Source of the DNA: Trichostrongylus colubriformis
Lineage: Eukaryota; Nematoda; Chromadorea; Rhabditida; Trichostrongylidae
DNA: 64,000 nt
Assembly (NCBI GenBank): GCA_963978905.1
Contig: OZ022261.1
Span: 11,471,992 to 11,535,991, forward strand
Direction: 5' to 3'
Shown: positions 1 to 64,000 of the stretch, piece after piece
Position numbering within the stretch: position 1 is the first letter of the stretch
How the letters are laid out: the number at the start of each line of letters is the position of its first letter
Position numbers and translations under genes: made by a program
The notes under the pieces: generated by a model
The model's input: the letters and a program-made list of their open reading frames with translations, nothing else
Database searches by the model: none
Told to the model about the DNA's origin: nothing

Positions 1-175
1 TACATAGCCACAAGAAAATCAAATACTAAAACAGCTAATCAGTTTTAATACATCTCCACCTTACTATTTGGGGGCTCAGCCTGAAATATTTCCTCGATCA
101 ATGCTGACCTCTATGATTACGACCCCTTTCAGCGAACCAAATGCGATCCCCCGTGAGGATTCCTCGACGAAGGCT

Positions 176-637
176 TAAAGGAATCCTGCAAGGAAAAATG
201 AGTGTTACTGTTATCCATATATTTATATTGTATCTGCATAATAAGGGCTGCATGCAAAGTTAACGCGAAAAAGTGAAAATAGGGCCAAGTTACAGCTTCT
301 CAACGTGGTGGCCGAGGGGGCGCGTCCTCGGCCACAACCTGAGGAGCTGGAACCGAGAGTAAGCCCGCTTCGTCATCCATCGCGGTGCGAGACGAAGAGT
401 GGGCTTGCGTACGACTTTCTGTTCCCACTATGCGTCTCCGACCGCGGCGGACTACGGGGCTAGCATTTGCTCTCAGCCCAGCCCCCTCGTCCCTCGATCA
501 CCGTTTTGAGGATCTGTATCTTAGCCACATTCACACTTTTCGCGTAAAACGTTTTTAGGCACTACACCCTTATTAGACAAATACATCATGAATATATGGG
601 TAACGAAAAAAATCATTTCCCGTGCACGATTCCTTTG
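176..637. repeat. Palindromic MITE family A, copy 1
   Basis: The two ends are inverted copies of one terminal sequence (AAAGGAAT-C-C.. at the left, ..GATTCCTTT at the right). Each is followed inward by a shared ATATATT/GTATTTGC/GCATGCAAAG block and then a GC-rich centre. Copies 2 and 3 lie near 10.4 and 49.8 kb, and a short end fragment at 14944-14975. No coding capacity was recognised. This is a non-autonomous foldback DNA element. Confidence 0.7.
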
Positions 638-1150
638 AGCGTGCCTCTGACCCTTCTCGAAAATGCAGTAATAGTAACGTGTATTAATCATTCAGTGTTG
701 CTCCTCGACGGGAAAAAACCTTTCGCCACTGATAAGCTTTTTGATGATTTCATAGAACATGTCATAGAAGTGCAATGTACCCAGAATAGAACTTTATTAA
801 TATACTTTGCATCAGTATTTCTTTTGACCCGTGACAGTACCCATAATTCAATGTTCTGTACTCTATTTCTCTGAAAGGTAACCGCCGTCTTCGGTGTTAT
901 CCTCTTCCTCGATGGAATTGTGGCTGCTGTCTGAAAATAGACCATGAAGCAAATACTGTACACATCGTCTTCAAGTAGAAATCCAGTTATTCCTCTGGGT
1001 TAGCTGAGAAATCCAGCAATTGTTCTGGATAGCATTACTTGTTTTCTGGGCGAGGAAGGAGGAGGGGAGAGGGAGGGGCGGTAAGCAGACATCAATTCCG
1101 ACACGCGCCGTGTTGTCCAGGCATGTATCGCGTGCGTTATATAGGTACCA
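638..1150. other. No gene recognised
   Basis: Short ORFs only, with no splice-consistent coding signal or known domain. I see no repeat structure here that matches elsewhere in the window. Confidence 0.4.
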
Positions 1151-1155
1151 GTCGG

Positions 1156-1250
1156 ATTGGCCGGCTGACGCCGGCTTCGCCGGCCCGGGAGCCGGCTACG
1201 CCGGCCTTATAGGGGGCGACTCTCGGCTCGCCGCTTACGCGGCGAGCCGA
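1156..1250. repeat. GC-rich hairpin cluster
   Basis: A run of GCCGGC-type palindromes (1156-1205) is followed by a perfect hairpin: arms 1223-1234 and 1239-1250 (12 bp, TTAC loop). It is strikingly GC-rich against AT-rich surroundings. Confidence 0.75.
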
Positions 1251-1489
1251 TTTTCGCGGGTGTTGGAGCATATCTCCCCCTCAGGCCGGGCAATTCGCTT
1301 TATATTTTGACCCACTAACGACGGGTCTTCTTCAGCTGCTCCTGTAACTACTTGCTTACCATAGCATATCTACCCCTTAGATTTTCTGATTTTCAGCACG
1401 CGCCCCGCCCACTGTGGGCAGGGCGTAACATTGTATATGTACGCCCCTTATTTCTTCGCTATTATTACGAGACATGAATTTCCCCCCAT

Positions 1490-1672
1490 TCGCCTTTCAA
1501 GGCTCCTTATCAGCTGTTGTCAGTTGCTATCACTTCCGTTCCCTCACCGTTGATGTCCCCTTACTACCCCCTATATCACTGCCTTTCAAGGCTCCTTATC
1601 AGCCCTTATCAGTTGCTATCACTTCCGATTCCTCACCGTTGATGTCCCCTTACTACCCCCTATATCACTTTA
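1490..1672. repeat. Tandem duplication of ~89 bp plus GACA microsatellite
   Basis: Two adjacent near-identical copies of a unit that begins CCTTTCAAGGCTCCTTATCAG and ends CCCCTATATCACT. They are followed at about 1722-1738 by a (GACA)n microsatellite and a TATATATAGTAGTG motif. The same microsatellite and motif recur inverted near 42760-42815, which suggests a shared repeat end. Confidence 0.7.
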
Positions 1673-2156
1673 AAAATTCAGGGTCCCAGCTCTACTGCGA
1701 CGTGAGATATGAATTTCGTGACAGACAGACAGACAGACTAAACCGATTATATATAGTAGTGACGGGATGCATCGCATCACCAAGCATGGGACGCGTCGCG
1801 TCACACAGGTATGGGATGCGTCGCAGGTGTCGAGGAAATTTGCCGCTTCAGTACGACCCCCTCCTTCTATAGGGACCAAATACGACCCCTTCCCTTTTTG
1901 ACCTCTTCAAACCAGTAACTGTTGCCGAATTGCATAGCTGCAATGTGTTTCATTGCTATGCATCCTTACCTAAACGGAAAAAGATTTCTTATTTCCCCAC
2001 ACGGGTTCGCCGTGAAACACTACCCTTCGCTTATCATTTGCTTATAGAAAGTTTAAATGCTAACGGATATCGCTGACATCTGTAGGTGGGACTCCCCTCT
2101 TGTCCCGTCAAATACGCTGTCAAGGAATCCTTGACTCCCGGTGTAACCTGGATCTA

Positions 2157-3193
2157 TTGGGTCATTCCATAAGTAATGTCGTTTTTTTTTTCAAGCATAA
2201 ATTTTCCTATAAAATTACTAGTTTTTGCAGCATGTCATACATCTTTTGAAAGAAGTTTTCCTGCTCTACAAAGTGACGTGTTCAGTTTCTGAGTTTGCTG
2301 GAATGGGGCCGACATTTAGGCTGGCGAAGAGGTAGGTCCAGCCGACAAAAATTGGCCAAACCGGCAATCAGTTAAAACACTATATTTAACTTTAGGAAAA
2401 TCAACCAGCCATGTGTCGCGTACTTGGTCCTGACCTCTTCTACAATTTCCAATATTTAGCTTATCAAGAAGTCGCGTCGTTCTTTTTCTAAAATCTTTTT
2501 TCGAAAGCACCCACACTTATTAAAAATAAAATTTTTTTCTTTCAAACTCCTTGCTTAGAGTTGTTTTATGAGCCACTTCGAAGGAGTTTTCCTGCTGTAA
2601 CGAAAACATCTTTCTAGTTTGTTTTGGCTGCGATCCTGATTGAGTTTTAATACCATGTGATAGGGGTCCAGTTGAAATTTTTCGCAATTTATTTTTTCCA
2701 TGAGAAAGTTAAGGAATCCAGTCAGTGGTGATTCCTTGTTCCTACCCACCAACTGTTCTTAACATTTCACTACTCTTTCAGCTGATTGGTTGAGAAAATG
2801 TTCTTGCCTTGGTTCGAAGGAATTGTCCAAAATCACCGAGTTGTGGCGAAAAAACTAAATGTGGAAAAAGAGCGACGTGGCTTTTTAAGCTACCGACTGG
2901 TGGAATTTGTGGGAGAGGTCGGGGCCAAGTACGGAACACATGATTGATTAGTTCTCCTCAAGTAAAATATAGTGTTTTAATTGATTGCCGGTTTGGCCAA
3001 TTTTTGTCTGCTGGACCTACCTCTTCGCCAGCCTAAATGTCGGCGCCATTCTAACATACTCAAAAACTGAATAAGCAGTTTTGTAGAGCAGAAAATTCTC
3101 TTCCGAATGATATATGATAAGCTGCAAGAACTTGTGATTTTATGGCAAAAATTTTTGCTTGAAAAAAACGACACTACTTATGGAATGACCCAG
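2157..3193. mobile_element. Mariner-type foldback MITE, ~1.04 kb
   Basis: A TA dinucleotide flanks each end (2155-2156 and 3194-3195). The terminal inverted repeats (YTGGGTCATTCCATAAGTA at the tips) continue as imperfect inverted arms of roughly 330 bp each, with matching blocks at about 2310-2420 and 2940-3050. The TA duplication and tip sequence fit Tc1/mariner mobilisation. Internal ORFs are short and show no transposase motif, so the element is non-autonomous. It sits 43 bp past the last recognised kinase donor site. Confidence 0.8.
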
Positions 3194-3235
3194 TAGATGA
3201 GTGCGATACCATGCAACAATTATGGCAAGCGTTAC

Positions 3236-6200
3236 CTTTCTTGATCAAGTCAGAAAGTATGCAATTCCCTCTGCTGCCTGACGTTGTCCATGGATGATGA
3301 CGAATCTCCCAAGCAGCAGCCCGGCATTTAGCTGTTTCATGGAAAATGCGCGAGAAGAGATCGTCTAGCTCTGAACGGCAGTCGACTTGCACGGAACGGC
3401 TCATTACTCTTTTTTTCTAAATTTGAAACCCACCAGATGACACATCGTCCGGCAGTACGTAGTCCAAACTGAGAGCTTCATCACAGGATATAAAAGGAGT
3501 CTCCCGATAGCATAGGCGATAGAGGAGGACGCCTAGCGCCCAGCAGTCAGCATCTTTGCCGTAGAAGCTCAAATATCACTATTTAGCGCTTACTTTTTCC
3601 GAGTTGTCGTTTAACGTATTCTCTAAGGTGCGCTTCTTAGTGTGACCAATACCTCTGGGATGCGCTATGCAATTCCTGGGGGTGTGTGGTGATTGGTCGA
3701 ATTTTCGATTCGCGGCACCGTCAGTATAACTTATCTCAGTCGAATTCCGCTCAACGCGCAATGGGCTGGTACCGTGGGTGATTCGTGAAGATTGCAGGTG
3801 GGAAGCCTCGGAAGTTTACCCATGTGGTGGTTGTTGCTGTTTCAACAGATAAAACTACAAACAACTCGCACTCGCCGCGGGCGGCCGCGCGAAAATTTGA
3901 CCAATCACCACACACCCAATTCCTGCATGCAAATGAATTCGCAAGTTTTGCACCCGCAATGCTGTGTTTCTTGTTATCAATATTCAATAAAGTACGATAG
4001 GGATGTAACTATCAGAAAATCGATGAAAAAGGAAGGTTTGGTTGATTTGGCTGCAATTCGATCCCCAAACAAGTGTGGTAACGATGTACTTGTCACCATT
4101 CCATCCAAATATACATAATTGCATATCGTTCAAAATCACTTGTTCCTCTGAAGCGCTTTTACATATTCTCAAAAATGGACGTAGAGTATATGGAAAACCC
4201 CGGTTACTTTGCTGGGCATTTTCATCAAATTATGATACAGCAGTAGCAAGTTGTTATTCGTTGCATACACTTCCGTTACAGCCATCATTATGGCAGCAAT
4301 GCCTCAGAAGAATTGACAATCGCCGTTCCGCTGCTTTACGAAATCCTTTCAGGTAAAATGTTATTGTAAGACGTGGGCTCCAATGTGTCATTTGAAAGCA
4401 GGACATTATATCACAAAGTGGTGCCTTTTGCACTGCATCGAAAATATGTCAGTAGTTAGACGAGAGTTCAGCAACTGCTAATTATAGTTTGAATCAGTAG
4501 CTATCAACACTCAAAATGATCCAAATCATATCTACTCCAGCTTTCAGCTTTAAGGTCCGATGCCGACAGTGGTCCGCCGGCCCAATACCTTATACGTGAG
4601 ACTGCCGATGAGCCATGGTAAATGTACCTTTAAGGGAGCTGGGTGAAGATGAAAGCAGGGTCAAGCATGGCGGAGGAAAATTTTCAAAAAATATGTCCAA
4701 AAAGGAGCTTCCATACGACCGCCCCCTCCTTTATTTCGCTTATTGTCTCTTTCACTGTTTCAATTGTTGGTTATTATTTGTTGTTTCACTTGTTTCACAT
4801 CATCAGTAATGAATGAAGTACGCCCTACGTGACAACAAATGACAATAACGTAAACCTGTTGCCCCTCCTTCCGCAGCCAGCAACTCGGAAAGGTGATGCT
4901 CACAGTTTGTAATGATGCACGGAAGATCGCGAATGAAGACCTCACCGTCGCGCTTTTTAGACCGGTTTCACCACCGACTCTCTCTACTGAGTCGGATAAT
5001 CGTTTGAACGAATATTTCCTCCCGTTTCCCTTTTCTCCCCACACCTTCCGCTGCCTAAGCCTCAGAAAATTAATGACGTTGTAGAAAGTGATGAACGAAC
5101 CTGCTACCACTCCATATCTCGGGGCTACAAGCTGGCTCAGAACATCTAGGGTAGTGAAAGACGTCATCATCTCGGCACATGGCTGCGCTACCGAAATCCA
5201 CCAACTTGCCTAAAGTATGAATGGGAAATCCAAAAATAGGATTTGGTTGAATATGATACATAACACGGGATTTTTTGAGCGTCCTTTCACAAATAATTGC
5301 GTTGCCTTCGATCGCTGTGCGTCTAGACAGGAGTTCGCTTTGAGGGAAAAAAGGGAAAAACTTGCAGAAAAAACTTTTTTATTTTACAGAAACCTTCAAA
5401 ACTGCATATGGAGCCATGTATAAGATATATGTTGCTCCTATGTGATCTTATCCTCTAAAGTTGTCGAAAATCCCAATTCATGGAACGTTCTTGGTTTCCC
5501 AAATTTGTGAGGGTGCGGTGCAGAAAAGGTCGTTGCGTCGCGGCAAACGATCCTTTGCTTCGATTTCTCATTGCTAAGTCGTGCAGCTCCCGCGAGCGCC
5601 ATTTTTGCGACCACGTTATGTTGCAGCAGCTCCTACTGCACTAAATGCATTTTAAATGAGTGAACTTTGCCGTAGCTCTCACGCAGTACTGTATCAACCT
5701 ATCAGGTCTTGAAAAAGGGCTGGGGAGGTATATTTCACACATGTTATCGTGCGATTCAGTATGCTCAACCCGTCTCCTTTGCTCTGCCTGCTAATATCGT
5801 GAAAATGCTGCGCGCGTCCTCTTTTGACATTTAGCAACGTCCCAACAGCTCCTACTGCATCCTTTATCAAGGGAAGCGTTCACACTTTGCCACGGCAGGG
5901 CGGCATGCAGCGAGGCAGAGTGGTACGGGGGAGCTGCAGAGACGACGTAGGCATCGAGAAAGGGCGGCACAAGCGGAGGGCAGAGACAAGCAGCTACGCC
6001 TCGCCGCTGCCGCCGCATAGTATGAACGCGGCTTAATGAGCGAATCTTGTCGTGGCTTTCACATCGCACCAGTGTTAGCCTATCAGTTCTGAAGACAGTG
6101 TGAACACTTTCCTCCAATTTCGTATGAAACAGCACGTTTTTCCCTTTTTTTGAGAAGAAACTTCTCCTTTCTCCTCTTGCTTTTTTTTGAAAAGTGTACT

Positions 6201-9200
6201 TGAACGGAACGCAGTGCATTGAAAACTCGCACATCAACTACTTCATCAAAAGCTGGTTTATGTAGTTACATAGCCCTTTCAGCTTTTTTCAAACTTCCTG
6301 TATGGTGAAGACTCGACTCACAATTGAGGTTCTCATCCATGACGACATTCTCTAGCTTAATATCAAGATGCGCTATATCGTGAGAGTGAAGGAAAAGAAC
6401 AGCATCGGCTACCTGAAAGTGCGACCGGTTTTAGCGAAAACTGGTAACCTTTTCTTACCTTATTGAACTTTTTATTAAGGCTATGATTGACCTTTTCATT
6501 CCATTACCCTGCCCATTCTAAAGTCTACAGTCACCTTGACAGCCTTTTTGGAAATTTTCCGTTGCCTCATTCCCAACGCCAGATCTTGATAGGTGGCAAA
6601 CTTTCGGGTACTTCCGCTGACGAGAGCGTATTCATTATGGAACTCACTACTCACTAGACTTGGCTATATGGCAGAGGAGAACTAGCAAGGTAAAGGATGA
6701 GAATGAAGTCATTTATCTAAGACTGACAGCGCTTTGTACTAATTTCAGAATGTAATGAGCCATTGTAGAGGCACTGTAAGATTCAAAAGCGAACCAACCT
6801 GAGCAAAAATATACGCTAACCCTTGTTCTGACATATCAATACGTTTCATAGTGAAGTCATACAAATCGATGGAATTATCCACCAATTCCATTACCAGTAG
6901 AAAAGATTTTGTATCTTCAAATGAGTCGACAAACTGTAATACGCTAGTTCAAATTGTTCATCCACAAAATAAATACATCAACGAAATAAATAAAATAAAT
7001 ACAACTCTGGAGCGTTCAGTTTATTACTGATCACAGGTAGAATTCTCCAAGTTCTCTCTTCTTGAAACCCGGCATGTTGTTCACATTATCCGTGTGCTGC
7101 TTTGCCAAAACGGAGTCGCACATTTATATTAGGTTGTCCGGAAAGTTTTCGGACTAAATGCATGGTAGGATTCAAAAAACATATCTTTGTCACCCGATGT
7201 TGTGAGCGGACCTAACTTGAGGTAACTTGAAGGATTTGTGTTTCATGTCCGGTATTTGTACGTGTCAGCAGCATGTGCGACATATCGTCTCCTCTCCCCA
7301 GTAGCGCCTTCGCAATGGATGACAAGAAGATGCTCTACTGACCAGTTCTGCTTCCACAACACGGCTCCGGCCGATCCGCGAACGATGCCCATCGCTTTCT
7401 GCAGGAAACAATAAAGAGGCAAGTCCCCTGTCGCTCGACGTGCTTCAACTAGTACCACAAGTTCGACAACGGTGACGAATCGAATGGTGTGAAAATAAAG
7501 TTGCTTACTACACAATGTTTTCCGGCTTCAGTCCGAAAACTTTCCGGACAATCTAATACTAACAGGAGTCGGTAACGACGTCCTACCACTCGCGGTGGAT
7601 CACGGGGCCCCTGAAGACGACGAAAGGGTCGATAGGTCAGGCCGTTAATAGAAGCGATCCACCTAAAAACCTGGTTTGACAAAGCAGCACACGGATACTG
7701 TTCACTGGTATTCAAGATCATATGTGATCCAATAATCGTTCGCTTGAAGACACCGTAAGGGGTCAAATTTGGATTATTTGAGAATACACATGGAAGAAGG
7801 GGTGCTCGCAGTTTAACAGTGGCCGAAGAACGAAGTTAAACGGCGAAGAACCCGGGAAATAGGAATCCGAAAACCTCCCTCTTACAACTCCTCTCTGAAC
7901 CACTAGCCGGTCGGGTAGATAAAGGCGGACGAGGGGCTGAGTCAGCCTGCCCGAACGTTAGGCGCGTGGCAGCACGTCTGGCAAAGCTGCGGGATCGTGA
8001 TAAGACCCCAAGCCGCGCTTTTTCGATGTGAGTTCCACTACACATCGCCTTTTTTAGACTGGAATGTCTGTTTTCAGGGAATATGTCTTCGCAATTCTTC
8101 AAATTTCCCTCACCCCAGCCTTTTAAGACGTGGCACTTCAGCGCATAGCTGATCCATTTGTTCAGCAAGGCTAGGGCTACTGCCGAACGCTTGAATGAAC
8201 CTAAAAGTTCAGCTGCTGGAGGACCCGTGTTGGTGCTTTCTCTCCAGGAGTATGTAGCCCTAGATTGAAACGAGGCGTTGCGTATGCGACACAACCTTCA
8301 TTACGATATGAAGTATGAGGTTCAGTTGTGCACGTTACGAACATCTCTTGCAGCAGTGCGAACGCGCTCAGTAACCCTCCATTTTCAACCGCTCATTCCA
8401 ATCCAGTTTTCACATTTTATTAAGAATCACTTCTATCGGCAGAAATAAGTTCAGTGGACAAGTTACAGAAATGATAGAACGAATTTATAATGGCATGTCG
8501 TCTGCAGAGACCGACTATTAGACACTTAGAGCTTCCTCGCAATGAACCGTGCACATTATACCTATCAGTGCACAAGATACAACAGTAGTAATGGGACTGC
8601 CTCCAGAGCATATTCAAAGAATTCGTTTGAAATCAAACTTTGAAATTACTGTGCCGCTTACTTTTATGATGTGCGGATGTTCGAGGTTCTTCAAAAGTTC
8701 TACCTCGACTGGATACTCATCATGATCGGCACATGCATAATGAGGTAGTTTCGATTTGTAGATGGTTTTCAAAGCCAACTAAAATGTGGAATTTAAGAGC
8801 GACTCCTGAATCTGAAACAGAAAGTACTCCATCAGGAAAATTTTTTATTATAATTTAGACTCTCAGCGGAGATGGTGTAGTGGCAGGTGGAGTGCATTCT
8901 CAACTCTCATGGTGCAGGGATCGTACCCCACCCAGGTCAACCAGGACTTCCATCCCTCTGAGGTAGTAGAACTGGTACGAGACTTGTATGAAAGGATAAA
9001 AGCATCGGCATGTACATCGACAAGCCACGCAAGTCATTGTATTGTAGGCTAAATCGCATTTACCTGCCACGACGATTCTAGATGCAACCAGAATGTGCGG
9101 CGCATCCCAGTAAGGGAGTGATTGAGTAGGACTTCGTTCTCTTTTTCAAATTAAATCCTAACACTCATAAATGTGCGAATAAGCTTGTGAACGCTACTGT

Positions 9201-10036
9201 ACTGCTTTTCATGGATAGCCTAATGCGATTGCTATGATTGGGATATGGTCGTATGGTGACGATAATATGGGTTTGAAGGGTGCCAAAATCCATCCATCCC
9301 AATACAGCATAATCCAATTATGTTGATTGGCATACTGTAAACAAAGCAATTTAGATATAAACTGAAATGAGAAAAAAGGAAGGAAAACGGAATACTATCG
9401 TACTTTTATGCAAAAATCGAAAAAATGCAGAAAAATCAAGAATTGGGAAATTATAGTAATCTTAAAAATCTCTCAGCAAAAAAAATTTCCCCAAAAATTT
9501 TTGCACGCTGTAACCAGCGTAATGACACACGACTCTGAAGCCCCTCGTTTTATGCGTTATCTACATAGTTGAAGTAGCCGAAGTTTGTATGCGATTTGCT
9601 TCTGATGTTAGGGACGGGTACTCATTTATTTACTACGTTCGGACACATTATCGATTAGTTTCTTCAACTTAGCCTTGAGAAAAAATGCACGTTTTTCGAT
9701 GATTGATTACTTTGACAATATGCGAAGGCCGAATTATGTACATAGTAGTGCGAAAGAAGACAGGCAGGGGCACTGCGATACAGTTATGCAATCAATGAAG
9801 CGCTAAAGATTCTTGTATTGAAAATGAAAATCTTCCACATAAATGTAGATAAACTAAAATTATAACGGACAAAAAATTAAATAAAAATAAGAATGGCTGT
9901 AAATGAAGAAAAAGTGAAGTCTACGAAACTGAAAACCTACTTCAGTCCCGTCTGCATTTCTGATCACGCGACATACTTCACCAAATGAACCACTTTCGAT
10001 GAACGTTCCCATTGTGTACTTCGAATGGAAATCCAT
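3236..10036 (-). CDS. Protein kinase, CAMK/PIM-like, 7 exons recognised
   Basis: Exons: 10036-9941, 8778-8662, 6933-6799, 6412-6322, 5209-5101, 3567-3459 and 3416-3236. All six junctions agree in phase and use GT..AG; the last intron is only 42 nt. About 279 residues hold an essentially whole kinase domain: nucleotide loop ESGSFGEV (14-21), ALK lysine 36, helix C glutamate 57 or 59, catalytic HLDIKLEN (131-138), DFGSA (151-155), SPE (175-177), DCWALG (190-195) and HPW (260-262). It probably phosphorylates Ser/Thr; the DLYDF segment and overall layout recall PIM and PAS kinases. Two departures are clear: HLD in place of HRD, and Glu at the first glycine of the loop. The ATG at 10036 is chosen because an in-frame TAA lies just upstream. 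The 3' end is unresolved: either a GT at 3235 splices to an exon beyond the MITE, or the frame reads on to a TAG inside the MITE terminal repeat. Confidence 0.85.
3635..3970. repeat. Foldback repeat in kinase intron
   Basis: Left arm at about 3667-3710 and right arm at about 3887-3935 are inverted copies (core GGTGTGTGGTGATTGGTC against GACCAATCACCACACACC). It lies in the intron between the DFG exon and the DCWALG exon. Confidence 0.6.
4630..5060. repeat. TTAA MITE relative, inverted copy
   Basis: This stretch reads, in reverse complement, like 26376-26690 (shared blocks around GAATAAGCGAAAGAG, GTCATTTGTTG and the CTTTCCGAGTTGCTGG region). Its ends are less clear than those of the full copies at 13.4, 26.3 and 51.1 kb. 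It is intronic to the kinase. Confidence 0.55.
5893..6035. repeat. Dispersed repeat family E, copy 1
   Basis: Shares a GGCAGGGCGG..GCAGCGAGG..AGAGTGGYACGGGGGAG block, a GACGACGYAGGC block and a terminal ATGAACGCGGCTTA motif with 34820-34975 and 60345-60518. The ends are weakly inverted. It is intronic to the kinase. Confidence 0.65.
7129..7556. mobile_element. Mariner-derived MITE, 428 bp
   Basis: Terminal inverted repeats of about 27 bp (TTAGRTTGTCCGGAAAGTTT..) lie between TA dinucleotides at 7127-7128 and 7557-7558. The interior has no intact transposase. A stretch near 7345-7375 could be a decayed mariner catalytic region, but this is weak. It lies in kinase intron 2. Confidence 0.75.
7744..8128. 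repeat. TTAA MITE family B, intronic copy
   Basis: The left end GAAGACACCGTAAGGGGTCAAATTTGG and the right end CCCTCACCCCAGCCTTTTAAGAC match, with decay, the terminal repeats of the intact copy at 46915-47292. The interior shares the ACCCCAAGCCGCGCTTTTTC block. Confidence 0.6.
8865..9165 (+). mobile_element. tRNA-derived SINE, family A copy 1
   Basis: The 5' part begins GGAGATGGTGTAGTGG, resembling a pol III A box (TGGTGTAGTGG), with a B-box-like GGGATCGTACC about 50 nt on. The body (CCAGG..CAACCA, GGATAAAAG, CAAGTCATTGT, CATCCCA) is shared over its length with 25579-25880. It ends in a T-rich tract and lies in kinase intron 1. Confidence 0.7.
9190..9930. other. Kinase intron 1 remainder, AT-rich
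   Basis: AT-rich sequence with A-runs. No exon, RNA gene or matched repeat was seen. Confidence 0.4.
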
Positions 10037-10380
10037 GAAATTTTAACTGAAACCACCGTTACAAGGAAAGGCTCGCGGATTGTAAAAAAAAAAACGGCAT
10101 GACGTAAGCACAGAGTGTGAAAACGACGTGCGAACGATGAATAAGAAGAAGAGGTGGATGGTTGCAGTAAAGGGACACGGATGACCCGTCTTAACAATGA
10201 ACGAGCATTTCTATACCTCTGAGGAAGCATAGATGGGACACCAAAGCCAGATGAACTCCAGGTTAACACCATTTATAAAAGAAGTAACCTGTGATATGAG
10301 TTTTTTGTTCAAATGCGCCACGCACACATTTCTCAATCATTCCCACAACACTTTACTAATTTACCATAGTCTCAAAACGC

Positions 10381-10767
10381 TTAACGGAATGGTCCAAGGC
10401 ACCGCATGCAAAGTTTCACCCGAAAAAAAAAAATGTGAATCCGGCTAAGATACAGCACCACAAAGACTCGGCTGGGTGGGAGGGGCCTCCGAGCAAGTGC
10501 CTACCCCGTTGACGCATTGTACTGCGTGCGGAGACGCATTGTAGGAACAGAAAGTTAAACAGTTCCGTTCTCTGTCCTTAACCGCAGCGAACGACAGGTC
10601 GGGGCTTTTACTCGAAGGCCCCGCCCACCCGGCCGAGAAATTGGGGAGCTGTATCTTAGCCAAATTCTCACTTTTAGCGTGAAACATTTCATGTGGCCCC
10701 TATTAGGCTATGACAACATAAACATATGGGTAACAAAGGAACTCATTTTCCGTGGACGATTCCTTTA
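10381..10767. repeat. Palindromic MITE family A, copy 2
   Basis: The left end is internally deleted. The right end (CGTGGACGATTCCTTT) and the GC-rich centre (CCGCCCACCCGGCCGAGAAA) match copy 3 at 49759-50189. It lies about 350 bp upstream of the kinase start codon, so it may overlap that gene's promoter. Confidence 0.7.
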
Positions 10768-11380
10768 ATAGAACCGCCTTACACATAATTTTCATCTTCC
10801 CACACATTCACTGACAAACGCAGTAACGATAGAAGGCTGAGAGCTTGATCCATGGACCACGCTTGCGAGAGGGCACCTTACGCCACTGTCAAATTTCTCA
10901 TTATGTCAAAATTCAAAATTCTGAAAGTGTGATTGGATTGTTGTGGTATAGTGCCACTTTAATAATCTATTTTCTACTACATACACAAAACAAATGATTA
11001 CGCCGATTACAACTGTATTCTCTATACTTATTAATTTTTATATCCGGTGTAAACATTTATATGTCAGTTCAACAACGCACGAGTGAACAGTTTCTTGCAC
11101 TCATACCAAGATATCATGTCACTTCATACGGTGCCATTCGGTTTCCTCGCCTTCGTCAGAGAATGGAACCATCGATAATTGCGATCTACCCCCAACACCA
11201 TTTCAGCTCCCAGACAGTTCAACATACACATGCTTCAACATGGACGGCCTACATAAGAATCGCAAATCACAGCCACAGTCAAATCCACCTTAAAGACAGT
11301 GATAGGGGTAAAGTGAATGATAAGGAATCCCTAAAAGATGTCACTTACCTGAAAACTAGGAGTCTAGGAAGCCTATCTGC
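10768..11380. other. No gene recognised
   Basis: The longest plus-strand ORF (11061-11531) has no recognisable domain and runs into a dispersed repeat at its 3' end, so I do not call it a gene. Confidence 0.35.
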
Positions 11381-11384
11381 GGCA

Positions 11385-11652
11385 AAATCTCCCACGATGA
11401 AAAGCACCCCTGAGCTGTGGCGGAGGCGACCTTTTCAGCTCCAGTCGCCTTTCTTGGCTCGATCCGCCTCCTGGGGTCGACCTTGCCGAAGAGGACTGAG
11501 GTGTAGAGTTATGAGCACGATAGCAGAGTGATACTTATCGTATCATATTGAAGCCGTATCGATCGTAATGACGTGGTGCTTGACGTGTCAGCTTTCGTGA
11601 ACGCGTCCACCGGTCAGTATTAGAGAGTGGATTGAATGTTGCAACCAAATTA
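11385..11652. repeat. Dispersed repeat family H, copy 1
   Basis: Matches 44398-44665 along its length: GAGCTGTGGCGGAGGCG, CCGCCTCCTRGGGTCGAC, GAGGTGTAGAGT, CCGTAT and CCACCGGTCAGTAT blocks occur in the same order. No coding signal. Confidence 0.7.
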
Positions 11653-11653
11653 T

Positions 11654-11778
11654 AGTCCAGTTCCCGAAGGCTGGCAGGGCGTGGCCTACAGAGTTGGGTG
11701 AGAGTGTGTGGCGGGGTGAGAGAGATCGATACAAGTCCGTAGGCCTCGCCCTGTCAGCCGTCGGTAAATGGACTGTAC
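11654..11778. repeat. Palindromic MITE family C, copy 1
   Basis: Inverted ends (AGTCCAGTT..AGGGCGTGGCCTACAGAGTT against CCGTAGGCCTCGCCCTGTCAG..) enclose a short GAGAGTGTGTGG centre. Sibling copies are at 48708-48880 and 50869-51022. Confidence 0.7.
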
Positions 11779-11819
11779 CCCTACCACTGCCTTTGCAGAC
11801 ACCGCCTGGGATAAGGAGA

Positions 11820-12500
11820 ATTTTTAGAACTGGAAATACATGTTCTTTGAAAACTAACCTTTCACTTCAAAATAGGTTATGCGTAGCGAAACTCGCATTA
11901 AAAATACTCGGCTTGGAGTCTTGTCACGACCCGCAGCACGGCATGTCGTCCTGCAGTCCTGCAACCGGGAGAGTTGCCGGCGAGGGCGGGACAACGTTCG
12001 CAGCGGGCTGTTTAGCCTTTTTTTCCCGTCTGCAGTCTACCCCGGCTAGTGACGCAGAGGGGCCGAGAGAGAAGGGGATTCTCGAGTTCCTACTTCTCGG
12101 CTTTTCCGTCGTTTTATTTCGTTCTTTCTCTACTGTCATACAGCTTAACACCTCCACTTTCATATTCCTCAGTCTGCCAAATTTACCCCTCTCGGCAGCA
12201 GCGCGAGTCGTGCTGTCGTTCAACCGCGCCCGAGCTGCGGGCGACGGCGGAAGAATGTTCGCGGCTGACTGGCATAGCCCCCCGTCCGTGTGCACCTACC
12301 CCATCGGCTAATGAAGAGTGAACGATGGGTTCGGATTTGGTTTATGGTGGTTTTTCCCATTTCTACGACTTTTCGCCATTTTATCTCGTTCTTTCTCTAC
12401 TGTCCCACTGCTGAACAACTCTACCTTCATATTTTCCAGCTATTCCACAATATGCCAAAATTACTCTTTTCCTGTGACTTCCGAACCAGCCTGTTGTCGT
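11820..12500. repeat. Two adjacent partial copies of MITE family B
   Basis: In reverse orientation the block (TTCTTTCTCTACTGTCATAC, CACTTTCATATTCC, GCCAAATTTACCCC) matches the 5' half of 46915-47292. A second, more diverged copy of the same block follows at about 12340-12480. A 205-aa ORF here (11694-12311) is a by-product of the repeat. Confidence 0.6.
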
Positions 12501-12529
12501 TGAGACCACCGTTACTCTAGGCTCAGCAT

Positions 12530-13395
12530 TCCTCGTTTCCATTTTATGGTTCCAAGGTTGCGCGTTGAGATCTAGGGTTCACGCAGCAGAATCCTAACAG
12601 CCAGTCCAGTTTCACACCTCCATGACACCACAAGCGATGAGCACCCGGCAGGGTCTCGAGCCTGGATATTAGACCATCGAGATATTCTTTGATCTTAGAG
12701 CGCAGAGGCTGCCCACTCTTGCAAATGTAAGCGTTGCCACAGAGCATACATAAGGGACCAGGTAGACAAATGATACATGAGTTCGACTAGACATTCAAAT
12801 GCTTCCACGACCTTTCACGACCTCCAGGGCCGGCGTATAGCGGAGAAAACTGAGGGTCAATTAGGTCATTCTATTCTTATATATCCGATTTTGGAAATAA
12901 ATTACTATATACTCAGGAATGTTCCGGTAGGTAATCTCTTGAACTCCCAAATAAACGCATCGATCATAGAAACCAGTCAGGTATAAGTAGGTGCTATACC
13001 GCTCAGAGGTGTTTTGTGCTTATGAAGAAAGTAAACAAAGGGCTACTACAGATCTGGTCAAAATAAGAAAAGCGAAGCAGTGGGAAGCGCGGAATCAGAG
13101 GAGCATTTGCTTCATAAGTGCAACAGAACGCATGAGTAAGTGTCTATTACACCCTAACAGAGATATCACTGCAGCGATGGAGACTGTGGTGGCATTTTTT
13201 CTGCCGCCAGTAACAGTAACTGCTGGTGATACAAGGATCATTCGGAGAGGATTCAAAAAACTTAAACGAAACCGAAAAGAAAACTGCGAGAGAGCTCTTT
13301 GATGAATATGCACATTTTTTGTCACTAAATATGATACCCGAGGAAATCCATGCCTGTTCTGGCAAACAAATCATGGGGTGCATAATGAAAGGCTT
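12530..13395. other. No gene recognised
   Basis: Several short ORFs on both strands, none with a known domain or paired splice sites. Confidence 0.35.
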
Positions 13396-13399
13396 TTAA

Positions 13400-13866
13400 A
13401 GGAACCGGAAGGGTTCCGAAACAAGAGGAAGATGCAAAGAAATGAGCATTTTGCAACGAACATTCATGGCTAGAAGCGATAATCGGCGAAAAAAACCTGT
13501 ATTTAAAAGCGCGACGCTGTGGTGTGTATTCGCACCACATTCGCACCGCTTGGAACTGCACACACTGACTTTCCGAGTTGTCCGCTGTGGGAGACGGACC
13601 GCGGGCCACCTTCGGTTTTAGCACCTGGCTCCCAGCGCAGTGGAGTGCCCCCTCTCAACTACATTAGCATCCATGTAAGTACATCTAGAAATGATACAAG
13701 AAAGAACAAAAGAAAAGTGAAAGAAATGAACACTTTATAATGAAATCATCTCCTCTTGGCACCATACCAAGGCGTCAAAACGAGTTTGTGCAATGGCGGC
13801 TCCTTAATCTCGTACGAACTACGACTGTTCTACCGTAGGCCAAAAACTACCCCCCTTCCGCTGTCT
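13400..13866. mobile_element. TTAA-flanked MITE family B2, copy 1
   Basis: TTAA flanks both ends (13396-13399 and 13867-13870). The tips are AGGAACCGGAAGGG and CCCTTCCGCTGTCT, an imperfect inverted pair. The interior (GCAAAGAAATGA, GAAGCGATAATCGGYGAAA, CTGACTTTCCGAGTTGTCCGC) matches 51083-51515. TTAA duplication is characteristic of piggyBac-type transposases. Confidence 0.75.
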
Positions 13867-13870
13867 TTAA

Positions 13871-15450
13871 ACGATCTATGAATAATCTAGACATTGAATT
13901 GCTCTCTCTAGGGCCTGCAGGGTCGAATAGAAGCTGAGGACTAAATGTACCGTTTCACATCACAGGAAAGCTCCAAGTGAACTTTACAACTACGCTTACT
14001 ACCGAGCCGAGTTTAAGAAATCGTCCGCGAAAAATTGAGTTTTCCCGTTACCCTTATATTTGTCTTGTATAAGCCTACTGAAAGCCGTATGCAAATTTGT
14101 AGCCGGAAAACAAAAATTCGGCTTAGATTGGACTCCTCAAATGACGTCCGACGAGTGAAAGGGAGCGGCCGCGAAGGCTCTAGCAGCAAGGAGGCGACGG
14201 TCACCTGGTTATGGACGCAGTGTGAGAAGCAAATAGACATTGTGCGCGAAGGTTTGAACTGACGGCTGTTCAAATGTTGCTCGGCGGTAATCTAATGAAA
14301 TAGGTTCAAACATAATAACGCTAACAACTTACCTACAGCGGAACAGCTTAAAATGAACTAGAAATGAATGGTAGCATACTAATGCAAACAATGATACATA
14401 TCACATGATTGATTTGATAACGAGCCATAGTCAAAACAACCTTCATCATGTCTTATTTTACACGTTTTAAACACTAATACAGTCTAGTAAAGGATTGTTT
14501 AGTAATTTACATCATGTTATACATATATTGAATTAATAAATAAATAATCAATACATAAATGTGAACAAAACTAGGTACATAACATTACTTGTTCTGTTTT
14601 ATAATTAATTCATACTCAATTTAACCCATTAAGCATATATGTAAACAAATAGATACTGTGTGAAGCTTATCTATCTCCCTTCCCTTGCAGAGCAGCACAG
14701 GGAGGTTATCTCTGTGTTCAACCTTTGTCTAAGAGCACGTACGAAACGGAGGTTGACCTACTTCTTTGCTTCCTCCCCCGAAAAATTATTTTGAATTCGA
14801 TCGCTTTGTTAATAACCATTTAATTCTTCAAATGAGAGATGCTTTTCTTCCAGCTTCTCGATTTCAGCTTCATAACAAAAGAAATTTCTTGGTTCTTTTC
14901 GTGTTTCTGCTCATGTACTGTATCTAAAGAGTGATTTTGAGGAAACTGAATTTCCGTGGACGATTCCTTTAACGTCACGAAAATTGCTCAGCCAGCGCAT
15001 ATTGGAGAACAGAATTTGGAGATCATAAGGTGCCAATTTTTTTAAGAACTTCGGAATTCAGGACTGAAAGGCTGAGTTGTTGAGAAAGCGAGATTCTGCT
15101 GAATTCCCTACCTAGACATTTCAAATAATACGGTCATTTATTCCCAGAACCGAATAAATGAGTATGAGGTGAAGTCATTGGCCTTCATTTATCACTGTAA
15201 TGCGCCGTGCCGTAGTATCGGAATCATGCCTGTGCTAACGGCACCATCGAATGCCAATCTATTTAGTATGAATGGTTCCTGTTAGTCACTGGAGCGTATG
15301 TACATTCTTATGTAACAGTTACTCATTGGAAAGCACGTACGAACACACGCTTCAGTGACTCATAGGAACGTATTTTTCGTGGCTAGAGAGGGCCGTTACT
15401 ACACCCATGAATCACATTAGCAAAATTATGAAAATCACACCTCCAACCAC
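13871..15450. other. AT-rich stretch, no gene recognised
   Basis: 14280-14660 is strongly AT-rich. A MITE family A end fragment lies at 14944-14975. Nothing else could be supported. Confidence 0.4.
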
Positions 15451-15462
15451 TTACACACAGTC

Positions 15463-15690
15463 CGTCTGAGCCATTAGGACAGAAAATTCGCGTGCGGCGT
15501 TTGATGCGCGACGAAATGGCACGTGTGTAGGTGCGGTGTAGTAGTTGAGTCGTGAAGCGATTACGTTTAGAATAAGGCGTAGTGTACTATTATCGTCTGA
15601 GGACCCATCCGATGGGGCGCGCATATCTTGCACCATCACGTCGCATACCGAACTCCGCAACGCGAATTTTCTGTCCTAATGGCACACACC
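15463..15690. repeat. Palindromic MITE family D, copy 1
   Basis: Inverted ends with the core GCCATTAGGACAGAAAATTC on the left and GAATTTTCTGTCCTAATGGC on the right. Copies are at 18370-18594 and 35672-35892. The ORF that follows (to 15915) has a plausible acceptor but no recognisable domain. Confidence 0.75.
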
Positions 15691-15919
15691 CCTTACACAC
15701 GTTCTGTCTATGATTTCGATAGGCCCTTAGTTCACGCACAATTTTTGATAGATAGCCGGAAAGTTATAGCTTACTCCCTCCACAAGCACTTGTTTACACC
15801 TTACTTAACTTTTCCAAATTTGAATCGAGTGGATTTCTATTTGGAGACAACAAAGGATGATCCGCAAAAGGCTCCGGCGATTGCCGGCTTTGATAACAAT
15901 GCACTAATAAAATGAATGA

Positions 15920-17330
15920 TTTTTTCGTAAGCGGCTAATATCATATTTGAAAATTTCCACGTCTGGAAGAAAAATATGGACGGAGGAATGGTGGATGAGG
16001 CATGGATACTTACGGATTGTGATTAATGGAAGATAATGAGGATTTAATGAAACCGGACACACGAGTCGGCATCATGTTTCAATCGCAACGCAACACCGTG
16101 TGGCTCTATGTTTGAACGCCGAAGATCCAATCAACACAAAAGCAAACGTCATAGAATAAACCGATGGAATAATAGTGTGTAGAAAAAGAAAGAAATTATA
16201 AAAATGTTCTCGAACTGTACACATTTCCTACGAAGTAATTGTAATGCATATATGTCGAGCAAATGATGATGAGATTTTCGAGGACTCTAATCCTCGTCGA
16301 CCCCAGCAACGGACCAAATATTCGGCCTTTCGGGTCATTTGATGATTTGCGAGAGGGAGGCCGCCATGAAAACGCGGCATACTGCAGTTGTACGAAGAGA
16401 GCCCAGTAGAGGCCCGACGAAAAAAGGGAAATGCTGCTGGACCGCTTCGACTCCTCGTATCTGACGAGATCTTTAGACGATAATAAAGCAAACGATCGAT
16501 AATTCAACGGGTCTTCGCTATAAATTCCGAAACGTGAAGCGAATTAGAAAGTCTCAGCCCAGTTGTTGTTACTTGTAAGTTACGTAATTACAGAAAAAGT
16601 AGTTCAACCGGTACGAGGCTTTTTAATGGAATACCCGTTCATGTCTAGAAAGTCGACAGAAAGCAATTGATCGTTCCATTTTTTACGAAAGTTTTTCGTG
16701 AGAAGTAAACAAGTTCTATTTACTTTTAAAATAGGTAACTAGGAAAACAATATCATCGAAAGCAAATCTGGAGGGGAGTGGAATGGATGTGTAAATATCC
16801 GTTATTACTGGTAGTAATATGTTGTTGAAGCCGACTCAGTGCATTTAATCTCTTGTTTTCAATAGGGAATTCAGCACGCATGTCTACACTGAGAGAATCG
16901 AAGTGAATAACGCAGGGAGAGTGCCATCCAGACAAGGTTCAAGTAGCAAGGACGTAACGACTACTGGTGAAAAAGCAAATCATCAATGAGTTGAAAGCGC
17001 CTTCAATGAAGTAGTAATGAGATACCATTCAGATGACACCAGTTGATCTTCATTATCGATGTTAATTTTTTTTATGTCTATTGATACATTAAGAAACAGC
17101 AGCGAATTCAATGACAAAACTGATTCAAAGGCATCAGGAGGGATGCAAGGAAGGAAAGCGTATTTGAAAACACTGCCCTCTGTAGACAAACATTCGAACT
17201 ATAACGATAAGATGCAGTGAAAATCGGGTTTGAAAGCGCGCCCTTGGGACGCTATTGCGATTCTAGCGCGCTTCACCTCAAACAGCACGCTTCAGGCGGA
17301 CCGACGCCACTGTCATTTGACGTCGCGTAG
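15920..17330. other. No gene recognised
   Basis: Only short ORFs. No repeat partner was found in this window. Confidence 0.35.
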
Positions 17331-17339
17331 GGCCAATTT

Positions 17340-17560
17340 GATTCCATTCATGATGATACTAAAAAAGTGAATCGACATAGAGAAACAAACAGGTGAAAGA
17401 ATGAAAGGGAGAATAAGCAAAAGAGTGAGGAAAAGATGTTTATATTTTTAAAAACCCAATGAATTCACATTAGACGTCTTGGCAAGGTGTTGTGTGTGCT
17501 GCAAGCCATCGTAGTCCGAAATTACCTCCTTTCGATTCCTCAATAGTAGGAAAGCCAATG
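17340..17560. repeat. Partial MITE B2 copy
   Basis: The blocks GAAACAAACAGGTGAAAGAA, GAGAATAAGCRAAAGAG and AATGAATTCACAT..GACGTCTTGG correspond in order to the right half of the copy at 51083-51515. Confidence 0.6.
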
Positions 17561-18365
17561 ATAGGTAGAAAAGGGAAAGGAGTTTTTCAGTAGTACAGAT
17601 ACAGCGGCATGCTAAGCGGCCCATGGAAAGTAAACGTATACTATCGACACTATACATACTTGCCTATTGCTGAGAGCGCGGTTCAAAATATCAGAATACT
17701 TACAGGGACCGTGAACCTTCAAAAGCTCCTTCCTAGATATCGGGCTCTGCCTTAACATCAAAAAACAACATCCAAACGTCCCAGAAGCTGTATCAATAGA
17801 CAATTGCGCCTACGAGACAAAGATCCCATAGTTACGGATGGACATGAAGGAAAACTGTGTCATTAGAGTGAGCGATACTTTCGACAGATGCCCAAATTTG
17901 ATTTGACTGATATTGATCCTCTGTTAAAAGCAGAGGCAGGAATAGTGAGGTCAAAAATGAAGAGATTATCAAAGAGGTGCTGGCTATAACGAAAGTGAAG
18001 AAAATGCAGAATGAAGCGGTCAAAAACCCGAGTAGGAAAACCCTTGGATACGTTAACAAAAAGAACGGACGGGTCACGTCAATAGGTGGCAGCTGTTGTA
18101 AAGGATGCTCTCTCCAAAGCCCATGGGCGCTCCTCTCACCATTTATAGTTTTCTTACACTCTTAGCATTCATTTGGGTGACTCCTTGGATTTGAGTTAAC
18201 AGGGCTCCGATAACCGCTTCGTAAAAGTTCTCACTGCCCCTATTAACCCTATCACGTTCTTTAAGAAAACCTTTAGATCATCCGACAAAGCGCAAGTACT
18301 GCACAGACACCCAGCATACCCATCAAACCAACCCAAGCATTCCTAATTTGAAGGAAGTGGGGGTG
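17561..18365. other. No gene recognised
   Basis: Short ORFs on both strands without recognisable domains. Confidence 0.3.
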
Positions 18366-18369
18366 CGGG

Positions 18370-18594
18370 TGTGTGCCATTAAGACAGAAAATTCGCGTGA
18401 CCGCGTTTGACGCGCAATGAGTTGATGAGAGATACGAGCGCCGCACAATTTGGGTGTTGAAGCGATCACGCCTATAATAATGGGTAGAGCACCGTCCTCG
18501 CTTTAGTACCCATCCAATAGGAAGCGCACAGCTCTCACTATCGCGTCGCGTGTCGGACGCCGCAACGCGAATTTTCTGTTATGACGGCACACAC
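18370..18594. repeat. Palindromic MITE family D, copy 2
   Basis: Ends GTGTGTGCCATTAAGACAGA and the inverted GCGAATTTTCTGTTATGACG match copies 1 and 3. A separate small palindrome with CATATGGGCGG arms lies just downstream at 18662-18711. Confidence 0.7.
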
Positions 18595-18719
18595 CCGTGA
18601 GAGCGCTGGTTGATAAGCGGGGTTGATGGATCATAAAGAAGTAGGAGTGGTTCACCAATGAGGCATATGGGCGGATTTGGCCTAGCGGCTGACCAAACCC
18701 GCCCATATGCCCTCTTCCC

Positions 18720-20570
18720 TCAAACTCTCTGAAGTCATCAAGATGAGTAATCTTTGCGAGTGTTGAATATGAAAGTAGGAGTGCCATAGTAGAAAAATAC
18801 TGGAATGGAACGGCGTAAACCAAGGGATGGGATCTTTCTACCCCCGGAATCCTTTTTGTGGAGGGGTGCAACAATGTCAAGCAGCGGCATTGCCCCACCC
18901 CTGGCACGGCTTGGCCATGTGTCAAGCCACGCGCTCCATTCAACATGGTCAGCGCCACATACGCTCTCCTTGAAGCGTTCATGCATATTGAAAGTCTTCA
19001 AATCCCGAAATACCCGAATTTTGTGACACGTGAGTTCTATGAAGTCCTGTTTTGATATAGAGGCACGGGCCACTGTCCAGTTTTGCATCGATCTTCTCGC
19101 AAAGCGCCGTAGTCTTCCAGTCCTCCTGTGCTGAACCCATCTGAAAAAAAATTCTGCCAGCTCCAGACGCATTTGTCGTCTCATGTAGATGGAGTATTCA
19201 AACCCTAACTAGAAGTTTCTCTTTATCCTTCAGAACTTGATCTTGATGGAGAACTTTTTTATAAAGTACCTTGTTGGCCCTCTGGAATTCTCAAGTTGCA
19301 GAGAACAGGAACGAGTATGCTTAAATGGAATTGCTCCACTTGAAGAGAAAGTGGAACGCCGGTGATGACATGAAATTATTGCCCGGTTGCAAAGAAAGCA
19401 CTTGAATGAAAACCACCACGCAATAGGCAGAGCGACCGACGACAAGTTGTTTCGAGGTAGACATTGCTGAATTGCAGCTAATTTAGAACAGGAAAGGACA
19501 AGGCAACTAAAGGAGAACGGCACGCATGTAATGATCTTTCGGCCTTCTTATATGAAAGAACAGAAGACAAAAAAAAGCAAAAGACAAATTCACCCAATCT
19601 GTGCCGCGAGGACTGTTAACAAAGGTGGTTTCTTTAGCAATCCATCAGTTTCTGATGGAAAGCTCTACTTTTTCTCAAACGAAGGCACACCGCGCGGTAA
19701 TTAAAATAGGCCCTTCTTGGGGCAGGTAGACCCCTGGGTAGTTGTCCAGGCAGCACACTTTATGCGGCCTCACGGCGCACCCTCGTGAGGATAGGCCCGC
19801 TCGACCTCAACCGAGCAGCACCAACAGAACCGAATTACGCCCGGCGTTGGATGAACGGAATTTCAACGTGGCGTTTACGTGGCGAAGCAAGTTGCGAATC
19901 ATCAAGAAAAGTTAAGGTAAGACTGAAATTATAGTAGTGATGAAGACAACGTTGGCAGAACAAAAAAGGTGATATCGTTGGAATGCTAGTGATACCACCG
20001 AGCAGAGTCTCGATTCTAGGCTGTAGTACTCGTACGAGGACCGTATTCGGAGAACCTCGTTTTCGGCGTTCCTTGAACTTATCATTCGTTTTTAAGATCT
20101 CTACTTCCAATATTAAGTGCCAACGCTAACAATTTATCACGAGGTGCGCCTCTGAGCACGTATAAAGTTAAAATTATAAAAAAAAGACTGAGGCGATTGG
20201 AGATCCCGTATTCTATTCAGAACACTGGCACTAGGTACTACTAGCTCAACACAATTTGCCGTCCTGAGCCTCTGTGGGGACGAATGACTCGCTCTATGAT
20301 CGCTGAGCGAAGATCATTGCTTTTGGAACCACGAGACCTATGACGAGTGCAGGTGAAGCTAATCGGGCGTGGGCAAGCGTAAAATGTAGCCACTATTATC
20401 GTAAAAGGTCGCGATCTGTTCTCTATCTCAAGAGAGGCGCTACTTGCCCTTTGGGTTTTGTACGATACTGATACCTTGGGTGATTAAACCCTTCCGTGCC
20501 TGAATTTTTTTTTCCGTAACAAAGAAAGAAAGCCGTTCTTCTTTGCTCATTACTCGTAAGCACATGAGTA
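18720..20570. other. No gene recognised
   Basis: Short ORFs only. 19735-19800 weakly resembles the RTE 5' leader near 23960-24010 (GGGTAGTTGTCCAGGC against GGGTAGTTAGCCAGGC), so it may be a leftover RTE fragment. Confidence 0.3.
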
Positions 20571-20579
20571 ACACTCACA

Positions 20580-20945
20580 GACGCCGAACGGGGTAAATTT
20601 GGCAGGTTGTGGAATATAAAAGTAGGGGTGCCTAGCAGTGTAACAGAAGAGAGAGAACGAAACAAAACGACGAAAAACCCGAGAAGTGCGACCCTAGAGC
20701 CTCACTCTCTTTCGCGCCCCTCTGCGTCACTGGCGGTGGGGTAGATTGCAGAAGGGCGAAGGGCAAAACCAGCCTGCTGCGAATCTTGTCCCGCTCTCGC
20801 CGGCAACTCGCCCTGCGGATTCATGGAGTACGATTCGCGGTGCTGTGGGATCGAGGTAAGACTCCAAGCCGCGTTTTCTTGGTTCTCTCTTTCACCACAC
20901 ATCATGCCCTCTGCAGTGGAATGTTTGCGTTCAGAGCACATGTGC
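20580..20945. repeat. MITE family B copy abutting the RTE 3' end
   Basis: The left end (CGGGGTAAATTTGGCAGGTTG) and the following blocks match 46915-47292. The expected right terminal repeat is missing where the RTE begins, so one element probably inserted into the other. Confidence 0.6.
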
Positions 20946-20960
20946 TCCCTGTCACCTGTA

Positions 20961-21917
20961 TCACCTGTCGTCCCGTTGTTCATCGAGAGCCTCGAGCGGG
21001 CGCCAGCAACGTCTCCATTCATCCCTGTCGCGAGCCAAAGCAGTCCAGTGAACGTTTCTGGCTCCAGGGACACGTAGCGTCTCGTTCCTTTCGCGCAGAG
21101 CTTTCGTGAAGAAGTCTGACCATCGGGCCGGCGGTCGTCCAGGTGTTCGTTTGACCTCCCGAGGGATCCAGTCGGTAACTGCTCTGGTCCAACGGTCATC
21201 ACGATATCGCACGACGTGTCCGGCCCATCTAATCTTCGATTCCTTGGCAAATACGACGGCGTCCTTGATCTTTGATCGACGATGGAGTTCGGAACTCCGG
21301 ATTCCCCTCTGCACTTGCGTGTATCGGGATACTCCGAGCATCGTCCTCTCGATGGCGCGTTGGATGACGCCGACCGCATGCTCCTCCTGCTTACGTAGAG
21401 TCCAGGTCTCTGAGGCGTATGTTAGGGCAGGAAGGACAGCGGAATCGAAGAGATGGGCGCGGAGCCGGATGTTCTTCGTCTTCTTCACTACTCCCTCGAT
21501 GGTCTTGAAGGCTCCCCATGCCGCTCTTTTCCTCCTCCTCAGCTCTGGTGCTAAGTCGTTCATCATATTGACTTCCCGACCTAGGTACACAAAGCTGAAG
21601 CGTTCGGTGACGTTCGTTCCGTTGAGCGTGAATGGGGCGTCAGGTACCAATCCGTTTCTCATGAACATCGTCTTCGTCAGGTTCAGCTGCAGACCGATCT
21701 TTCCACACTCGCAGTCGAAATCGGCTAGCATCCGTTCCGCTTGCTGGATTGTCGGTGTTATTAGCACGATGTCGTCAGCGAAGCGGAGGTGGTGTAGATG
21801 CCGGCCATCGACCTTCACTCCCATTCCTTCCCATTCCAGTTGACGCATGACGTTCTCAAGAGCGGCGCTGAATAGTTTAGGCGAGATAGTGTCGCCTTGT
21901 CGAACCCTTCTCTTCAC
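20961..21917 (-). pseudogene. RTE RT palm, thumb and C-terminal fragment
   Basis: A 318-codon open stretch starting just after the TAA at 21930-21932. It includes the [11 protein letters not shown] and FADD motifs and runs to the normal stop. In the intact element it would be continuous with the KAFDSVE segment at 22187-21930. Confidence 0.85.
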
Positions 21918-22096
21918 GTCGATGATGACTTAATTGTAGAATGGCGAGATCCTGGTCGTGAAGTTGCTGTAGAGCTCACGAAGTACTCTTATATACTGAG
22001 TAGGCACACCCTGGATTCCCAGGGCTTTGATAACCGCTTCTGTCTCAACGGAGTCGAAGGCTTTCTTCAAATCGATGAATGTGAGACATAACGGCA

Positions 22097-23662
22097 TCAT
22101 GTACTCTCGCGACACTTCGATGAGTCTAGTGACCGTGTGGATGTGGTCGATTGTACTGAATCCTCTCCGAACCCTGCTTGCTCGCATGGCTGTCCTTCGT
22201 CTAAAGTTCTACCGATCCTATTCAAGATGACACGAGTGAAGAGCTTGTAGACTACAGACAGCAGGCAGATTGGACGATAATTGCCGATGTCGTGTGGATC
22301 TCCCTTCTTATACAGCAACACAGTCCTGCTAGTTTTCCACGATGTGGGTACCTTGCATTCCGACAGGTAGCGTGTGAAGAGTCGGGCCAGTGTTTTGACG
22401 ATAACTGGCGGAAGATTCTTCAGATTTTCCGGTCTGATCCTTCGGGGCCGGGTGCTGTACCATTCTTCATCGGAAATGACGTGTCGGATTTCGCAAGGGA
22501 GAACTGATGGTACGACATATCCATCCTGCTTCAGATTGCTCCTAGGCAGTTGGACATGGCTATCGAAGAGATCCGAGTAGAAGTCGTAGATGACCTTCTC
22601 CATTGCCCTTCGGGAAGCAGTAACTGTGCCGTCCGGACGCCGGAGACCGGTCATTTTGGTCTTATAACTGGCGAAGCCTCGGCGGGCATTTCGAATGCTC
22701 CTCCCAGCCTCTGCTGCTTCAGCCAGCACTGCTGCTCTTCTCTCCTTGAGATCTTCTTTTATCGCCTCTCTGCATCGCTTCGCAAGTTCGGACGTCAGTT
22801 GGTAATCGCCTGCGGCTCGTGCGGCTCCACGTTGGCGTATCAGCTCGAGAGTTTCCGAAGAGAGACGCCTCTTTGTGACTTTCAAACTCTCTGCCCTCCT
22901 GGCACAATCGTGAAGATGCTCAACGAGCCGGTTGTACTCGTCGTCGATGTTTTCGATAACGGAATCCTCCCATACACCAGCGAGAGAAACGAAGTGTTCC
23001 CAATTGATGACTGTCTTGGGTCTTCGCTCCTTGAATTTCGCGGCTCTCTCTCCACGTATCGAAAAGAGGAATTTTGCGCGGATGAGTCGATGGTCTGATC
23101 CCGTATAGAACTTCGGAACAACAGCGACGTCGGTCAGGCAAAACCTTCGATTGAAGATGACGTGATCGATCTCATTATGGAATTGTCCACCGGGTGACTC
23201 CCAAGTCCATCGCAAATGAGAGGGCTTCTGGAACTGTGAGTTACCATGGATGGAGTTGATCGACATAATAAACTCAGACAGCCTTTCACCCTGCTCATTC
23301 CATCCCGTTCCGCGAGTCCCGATGTGAAGCTCATTGTCCGTTCTTCTAGGGCCGATCTTGGCGTTGAAGTCGCCGACGATGACCTTGAAGAAGGTGTGGT
23401 CTTCCTTGTAGAACTTCTCCAATTCTACATAAAAAGCTTCGAGCTCGTCTTCGTCGTAGCTTGATGTTGGTGCATAGGCGACGAAGATGGTCAAAGCCGG
23501 GATTGAACCGCATCTTTTCAATCGCAAACGTCCGATTCGGGTTGTCAGATTTTCGTACGAATCGATGTTCATGGCCAAGTGCGTGTTGACGAGAACGCCC
23601 ACACCGCCAACGCCTCTCCTGTCGCATGTTCCGAGGAACAGTTCTTCACCAGTCCCGTACAC
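22097..23662 (-). pseudogene. RTE endonuclease and RT fingers fragment
   Basis: A 521-codon open stretch covering most of the endonuclease and the start of the reverse transcriptase. It lacks the endonuclease N-terminus, which lies in another frame upstream (to 23850). It shifts out of frame just after QAGFG near 22190. It holds the VGDFNAK and SDHR catalytic motifs. Confidence 0.85.
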
Positions 23663-24309
23663 GGCGTGTAGCGGGCGATGCTCCTCGTCTCGGTCAGTCC
23701 GATGACGTCGTACTTGATCTTCCTGGCTTGCATCATCAGATCTTCGATACTCGCTTCCGATGCAAGAGTTCGTGCGTTGGAAGTACAGATCGCCATCTTA
23801 GTCCTTCTCGATTTAGGCAGCCTGTTGTGGCCCTGAGATTTTAGCAGCACCTCTCCCGAGCGGTCCTACCCAACGCTGCCGTATTGGGGGCTCCCTCAGG
23901 TTCAGGGGAATGAGGCCCATTTTTGTTGCTGTTTTCAGCAAGATGGAGACCCACGAGTAGCTTGCCGGGCTCTGTCGTGGGGGCTAGGTATACTCCGGGT
24001 AGTTAGCCAGGCTATCCCGAAGTGGACATGGGGTTTATTTGTTGGAGGCGACCCCGGACCGCCTCCCATGTACCTCCCAGTCGTTAGAATGCAAGCTTTT
24101 GGCTGGACCGAATGCAGGATACCGACTGCCCCATACAGAACGCCCCCACACGTATGCAAGAAACGTTTGCACGGATACAGAGGGTATGAATCAGCCCAGC
24201 GCAGAAGAAACAGGGAGTCCATCCCCTGGATCCACCTGCGTCTCAGGGCAGGTACATGGTGGCTTTTGGTCCGCGATTAGCCCCCTATCCGCTACCTGGG
24301 GTTGCGCCA

Positions 24310-25570
24310 CGTAGCCTTGCCACCTAACGGCTCGAGATCCTTCAGCGAGAGAAGTCCCTCGGTGAAGGAGATCCGTGTGCTCCCAGTTCTCGCTTTTTCC
24401 TTACTGTCCACGGTGTCTTCAAGCGAAATATGGAGCTTTTTCGAAAAGAAATTGATGAAGTAGGAAGCAATGTACATTGCCGCACCACACGCTTGTTCAT
24501 AAGGAACTATTTGTAGAACCTTGTAAGACATTATAACACTTTGCAAGCCAATAATACCCTAGTAATAATTGGCAACCAAATTGACCTGCCCGGTTGGCTG
24601 TTGAAACCACCGTGATTCATCTTTGCACTTGTACACATATGCTTGTGGTGCAAACAGGACACGAATTAATTGGGAATAGAAGGCAGAGTTCGCAAGGCAA
24701 AGGCTCTATGAAGCACCTTTAGCAGTGGGTAGCGAAAACATGCTGTTGCAGCGGTAAGGCCGCCGCCAGACCCTGCGATTTTGCGGCGTCACACTTTCGC
24801 ACGCGATACTATCACCTTGAGATTGTAGAATGCCGCAACTTCGCCTGCAGAGACGCGACACCGCAAATCGCAGAATCTCAAAATCGCAAAGTCTGACGTC
24901 GGTCTGGTGCAGACATTTGAATTCAACTGTGGCAATTACCACCGTAACGAGCCGAAAGGGTTAACCGAAGCACCATCATCTTTATGCCAGCCATAGACCC
25001 TAACTTGCTGGCGTGGCGCTACGATTTTTTTCGAGCAGCCCGTAAAACGAGGTGTGTGGTTCACACTTCGACGCGTTTTCCAAGGGAAATCTCAACAACC
25101 TCAATTCCCGCGAAGTATTAGAACATCCAATAGGCTCGTTAGCTAGTCACGCTCGTGCTATCAGCAGCGCCTGCTCCGGGGATCCTGTCCTTATCAGCAG
25201 GAGGTAAAATGAACGTTAATCGCGAAGTACTATTTAATCTGATCAAGCGAAGGGTTACATGAGCTGGCAGGGATGCAGCGAAAGATGGAAAACCTTTGTG
25301 GTGCTTGAGGATAAATGACATCTCCCTACTGATTGAAAAATGACATATGGTAGAGTGAAATCTGAGACCAAAAAAAGGTTGGAGGAACTGTTATGCGACG
25401 CCACGACCCTAATTAAGCGCTGCAGCTTCACGTACAGTATGACGCAATCCGTTTCCATTTAGCTAAAATCAAATGCTGCTTTCGCAGCTCCTCGCGTTTG
25501 CCTTTTCAAAAAGGTTTTTGCTTTACAGCCGCAAAGAACGCTTTGCCGAGGTATAAATAATATTATTATG
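24310..25570. other. No gene recognised
   Basis: Short ORFs on both strands and no repeat match in the window. Confidence 0.3.
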
Positions 25571-25578
25571 AAAAGTGT

Positions 25579-25880
25579 TGGGGGAGATGGTGTAGTGACA
25601 GGTGGCACGCACCCCAACCTCATGGTGCGAGGATCAAAACCCGCATCAACGCCCGTCCAGGCCAACCAAGCCTTCCAGCCCTTCAGGGTCGGTGAAATGG
25701 TACCAGGTCGTCTGGGAGGATAAAAGTGCTGACTTGTACATTGGCTAGTACTGCAAGTCATTGTGTAGGCGAAATCACATTCACCTGCACCAAGAATCTG
25801 AATGGAACAAGAATGCGCGGCTCATCCCAACGAAGGATTCAAACGCTGGAAACTTCATTCTTTTAACTTCATGAAAAGTG
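25579..25880 (+). mobile_element. tRNA-derived SINE, family A copy 2
   Basis: Begins GGGGAGATGGTGTAGTG (A-box-like) with GCGAGGATCAAAACCC in the B-box position, then the same body as 8865-9165. This copy is slightly shorter at the tail. Two full-length copies with the same ends define the family. Confidence 0.7.
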
Positions 25881-26348
25881 TTTCTAATGATGCCGTTCTT
25901 ATTTTCTCATATTGTTTCAAAGGTATCCTAATGTAGCGTCATAAACAAAGTTTGGAAGGTCAGAAGGAAAGTGTTCAGAGTTTTGTGAATGTCGAGAGGT
26001 TTGCAGAAATACGTGGAAGTAGTCCTACAACACGGAAATATTCGGGGAACGGGAAAGATTGAATTGGAACAGGAGACTGTATTCATAATGATGAAAAGCA
26101 ATGTTCACTGAAGTAGAATTTGAACAGGCACCAGGATAAAGAAAAAGCGATGCTCATGACAGGTGCAGAGTAGGAAGCACCATGCGGCGCACTGCGTGAT
26201 TCCGACAAAATGTGTCCTTCCAAATATAAGGCCATATGTGCGTTTCACTAAACCTTTAAACGAGTTTTTTTTTCGCTTCCGTTCAATTTTTTATACTTGT
26301 ACTTGTTTTGTACTCCTGCAATATTCTCTTGTCCATCGTCTAAATTAA

Positions 26349-26830
26349 ACGCGCCGGGAGGGATAGGGAGAGAAAGCAAAATGGGAAGAAATGTTTTTCT
26401 TGAAAGTGTACCCGAGGTTGGAAGGGGTAATCGGTGGCGAAATTCGGGCTGAGAAGTGTGAAGTTGTGGCTTTCTTTATTCGCGATCTCCCGCGCATCAG
26501 TGCTAACTGCACACATCACCTTTCCGAGTTGCTGGTGAGGCCACAGACTAACGTAATTGTCATCTGTTGCCACGTAGGGCGTATTTCATTCACTCGTGAT
26601 AATGTGATACAAGTGAAACAGCAAAAGACAACAAACAAGTGAAACAATGAAGGGGAGAATAAGCGAAAGAGTATAAATAAAAAAAGAATTAAATGATAGA
26701 GTTCCAATTTCAGCAAAACCCTTGGAGTGAATTACATCACGACAGTAAAAACTGTCGTGTCTGCAATTGCGGTACTCTCAACGAAGTGCAAGTGTTCATC
26801 GTAAGTCAAAATTGCCACTTTCCGGTGTCA
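26349..26830. mobile_element. TTAA-flanked MITE family B2, copy 2
   Basis: TTAA at 26345-26348 and 26831-26834. The left tip is ACGCGCCGGGAGGG and the right tip is CTTTCCGGTGTCA. The interior shares the GAATAAGCGAAAGAG and TTTCCGAGTTGCTGG regions with the 4.6-5.1 and 51.1 kb copies. Confidence 0.65.
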
Positions 26831-27015
26831 TTAACTGGAACATGCAAAGGCAAATTTACTGTTGAGATCAACGAAGAACACGAGAAGGAGAAAGAAAGAA
26901 CCTATACGAGCATATCGATAGATGGACGTATGCAAGTGATCCTTCAGTGTGCGCGGCCCACTTTGAGACTTCGCAGTGTGCCTCGGCGCCTTCTGTCCTA
27001 CACCTGCTCATAACG

Positions 27016-27180
27016 CTTAATCTATTGCAGCAACCCCGACAACGAATCTGTCGTCGGATGAACACAGACCTGACAGCCTTTGCAGGAATTGATCCTGTCA
27101 TTGCAGCGGTGTCTCTTGCCGCTGCGATATTATTATTATTCTTATTCCTTTTGTGTACATTAGGATATATGATCTAAGAA
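27016..27180 (+). CDS. Possible exon with a membrane segment
   Basis: After an acceptor-like TCTATTGCAG, the frame reads a short basic stretch (QPRQRICRRMN) and then a hydrophobic run of about 25 residues rich in Ala, Leu and Ile, ending at a TAA. This could be a terminal or internal exon of a single-pass membrane protein. I could not join it to another exon, and it is close to MITE sequence. No family recognised. Confidence 0.25.
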
Positions 27181-27189
27181 TAGAAAGTC

Positions 27190-28450
27190 ATCGTACAACG
27201 ACATCACAGGAAAAAACAACTGAAACAGTGAAACAAACAGCGGAACAGCACCAGGGTGGAACGAAGAAAAACTCCACCGTCTCGTAAGTCTCAATGTCAA
27301 ATAAGAAGTAAAAGTAGTGAGCAACAGCCTCGTGCCGGTACGCTAGCGGTCAAAAATATATGCGGTTATGATTTACCCATAGTTTCGGTCGATGCTGACA
27401 TAACTCGTCCAAATTCTTCGAATTCTGAAGGCAGTTGTCACACAATAGAACAAAGTATCCTTGTTGGCTAGGGCGCAGGGTGGAGGTTGAAAAATCTATT
27501 TGACCGAAAACTCTGAAAATGAACCAAACCTTCCAAAGAATCCAACCAATCATAAAGAGCCTCCAACCCAGCGAAATGAGTAGGTGCGCAGAACGTAACA
27601 CGAAATAAGCCTAGCACTTCGCACACGTCATTCGGAATCATGACAGCTTGTCATCTCTGCAGCACGGAGTTGGTCATTTTCGGAGTTTCCACATAAATAA
27701 ATTTTTCAGCTTCTATCCTGCACCCCACTCAGCTGAGATACTTGCTTTATTGAGCAACAAATGCCTTCAAATCACAAAAAAAAAATTGAACAAAATATGT
27801 AATCGTTGTCCAAAGTTATGGCTAAATCCCAGAACCGCATATATTTTCGACCGCTGATGTACTCTGCAAATTTTTGAAAAGATTTTAAGCTATTTACAAG
27901 AAGAAATATTTTAAAAACTTTTCAAATTGAGAATATCTTCGCCGCGGGATTCCTGTCTGTCCTATTAAGTCAACAAAAACAATAGAAACTATCTCTTCCG
28001 TAGGGTCTGCAAAATGTTGGAATAATCTGAAAACACAGTGGCTGGAGAATATTGACCGGAGCATGCGAACTGAAGAGAGTAATGAATCATGGATTTCACC
28101 GTGGCAATGTCAACGAATGCTGACACAACCCGGTAGCTCAGCTGAACACCTCTTATGATTCATAAAGGGGTGGGCGTTTGTATACTCACTACTGCTCGAT
28201 ATAGCACGAAGTAGACTCATGCCTACTTGACCGATTATGCATCTCCAGCAGCATATCGCAATTGCAGACCATCCATCTACCCTACCCACTTAATGCTGCC
28301 CTACATAGGACAAAATAAAAGTATGGTGGATGCTATGGCAGTGAGGGGGGAGGATCTTATAAAGGTTGCCCATCTAACAAGGGAAGGACCCGAAGTCGAA
28401 GAGGCCATTTGGAATAGGATACATATGGTCCGACGTATTTTTGGACACTG
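27190..28450. other. No gene recognised
   Basis: One ORF-like stretch (27200-27300) ends at a GTAAGT but could not be joined to anything. The rest shows no feature. Confidence 0.3.
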
Positions 28451-28460
28451 AACTCGAGCC

Positions 28461-28607
28461 TGCACTTCAAATCTGCAGAACGGTTCTCTGAGCGGAGTTA
28501 TGGTTTTTTTTAAACAATACTATCATATGGTAGGTGCACTTCAAATCTGCAGAACGGTTCTCTGAGCGGAGTTATGGTTTTTTTAAACAATACTATCATA
28601 TGGTAGG
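28461..28607. repeat. Direct tandem duplication of ~74 bp
   Basis: Two adjacent copies of GCACTTCAAATCTGCAGAAC..ATCATATGGTAGG (28461-28534 and 28535-28607) differ by about one base. The second copy is the left arm of the foldback element that follows, so the duplication extends one arm only. Confidence 0.85.
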
Positions 28608-28930
28608 TTTGGAAGCCCGTAGCACGCGAGCCAGACGTTTCGCGCAAAACCAGCGCGATTTTCGTGTTCGGGGAGTCGAACTACCCCAAGGTACAAGTTT
28701 TTAGCCAATTCGAGTATTTGACCAAATTTCGGAAGAATTCTTGTCTTACCGAGAATTTGACCAAATTTCGGAAAAATTCTTGGCCTACCCAATCATGAAA
28801 TCGCATTGATTTTTCGCGAGAACGTGTGGCTTGCGTGCTGTTCCAAACCTACCATATAACAGTATTGTTTTTCAAAAAACCTCCACAACTCCGCTCAGAG
28901 AATCGTTCTGCAAGTATAGAATGCAGGTTT
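28535..28930. mobile_element. Foldback MITE upstream of the Penelope element
   Basis: The left arm (28535-28640) and right arm (about 28815-28930) are inverted copies: GGTAGGTTTGGAA against TTCCAAACCTACC, and CTCTGAGCGGAGTT against AACTCCGCTCAGAG. The centre contains a tandem repeat of GACCAAATTTCGGAAGAATTC. Confidence 0.8.
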
Positions 28931-28990
28931 TACATAGTAGGACCATGCTTGGTCACTACTAATTATCCAAAAAAAAAAAAATAGACTTAT

Positions 28991-29049
28991 CCCTATTCAC
29001 ACCTACTAATCCATTAATAGGAGGGCCATACCTCCTACTAAAAATAGGG
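28991..29049 (+). other. Structured leader of the Penelope-like element
   Basis: An outer 7-bp stem (28991-28997 with 29043-29049) encloses two mutually exclusive hairpins: 29002-29009 with 29014-29021, and 29015-29024 with 29031-29040 (10 pairs, one mismatch). It lies about 160 nt upstream of the ORF. No hammerhead core was found in it. Confidence 0.55.
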
Positions 29050-29207
29050 ATTAACGCTGATGGGGTTTATAAAAGTCAAAAATGGCTTGATGGGACAATT
29101 TTTGGCGCCTCCAGCGTTGGTCGTTCCGAAAGGAACACACAGGGAGAGCCATCCCCTGGGCAGCAGCCCTGCCGAACCGTACAGGAAGTTCCCTCCGTGC
29201 GTTTGGG

Positions 29208-32096
29208 ATGGACCGCTCACAACGCAAGTATTTTCGGTCTAAAAACAATCGTAGCAATCAAAGCCTTTTCTATTTCACACAAACCAATTTTGTTAAGGTT
29301 AGGGATGGACCTAACTATCATTTACAAAACTTTGGCAATATTGTTAAGGGTACTAGTTGTGAAAGGGAATGTAGAACATGCAGAATCACAACAATGGATA
29401 ATTTTATAAGATCACATGTAACTGGTCTGTTAATAAATACATATAAAGAGTTAGACACAAATTGTAGAACTAAAGGTGTTGTTTACTGTATAACTTGCAA
29501 TAATTGCGGAATACAATATGTAGGTATGACAACTAGAAAAGTTAAAGATAGAATAGGAGAACATCTTACTAATATTAGTACACACAAAAAACATACACCT
29601 TTATATGACCATTTCTATAAGTGTGACAAAGGGATTACCATTCATATTTTAGACTCCGCCAAAGAAAATGATAAAAATACTCTAGAAGAAAAAGAACTGT
29701 TTTGGATCAAATTACTCATGACACCTTATCCTTTTGGTTTAAACGACAACATAAAAGGTTATGGTAACATCACCAATGTTAGTAATCCCTTATATCACAA
29801 AAATAAACCTCCTTTCTTTGACTTAAAAATCATAAAGCAACGTAGCAATCGCGGTAAAGTAAAAAAGAAGAAAGATAAGCAAAAAATCGGCTTAGAGAAA
29901 ATCTTAGAGGAAATAGTAACCAATAGAACAAAAAAGAAACCAATAACTTATTTCAGAATGCTGAACAGCCTACGTAAAGAAGAAATACAAAAACTGCTTA
30001 AGCTGTCAGTTACACAAAACTTTTTGGAAACCATTAATAAAAAAGAAAAGTTTTTAGTTCTCTGTTTACTAGCTCATTTTCTCTACAAAAAAGACAGTAA
30101 CAATAAACCTAACAAAACATTTCATAACATCACCTTGCAATTTTGCAATCGTATTTTGGATCATATACCTATTAATAGAATCATTAATTCTAAAAAGGTA
30201 AAAAATATAATATATGTAGAAGAAGAAGCATTTGTTCCTATTCGTATAATATATAAATGTGGTAATGCTGTATCAAGTTCTATATATAACTACAACAAAG
30301 CTCTGAAAAATATGGATAAAGATGAGTTAAAAGAAGTTATTACAGGTGACTGTAAATGCACGGAAACAACGGTTAAGAATTATGTTAATCAACATTACGG
30401 CCATGTGGTTACAGGGGATTTGAATATAATTAAAGAGTACGATCTTAGATCCCTATTAATGAAAGGTACCAAGTTCAGAATAGATTCACCGGTCACCAGA
30501 CATGATATTAAGAGCATATACGAGGAAGTAATGGAAAAAACTATAGACCTCTTCAAGGTCAAATACAAAATTAATAACCAAAAAATAAATTTATTAAAAC
30601 AACATCTACAACACTGTTATCGTAAGACAATCAAACCACTAATGACAAGAGAAAATTTAAATAATCAGAACACTTACATACCTTATAGCATTATAAAAAG
30701 GTATCAAAGAAGTTTTGTTTTCTGCCCATTAGATAAAGCTAGCAATAACTATGGGATTATTTGTAAAAAATTCTACTTACTGAGTCTCATGAAAGAAATG
30801 GGCATCAGTTATGATTCAACCAATAATACCTACGTACAATCCAACACAAATAATACCTATGAAATTACACAAAACAGTAATAAGCACTCGGTTATATTAA
30901 AACATAAGTTTTTATGTATTCGCAATAATCTCAAATTCGAAATTAATGCTGATTTACCTATTATATATGCCTTACCTAAACTCCATAAAAACCCAATTAA
31001 ATTTAGATTCATTACGGGAGCTCGTAACAGCAGCTTGAAACCATTGGCACTAGAACTACATAACATCTTTTGTTATTTTAAAAAACATTTTATCAACTAT
31101 AATGGGGTTATTCAAGATCGGAATAGATCCATTAAAACATACTGGTCAATTAATAACATTAATATTAGTTATGAACTTAATAACATTCAACATGATAATC
31201 TAAAAATCTATACTGCCGATTTTACTGATATGTTCACCAATTTGGAACACAAACTTATTATTAGTAGTATGAAAGAACTAATAAAAATTTGCTTCAAAAA
31301 TGCAAACAAGACAATGGTTGCCACAGACGGATATCATGTATTTTACACTGACGGCAGATTAGTCAAAAACAACTACAGACTTTACAACCTAAATGATTTA
31401 TTGTATCTCATAGATTATTTGTTGAGCAATAGTTATTGTGTTTTTGCAGGTAACATATATAAGCAGAAAAAGGGTGTTCCACAGGGAGGTAACTTTAGTC
31501 CTCTTCTAGCCGATCTAACTTTATCAATCATAGAGTATAATTATGCTAAAAGTCATAGAGTAGAAGGAATAGAGTTGTTTATACCATATAGGTACATGGA
31601 TGATCTGCTGGTCATACATAACCAGACAGAAGACGAAATAGAAGCAAGATTAAAAGTAATTTACAACAATATACTGGAACTTAAAAAGACTAACAAAACA
31701 GGGTTTAGCAGTAACTACTTAGATCTCAAAATTGATATAATTAATGGAAAAATTGAAACTACTCTATATAATAAAACCGATGATTTCAATTTTAAGGTAA
31801 TAAGATTTCCACACAATAATAGCAATATATCCAAAAACATAAAAGGTTCAGTAATTTATACTGAAACCTTAAGAATCGCAAACACATGCTCTAGAATTGA
31901 AACCTTCATACAAAAAATTAGTGACATGATTATATTACTAAAGGGAAATGAATATTCCAAAGATTTTATTTTGGTTAACATTATAAAATGCTTGTATAGA
32001 AATAAACACATATGTTATAAGTTCTCTATAACTAACAGTGTGATAACCATTGATCGTTTTGTAAAAAAGCTACTCTACAGCCTCAATGATGATTAA
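29208..32096 (+). CDS. Penelope-like polyprotein: GIY-YIG endonuclease plus reverse transcriptase
   Basis: An intact 962-residue ORF. The N-terminal GIY-YIG endonuclease covers roughly 88-170: GVVY 90-93, the C97 and C100 pair, YVG 104-106, R115, H119, and E163 or a neighbour as catalytic Glu. This gives the Cys/His set seen in Penelope-like endonucleases. A CKC (382-384) is the CxC linker motif. The C-terminal reverse transcriptase has PLDKASNN (507-514), LPKLHKNP (589-596), motif A ADFTDMFTNL (670-679), motif B KKGVPQGGNFSPLLADL (754-770) and the catalytic YMDD (796-799). Family knowledge says such proteins nick DNA and copy their own RNA from the nick. There is no in-frame UGA, so no selenocysteine. 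The ATG at 29208 is simply the first in frame. The lack of any stop suggests recent or continuing activity. Confidence 0.93.
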   Translation: MDRSQRKYFRSKNNRSNQSLFYFTQTNFVKVRDGPNYHLQNFGNIVKGTSCERECRTCRITTMDNFIRSHVTGLLINTYKELDTNCRTKGVVYCITCNNCGIQYVGMTTRKVKDRIGEHLTNISTHKKHTPLYDHFYKCDKGITIHILDSAKENDKNTLEEKELFWIKLLMTPYPFGLNDNIKGYGNITNVSNPLYHKNKPPFFDLKIIKQRSNRGKVKKKKDKQKIGLEKILEEIVTNRTKKKPITYFRMLNSLRKEEIQKLLKLSVTQNFLETINKKEKFLVLCLLAHFLYKKDSNNKPNKTFHNITLQFCNRILDHIPINRIINSKKVKNIIYVEEEAFVPIRIIYKCGNAVSSSIYNYNKALKNMDKDELKEVITGDCKCTETTVKNYVNQHYGHVVTGDLNIIKEYDLRSLLMKGTKFRIDSPVTRHDIKSIYEEVMEKTIDLFKVKYKINNQKINLLKQHLQHCYRKTIKPLMTRENLNNQNTYIPYSIIKRYQRSFVFCPLDKASNNYGIICKKFYLLSLMKEMGISYDSTNNTYVQSNTNNTYEITQNSNKHSVILKHKFLCIRNNLKFEINADLPIIYALPKLHKNPIKFRFITGARNSSLKPLALELHNIFCYFKKHFINYNGVIQDRNRSIKTYWSINNINISYELNNIQHDNLKIYTADFTDMFTNLEHKLIISSMKELIKICFKNANKTMVATDGYHVFYTDGRLVKNNYRLYNLNDLLYLIDYLLSNSYCVFAGNIYKQKKGVPQGGNFSPLLADLTLSIIEYNYAKSHRVEGIELFIPYRYMDDLLVIHNQTEDEIEARLKVIYNNILELKKTNKTGFSSNYLDLKIDIINGKIETTLYNKTDDFNFKVIRFPHNNSNISKNIKGSVIYTETLRIANTCSRIETFIQKISDMIILLKGNEYSKDFILVNIIKCLYRNKHICYKFSITNSVITIDRFVKKLLYSLNDD

Positions 32097-32505
32097 ATTC
32101 CTACAGTTCATGCTTGTATTGGGCTATAGTATTCGCTTCATCACAGTGCATTTACTTAGTAACTGGGTACATACAGTTCATCCAATACGATTCCATTAGT
32201 ATCCCTTGCTCCATTACACTCCTTCAGCGTAGCCAATTGCACCTTCATTTATTGATCAATTGCCCCCCAGCCATTTCCTGACCCAGTCTTAACTGCGTAT
32301 CAAACATAATAATTTAATCGTGTGGCCTAATTATGCCTTTATTTATCTATTATCTACTTCTAATTTTCGTTCTTCACTCTTTCTTGTTTTCTCATCCGTT
32401 AACTTAACACTAACATTCCTTAACTCTACTCACTCTCATCCAATCCTAATACATTCTATTCTTTTCTAACGCATAGACTAACTTTTATTACATGCCTCAG
32501 GTATT
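32097..32505 (+). other. 3' untranslated region of the Penelope-like element
   Basis: Pyrimidine-rich and AT-rich sequence without an ORF, linking the stop codon to the ribozyme candidate. Confidence 0.6.
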
Positions 32506-32584
32506 CACCAACCCCACCTCACTGAAGAGCCTCAGGGGTTGGTGAAGACGATGGTTCGTATGAGGTTGAGGCGAAACGAACCAT
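32506..32584 (+). ncRNA. Split (kissing-loop) hammerhead ribozyme candidate
   Basis: Hairpin 1: stem 32506-32515 with 32535-32544 (10 bp, perfect). Its loop is ACCTCA (32516-32521), CTGAAGA (32522-32528), GCCTCA (32529-32534). A 6-nt linker follows. Hairpin 2: stem 32551-32559 with 32576-32584 (9 bp, perfect). Its loop is A (32560), TGAGGT (32561-32566), TGAGGC (32567-32572), GAA (32573-32575). Pairing ACCTCA with TGAGGT makes stem I, GCCTCA with TGAGGC makes stem II, and the hairpin 2 stem is stem III. All conserved core positions of a hammerhead are then met: CUGANGA, the G10.1-C11.1 pair, GAA, the A15.1-U16.1 pair and H17 = A (a GUA triplet). Cleavage is predicted after 32560. The three strands are in a non-canonical order that forces a loop-loop pseudoknot. 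Confidence 0.75.
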
Positions 32585-32996
32585 TCCCATGACTGCATTT
32601 TTCTAACATCTGTATCCTTTAATTTTTCATTGAGATCAGCGTCCGAAAATACGTCGGCATATGTATCCCCTTCCGAATGGCCACTTCGACCTCGGGTCCT
32701 TCCCATGTAAGCAACTTTGAGTCTTCAAGGGGTCAATCTGCACAATCAATCGTACATTTTTGCCTAAGCCACAGTGGAGAAAGGAAGAGGTTGTTCCCCT
32801 TCCCCTTCCCCCTCTAGGATTAGTAAAAATGACGCTCTCACTGGGATGAACCCCTCTCCTCTCCTCATTGAGATAGCACCGTATAACGAATAAGGATAAT
32901 AGAGAAATAAATAAAAGAAAATGAGTTGAGGAAAAAACAAGGGAGAAAGTATAATATATAGAAGGACTAGTTCAGATCAGGAGCTGTCATGCGCCA

Positions 32997-33393
32997 ATGG
33001 CAACTGTCGAACTCAACACGCGCTATATAAGAGATGTATGCAGGCGTTTACCTCAATGTGCAGAAGAACTAATTGATCTGGCAGAGCACTGCAGAAATCA
33101 ACAAATTGTTGATGACATGACTCCTACGTTGTTGGTAAATAAGCACGACGTCGCGATATGGGCGGAGCGTAACCCTCGCTCGAAACTCTCGGCATCCTAA
33201 TTAGCAGATTTCGCAATTGGATCGCGTGAGTAGTTGATTACTCGACTGTCATGGTGACAGAGCAAATAGCACTACGACGCATTCTGGCTGCACAGTGACA
33301 TCGGATGCAGTTGATTGTGTATGAAACAGGAAACGTTCAGAAAATGACCGATTTACCCAATGTCGCATTTACAGCTGACGTTTTGCTGGAAAT
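32997..33393 (+). CDS. 5' exons of an unrecognised spliced gene
   Basis: Three exons are phase-consistent: 32997-33134 (starts ATG, ends before GTAAAT), 33205-33225 (seven codons, ends before a perfect GTGAGT) and 33311-33393 (ends before GTAGGT with two bases over). The peptide starts MATVELNTRYIRDVCRRL, is acidic to neutral with three Cys in its first half, and has no signal peptide or known domain. Later exons are not found with certainty; the basic exon at 36347 has the wrong phase to follow directly. The start lies about 410 bp past the ribozyme candidate, so the retroelement forms its upstream flank. Confidence 0.45.
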
Positions 33394-33584
33394 GTAGGTT
33401 AACGAAAAAAGTCGCTGATTAATGAACAAAGATATTTAGGGTAGTAGCACAGTGGTAAATCCAATCGGTGGTTTGAATCAAATAGAGTAGACAACAGTTG
33501 ATTTATTTTCACTCAATGATGGGATAAACAGTGAGAAAAAATAAATCTACCCGGAGCTACTACTAGGATGCTGAGTTATGAGCA

Positions 33585-33830
33585 AAAGCTTCGGTGTCGG
33601 ACGGGACTCGAACCCGCACTCCATCCTTTCCGAGCATATGTGCTAATCCATCACGCTACTGACACCCCTTTCAACTTAACTCAGCTTCTGAATGTTATAT
33701 TTACCATAGCCTATCTGCACTCACACGTGTAACATGTTGAGCCAGTTGGCCAATATCGGCATCGAACCGAGAACTGAAAGCGAGTAGATATGCAGCAGCG
33801 ATCTAAAGTCAAAAATATCAAAATCTATCC
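33585..33830 (-). mobile_element. tRNA-like SINE, family B copy 1
   Basis: The minus strand contains GGTGTCAGTAGCGTGATGG (A-box-like) and a perfect B box, GGTTCGAGTCC, within a good T-arm. The outer GGTGTC and GACACC ends pair as an acceptor stem. The anticodon stem does not form, so this is not a working tRNA gene. The flanking sequence (CCATAG, GCACTCACA, TTGGCYARYATCGGCAT) is shared with 35125-35345. Confidence 0.65.
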
Positions 33831-34290
33831 GGAGTCTCTGCTCCACCGCAAAGAAGGCTGCAAAGTAATAGTTTCAATAATTTTAACCATCTCATGTGAA
33901 CTACCGCACATAAGACCTACATCAGGTATGATTGCAGTGTGACACGTAAGTCAATAGCCACTGTCACTTGAAGAAAAGACGCTTCTGAATGTTGACTTAT
34001 GGCACGATATTAAGAGTTGGCCGATATAGTGAACGCAATTCAGAGAAGTTACAAAAACAGAAACACGGAAAAAACTGAAAAGTATCCTGTGATCCATAAA
34101 AGCAACCAAAAAAAAGCTGGTAGAAGAGCAACTCTTTAGAATTTCCGTCAAACAACATCTGCACAACCGCCGACTGCGAGAGCGCAGTTCGAATTTTCGG
34201 TGCATGATTTGCTTCTCACCTTGCGTCTCGAACCATGTGGCCACTGCGCCTTTGCAAATTCCAGTATTACGATATTGAAGCGTATTATCT
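33831..34290. other. No gene recognised
   Basis: Short ORFs only, no recognised repeat. Confidence 0.3.
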
Positions 34291-34297
34291 ACCCTGT

Positions 34298-34711
34298 AAA
34301 GACACCGGACGGGACAAATTTGGCAGACTGTGGATTATGAAAGTAAGGTGCTCAGCAATGTAACAATGAAGAATGAACGACACAAAACGGAGAAAAACTC
34401 TAGAAATAGAAACCAAAAACCCCTTTCTCTCTCGCACTCCTCTGCGTCACTAACCAGGGTGGATTGCGAACGGGCTAGAGGCTAAATCAGCCGGCCGCGA
34501 TCGTTGTCCCTTATCCGCCGGCAACTCACTTGGCTGCAGTACTGCAGGCCGGCATGCCGTGCAGCAGTACTGCAGCCAGGTCGTGATAAGGCCCCAAACC
34601 GCGCTTTTTCAATGCGAGTCTCGCCACATATTACCTCTTCTAAAGTAGAAAGTTTGTTCTCCGAGAACCTCTATTCACAACTCCCAGTTTTCCCTTACGC
34701 CTTCCGGTATT
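34298..34711. repeat. TTAA MITE family B copy
   Basis: Left end AAAGACACCGGACGGGACAA and right end CCCTTACGCCTTCCGGTATT. The interior follows 46915-47292 block by block, including GGCCCCAAACCGCGCTTTTTC. The TTAA duplications have decayed. Confidence 0.65.
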
Positions 34712-34819
34712 GAAAATGACCGATAACCTGACCATAACTTCCTTTGTTGCTAGAAAAAAGGCTTGAGATGCTTTTACACGCATCCTTTGCTCTCCATAGA
34801 CAAGGCTGGTTGATACTTT

Positions 34820-34975
34820 ATGCCGGCAGGGCGTGTCCGCGTTAAGAGGTGGGAAGGCAGAGTGGCACGGGGGAGGTACAAAGACGACGCAGGCAACGAT
34901 GCAGGGTGGCACAAGCGGAGACGCAGAGATATGCAGCCACGTCCAGCCGCCGCCATCGCAAACTATAAACGCGGT
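34820..34975. repeat. Dispersed repeat family E, copy 2
   Basis: GCCGGCAGGGCGTG, AGAGTGGCACGGGGGAGGT, GACGCAGGCAACRA and GCACAAGCGGAGACGCAGA blocks are shared with 60345-60518. It ends in an AACGCGGTTTT motif. Confidence 0.7.
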
Positions 34976-35124
34976 TTTAAAAAAGAAGCTTATGGACATG
35001 GCTCGTCTCGTTTAAAATGCGCCAGGCATGAGATTCTAATTAGAGCACTAGGGTATTCGAATGTGTGTCTGATCGATGATTGATGACCACAAATGACAAA
35101 ATTAACAAAATTTTGATTTTGTTT

Positions 35125-35345
35125 CGCCCAAAGGCTTGGTCTCAGATGGGACTCGAGCCCGCACTCCAGGTTTCCGTGCAAAAGAGCTGTTCTATTACAC
35201 CATGTACCCTTCCAGACACCTTTCATCATTCCTCTGCTTCTAAATGGTATAATATTAACCATAGTTATCAGCACTCACAGGTTCAAAATGATGAGCCGGT
35301 TGGCTAGCATCGGCATAGAACAGCGAAGCTGATAGCTTTAGTAGA
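35125..35345 (-). mobile_element. tRNA-like SINE, family B copy 2
   Basis: The minus strand has TGGTGTAATAGAACAG and a B-box-like GGCTCGAGTCC, preceded by GGAGTGCG as in copy 1. The downstream blocks match 33585-33830 in the same order. Confidence 0.6.
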
Positions 35346-35671
35346 TGATGGTTTTTGATGTTCCGATTTTTTTATTGATTGAATGCTCACTTTTGCCGAA
35401 CGATAAGGTTGTTAGTAACGTCCTCACTGCGCATTACGGCGAATATCCGTGGCCAATAAAAATCAGAATTTCAAGTTTCGGAGCGGTTTCAAATATGAAA
35501 TATTTTATTGTGCTTTTTTTAGTGACTCCATCAACAGTTCTAGTGCCAGACGTGATTAGAGCCTCTATGTTCACGATTCCCTTCCATGCAGGGCAGATAT
35601 CACACTCCGCCCACCCCTCCCCCCCCCCCCCGCCCTTCCCTTCCAAGATTTTTCGACCAACTTGACGTGGG

Positions 35672-35892
35672 TATGTGCCATTAGGGCTGGAAATCCGCGG
35701 GAAATCCTGCTTGTGACGCGATATATGCGAGCTATGTAGCGGCATCGCGTTGATTGGCTCCTTTTGTGATTGCTCCTAAAATTAGATGTAGGACACCGCC
35801 ATCGCTTTAGGACTCAACTGATACTGTGCCCTAGCTCGTACCCATCGCGTCGCGCCACACGCGACCACGTAAATTTTCTCTAACGGCGCATA
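35672..35892. repeat. Palindromic MITE family D, copy 3
   Basis: A diverged copy: TGTGCCATTAGGGCTGGAAA at the left and GTAAATTTTCTCTAACGGCG at the right. A long C-run with adjoining pyrimidines lies just upstream (about 35620-35645). Confidence 0.6.
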
Positions 35893-36346
35893 CACCGCTC
35901 GACGCGGTCAATGTGGCAAACTTTGCCTTGTTAATTTTTTTTTTGAAAAATGCTTTTTATTGCAGGAACAGTAAGTGGTAAAGGGAAGCATGTAAGTCAC
36001 TAAAAATAAGCTAGACCAAAGGAAGTAATTTGTGCTCCCCATTATAGAAAGAGCTAAATATCGCATTTTCACTTTTGTCCGAACGGATTTCTCCCTAGTC
36101 TAGCACTCCTGTGATAGTTCGATGTACTGAGCATGCAAAGATTGACATTTTATTCCATCATGCGCAAAAAAGACACAGGTAAAAAAGGTAAAAAAGGTAT
36201 AAAGGTAAAAAATTAATTCGCTTATGAAGCAAGCATTCAATTGCTGAAAAGGAACAATCATAAACAAAGGGAATTATGCATACGAATGCTTCATAAAAAA
36301 AGCTCATGCGTAAAATTAAGTAATTTGGTATACCGTGTTTCCTTAG

Positions 36347-36841
36347 AGGAAGAGCTTGTCAACTGAGCCAAAGCACAAACTCGCTAAAGCACAAACTTCT
36401 AGTTGTCGTCGTATCAAAAGTAAGAATGAGACGAGGGTCAAATTACGTGCACATAGACTCCGGAAGAGCGAGCGAATTGTCGGGAGAAGAAAACCGATAA
36501 AGCGCCGATCAAATGTGGGAATGGGCCACCAACGGCTAGCCAGTGCTCCCACCAGCTACTACGTGGTAAGTGAAGCGGCATCCTGCTAGATCCGTTACAT
36601 GAAACAGGAAGTCGCATTAATTCCATCTGCCGAAACGTTGTTCACTCCTCTGCCACGTGCACGCCCCAGATGTCCAACCTGCGAATTTGATTTCTATATA
36701 TCGCCAGACAGGCCTTACACAACACTTTACGGCTGGCAATTTGATATCGTGGCTGTTTGGGAGCTATCTAAACAGTGGCTTGAATTATGGGATTTCGCTG
36801 CGTTTGATATGCACCGCTCACTACTTAAACCATCTCTGTGA
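36347..36841 (+). CDS. Two terminal exons of an unrecognised basic protein
   Basis: Exon 36347-36565 follows a CCTTAG acceptor and ends at a perfect GTAAGT; exon 36608-36841 ends at TGA. Both are phase 0 and the intron is 42 nt, the same length as one in the kinase gene. The first exon encodes about 73 residues very rich in Arg and Lys, including RRKPIKRR, which could serve as a nuclear or nucleic-acid-binding tail. The second has a CPTC pair and an aromatic, hydrophobic C-terminus. No family recognised. It may belong to the gene that starts at 32997, but a linking exon of suitable phase was not found. Confidence 0.4.
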
Positions 36842-38640
36842 CTCGGAATTCGACTGCGAATTCATTAAAAGGATCGGTAGGCGTCGGGAGTAAGAGGAAA
36901 ATGAGGAGAAATAATCGTACTGAAACAAACATTCGAGGTCAAAAGCGAAAGTCGGTAGAGAGACCCGGATTCGAAGTAAGTCGTATCGGTCTGTATTCGC
37001 ATTTCCCGCGCCTCTCTTTGAACTTCAACAGCACCTTTACGAGTTTCTCGCTGTAGAAGGTGTCATTTGTTGTCTCGTAGGACGTTTTTCACTCATTTAT
37101 GATGATGTGAAATAAGAGAAACAACATAAAGCAGCAATCCAATGAAACAGTCAATGGGAGGATAAGTGAAAGGTAAGCAAAAGAAATTCGTGGTAAAGGA
37201 AATCCATTGAAGTTACACTCGATGTCTTAGCAAGGTGTCGTGTGTGCAATTTCTGCAACCTTACGAACTGCAAGCGTTAGAGTAGGACTTGCCGTATGCA
37301 AAAATTTGTCCCTCCCGGTGTCTTTAGAGGGGGCAAGCAATGATTCGTATCGATTATACCGACATGTAGTCCGCGTCATGGATTTATGCCTACTAATTTT
37401 TCAATGCAGATACTATTGTTGGACATTACACATGCGTGAAACTCTTAATTTCGATAGCGCACTGGACAAACAGAAAATCGAAGTGTGGGTTTAGGTTCCG
37501 AAGGTAGTCGCAAGTCTAGGGATGTTTGCCAGGACAGGGTTTTGCACTGCGGAGCGCTGCACTAAGCGTGCGAGCTAGGTGACCCGCATGTCGTTAGGTC
37601 CTCAAGCGATTACTCTGTCTTGCACATTATTCTAGTGGTACATGGAATTCCTTAACTCAGCTGCGTCACCATTTGATCGCACTCATCACGCCATACCCTG
37701 CGTTGCAAATTCCTGTATTAGCTGTACAAACTTCTAAGTTATTCATAACCCAACATTATTTGGTAAAGTCCTCTTTCTGCTTTAAACAGGATGATTCTAT
37801 TGCAGCTCTGCACCGAATGAATGAGGCGCTTCAAGTTCATGCATTTTTCATAGGTCTGTACCTGCACTGACGTCGAATACATCGTGCCAGACCTGACAGC
37901 GGTTGAATATAGAATAGTGGTTGAATAATAATTGGTGGCTGTCATCAGTTTTTGTAGGTAATTATAAGACAATTAATAACTGTTTTAGATAGAAGAGTAT
38001 AAAACATGGTCCAGTAAGGGTCCAGACCGGATATTTTTGTGGCAGTAATAAAAAACTCATTTCCAATTTAATGAGCCTAATGAAGGGAGTCGGACCCATA
38101 AATCCAAATCCCTTCCTCCACCGTCTAATCGGATTCAGTATGATTTGACTGGAAAGGAAAGTCCTGGTTTAATTCTACTTAATAAAGAATAACTGGCATT
38201 GAAAGAAATCGGCAGCAGGTTGACGGCTCAAAGCAACACTGTTTAATGTCCCGAAGTCCAGATGTCGCAGAGCTATCAGTCAAGCCAGCGCGTACCAGCA
38301 GAGGGTTCAAGAGGCCTGAACCAATTTCTAGCAACTTTCGCTTTCGGAAACTCATCGGGCTGAAGTTTGTGAAGCGATAATTGCATCCAAAGATAAGGAG
38401 CAAAATTACTTCGTCTACCGTGGAAACAAAAGGCAGGTTCACCGTAGAAAAAACGAAAGAAGTGCATGAATCCGAAAATGTCCCTATTCGGCAATGAGCG
38501 TGTTTTCTCGTGTGCCGCCTCACTGAAGTATTGATCAGCGCAACACGGTTCTGCGAGGTGTGGCACTCATACGCAGCACATGACACCTCTGCTTTGGTCA
38601 GTGGTTAGCCAGTGAAACCTCCTTGGGGCGTTATCATGTG
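36842..38640. other. Repeat traces, no gene recognised
   Basis: 36890-37330 carries blocks of the B2 MITE family (GATAAGTGAAAG, CGATGTCTTAGCAAGGTG, CTCCCGGTGTCTTTAGAG). The remainder shows only short ORFs without domains. Confidence 0.4.
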
Positions 38641-39062
38641 CTTTTTTATGTGCCTTTTCACTAGGGAACGGGTGCCATATGCTTGAGAGCCGACCGTAAT
38701 TTATAGTAACATATTTTCCCTTCCTGCAGGCCCAAATTGTCGCATACGTCCTTTAATGAACAGTACTATTCTTTGATAAAATCAGAAAGGCCTCCTCTTT
38801 TCCTTAGGGTAACAAAATCGAACTGGTAGGACGAAAATGCCTCCACTGGGTTTGCTTGCCCTGATTCTTGATATTTAGATTAGTTAATGTTTGAATATTG
38901 ACCACAGAACTGAAAAGGACTTTTCCCAATGGAAAGGTCATGAGGTCAGGGTTAAACCTGGTGTTGATGATGATTTTGTCAGCGTCTCCAAGGCTATCTT
39001 TACCTTTACTTATATATTCAAGCCGTCTAAGCCACAGGGTCAAGCGTCCAGTTGAAGAAAAT

Positions 39063-39130
39063 TTTTAAAAAAAAATACGACCCCCCCCAAAAAAAAGGGA
39101 GCCTCAATACGACCCCCCCCCCCTCCCCTT
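39063..39130. repeat. Homopolymer tracts and a TACGACCC motif pair
   Basis: An A-run, C-run, A-run, C-run series with TACGACCC before each C-run. The same TACGACCCC motif occurs before C-rich tracts near 1852 and 1880. Confidence 0.5.
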
Positions 39131-39724
39131 TCTTCAGGTTTCGCTTCTTCTGTGGTTCCTACCAAGCCAGTGCGATCCACCAGGGAAATTAAGAGCCTAT
39201 GGTAAAAAAAATACTGAGGCCAAACCAAACTCTTGACAAAAGAGAGAAATGAGAACCTAATAAAACTCAGTACTCATATTCCAAAACAAAATCGTCTAAC
39301 ATAAGAATCCTACATTTCCAATATTTATATTCCGGAGCGAAAGCGTTGCCTACCACTGATAATGTGCTCGTCCTCTGATGACAGAGGAGAAGGCTTAATA
39401 GTCATGCAGGTCATATGGCAGAAATAAAGGGTTAAAAAATAAGAATGGGAAAGTTAAAAGGTAAAAGAAAAGCCAAAAAGGAGCCATGTAATACGCTCCA
39501 CAGCGCCTCTACTGATCGCTGGTCGCTACTGCGGCTGCGCGCGGCGATTATGATGGAGCGCGTTATCTTCCCCATACTAAATTCCGACATTATCAAAATA
39601 CTTTAAACTTTACCTAGAGCCCATTTTTCAAACAGCTGTGAACCGTTTTCCTGATAACTCCCTCATACCTATCTTTGGCTGCTTGTTTTCCCTAATGGTT
39701 GCTTAGTTCTCGATATGGGTTTTC

Positions 39725-39985
39725 AGATGAGGATTAGATGAGGAAAATTTCGAAGTGTTTCATTCAAATGGCCATAACTTCCTTTAAACTTAACCATATG
39801 AGTGCGTTTTGGTGAGGCGGTGTCTGCTAGATTGTCGCTTCCGAATGACTACCTGAGCTATGCCATAACTTCAAAACGAAGGGAGTTATTTTGAGGGAAG
39901 CCAGATGAGGATTAGATGAGGAAAATTTCGAAGTGTTTCATTCAAATGGCCATAACTTCCTTCAAACTTGACCATATGAGTGCTT
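39725..39985. repeat. Direct repeat, ~178-bp spacing
   Basis: A unit of about 80 bp (CAGATGAGGATTAGATGAGG through CCATATGAGTGC) occurs at about 39725-39803 and again at about 39902-39982, nearly identical. Confidence 0.8.
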
Positions 39986-41190
39986 GGCAAGCCATCCCCC
40001 GTAAAAGTCGTCATTGGATAATCGGAGCATAGCTACGTGGTGCAAATATGTTAATCGAGTGGAAGAATCTTCTTAACTTTTTTTAAAAAGTCACTTCATT
40101 GGTCCAGGATCTCTCCGAACGTGCGTGGATGCCAGGGGCTCCTTAGGAGAACTTCCAAAATACGAATCTCCACCGTCGATGATTCGTCAGCTCAAACTCT
40201 AATCCTGCACCAAACGGCTTTTTTTAGATTAGCGACACCCTCTCCGATTCCTTTAATCTTTAAAATCGAGTCGGTTCGCAAAACTCTCAAGTGGCCGAAC
40301 AAAACATGCGATTACGCTGCCCATTCTTTCGGATTCGAAACCTGCACTCGAACATGCCTTACATAAGAGAGTTTCTTACACTTCCATCTGTGAGCTCAAG
40401 TGCCATGTTAACTTTAAATTAGTTTTTTAGTAGCATAAATTAATACTATTCTATCGCACTGTATGGCATAGCGAGCCCTAACCCTCACCATTGTGGCTCA
40501 TATGCCACTTGAATTCAGAAGGAAGGAGTTCCAGGACTTTCAAACTCCCTCTTGTCACCACTTCTTATTTTTAAATCTCCACCGCTAAACGAACCCGTAT
40601 CAAGCCAAAACTTGAATGCAGAACGCCGATTTAAATCACAGAGGAAATTGAAAGTGCGAGCGAAATCGGGAAGCCGCGATCGAGGCCGAGCCACGATATC
40701 ACTGATGTGGATGTTGACCTCTATTCTTGTAGACCATTCCCTTTCGGTCGCCGATCCGAAAACCTCAGTCGATTTCGCACACCATCATTCAACGATGCGG
40801 TCCGACCGCAATCCGTCAAACTCTCCAGCTGATCAAAAGATTCACTCGGCATTCGATTTCGTTTTCGTATTCGGCGCTTATCAGGATATTGAGCCTTCAT
40901 CCGCTTATTTGATTCTTATTTATTCGCCACAGTATCGATGTTACACCTTAAGCTTAATACATATTATTCAAATAGCCGAAATTAATCTGCTCCTATCTCA
41001 CTAGCCACATTTGATTTGGCTGCTGAAATGGATTCAAATGACACTCTCGAAGCCTCCTGTTCATCCTCGGCTATTTCAGATGATACAAAAAGCTTTGTGG
41101 TGTCTTCTTAGCCTTCATCTCGCTCGGTACTCCCAAGCCTCGTTCTGTGGACAGGCAGCCATTCCTTTCACATTTCAGGTTTGTAGCATT
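39986..41190. other. Possible upstream exons, not resolved
   Basis: Open stretches around 40700-40835 and 40999-41078 look coding (a Ser- and Asp-rich stretch with MDSNDTLEAS) and sit between plausible acceptor and donor sites. I could not join them in phase to the gene at 41195. They are the likeliest place for its 5' exons. Confidence 0.3.
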
Positions 41191-41194
41191 TCAG

Positions 41195-42527
41195 TTTCAC
41201 GGTTGAGAAAGGCCATGCGCTCTACAGTAATCTGAAGAGCCTGAATGAACTTGTATTCACCAAAACAAAGCAAAATCCTGTTATCCCAGCCCATCTAGAC
41301 TTTGACTTCGCCCACGAAGTTCTTGCTTCTGTGCAAAATAAAATTAAAGTTTACCAGCGATAATTGATTGTACAGGTTCTTCACAGTGGCTTGCCCGTGC
41401 TAGGTTGCGCTCGACCGACTTGCTTTGGCTGGAATGCCAATGGTACTCGGGCTGATGATACTGCGCAGTTTTATAGGTACGTGTCCTTTCGTAGTTAGAG
41501 ACGAGCCGTAATGCCATTCAGTGTTCAGGATAAGTGGCAAAGAAGACGGGTATTTAAGACGTTCAGATGAAGTGGCTCGTTCACCGTCTCACGATCAGGG
41601 CATGGTAGCTCGAGTGGCGGTAAGAAAGCTATTTCGCATATAACCTTATTGCGTTTACATTAATTTTTTGCTTAGAAATGTGAAGAAACCTATTCAAAGC
41701 AAGGATGCGTGGCAGGACAATGGATAGGTGGAATCGCCCCTCAGAGCCCTGGACAAGGGTCAGAATTGCAGGTGAGAGGCCTTTGAATGCATAGTTACAT
41801 GTACCAATTTGCCAAAACCCCTTTGACGTTCTTTTCTCGAAGGTTCGATGCTGCTGGTATGCACCGCTAATTGAAGCCGAAGATCGAGGAGTGGCCATGG
41901 TGACGAACGTATGAACTCCCAAACCGTCCAGTAAGTTACCAGTTGATGAAAAGCCATTACTTAAGCTTCTAGGGTCAATTGGTTGTCGGTGGCGAAGTGA
42001 TGGATGGCGATGTGCTCGAGGGTTTCGACTATATCGCCGATATCAGGACCGAAGGAGTCAAAAACGGCAGGTTGGTTCACCCTCATTTCAAGAAGGGATG
42101 GACACCCTAACCAGTAATAATGTACCACTTTAGGACTGTGTATGCTGTATCAATTCGACGTATGATATGCACTGACGATAACAGCGTATCAGGTACCTTT
42201 TTTTCGTTTTCGTTGAATTCTACTCCAGTGGGTTCCATTCAGCTAATTGCACTTTTTAAACCGTCGAACATTTACAATCCATTGTTCGTTCATGGTATTC
42301 TCACGCCACACTTCAATACGGGTCAATGCGATGTCGTTCAGAGCATCAATTGACACTTCCTCCAATAGTATGATATGTGTGCTAGTCATGTTACAATCAA
42401 ATGTTCCAGAAAATGCCGTTCTTCAAAGACTCGACGGAGACGCTCAACCAAGGCACAAGGTGAGCCCTCTTTTGACGTCTTATTTCAAGTTTTCCAGTGG
42501 AGTAGAAAGGATTTCAAATACGGGTAA
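41195..42527 (+). CDS. Unrecognised spliced gene, at least 8 exons
   Basis: Exons 41195-41330, 41376-41476, 41529-41604, 41973-42070, 42134-42192, 42229-42294, 42410-42459 and 42498-42527 (TAA). Every junction agrees in phase and uses GT..AG. Four introns are only 36-52 nt. The peptide of about 205 residues lacks its N-terminus. It contains LGCARPTCFGWNANG, an acidic GGEVMDGDVLEGFDYIAD segment and a basic C-terminus (RHKWSRKDFKYG). No domain, membrane segment or enzyme motif was recognised. Seven consecutive in-phase joins make chance unlikely, though a gene predictor could shift some of the short introns. Confidence 0.55.
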
Positions 42528-42579
42528 CTTCTACTGCGACATGTCATGTAGACCATATTAACGTGATATGAATTTTCAC

Positions 42580-42750
42580 GCATTGGTGGAAAGTGGAGTA
42601 GCAAGGGGCGCCGCTACCCCACTTATAGTACCGGGATCGAATCCCAAGGCAATTCCTACCCAGGGCAGCCAACCCACTTTTTACGAATGGTCAAGTGCTG
42701 GCGGGCTCCTCTCAAAGGACAGTGAGTGCGACTTATTACTTAAACAATAA
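42580..42750 (+). mobile_element. tRNA-derived SINE, family C
   Basis: GTGGAGTAGCAAGGGG (A-box-like) is followed after about 40 nt by GGGATCGAATCCC, a perfect B box inside a T-stem. The downstream body ends near a TATATATAAAACG and (GTCT)n motif. Only one copy is in this window. Confidence 0.6.
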
Positions 42751-42829
42751 GTTATCCCACTATATATAAAACGCTACGTCTGTCTGCACGTACGTCTGTC
42801 ACGAAATTAGGCATCACATGAAAAACAAT

Positions 42830-43490
42830 CTGTGGAGATGGGAGCAAGTTTTTGGATGTGAAGGGCATGGGACAGAGGAAAAGACCACAGATGGACTAAG
42901 TTGAGCTTCGCCCACAGCAGGCGAAGCGTGCACTGGAACATTCCTTCTTCAGACCGAAAATTATTAATTGTGTTTCAGTATGACCCAAACGAGGGGGAAG
43001 ACGGATTATCAGAGATGACTTTTTGAAATTCATGGAAGGGATGGGCATAGTGGGCGGGGCGCACCTCGAGTAGGCGGTTCTTGTGACGAAAACTCATAAC
43101 TAGGTCATAACGCAGCCCTCAGACCAGGAAGGGATCAGTTGGAATAGCCGGTGTCCAAGCTATCTTGAGCACACTCAAAATGAGCGGAGAAATGCCCACG
43201 ATGGATGGAGCATGTAATGATCTGTGCGTAAGGTTTATAGGAAAAAAATCAGCTGCGATCGACTTACTGATGCTCACGGTATTACGCGCACAGTATTGTG
43301 CACCAGCCAACTGGTATAGTTATAAGTCAGCGAGGCCCTTCAATGGTTGAATATTCCAAGTAAGCATTCAGTCGTTACCTAGATTCTCTGCAAAGATTTG
43401 AGGAGTGGTTCAACCTAAGAAGAGGTTGAGCCATGCCTCTCTTTTTGTGTATGTTACCTTACAATTAGCTCTATACCTTTTGTAAACCAC
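42830..43490. other. No gene recognised
   Basis: Short ORFs only. GTGGGCGGGGCGCACCTCGAG at about 43050 resembles the GGGCG-rich text seen near 1400, but no repeat could be delimited. Confidence 0.3.
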
Positions 43491-43496
43491 CTCTCA

Positions 43497-43548
43497 CTCG
43501 TTCTGATCTACCTATGGCCTCAAAAGGCCATAGGTAGATCAGAACGAG
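43497..43548. repeat. Perfect 23-bp hairpin
   Basis: Arms 43497-43519 and 43526-43548 are exact reverse complements, with a 6-nt TCAAAA loop. No mismatch is present. Confidence 0.9.
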
Positions 43549-44202
43549 GAAAACGGCCTCAAAATGAGAAAGCATCATTTATAATATTTTAAGCCTATAC
43601 CTCAGCTTTTGATACTGACTTAAATAATCGTATTCGACCATCGTGAGCTTTTACGCAACGAGCAACGTTTCACAGCGCAGTCAAAGCTGTGTGCTTATTT
43701 CGTTAACTATTTTGTATTTTTCCGCCGTAATTTGGAGCATCGTAAGACGAGCCACATTCTTTGTGTAGAGCGAGTCACTATGGTTTCCTTTTCGAAAATC
43801 AGTTGACAACCTCTTCAGCTGATGTTAACTCGTTCTTGAAAATTGTCACAGAGACTCCATTTGGAGAGTGCTGGCGGGGTTTTTTCACATCTTTTGGAAT
43901 TGATGAATTAATAAGCATATACAGTACCCTTCGCAGCTTCATTTCAGAGTGTTTCTTTATCGAGGAAGCCTTCTTTCCGTACCATAAAGCAAAATAGGAA
44001 TAGATCTTTCATAAAACGTAGAACGGTCCCATTAATGGCTGCAAAATTCGGTCAAGTCTGCTCTAATGGACCGTGAATTCGGTTTCTGCGAGTAATGATC
44101 TGCAGTTTATCGGCTTCCGATACATCATCATCCAATTCAGTCCAAGACATAATCCAGCCGATCAACGTAGCCGAATTATGATTATACGCTTCCAGTTCCG
44201 TG

Positions 44203-44311
44203 CATGAGGCGGCGACTGCACTGTTCAGCATCCGCTCCCATATTTTAGCTAAATGGTCAGAAAATGACACCTATTTCACAGGACATGTTAACAGTGCAGT
44301 CGCCGCCTCAT
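44203..44311. repeat. Inverted repeat, ~22-bp arms
   Basis: ATGAGGCGGCGACTGCACTG (left) and CAGTGCAGTCGCCGCCTCAT (right) are exact inverted copies about 65 bp apart. Confidence 0.75.
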
Positions 44312-44397
44312 TGAAACAGTGATATGGGGATGTAGGTGATAAGGGATCTAAAAGGAGTCATTCGTGGAAAAATTACGGGTCGGAGAGGCCTATGTAT

Positions 44398-44665
44398 GGC
44401 GAATTTTCCCGCGGAAGGCGTCCCCTTGAGCTGTGGCGGAGGCGGCCTCATCAGGCCAAACCGCCTTTATCATGTCAGCCCGCCTCCTAGGGTCGACTTC
44501 GTCGAGGAATGACTGAGAGGTGTAGAGTAATGAGTATGATAGCAGAATGATAGTTATCCGTCGTACAAAGCCGTATTGATCGAATTCACGTGGTGCCTGT
44601 TATGTCAGCTTTCATGGTGAAAACGTCCACCGGTCAGTATCAAAGATTGGAATGAATGATCCAAC
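44398..44665. repeat. Dispersed repeat family H, copy 2
   Basis: Block-by-block match to 11385-11652, including GAGCTGTGGCGGAGGCG and CCACCGGTCAGTAT. Confidence 0.7.
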
Positions 44666-45012
44666 CGATTTACATCTACCACTGCCTTCAAGTACTTACT
44701 ATTCTGATAGGATCATGTATAATGCGAAAGAATCAGGAGTATGGCGGATGGAAAGGTTTTCAGCAGGAAACCACTCTCTGTGCAGAACCAGACTTCAGTC
44801 CTTAGACACCGAGGACGTAGTGAGTGTGCATCGTGTTCCAGTGCACTATTTACATCTAAAAAGCAACAAACATATTAACTTACATAAACACAACATTCTC
44901 AGTGGGTAAAAATCATGTGTTTTCAACGATACTACTTTTTTCTTCAACGGGTTCGTTTTGTCTTTCTCGAAATGGAGATTTAGATTCAGGTCTGCAAGTT
45001 ACAATTTCAATA

Positions 45013-45415
45013 TAGGCCCACACGGGATGGGCGGTACGAAATTAGTATGGTCGCGTTCATACTTTGCGCACCGGCGGCACTCACGCAACCATTTGCCCGC
45101 CACCGGTGACGGCGTCCATAGATAATGCGCAGCGCTTGTAAAATTCGTGACCCAATCACACTACAGTATGGTGATTGTGGCCCCTTCGAATCTTGGCGCT
45201 TTGCCAATACACAAAGCGGCCACGATCACCATATCGGCACAGCGCCAAGATTCGAAGCGGCCACAATCACCATACTGTAGTGTGATTGGGTCATGAATTT
45301 TGCAAACGCTGCGCATTATCTATGGGCGCCGTCGTCGGCGGCGGGCAAATGGTTGCATGTGTTTGACGCCGTCGCCGCCGGTGCGCAAAGTATGAACGCG
45401 GCCTATGGAAATTGT
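45013..45415. repeat. Long palindrome with ~190-bp arms
   Basis: The right arm is the inverse of the left over almost the whole length (CAATCACACTACAGTATGGT against ACCATACTGTAGTGTGATTG; TTCATACTTTGCGCACCGGC against GCCGGTGCGCAAAGTATGAA). The ends carry the same ATGAACGCGGCC motif as family E, so it is a related foldback element. Confidence 0.85.
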
Positions 45416-45439
45416 TTAACCAGCTACCCGAGCGCGTCC

Positions 45440-45649
45440 CTATAGGATTTCGGCAAATTCCTCGACCCCTATCGACCTGAAAGAAATACTTGGAATGATG
45501 CTTTTGCGATAAAGTCCCAGTGCTTCTGCGGAGAATTCCTGCAAAATATCCTCACTATCTTTTACGTAGTGATAGATGATACAGTGGAACATAATACCAA
45601 TACCTCGTTGCAATGCGCGTTGCTCCTTTTCATTCACACGCATCCTCTT
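45440..45649 (-). CDS. Possible terminal exon, unrecognised
   Basis: After a CTGCGCAG acceptor the minus strand reads exactly 70 codons to a TAG. The peptide (KRMRVNEKEQRALQRGIG.. ending VEEFAEIL) mixes charged and hydrophobic residues like a globular domain. Upstream exons were not found and no family is recognised. Confidence 0.35.
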   Translation of the reverse strand, partial: KRMRVNEKEQRALQRGIGIMFHCIIYHYVKDSEDILQEFSAEALGLYRKSIIPSISFRSIGVEEFAEIL

Positions 45650-45659
45650 CTGCGCAGGT

Positions 45660-46910
45660 TAGGGTTTGGACAAGTCTGTTACATTTGAAATGTACTTAGA
45701 AAAATTGGAATTTCCTATAGCAAGATTGAATCGAATATTAAACAAGTTGGAATGAGGACTCTTTGAGTCTATTCCCATTGCGCCCTGATCGATGCTGATC
45801 TTCATCCATTCAAGTCCTCAAAAATTTAATACAATACCTCCTTGTTTAGAAAAAAGCAAAATGTAGCCATTCTGACAGCATAATTCAATCGCTTTTTGTT
45901 CTGCTACCCCTCAGTCAATCGCTTAACCGTCGAGCGCCTTTTGAGACCAGTTATGACGTACACTGTGGTGTAATGGAGATCCTGATTGTGAAGTCATGGC
46001 ATCGTTGCCGCTCAAAAAAACCCTTAATTCTGCGTCTTTTAGGATCTGAAAAAGCAAGACTTCTTGAGCATTTTGATAGAATTATAAATAAGCAAATATC
46101 AAATGTAAAGCACATACATAGAGCTATTCCATCTACAGGATCTCATGTTCAAAGTTTCTACCAGAAGCGGGAATCTAGCGAGTGGAATATCTAGTGAGAA
46201 ATGTGATTTGAAGCTTCAGAAGGATTTTTAGTAGTTGGTATTAGGTTGATGGAAGGAACTCAAAAAAAAGTCACCTAGCCAACAAAATGCATAATTATGT
46301 ATGCTTGCACGAGTGTTCATCCGTCTATTTGCCGTAAAATTCATATGTAACGTCACAGCAGCGAATTAATCCTGAATTCTTCAAGTGATATAGGAGTGGA
46401 AGGGAGACTTTAGTGAAGTGACCGGATTGATACCAGCTGTTAAGGCAGATAAAAATCCCTTGGAAGACAATCATCACGAAATCTGTCTCGCTTTTAACGT
46501 TGTCATTTGCGCGCTGACACTATTATGTAGGTTTCGTGCAATTTGTAGTGGAAAGACTGATGATAGGTGACCGAAACTGATAACAGATGATAAGAGCTGA
46601 TAAGAGGCATTAGACGAATGTCACACAAATAACGGGAAATGTCTAAATTTGTCGCGCTCTTCGTGTCAGTTTTTGAACGCTAAAGTCATGGTTGGCGTGT
46701 CAGATTAGCGGGATACATTAAGGGTGAACGATCGGAAATGATAACATCTGATAAAGGCTGAGATTGGTGAAAGTGAAACAGAGCAAGTTCAATAAATTTG
46801 CTCGGTTTTTGCATCCCATAACATATTGGGTTGGTAAGCACTATAGTATTTCTCTAGATACTGGGCTGGCTGGCCTGTCAGTACGTTACATATGATGTTG
46901 CATGCTCCCA
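45660..46910. other. No gene recognised
   Basis: Short ORFs only. Repeated GATAAGAGCTGATAAG-like text at 46565-46600 and 46740-46770 echoes the 1.5 kb tandem repeat in the opposite sense. Confidence 0.3.
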
Positions 46911-46914
46911 TTAA

Positions 46915-47292
46915 AGACACCGGTAGAGGTACATTTGGCAACTTGGGGGATTACGAAAGTAGAGGTGCTCAGCAATATAACAGTAGAGAAAGAACGACAT
47001 AAAACGGCGAAAAAACCGAGAAATAGGAGCCCGAAAATCCCCCTTCCCTCTCTGATTCGGACTCCCTCTCTTCCCACAGGCCAGCGTCCGAATCAGCCGG
47101 CCCTCCACAGTGACTCCCCCGGCCGCACAACCGCATAACGGCATGCCAAGCTGCGGGGTCGCTATAAGACCCCAAGCCGCGATTTTTCAATGCGATTTTC
47201 GCCACATATGACCTCCTCTGAAGTAGAAGGTTCGTTTTCAGAGAACATGTATACTCCCATATCTCAGTTTTCCCTTACCCCTTCCGGTGCCT
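46915..47292. mobile_element. TTAA-flanked MITE family B, best copy
   Basis: TTAA at 46911-46914 and 47293-47296. The tips AGACACCGGTAGAGGTA and TTACCCCTTCCGGTGCCT are inverted. The interior is rich in CCGGCC text. TTAA target choice points to a piggyBac-type transposase acting in trans; no coding capacity remains. Confidence 0.8.
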
Positions 47293-47599
47293 TTAAGGCG
47301 ATCTGTAGAGAATAGTGGCCATCCATATTACGCATTCTGACCGTTTGACTCATCTCTAAGGTGATCTATTAAAGTATCACAGTGTCCTTCCGATACACCT
47401 CATCCGTCCATTGTTTGCTTCAAGAGATCACTTTGAGAATTCACGCAAGGAAGTTTGTCACAACATTCCGGACACTGAAGGATTAGATATGCTAAGTCGA
47501 AGGACTTGTCCAACCTGTTTTCGATAGCTTCACGAAAGCCACTTCAGCCCTAGAGAACAGGCTTTCAATGGCAGTAGATCCGACCCTCCCCATTAATTT

Positions 47600-48115
47600 T
47601 TCAAAAAACGTACGCAGTGCACCAGGCCGGCGCATTGCCGTCGAGAGGGGAACAACGTTTGCGGCCGGCTAATTAAGCCTCTAGCCCGTCTGCAATCTAC
47701 CCCCGAATAGAGACACAGAGGGACGAAAAGGAAAGGGGTGATTTTATGTTTTGCGAAACAAACGTTGGACTCGCACTCACAGAGAAACCATCTTGCATGC
47801 ATTACATAGAAACATTGCTCTCGCCTCAAGTGACCGCCTCATCAATCCAATCAAATCGAGGGTTTCCTTAGATTGACGTTTACCCACTCGGCCTCAAAGG
47901 AACATTACCCACGTGATTAGAGAACTATGATCTAGCTTGTCCAACTTCTCTAATGTTAGAGTGTTAAACTCACGAGCTCTTGAAGACACCAGAAAGAATA
48001 AATTTGGCAGATTGTGGAATGTGAATGTAGGGGTGCTCAGCAGTGTAAATGTAGAGAAAGAACGAAATAAAATGGCGAAAAAACCAAGAACTAGGAACCC
48101 GAGATCTGAAGCCTC
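47600..48115. repeat. Broken MITE family B copy
   Basis: One half (47620-47740) and the other half (47985-48110, containing GGCAGATTGTGGAATGTGAA) are separated by about 240 bp of unrelated sequence. Confidence 0.55.
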
Positions 48116-48119
48116 ATTT

Positions 48120-48700
48120 TTCATGCCTCAAACCCGCATCCGAAGGGGTTTCATTGGTAATCGCAAATTGTGGTTCTTGGAAACCAAGGGCGCTGGGAAC
48201 ATCGAGAGTGGGATATCCAAACCCCACATCCAATATGAATCCTTTAGCTATTCAGTGTGACCAGATCTTAGCAAGGTTGTAAGCGAGAGCCATGAAATGG
48301 CCGATTTTGTCGTGCTCAAGCGACGCATCTGTTGACTTGGCAGAAGCCCCCGATTCTGCTCCTGCAGGTTACTTATCGTGCGATGAGTGCCCTTGAATTT
48401 GTGGGTGAAAACACTCCGTCAGAATCACTAGGGTTTTACTATAATGCTGAAAGTGGAGGAGAAGAGGTTACTTTTTTTTAGCCCTCTGTCCTTGTTGCAT
48501 CGCAGAGCTGGCCGAGAGGCGAAATTTCCGTGCTTTGATTATCCCTTTCGTGGACATTAGACTCATCTTATGGAGTTAAGCGGCAAAGCGGCATATAGAA
48601 AGTTTCGTTCATGGGGTGCGAAGCAGGTGCGAAGTAGGTCACACTACCAATGTGTACACACCCAGCTTTCAGCAGTGTGTTGCAAAAACTGTCAAGAAAA
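48120..48700. other. No gene recognised
   Basis: Nothing supported. Confidence 0.3.
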
Positions 48701-48707
48701 CACACTT

Positions 48708-48880
48708 ACAGTCCATTTCGTAGCGATAGGGCGATAGGGCGTGGCCTACGGACTTAGGTGAGAGTGTATCGAACTCTCTCACTCAGCCACACACTCCACT
48801 CTTGCCACGCACTCTCACTCTCGCCACTCACCCACGTCCGTAGGCCCCGCCCTATCAGGCGCTCCGAAATGGAGTGTAGC
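48708..48880. repeat. Palindromic MITE family C, copy 2
   Basis: ACAGTCCATTTCGTAGCG at the left and CGCTCCGAAATGGAGTGT at the right, with GGGCGTGGCCTACGGACTT against its inverse inside. Confidence 0.8.
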
Positions 48881-49424
48881 AAGGATAGGAATTTCTCTCC
48901 TCACCAGCGTAATCAACCAACGTAGCGCTTTCTACCAAAACCCATCGGCTCAGATCGCTGTCGCACGGCCTACTTGCTACACGATTTTTAAAAGTTGGAA
49001 AAGTGCGAAAATAGGTTGGTGGTTTCAGCGCTCCGTTTACGGCACAGTTCAGTTGCGACGGTTTTAGCAAAGTGCCAGGAAGGTGAGAAAAGGCTGCAGA
49101 GAGTTATAGAAAATGATTCGGTTTGACACCAAATATAATAGTATCAAGCGAATGAAGCTCTAATTTTTTGCTGGCCAACCCCTTGATCCCCCTAATCGAC
49201 ACCCTTTCCTTTTTCCCACAGCAGAAATTCAAAGTCGACCAGATAATTGCTTCGTATGAAAAGATAGAAATCGTCTTCAATTGGTAAACTACTGATACTA
49301 GCCAATCATAGCCGTGTTCAGAGCGAAAATTCTGATTTCTTGTCACGAAAGTTGATGAAAGGAGCTCATGCGGGTTGCACACATGCTGGAAGGCTCTTTA
49401 TCATTATTATTGTTTCTTATTCAG

Positions 49425-52400
49425 AAACGAATTGCATCGAAATCTGTGCTCGATCATCCTCATCGTATTATAAATACCGCTCACGTCTCATCTACACCAC
49501 CGGTGAGTATGGCACAACTACTTTTGCAGCAACGGGACAAATACTGACTAAATAAGCAGTGGTACATTTCAAAACAAGTTTCCGAAGTCAATATTTAGGC
49601 AGATTACCAAACAGCTCTTTCTACGTACACTCAACAAATACCGATTGGCTACGGCGCATCGGCGGCTCCTCCAGCTCCTCAATACAACACACCTCACGGG
49701 TCCGCAAATTATGGAGGTCAACTTAATTACTTAGACATCTGAACACCTCTTGCAACTTAAAGGAGTCGTCCACGGAAAAATGAGTTTTTCTGTTATCTAT
49801 ATATTTATGTTGTATTTGCCTAGTATGGGCCGCATGTAAAGTTTCACGCGCAAAAATGTGAGTCCGACCAAGATACAGCACCACGTAGTCTTGGCCGAGT
49901 GGGCGGGGCCTCAGAGCAGGTGCCCTTCCCGTTGTCCGCCGCGGTCGGAGATGCATTGTAGAAACAGACAGTTACGTAAACAGCCCCACTCTCTGTTTCC
50001 AACCGCGGGGGACGACGAGAGGGGGCTTTTACTCGGAGGCCCCGCCCACCCGGCCGAGAATTTGAGGAGCTGTATCTATGTCAAATTCTCATTTTTTCGC
50101 GTGAAAATTTGCATGCGGCCCTCATTAGGCAAATACAACACAAATATATGGGTAACAAAAAAACTCACTTCTACGCGGACGATTCCTTTGAAAGACTTTT
50201 GGCTTTCGGCTTTGGCTTAATACCCGAAACTTCAGGAGCACCTGCATATCAACAACCAGTTGTGCCCCAACCCTTGAGTCAACCATCTCAGCCACAGTAC
50301 ATCGCCGCACAAATGGGTAACGTTATTCAGAGTCCTGGCGTTCAGACTGCAATTCCTGCGTCACAGTACAGTCCATACTATCCAGTGCCCATTCAGCAGG
50401 TAACGCGTCTAAAGAGCGTAACAGATAAATAGAAAAGCGACCTTTTATTTTCAGGCTCCACAACCCCTTGCACCTGTCTACGGTCAGCAAGCCAGCTCAT
50501 TCATGTCACTTCAGCAATTCCCTACAGCCCCGCAGCAACAGGCTCAACCGCAACCTCAACCTCTACTCCAACTCCAAGGTAAACGGCCTCACTCGCTCAC
50601 ATTGTTGAATCTCAACTTGTTGAACCTTCCTTAACATGCGAGCCTCTTATTAGGTTGGACAAAAAGTTTCCGCCGTTTTGCACGTTGACCATTTTGCATG
50701 GTTTTTCAATAGCATCCTTCGTGTGTTTTTTCATTACCCTGTTACCACCACAACAGAAAAATCTGCGTTTTCTACAAAGCCTTAGGGAGTTTCTCAGAAT
50801 GGATGCTAAAATAGCCGTTGTTCTAGACCACCAATAATTCTGGCAATTGGTACTAGGTACTTACAGTCCATTTCGGAGCGTCTGATAGGGCGTGGCCTAC
50901 GGACTTGGGCAAGAGTGTATCAAACTCCTCACTCCGCCACAAACTCTCACTCTTGCACGCACCCTTACTCTTGCCACTACTCATGTCCGCAGGCCACGCC
51001 CTATCAGGCGCTCCGAAATGGAGTATAAAATGTATTGGAGATGCGACAGAGTCAGCGCGGAATATGACGATAATTATGTTAAAGGAACCGGAAGGGGTCC
51101 GAAGAAAGAGGAATATGCAAAGAAATGATCATTTTAATGAACATACAAAGTTAGAAGCGATAATCGGTGAAAAGACCCGGATTCAAAAGCGCGGCGCGGT
51201 GGTGCGTATTCGCATCACGTTCACATTATTACACTGACTTTCCGAGTTGTCCGCTGTAGATATGTCCTTTGTTGTCTCGTAGAGTGTATTTCATTCGTTG
51301 GTGATTATGTGAAATGAGTGAAACAGCACACAGCAACAAGTAAAAGAATTAAATGGAGAGTAAGCGAAAGCGTAAGAAAAAATTGAGAAAGATTACAGTC
51401 AAAACCTAATGAATTCACTTTCGACGTCTTGGGAAGGTGCCGTGTGTGCATTGCGGCAACTACAAGACACCGTCCTCCCATACCGTAAACCAAAATTGCC
51501 CTTCTTCCGCTGTCTTTAAGAATGTTGCCAAGTCTTGGTTAGTAAGTGCGTAGCCTTACAGGTTGGCGTCCAGAAAGACATCGGAACGATGCACCCTCCG
51601 TCACTTTTTGATGATCAACCGTGACGTCGTCTACTACAAAATCTATGAACTAGTTCGTAACATAGCAGTTAAATGAAAAACTAAAATAAAAACTGCCCAT
51701 AGTTCGCTGAAAAGTGCTCTCCTTCAATTGAAATGCAAGGTGTGGTCACTTTCTGCAACGACGCTCCCCCACATCGGAAAATGCGCACTGCGAAAGACAA
51801 AGAACGGCATCTGGTGACATTTTGCCCTTCACGTGAATTTCGGATGTAATCATAACGAGCCACCACTTTTTTCGCTTTCATATGGATGGAGGTCAAAATC
51901 GCCTGTCAACCCTTTTTCGAATTTTGAGGAAACAAATTTCCAAATGGTAGGACTAGATTCGCTTAGCAGTTGCTGGCGAAGATGCTGTGAAGTTGGTGGC
52001 ATATGTACTTTCTGAGCGACTTGATAATATCTGATCACCTCCATACTGGTTGGTGCTAAGTTGACCCAAGAAGAAAGCGCAGTTGATACTATAGGTGGCT
52101 CAGTAAATGCAATAAGAAAAAGAAATCACACTGCTCATGAACATGCGTGCGTTCTACACAGCGCGATTGGTGATCAGCGGCGAGGTTAAGCACCCAGCAA
52201 ATTGAACGGAGCTTTTTGTAGTGTACTAAATAGGTTGAGCGAAACAGCCAAATGTACCGCCAAGAGCAATCTTCAGAATACGACGTGACCGTGTCGAACT
52301 CCATGAACTCCCGTTCACTGCCCAGATCCCGCCCGATTCAATGAAACAACAAATCAAACATAGCTCTTTGTAGTGTACAAAACTTTCTGAACGAATTAGC

Positions 52401-52630
52401 CAAACGTACCGTCAACAGCAATCTATAAGATACAACGTGATCTACATTTGATTTCAGAACCTCAAGCAGTCTTAACAACACCTTTACCTACTCTACCACC
52501 ATTAACGTTCCCATCATTGGATCAAATCCCAAAAATCGACATCCCATCCGTTGAAGACGTCGAAAATGTGATTCCTCCCGTGCAGAGAGCGATATTAACA
52601 ACTGTAGCTCGTTTCTTTGGAGTGTTATAA
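49425..52630 (+). CDS. Gln/Pro-rich protein of unknown function, 3' five exons
   Basis: Exons 49425-49502, 49603-49716, 50236-50399, 50455-50578 and 52458-52630 (TAA) all join in phase; the first exon or exons are missing. About 215 residues are visible: a short N-terminal part with two Cys and a Ser/Tyr/Arg stretch, then a long low-complexity Gln/Pro/Tyr/Ala region, then a C-terminal segment with PTLPPLTFPS and a final amphipathic helix. Such composition is common in secreted or structural nematode proteins, but no family is recognised and the signal peptide is not seen. Introns carry MITE family A (49759-50189), a mariner tip (about 50652), family C (50869-51022) and family B2 (51083-51515). 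A polyadenylation signal AATAAA lies at 52654-52659. Confidence 0.7.
49759..50189. repeat. Palindromic MITE family A, copy 3 (best)
   Basis: Full-length copy: AAAGGAGTCGTCCACGGAAA at the left and CGGACGATTCCTTT at the right. It is intronic, about 45 bp before the acceptor of exon 50236-50399. Confidence 0.8.
50869..51022. repeat. Palindromic MITE family C, copy 3 (best)
   Basis: ACAGTCCATTTCGGAGCGTC at the left and GCGCTCCGAAATGGAGT at the right, with inverted GGGCGTGGCCTACGGAC arms. Intronic. Confidence 0.85.
51083..51515. mobile_element. TTAA-flanked MITE family B2, copy 3
   Basis: TTAA at 51079-51082 and 51516-51519. Tips AGGAACCGGAAGGGG and CTTCTTCCGCTGTCT. Intronic to the Gln/Pro-rich gene. 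Confidence 0.75.
51530..52440. other. Remainder of the last intron
   Basis: No repeat or exon recognised in this part. Confidence 0.4.
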
Positions 52631-52669
52631 ATGTGTCGCTGTAGTGAACTAATAATAAATTTTAACAAA

Positions 52670-53810
52670 CTTTATTATCACTGGAGAGGGGAGGCACACC
52701 GGTGGAGTACGGAACTCCTTCACACAACCACCACCTGAGGAACTGCTCATACAAGGCGTGGTCAAAAGAATGTTACTTCTAGCACAACGTAGCTAACGAG
52801 TATACGCAGCACTATGGGTTCTAGGAGTTGGTTGCTCAGAAACACAGCATCAAAAAACGCTCCAGCATGGCATTTAATGAGCACGGAGGGAAGGAGGAGG
52901 AGGCGGGGGAAGGATTACTGCAAGATGAGAGAAACTGTTCTTAAAACTGCTCCTAGACCTACAATGATACCCCTTCACCGGCATACAGCAACAAGGTCGG
53001 AAACCAATGTCACCACAGTGTCACTGCCATCCGAGCAGATTAAATGACAGCAACACCACATTGAAAGGCTTCATCTATGAGAAAAGCTGAAAGAGGCTCA
53101 GCAAAACCCCAATACCTTGCACATACAAGCATAACTAGCAATTGGAACTGAGAGAGATTGTGTTGGCTGTTTGTGATGGTGGGGACCAGGAATAGTTGGA
53201 GGATGATGGCTCTGAGCTTAAAGCAACTATGTAAGCATGTTCTAAACTATCAGGAGTATCACTAACGACCTGATGAGAAATAGATACTAGTTTATATGCT
53301 TTATTAGGATTGATAGCAAATACTTCCAAAGACAGCAGCTGATATTGACTTTGAGCTCAATAAGGCAACATCATCTCCAGCTATTTGGGTACCGTGCCCT
53401 AGGGTATGCCACGCAAAAGCAATGGAGTCAGGGGATAATGGGGTGGAAGGGCCTACGAGGAAACGCTGGGCACAAAGCCAGGCCTTCCCAAGGGATAACG
53501 ATGGCTATACAGGGACCTGCTTTATAGCAGAAGAATACATCTTTCTGGGGTAGGAGAATTTGAGCCACCGGGTGGGTAAAAAGGCTATGAGGATGCTGCC
53601 AGACGGAGCAATGTACTACCTAGATGACCCATGAGCGTCTGCATTTGATTGAACGAATTTAGATGCCTGTAACTGCAGTATGAGGGGTGGAAGGATCGTG
53701 ATTTCGGTACTGATGACGAATAAGGCATGGAAAAGGAACTCGGTAGAGTATACTCGAAAGAATTGAAAATAATGATAGATAAAAACCGACGAATCAACAA
53801 CTACTCGTAA
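52670..53810. other. Intergenic space between convergent genes
   Basis: Lies between the 3' ends of the Gln/Pro-rich gene and PCCB. A TTTATT (AATAAA on the minus strand) near 53300 could serve PCCB. No other gene was supported. Confidence 0.4.
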
Positions 53811-53813
53811 GAT

Positions 53814-56797
<2,984 letters not shown>

Positions 56798-56799
56798 GA

Positions 56800-57760
56800 T
56801 CGAATTACCTGAAACAGTGAACATTAAAGACAAGTGCAAAATATCTGCACATCACAAGTACCGGTACAGAAAGTCGGAATACAACGTTTGGGATAATGGT
56901 GAGTGCTCAGATAAGGGCCAGACACACCAAACGACTGGTCGCAGACCCCACGACAAAAATTGGTGTGCTAATGTAATCGTATCAGTTCGTACACCAAAAT
57001 GTTTATTTACGCCCGAGCTTTGAGCCCTCCACTATGGTTTGGACATAAATCTTAGGCAAAAACAATGCCAGACGCTGAGCACAGCAGAGCGTCCTCTCTC
57101 CAGCTACATTAGCACAGAAAGCGGCGTCAGTTTCAGCCATGCTGTACATACCCAAGCCAAGTCGCAAGGTACGTGACAACGGACGCGAACTCACATACCG
57201 TCACGAAAAGATTAATATCCCCTCGTAAATCCTCTCAACACAATGTCCCACAAGGAAAAATGTACACCGCTCCACACGACTCCTACTACACCTCAACTCC
57301 ATTCACAGTGCTATAGCAAGGCGCATTAACAATCCCGCCTACTCCCTTCTCATCCCTCCTCATCACGGCATAGAAAACCATCGCCCAATTCCATAGAGCA
57401 TAAACCATGAAAAGAACTTCCAGTAGTATACCCTTTATGAGGGTTGTATCGAGCAGTAAGACGGAAACGAGGAAAACTCGAGACTAGTGCCCCAGACCCT
57501 GTCCGAGGAGAAAGCATGCAACAGCTCGGGTAAACCACCTCACCAGGCCACTGCACAGGAGCAAATGGCATCTGACGCCAATTTTAGGCCAGATCACTTT
57601 CAGGTACGGTAAGTAATGACAACTCATAAAAAGCTGCAATGAAAATCGTTTGAGGACCATTAAAACTGCAAGCCTTACCTGTGACACTGGTCCACGTTAT
57701 CCCACGACAGTTGACCACAGATCACAAAATCCTGAAATGTTTTTTACAATTTGTTTGTTG
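56800..57760. other. Upstream of PCCB, no gene recognised
   Basis: Would contain the PCCB promoter. No conserved element could be identified by eye, and the ORFs have no domains. Confidence 0.3.
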
Positions 57761-57772
57761 TTTCATTTTCAG

Positions 57773-57938
57773 AACGCTTTGCAACGCTCTGTCAATGAGG
57801 AAGTCTTATTCGCGACACATTGATAAGAAAACGGTTCATGATAGGAGAACTGCGCAAAAAATTGCGGAAGTCGAAGACTACAAGGAAGGATCAATGTTAC
57901 GTGGCTACTTCGCCAGATATAAGCCTAATCAGTTTCAG
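57773..57938 (+). CDS. Possible internal exon, unrecognised
   Basis: A good TTTCATTTTCAG acceptor precedes, and CAG|GTACAG follows, 166 nt with an open frame throughout. The peptide is basic and charged (MRKSYSRHIDKKTVHDRR..) and ends GYFARYKPNQFQ. Neighbouring exons were not found. Confidence 0.35.
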
Positions 57939-57959
57939 GTACAGTTTATTCCACTTTAG

Positions 57960-60340
57960 GAACAAAACAAGTTTCATAGACCTAGAAAGTAAGAAAATGT
58001 GGAATAGGAAAAACTTTCGCTTCCTTTGCTTTCCCAGTGCAACGAATCTTCTCATAATCACATTTTTCTATGGCCACTTCTGCTTCCCTTTCTTAGTTAT
58101 GGCTGAGTACTTTACAGCCTTGCAGTCGAGAAGTTAGATGAACTTTGAATATCAACAACGAAGATTTTGTTTCGAATACCCCTTTAGTTCCTAAGGTCGT
58201 TAAATGCTAACCGGGTAACGCTGCTGTAGCTTATTCGGAATTCCATGGTCGAATTCCAATCCTGGACCTAACCCTCTTTCATGTTCAGCGAATTTAGTCA
58301 GTTGCTTATCTTAAACTAATGTAGCACTTCCTACTCAGCGCTATACCACTTCATCACGTTATACCCATTCTCTCGTCCACAGCATGTCCTCTGCTTTTGC
58401 ACTGCCCATCGATTAGTTATCCCACGCGTCACCGAACAGCCAGCTGCAATACGCCAAGTGTAACAGCGGCCTGCCTACATGTTCTAGTGACTGTCGGAAG
58501 ACTAATCAGATTCGCTCATACCTACTGGATGCATCGCTACATTTGAATATGCCGCTCTTTGTGAAAATAGCGGTGGATATTACATAAAGGAAGCTCAACG
58601 CGGCTGTCTCTTCGAAAAAGTAATATGCTATGGAACAGCTGACATCCAATGCTAGGAAGTGCTCGACGAGTTAACGAGTCATACATGCAATATTTAAAAA
58701 TGAATCAAAACATAAAAGGGCGCCAAAAATTCTATTTGAATGAAATTGCACTCTACGGAACGATTCCACAGGGCTGTGTGCATGTCAGTGACAACGGACG
58801 ATTACTGATCAGCGCTCACGTTCGGAGCTTCACTACTTTTCTGTAAGTACTGTTAAATTGCCACTTATAACTATACCTGTTAATGAAACACTTGTTCTAT
58901 AATAATAAACGTGACACTAGCATGGTATTGCAGAATGACCGGTTCTTTTCAAGTACTGCAAGTATTGTGCCGAATGTGAGATTGAAGACACTCGATTGAA
59001 GACATGGATGGAAAGGTGAGCTCATATCTACCTTTTTGAAGATTCGGTGGTACAACACAGCTATAGAAAACCACAGTTGCGAACTGAGTCGAGGAATTTG
59101 TTTGAATAAATAGAGAAATCGATATCGTATGTGTGCAATCATACCGGAAAACTGAGGGAGTCTGATTTTCGTAAACCGAACGTTTTCAATTGATAAATCA
59201 CTAGTCTTTATCTTATCACGTTATTAACACAGTAGGAAGTATGAATTTGATAGTTATCTTCCGAAAGCAGTACTTTGAGTGGGTTTGAGAATGATTAGCA
59301 GTCTTAATGATTAGAATAGTGTTGGCCATAAATTTGTTTCGCTTATCAGACCACGTTCAGATAACAAACGTTGAAAAAGATGTCCAGACGTTCGGCATAA
59401 GTTCAGCTACGAGAATTTTCGGCAGAAAAGCGATTTTACTATTCAAAATGACACAGAAAAATAGATCATGGAAAGTGAAGCCCAGTGTATGTAGACATAG
59501 ATTTTAAAAAATGCTAATTGATTAGCCTCAGTATGGTGAGTAACAGGATTCGAGTGCGAGTTGGAATCAGTTGGAGGGGGGCACACATTTTACACATGTC
59601 TTCCAACCCAGGCGGCTGTGCAAAGGTCGATACAGAAAGATGAATACATGAGTTTAACAGCAAAGAAGAACCCTCGAACCCTCGTTGATGCTAGAGGATG
59701 TTTTCTCAGGTTTTTCATAGGGACAATGGTGCGACGGATGTGCATCGGCATTTCATGCGACTTCAACGACACAGCCATCCTCAATACACGTGAACAGGGA
59801 AAACGTGTGCTGTTGATTCACAGAACATAGGCAATGGTATTTCAACACTGCGGTAGGTATTTTATATAGATCGTGTTACTGAAATGAGCACACTGACTGC
59901 CCAGCATTTAACACTTAAGCTTTTACAACACAGGTATCACATTTGCTTTTGACACTTTACACTTTATTAGAGGCACGCAGTAAAAGAAAAATTGCCAGAT
60001 AAAACATCGAAATCAGCAAATGTCCGGCATCAGACAGTAAGCAAAGGAGAAAAACCGTACAGTAGCTTACGTTATTCACAGCTGATAAATCATCGAAATC
60101 TGTTTTACAACATATGGCAATAGGCACTGATCAAGAAAACAAGAAGAAAGTAGAAGTAGTAGTTGGAGCGTCATCCGTCTCCTTCCAGTACTATCAGTCC
60201 AAAATGCGATTGAGATAGGTCTTCAAGGAAATGACCGAAACAGGGGGCGGTTTGTGCTTGGCCAAGATTTTGTATATGGATCCCGCACGATTGACAAAGA
60301 GATTATGCCGAGCCACCACGGTGGGCACTTTTAAAATTCA
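57960..60340. other. No gene recognised
   Basis: Several short ORFs, for example 58649-58846 and 59561-59830, with no domain and no in-phase partner. Confidence 0.3.
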
Positions 60341-60344
60341 TCCA

Positions 60345-60518
60345 GCTAAGGCCGTGGTCATACTCACCGCCGGCAGGGCGCGGCTGCAGCGAGGGAGAGT
60401 GGCACGGGGGAGGTGCAGAGATGACGCAGGCAACAAGGCAAGGTGGCATAGGCGGAGACGCAGAGATACGCAGCCACGCCCTGTCCCACGCACCGCAAAG
60501 TATGACCGCGGGCTAAGG
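60345..60518. repeat. Dispersed repeat family E, copy 3
   Basis: GGCCGTGGTCATACTCACCG at the left and GTATGACCGCGGGCTA at the right are roughly inverted. The interior matches 34820-34975. Confidence 0.75.
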
Positions 60519-60529
60519 CTCCCCCTAGT

Positions 60530-63080
60530 TACTGATGGTAGGAGCTGGAAGAAATCATTGAATTTCACCTGTTCCGGGCCATTGAGAATTTTACTCACCA
60601 TAACGACATTATTAACTTTCCTCCTAAATAGTTTTCAACCCGAGTAGTTCATTGCGGGAAAAGAAGTCCGGCTTTGAAGTGTAAGAGAAACCAAAGCAAC
60701 GTAAAAATAGTTAACGTGTGAAGCTATTCTGAACAGCCTCTAGTCTTTTGACACAAAACTGCATGGGTTGAACACTGTGGTACCATACGCGAGGACTGGC
60801 TTAACATAGTTTTTCTTATATGCGACTAGGAGAACTTGTGGATTGGTGGATAGAGTTTAATAAGTTGTAAATTTCCACCAGCGTTGATTCACCACGCAAG
60901 AAGGAACGAATGGACTCGCGCAGACATCTAACCTAATCGATGGTTCTTTTGTCGGTGGTCGATTTCATGGTATTGAGGACGGCAAAAATTTAATGCGACT
61001 AGTTCTCGTGAACAGATAGTCATATTTTCCCGATGCGCTCCTCAAGAACATACAGGTTAAGAAAGTCTGCTGTTGAACCTCCAATATAAATTAATCATTT
61101 TGGCAAATTGTACCTCTCTAGTTTGAACACAATTGATAAGTACACAAATAAATATCGGCATAGAACATCTCAGCATGATCGAAACCGGTTGAGTATGTTG
61201 CGATTATAATGGTGAGCCAGGACTGCAGATTATACATATATTTATCTAATTATATATAATTATTAAGAATATGAAGGTTAGCTCCAGAAAGGGTGCTTTA
61301 TTTGCCTCTCCTCATACACTAGCCCTTTGATATACTTCGGAATTTCTAACGGTAGTAATTCAGACAACGGGGTTATTCCATAGAACCCCCCCCCCCCGGG
61401 GGCATTCCGGTATAAAATATCATCGCCATATTCGAGACCTCCGGAGGCATTCTTTTTTACCCTGAAATCCTAAGTTTAAAGACACCTTTCAATCTTAGGT
61501 GACGAGTGGTGATCTCAGAAAAATGGTGAGAATTGCCGAGCGTTTCTTCAATTCAGTGACGTCAATCTTATCATTTCTGGCACTTTCGTCCCCTTCACCA
61601 ATCTCTCTCCCTTACTTCACTATGACAGATGGGTGACGTCTCAGATTGATATAAATAGATGTTGTAAGTAACGAATAAAAAACTTTTGCTATAATTTGGT
61701 GCGAACTGCCGCAAATGGTCTAGCCCCTGAAAAGCGAATGGGTAAAACTGTGTCAGCATAGAATCGATGACATTTTTTGATCGATTATCAGGACGGCACT
61801 AAAAAAAAGCAACGTAGTGAATTCTCCCAGACATGAACCTACATTACTGTTTGGTTTAAAACGGCTGTAAATATACTCTAAACGCGAAAAGGTTACCAGA
61901 CTTGTTGAAGCCATTCTCGAGAAGGTTGCCGTCATTTTCGAATCAATTTTTGCATGTGAGCGATGTATCGGGCATGTGGAAGCAAAACCACTTCATTTTT
62001 CGCCGTCAGAGCTATGCCACTATTATTTCCAGAAAAATGCGGCATTAATCAGGTCGGAACCTGCTCTTTCAACCACATATGAAACCTAGACACGCTTTCA
62101 GAAGTTGCGCTATTCCAACCATTTTTAGGTCATACAAAAGCACGATTTTTAGGTAGTGGCATAAGATGCCTCTAAATTTCTAGGAAATAGTCGCAGTTAC
62201 ATAAGGAATATAACGATTAGTTTTGGGAAGGATGTTGCCAGCCGTGGACAACAAAAGAATAGCCATGCAAAACAACGGCAAGAGAGACAGGTCCAAATGA
62301 TGCATACTTTGGTCACTTTTTCATGGCTTGTCGTAAGCGCGGATTACCAAAATTCTGCGAAGGAGTCCTTTACATAGCAATGCAACCTTTCAATAAAAAC
62401 CGACCGAAATTCACCGGAAGTACGCTCTTCTTCGTTGAATAGATAAGGTCCCAGCGCTTCCCGCGTTGACGTCAAAACCCCCACACCAAAAGATAGATAA
62501 GCTATTCAAAAAACAGCGCAAAGTAAGATGCAAAAGTACTACATGATTACTTATGAATCTAGGATGTGTCCAATACGGATCACTACTTCTTGTCTTTCCG
62601 AAGCATCTCCCAGGGAGATATAGTTTTGGGAAAAGAGGGATTTAAGGATTGCCCTTCATGAATGAGATTTTATGGAAAGAAAACTCCGAATAAGAAAGTG
62701 GGATTTGCAATGTAATTGTAAAGTGTGCTAAATCTAATGGTTATGTTTCGTTACAATCAATTGTGTTGGAGCGGAATTATATCTGTCAAAGGGAATTATA
62801 TCTGTCAAAGTTTGGCAATTTAAGACGGTGGGTACTTTGTGACCGACCTAATATTTATAGGGCACCTTTATGAAGCACACTGTCAGTAGTACTCCAGGTA
62901 GTTGTAGGACTTCGCCCTGGCGAGACATAATTATGTTGTCATACGTGTACAGTAGCTGTCACCTTGGGATACTGGAGTCGCGAAATAGCAATTACTGTGA
63001 CGTGGTTTGTTCTGTACCACTCTAAACGACCTGGTGACAAATGCCTCGCGTATTTCATGCGGGGCGGCTCCAGTTCTATT
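60530..63080. other. No gene recognised
   Basis: AT-rich with scattered short ORFs. A C-run followed by a short G-run lies at about 61386-61402. Confidence 0.35.
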
Positions 63081-63084
63081 CCGC

Positions 63085-63440
63085 GATTCGCCACGAGTCG
63101 ATAGGTATGAATGCGTTCATCCCTAATTGAATGAGATTTTTGGCGTACCGGCTTATCTGCGCATCCGCGATTTGAGATTTTTGGCGATGCCACGTACCAC
63201 CACCTCAGTTCATTTCCATTGTGGCAAATAGCCAAAATCGCGGATGCGCCGATCCGCCAATTCTCGCGGATGCGCCGATACGCTCACTTTCTTGATCGAT
63301 ACGTATCTTATGCACGACGCGAATGCGCCAATTCTCTCAAATCGTGGATGCGCGAATGCGCTCATTTCCTCGATCGATGCGTATATTTCATTTTACGCAG
63401 ACGCACAAAAAATCCCTTCAGTTAGGTATGAACGCAGCCT
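63085..63440. repeat. GCGGATGCGCC repeat cluster with inverted ends
   Basis: Multiple copies of CGCGGATGCGC-like text and two of TCGATCGATRCGTAT occur. The ends carry TATGAATGCG and TATGAACGCAGCCTAT. Probably another foldback related to family E. Confidence 0.6.
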
Positions 63441-64000
63441 ATCGATTTTCGCGTGGCGGTAAAAGGACTACAAACTGCTTACAAAGTATAACTACGCCCC
63501 AAGGCGAGCACAAATGTGAAAGCAATTTGAAGCTCCAAGTGTTGAATAAAGGAAACGGTTACTGCTGCACTACGGTAGCGTAGAAAGTACTCACTTCAAC
63601 AAGGGTGTAGATTGGAACACACGGATTTTGACCTTCGGTATGTGACCTGTGACAGCCTCTAGCCTTTGTCCCGTGCCTTGCTTTTTCAGAGAATTTGTTC
63701 ATGTAAATTCTATCCTCTCTACAGGTCTACTCCGCTGCTCTGCTGTATGTATGACTGGGTAATGCTACCGTGACATAATGCTCAAAAAAGGTTAATTTTC
63801 GGATTGAGAAAAAATTTTCTAATTAAAAATCACAGAGAACACGCCAAGGAGACGGGCATGGTCACCGCGTGATCTGGCGAACCTTCTAGCCGTGTGTCCC
63901 AGCCGTCACCCCAACTACACACATGGGCCTTCTGCATCTAGTGAAGTAGTGTATAAGAAGGGGGGGGGGGTGTACACATTGGTACGAATGACCTCCTTCG
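63441..64000. other. No gene recognised
   Basis: Short ORFs and a G-run at about 63960-63970. Confidence 0.3.

Follow-up and report, generated by a model that had tools for sequence, protein, structure and literature searches.

Behind the gene of a Penelope-like retrotransposon in the window (the whole 64-kb stretch of DNA that we analysed), we find a short motif at 32504-32584 that carries the parts of a hammerhead ribozyme in a permuted order. We consider it likely that this motif folds as a pseudoknotted type-CSG hammerhead and cleaves the element's RNA after A32560. The sequence, the complementary stems and the order of the blocks are observed directly, while folding and cleavage are predicted by analogy with published type-CSG ribozymes of the same block order. 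The novelty lies in where it is found, behind a Naiad-type retroelement gene; the CSG topology itself is known. The features that we use throughout are listed here, with core positions numbered by the usual hammerhead scheme.

29091-32096, + strand: 1001-codon open frame for a Naiad-type Penelope-like protein
32504-32515, + strand: 5' arm of hairpin 1 (12 bp), which joins the tips of stems I and II
32516-32521, + strand: 5' strand of stem I, ACCTCA, start of block C
32522-32528, + strand: core CTGAAGA (CUGANGA)
32529-32534, + strand: 5' strand of stem II, GCCTCA, end of block C
32535-32546, + strand: 3' arm of hairpin 1
32551-32559, + strand: 3' strand of stem III, ATGGTTCGT, U16.1 last, start of block S
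32560, + strand: H17 (A) of the GUA triplet 32558-32560, read in the sequence, with cleavage predicted to follow it
32561-32566, + strand: 3' strand of stem I, TGAGGT, end of block S
32567-32572, + strand: 3' strand of stem II, TGAGGC, start of block G
32573-32575, + strand: core GAA (G12 A13 A14)
32576-32584, + strand: 5' strand of stem III, ACGAACCAT, A15.1 first, end of block G

Direct reading of 32504-32584 gives two neighbouring perfect hairpins with stems of 12 and 9 bp. In hairpin 1, 32504-32515 pairs with 32535-32546 around a 19-nt loop made up of ACCTCA, CTGAAGA and GCCTCA in turn; in hairpin 2, 32551-32559 pairs with 32576-32584 around a 16-nt loop of A, TGAGGT, TGAGGC and GAA. Together the two loops hold all of the conserved hammerhead nucleotides and two perfect 6-bp helices, stem I (ACCUCA/UGAGGU) and stem II (GCCUCA/UGAGGC), each of which pairs loop 1 with loop 2. 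The stem of hairpin 2 is hammerhead stem III (9 bp), and stems I/II/III of 6/6/9 bp are Watson-Crick paired throughout. The core pairs G10.1-C11.1 and A15.1-U16.1, the GUA triplet and a non-G H17 are all present. The original prediction had placed an entire hammerhead core between the loops of two adjoining perfect hairpins, with perfect stems of 6, 6 and 9 bp, these same core pairs and a GUA triplet, and every one of these parts can be located in the sequence. Of the limits that it gave (32506 to 32584) the end is right, but the start moves to 32504 because the hairpin-1 stem has 12 bp and reaches two bases further on the 5' side. Stems I and II have in common a 5-bp core, CCUCA/UGAGG (within 32516-32534 and 32561-32572), so that each loop carries its half twice. 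The near identity of the two stems hints that the scrambled order arose via a small duplication.

From 5' to 3' the blocks run C (32516-32534), S (32551-32566) and G (32567-32584). This order rules out hammerhead types I, II and III (CGS, GSC, SCG) and, as had been predicted, calls for a pseudoknot. Eckert et al. 2023 (PMC10085705) treat the hammerhead as made of three blocks, C, G and S, and report three non-circular permutations, each of which requires a pseudoknot. In the text of that paper, type-CSG consists of two similar sequences, CSG-1 and CSG-2, known from metagenomes only; both RNAs self-cleave in vitro where expected, at rates of 0.004 and 0.026 per min, and a helix that joins stems I and II is described for them (PMC10085705). 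In our motif the helix that unites stems I and II is the 12-bp stem of hairpin 1. The topology is thus not new, because type-CSG was described in 2023 and shown to cleave in vitro (PMC10085705): the idea of a rearranged, pseudoknotted hammerhead unlike types I-III holds, and the arrangement was already in print.

The likeness to CSG-1 and CSG-2 lies in the C-S-G order, the conserved core, the helix joining stems I and II, as these are described in the text, and a similar length (constructs of 77 and 78 nt there, 81 nt for our motif). The differences are in origin (metagenomic, with no host or element named in the text, whereas ours lies behind a retrotransposon gene) and in that CSG-1 and CSG-2 cleave in vitro whereas cleavage of the window motif is predicted. 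The published type-SGC ribozymes (HRIMA-1 and variants; PMC10085705) follow, by their description, from this permuted order by cyclic rotation; there too the 3' strand of stem I is joined to the 3' strand of stem II and a helix unites the tips of I and II. Type-SGC has another 5'-3' order, is known from metatranscriptomes, together with hairpin ribozymes (PMC10085705), and its linker is typically three nucleotides, whereas the window motif has 0 there. Since CSG shows little covariation, its authors regard its biological relevance as less supported than that of SGC (PMC10085705). A literature search for type-CSG hammerheads, outside which most subscription journals lay, found Eckert et al. 2023 alone, and the two works citing that paper that we found are, by title, RNA 3D-comparison tools.

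The motif starts 407 nt downstream of the stop codon of the 29091-32096 frame, on the same strand. In this frame Pfam places GIY-YIG at residues 128-209 and the reverse transcriptase (RVT_1) at 636-861, so that the endonuclease is N-terminal to the RT, and the earlier expectation of a Penelope-like ORF with an N-terminal endonuclease beside the motif is borne out. A CxC lies at 421-423. When the window's protein is aligned with 20 of its 28 relatives, neither C421 nor C423 varies among the 21 sequences, and GIY-YIG is present in 19 of them; the nearest of the 28 relatives is 44% identical. When the predicted structure of the protein (mean pLDDT 76.9) is compared with PDB folds, telomerase chains take the first 18 places, with E from 5e-12 to 1.3e-7 and low TM-scores (query-normalised, 0.23-0.34). 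A telomerase-like RT combined with GIY-YIG identifies a Penelope-like element. By the usual definition of Naiad (N-terminal GIY-YIG, CxC motif, telomerase-like RT, pseudo-LTRs), the frame has the anatomy of a Naiad-type Penelope-like element. As to the pseudo-LTRs, there is no upstream copy of the 3' region within the window, and a single copy of an element can lack them.

Who owns the ribozyme is a separate question from whether it is one. A real type-CSG hammerhead could belong to another mobile unit or repeat beside the Naiad-type element, a reading that would fit a repeat-rich window with no pseudo-LTR copy upstream of the frame and with a repeat, shared with 28374-28455, that starts 47 nt past the motif. 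We consider it unlikely, as the motif lies close behind the stop of an uninterrupted frame in the same orientation, is absent from the rest of the window, and has counterparts in the hammerheads that the terminal repeats of canonical relatives are described as holding (PMC6431247, PMC7936874, PMC11167929). The repeat in question, 32632-32711, matches 28374-28455 in inverted orientation over roughly 80 bp at 85% identity and thus flanks the Naiad-type frame on both sides. It is possibly a host repeat that marks the ends of the element, or else an inverted partial copy. Foreign sequence may begin at 32632, and if it does, the ribozyme would sit at the very 3' end of the element.

Several further searches concern the element and its surroundings. 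A second ribozyme or a pseudo-LTR upstream of the ORF was sought within the window and not found; at 28900-29500, the 5' region, Rfam gives two matches at E up to 10, both far under the cut-off and neither a ribozyme. Scans for the DNA of relatives found no relative in viral contigs (protein or alignment scans; 12, 88 and 7 pattern matches) or in genome contigs (alignment scan, 174 pattern matches), and blastn against phages gave no match. Just upstream of the element lies a MITE-like unit, 28461-28925, whose terminal inverted repeats (28474-28535 and 28847-28912) match at 85% and whose left end (28461-28608) is doubled in tandem.

How would the type-CSG fold be assembled? Loop 1 would contribute CUGAAGA flanked by the 5' strands of stems I and II, and loop 2 the two matching 3' strands back to back; the hairpin-2 stem would serve as stem III, and the 12-bp stem of hairpin 1 would connect stems I and II at their tips. 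Helices I and II would then belong to two three-way junctions at once, the core junction with stem III and an outer junction with the hairpin-1 stem. The outer junction would contain no unpaired nucleotide, but its terminal A-U pairs, A32516-U32566 and A32534-U32567, could open and so provide a linker of two nucleotides. In the cleavage step the 2'-OH of A32560 would attack, so that A32560 ends in a 2',3'-cyclic phosphate and U32561 begins with a 5'-OH.

Some observations count against this reading. Junction linkers of 0 nt are tight, given that type-SGC typically has three (PMC10085705, as described there), a single copy of the motif is known, the window shows no upstream pseudo-LTR copy, and in a plain duplex of the two free loops the swapped register is favoured. 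The sequences of stems I and II are almost alike, so that pairing in the swapped register loses only about 2 kcal/mol (-13.7 vs -15.7). In addition, GCCTCAGG at 32494-32501 is a competitor for the stem II strand (duplex -12.5 kcal/mol). This segment is a repeat, 35 nt upstream, of 32529-32536 (stem II 5' strand plus adjoining bases), and it could act as an off-switch for the ribozyme.

The same energetics lend something to a second reading, in which the two hairpins kiss for a non-catalytic purpose (dimerisation, packaging or recognition by the reverse transcriptase) and the hammerhead core is a coincidence or a relic. Both hairpins are stable: the nested two-hairpin fold of 32504-32584 has -33.4 kcal/mol and z -4.37, with 0 of 200 shuffles equally stable (with flanks, 32490-32600, z is -2.76 and 2 of 200 shuffles are equally stable). 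The free loops, moreover, are able to pair at near-equal energy when the register is swapped to the ordinary antiparallel one. This reading leaves CUGAAGA, GAA, the A15.1-U16.1 pair and the exact spacing of the core unexplained, and the calculated probability of the loop content, given both hairpins, is about 1e-10; we judge it quite improbable. The motif is very probably a real type-CSG hammerhead.

How often such an arrangement arises by chance can be estimated from simulation. Our block finder takes the blocks in any of the six orders, requires stems of 4/4/4 bp or more and the exact cores CTGANGA and GAA, and searches both strands with a reach of 150 nt. Its single match in the 64-kb window (both strands) is the motif at 32504-32584; a canonical alternative elsewhere in the window is thereby ruled out, there being no other arrangement of at least 4/4/4 bp. 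For comparison we generated sequence from a first-order Markov model that keeps the dinucleotide composition of the window, in two runs of 20.288 Gb and 26.224 Gb, and searched one strand with a reach of 120 nt. Across these 46.5 Gb, 7 arrangements of any order have I of at least 6, II of at least 6 and III of at least 9 bp: 3 among the 1366 matches of at least 5/5/5 bp in the 20.288-Gb run and 4 among the corresponding 1759 in the 26.224-Gb run, with 1 CSG in each set. The closing helix, which has 12 bp in the real motif, has 4, 3, 1 and 3 bp in those 4 from the 26.224-Gb run, where it was measured in full (trimming and linkers of 0-3 nt allowed); in the 20.288-Gb run it was counted after greedy extension of stem II, which may undercount it. 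Closing helices of at least 8 bp occur in 6 of the 1759 matches, with shorter core stems, and one of these is CSG (5/6/5, 8 bp). An earlier, smaller simulation of 19.2 Mb gave 28 matches of 4/4/4 bp and 0 CSG.

The finder was also run on real DNA. When IMG/VR viral contigs were scanned for CTGANGAGCC followed 25-55 nt on by GGCGAAAC, at least 120 loci were obtained, and on 120 of them (1,077,884 bases) the finder makes 37 matches of at least 4/4/4 bp in 25 loci: 16 CGS, 9 SCG, 9 GSC, 2 SGC and 1 CSG. As a control of the finder, 34 of the 37 are in type I-III orders, in loci preselected by a hammerhead-like pattern. The sole CSG-order match, in L103, has 5/5/4 bp across 128 nt and is probably chance. 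Two patterns derived from this ribozyme gave 11 loci in viral contigs and 72 in genome contigs, and the finder has no match on those 83 loci (619,237 bases). That the window motif is a functionless chance resemblance, for which its single known copy could be cited, is highly improbable: the 46.5 Gb of simulation yield 7 stem sets as long, with closing helices of at most 4 bp in the 4 measured, and real DNA amounting to 1.70 Mb (203 loci, of which 120 were picked by a hammerhead-like pattern) yields one weak CSG match (L103).

Standard descriptors had been expected to miss the motif, and the Rfam models indeed list no hammerhead at 32300-32900, even at E up to 10. This absence is what one expects, since the models describe another strand order. 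An Rfam search of the whole 64-kb window at the gathering threshold also gives 0 matches, which is weak evidence because the same search gave 0 on six phage loci, one of which has a Hammerhead_3 match by E-value search (the E-value search of phage loci covered L018 alone). In L018, two of the finder's three matches fall on hammerheads that Rfam lists under its gathering threshold, namely Hammerhead_3 (36.9 bits, E 2.7e-5, curated cut-off 48.5) and RAGATH-1-hammerhead (E 1.1). As a side observation on these IMG/VR contigs, L018 and L119 each carry hammerhead-like motifs of all three types I, II and III on one contig, and L003, L061, L073, L074, L106 and L113 carry motifs of two types per contig; in such multi-type contigs, L018 and L119 among them, the same spacings between the motifs often recur.

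What would a type-CSG hammerhead do for the element? Canonical Penelope-like elements, and Terminons, are described as having hammerheads in their terminal repeats (PMC6431247, PMC7936874, PMC11167929), and in both these elements and the window a hammerhead core adjoins a Penelope-like ORF. By this analogy, the job done on the element's RNA is likely the same: cutting of the element's transcripts, which could yield unit lengths from tandem copies or trim the 3' end. As this copy keeps both sides of the site, its template RNA would have been uncut there, or else a tandem transcript. The element's protein possibly helps cleavage. For the Anolis element, hammerhead cleavage is reported only with the element's protein, and hammerhead mutants of a canonical element left in-vitro insertion unaffected (PMC11167929), a result that speaks against our reading. 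The systems differ in that canonical hammerheads (types I-III) are described as needing no pseudoknot in the core whereas the window motif needs one, and in that the Anolis ribozyme overlaps the start of the ORF whereas ours lies behind the stop codon.

The CSG order had been known from two similar sequences, neither with a named host, and the retrotransposon gene gives it a biological setting. The window motif would be the third natural example of the order and is likely the first CSG hammerhead tied to a mobile element; a literature search, with most subscription journals outside it, did not find Naiad Penelope-like elements together with a hammerhead. Naiad elements were reportedly found by Craig and colleagues in 2021 to have no canonical hammerhead motifs, unlike other Penelope-like elements, whereas the Naiad-type element of the window has a non-canonical one adjacent to it, and this offers a possible way out of the puzzle. 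More tentatively, and at somewhat below even chances in our view, Naiad-type elements kept the hammerhead in a CSG order that descriptors bound to a topology do not see, CSG-1 and CSG-2 being pieces of such elements. A host with many copies would permit tests of covariation, cleavage and transposition.

The rest of the window contains other features. On the minus strand, 20961-23794 holds pieces of a non-LTR retrotransposon, with Exo_endo_phos in one frame and RVT_1 in the next. A tRNA-Ser (GGA) is called at 33592-33666 (minus strand) within 33583-33789, a segment 73% like 35129-35346 and perhaps a tRNA-derived repeat. Finally, the exon-like frame at 55577-55990 (minus strand) matches the carboxyl transferase family Carboxyl_trans (E 5.6e-32) and resembles the beta chain of propionyl-CoA carboxylase.
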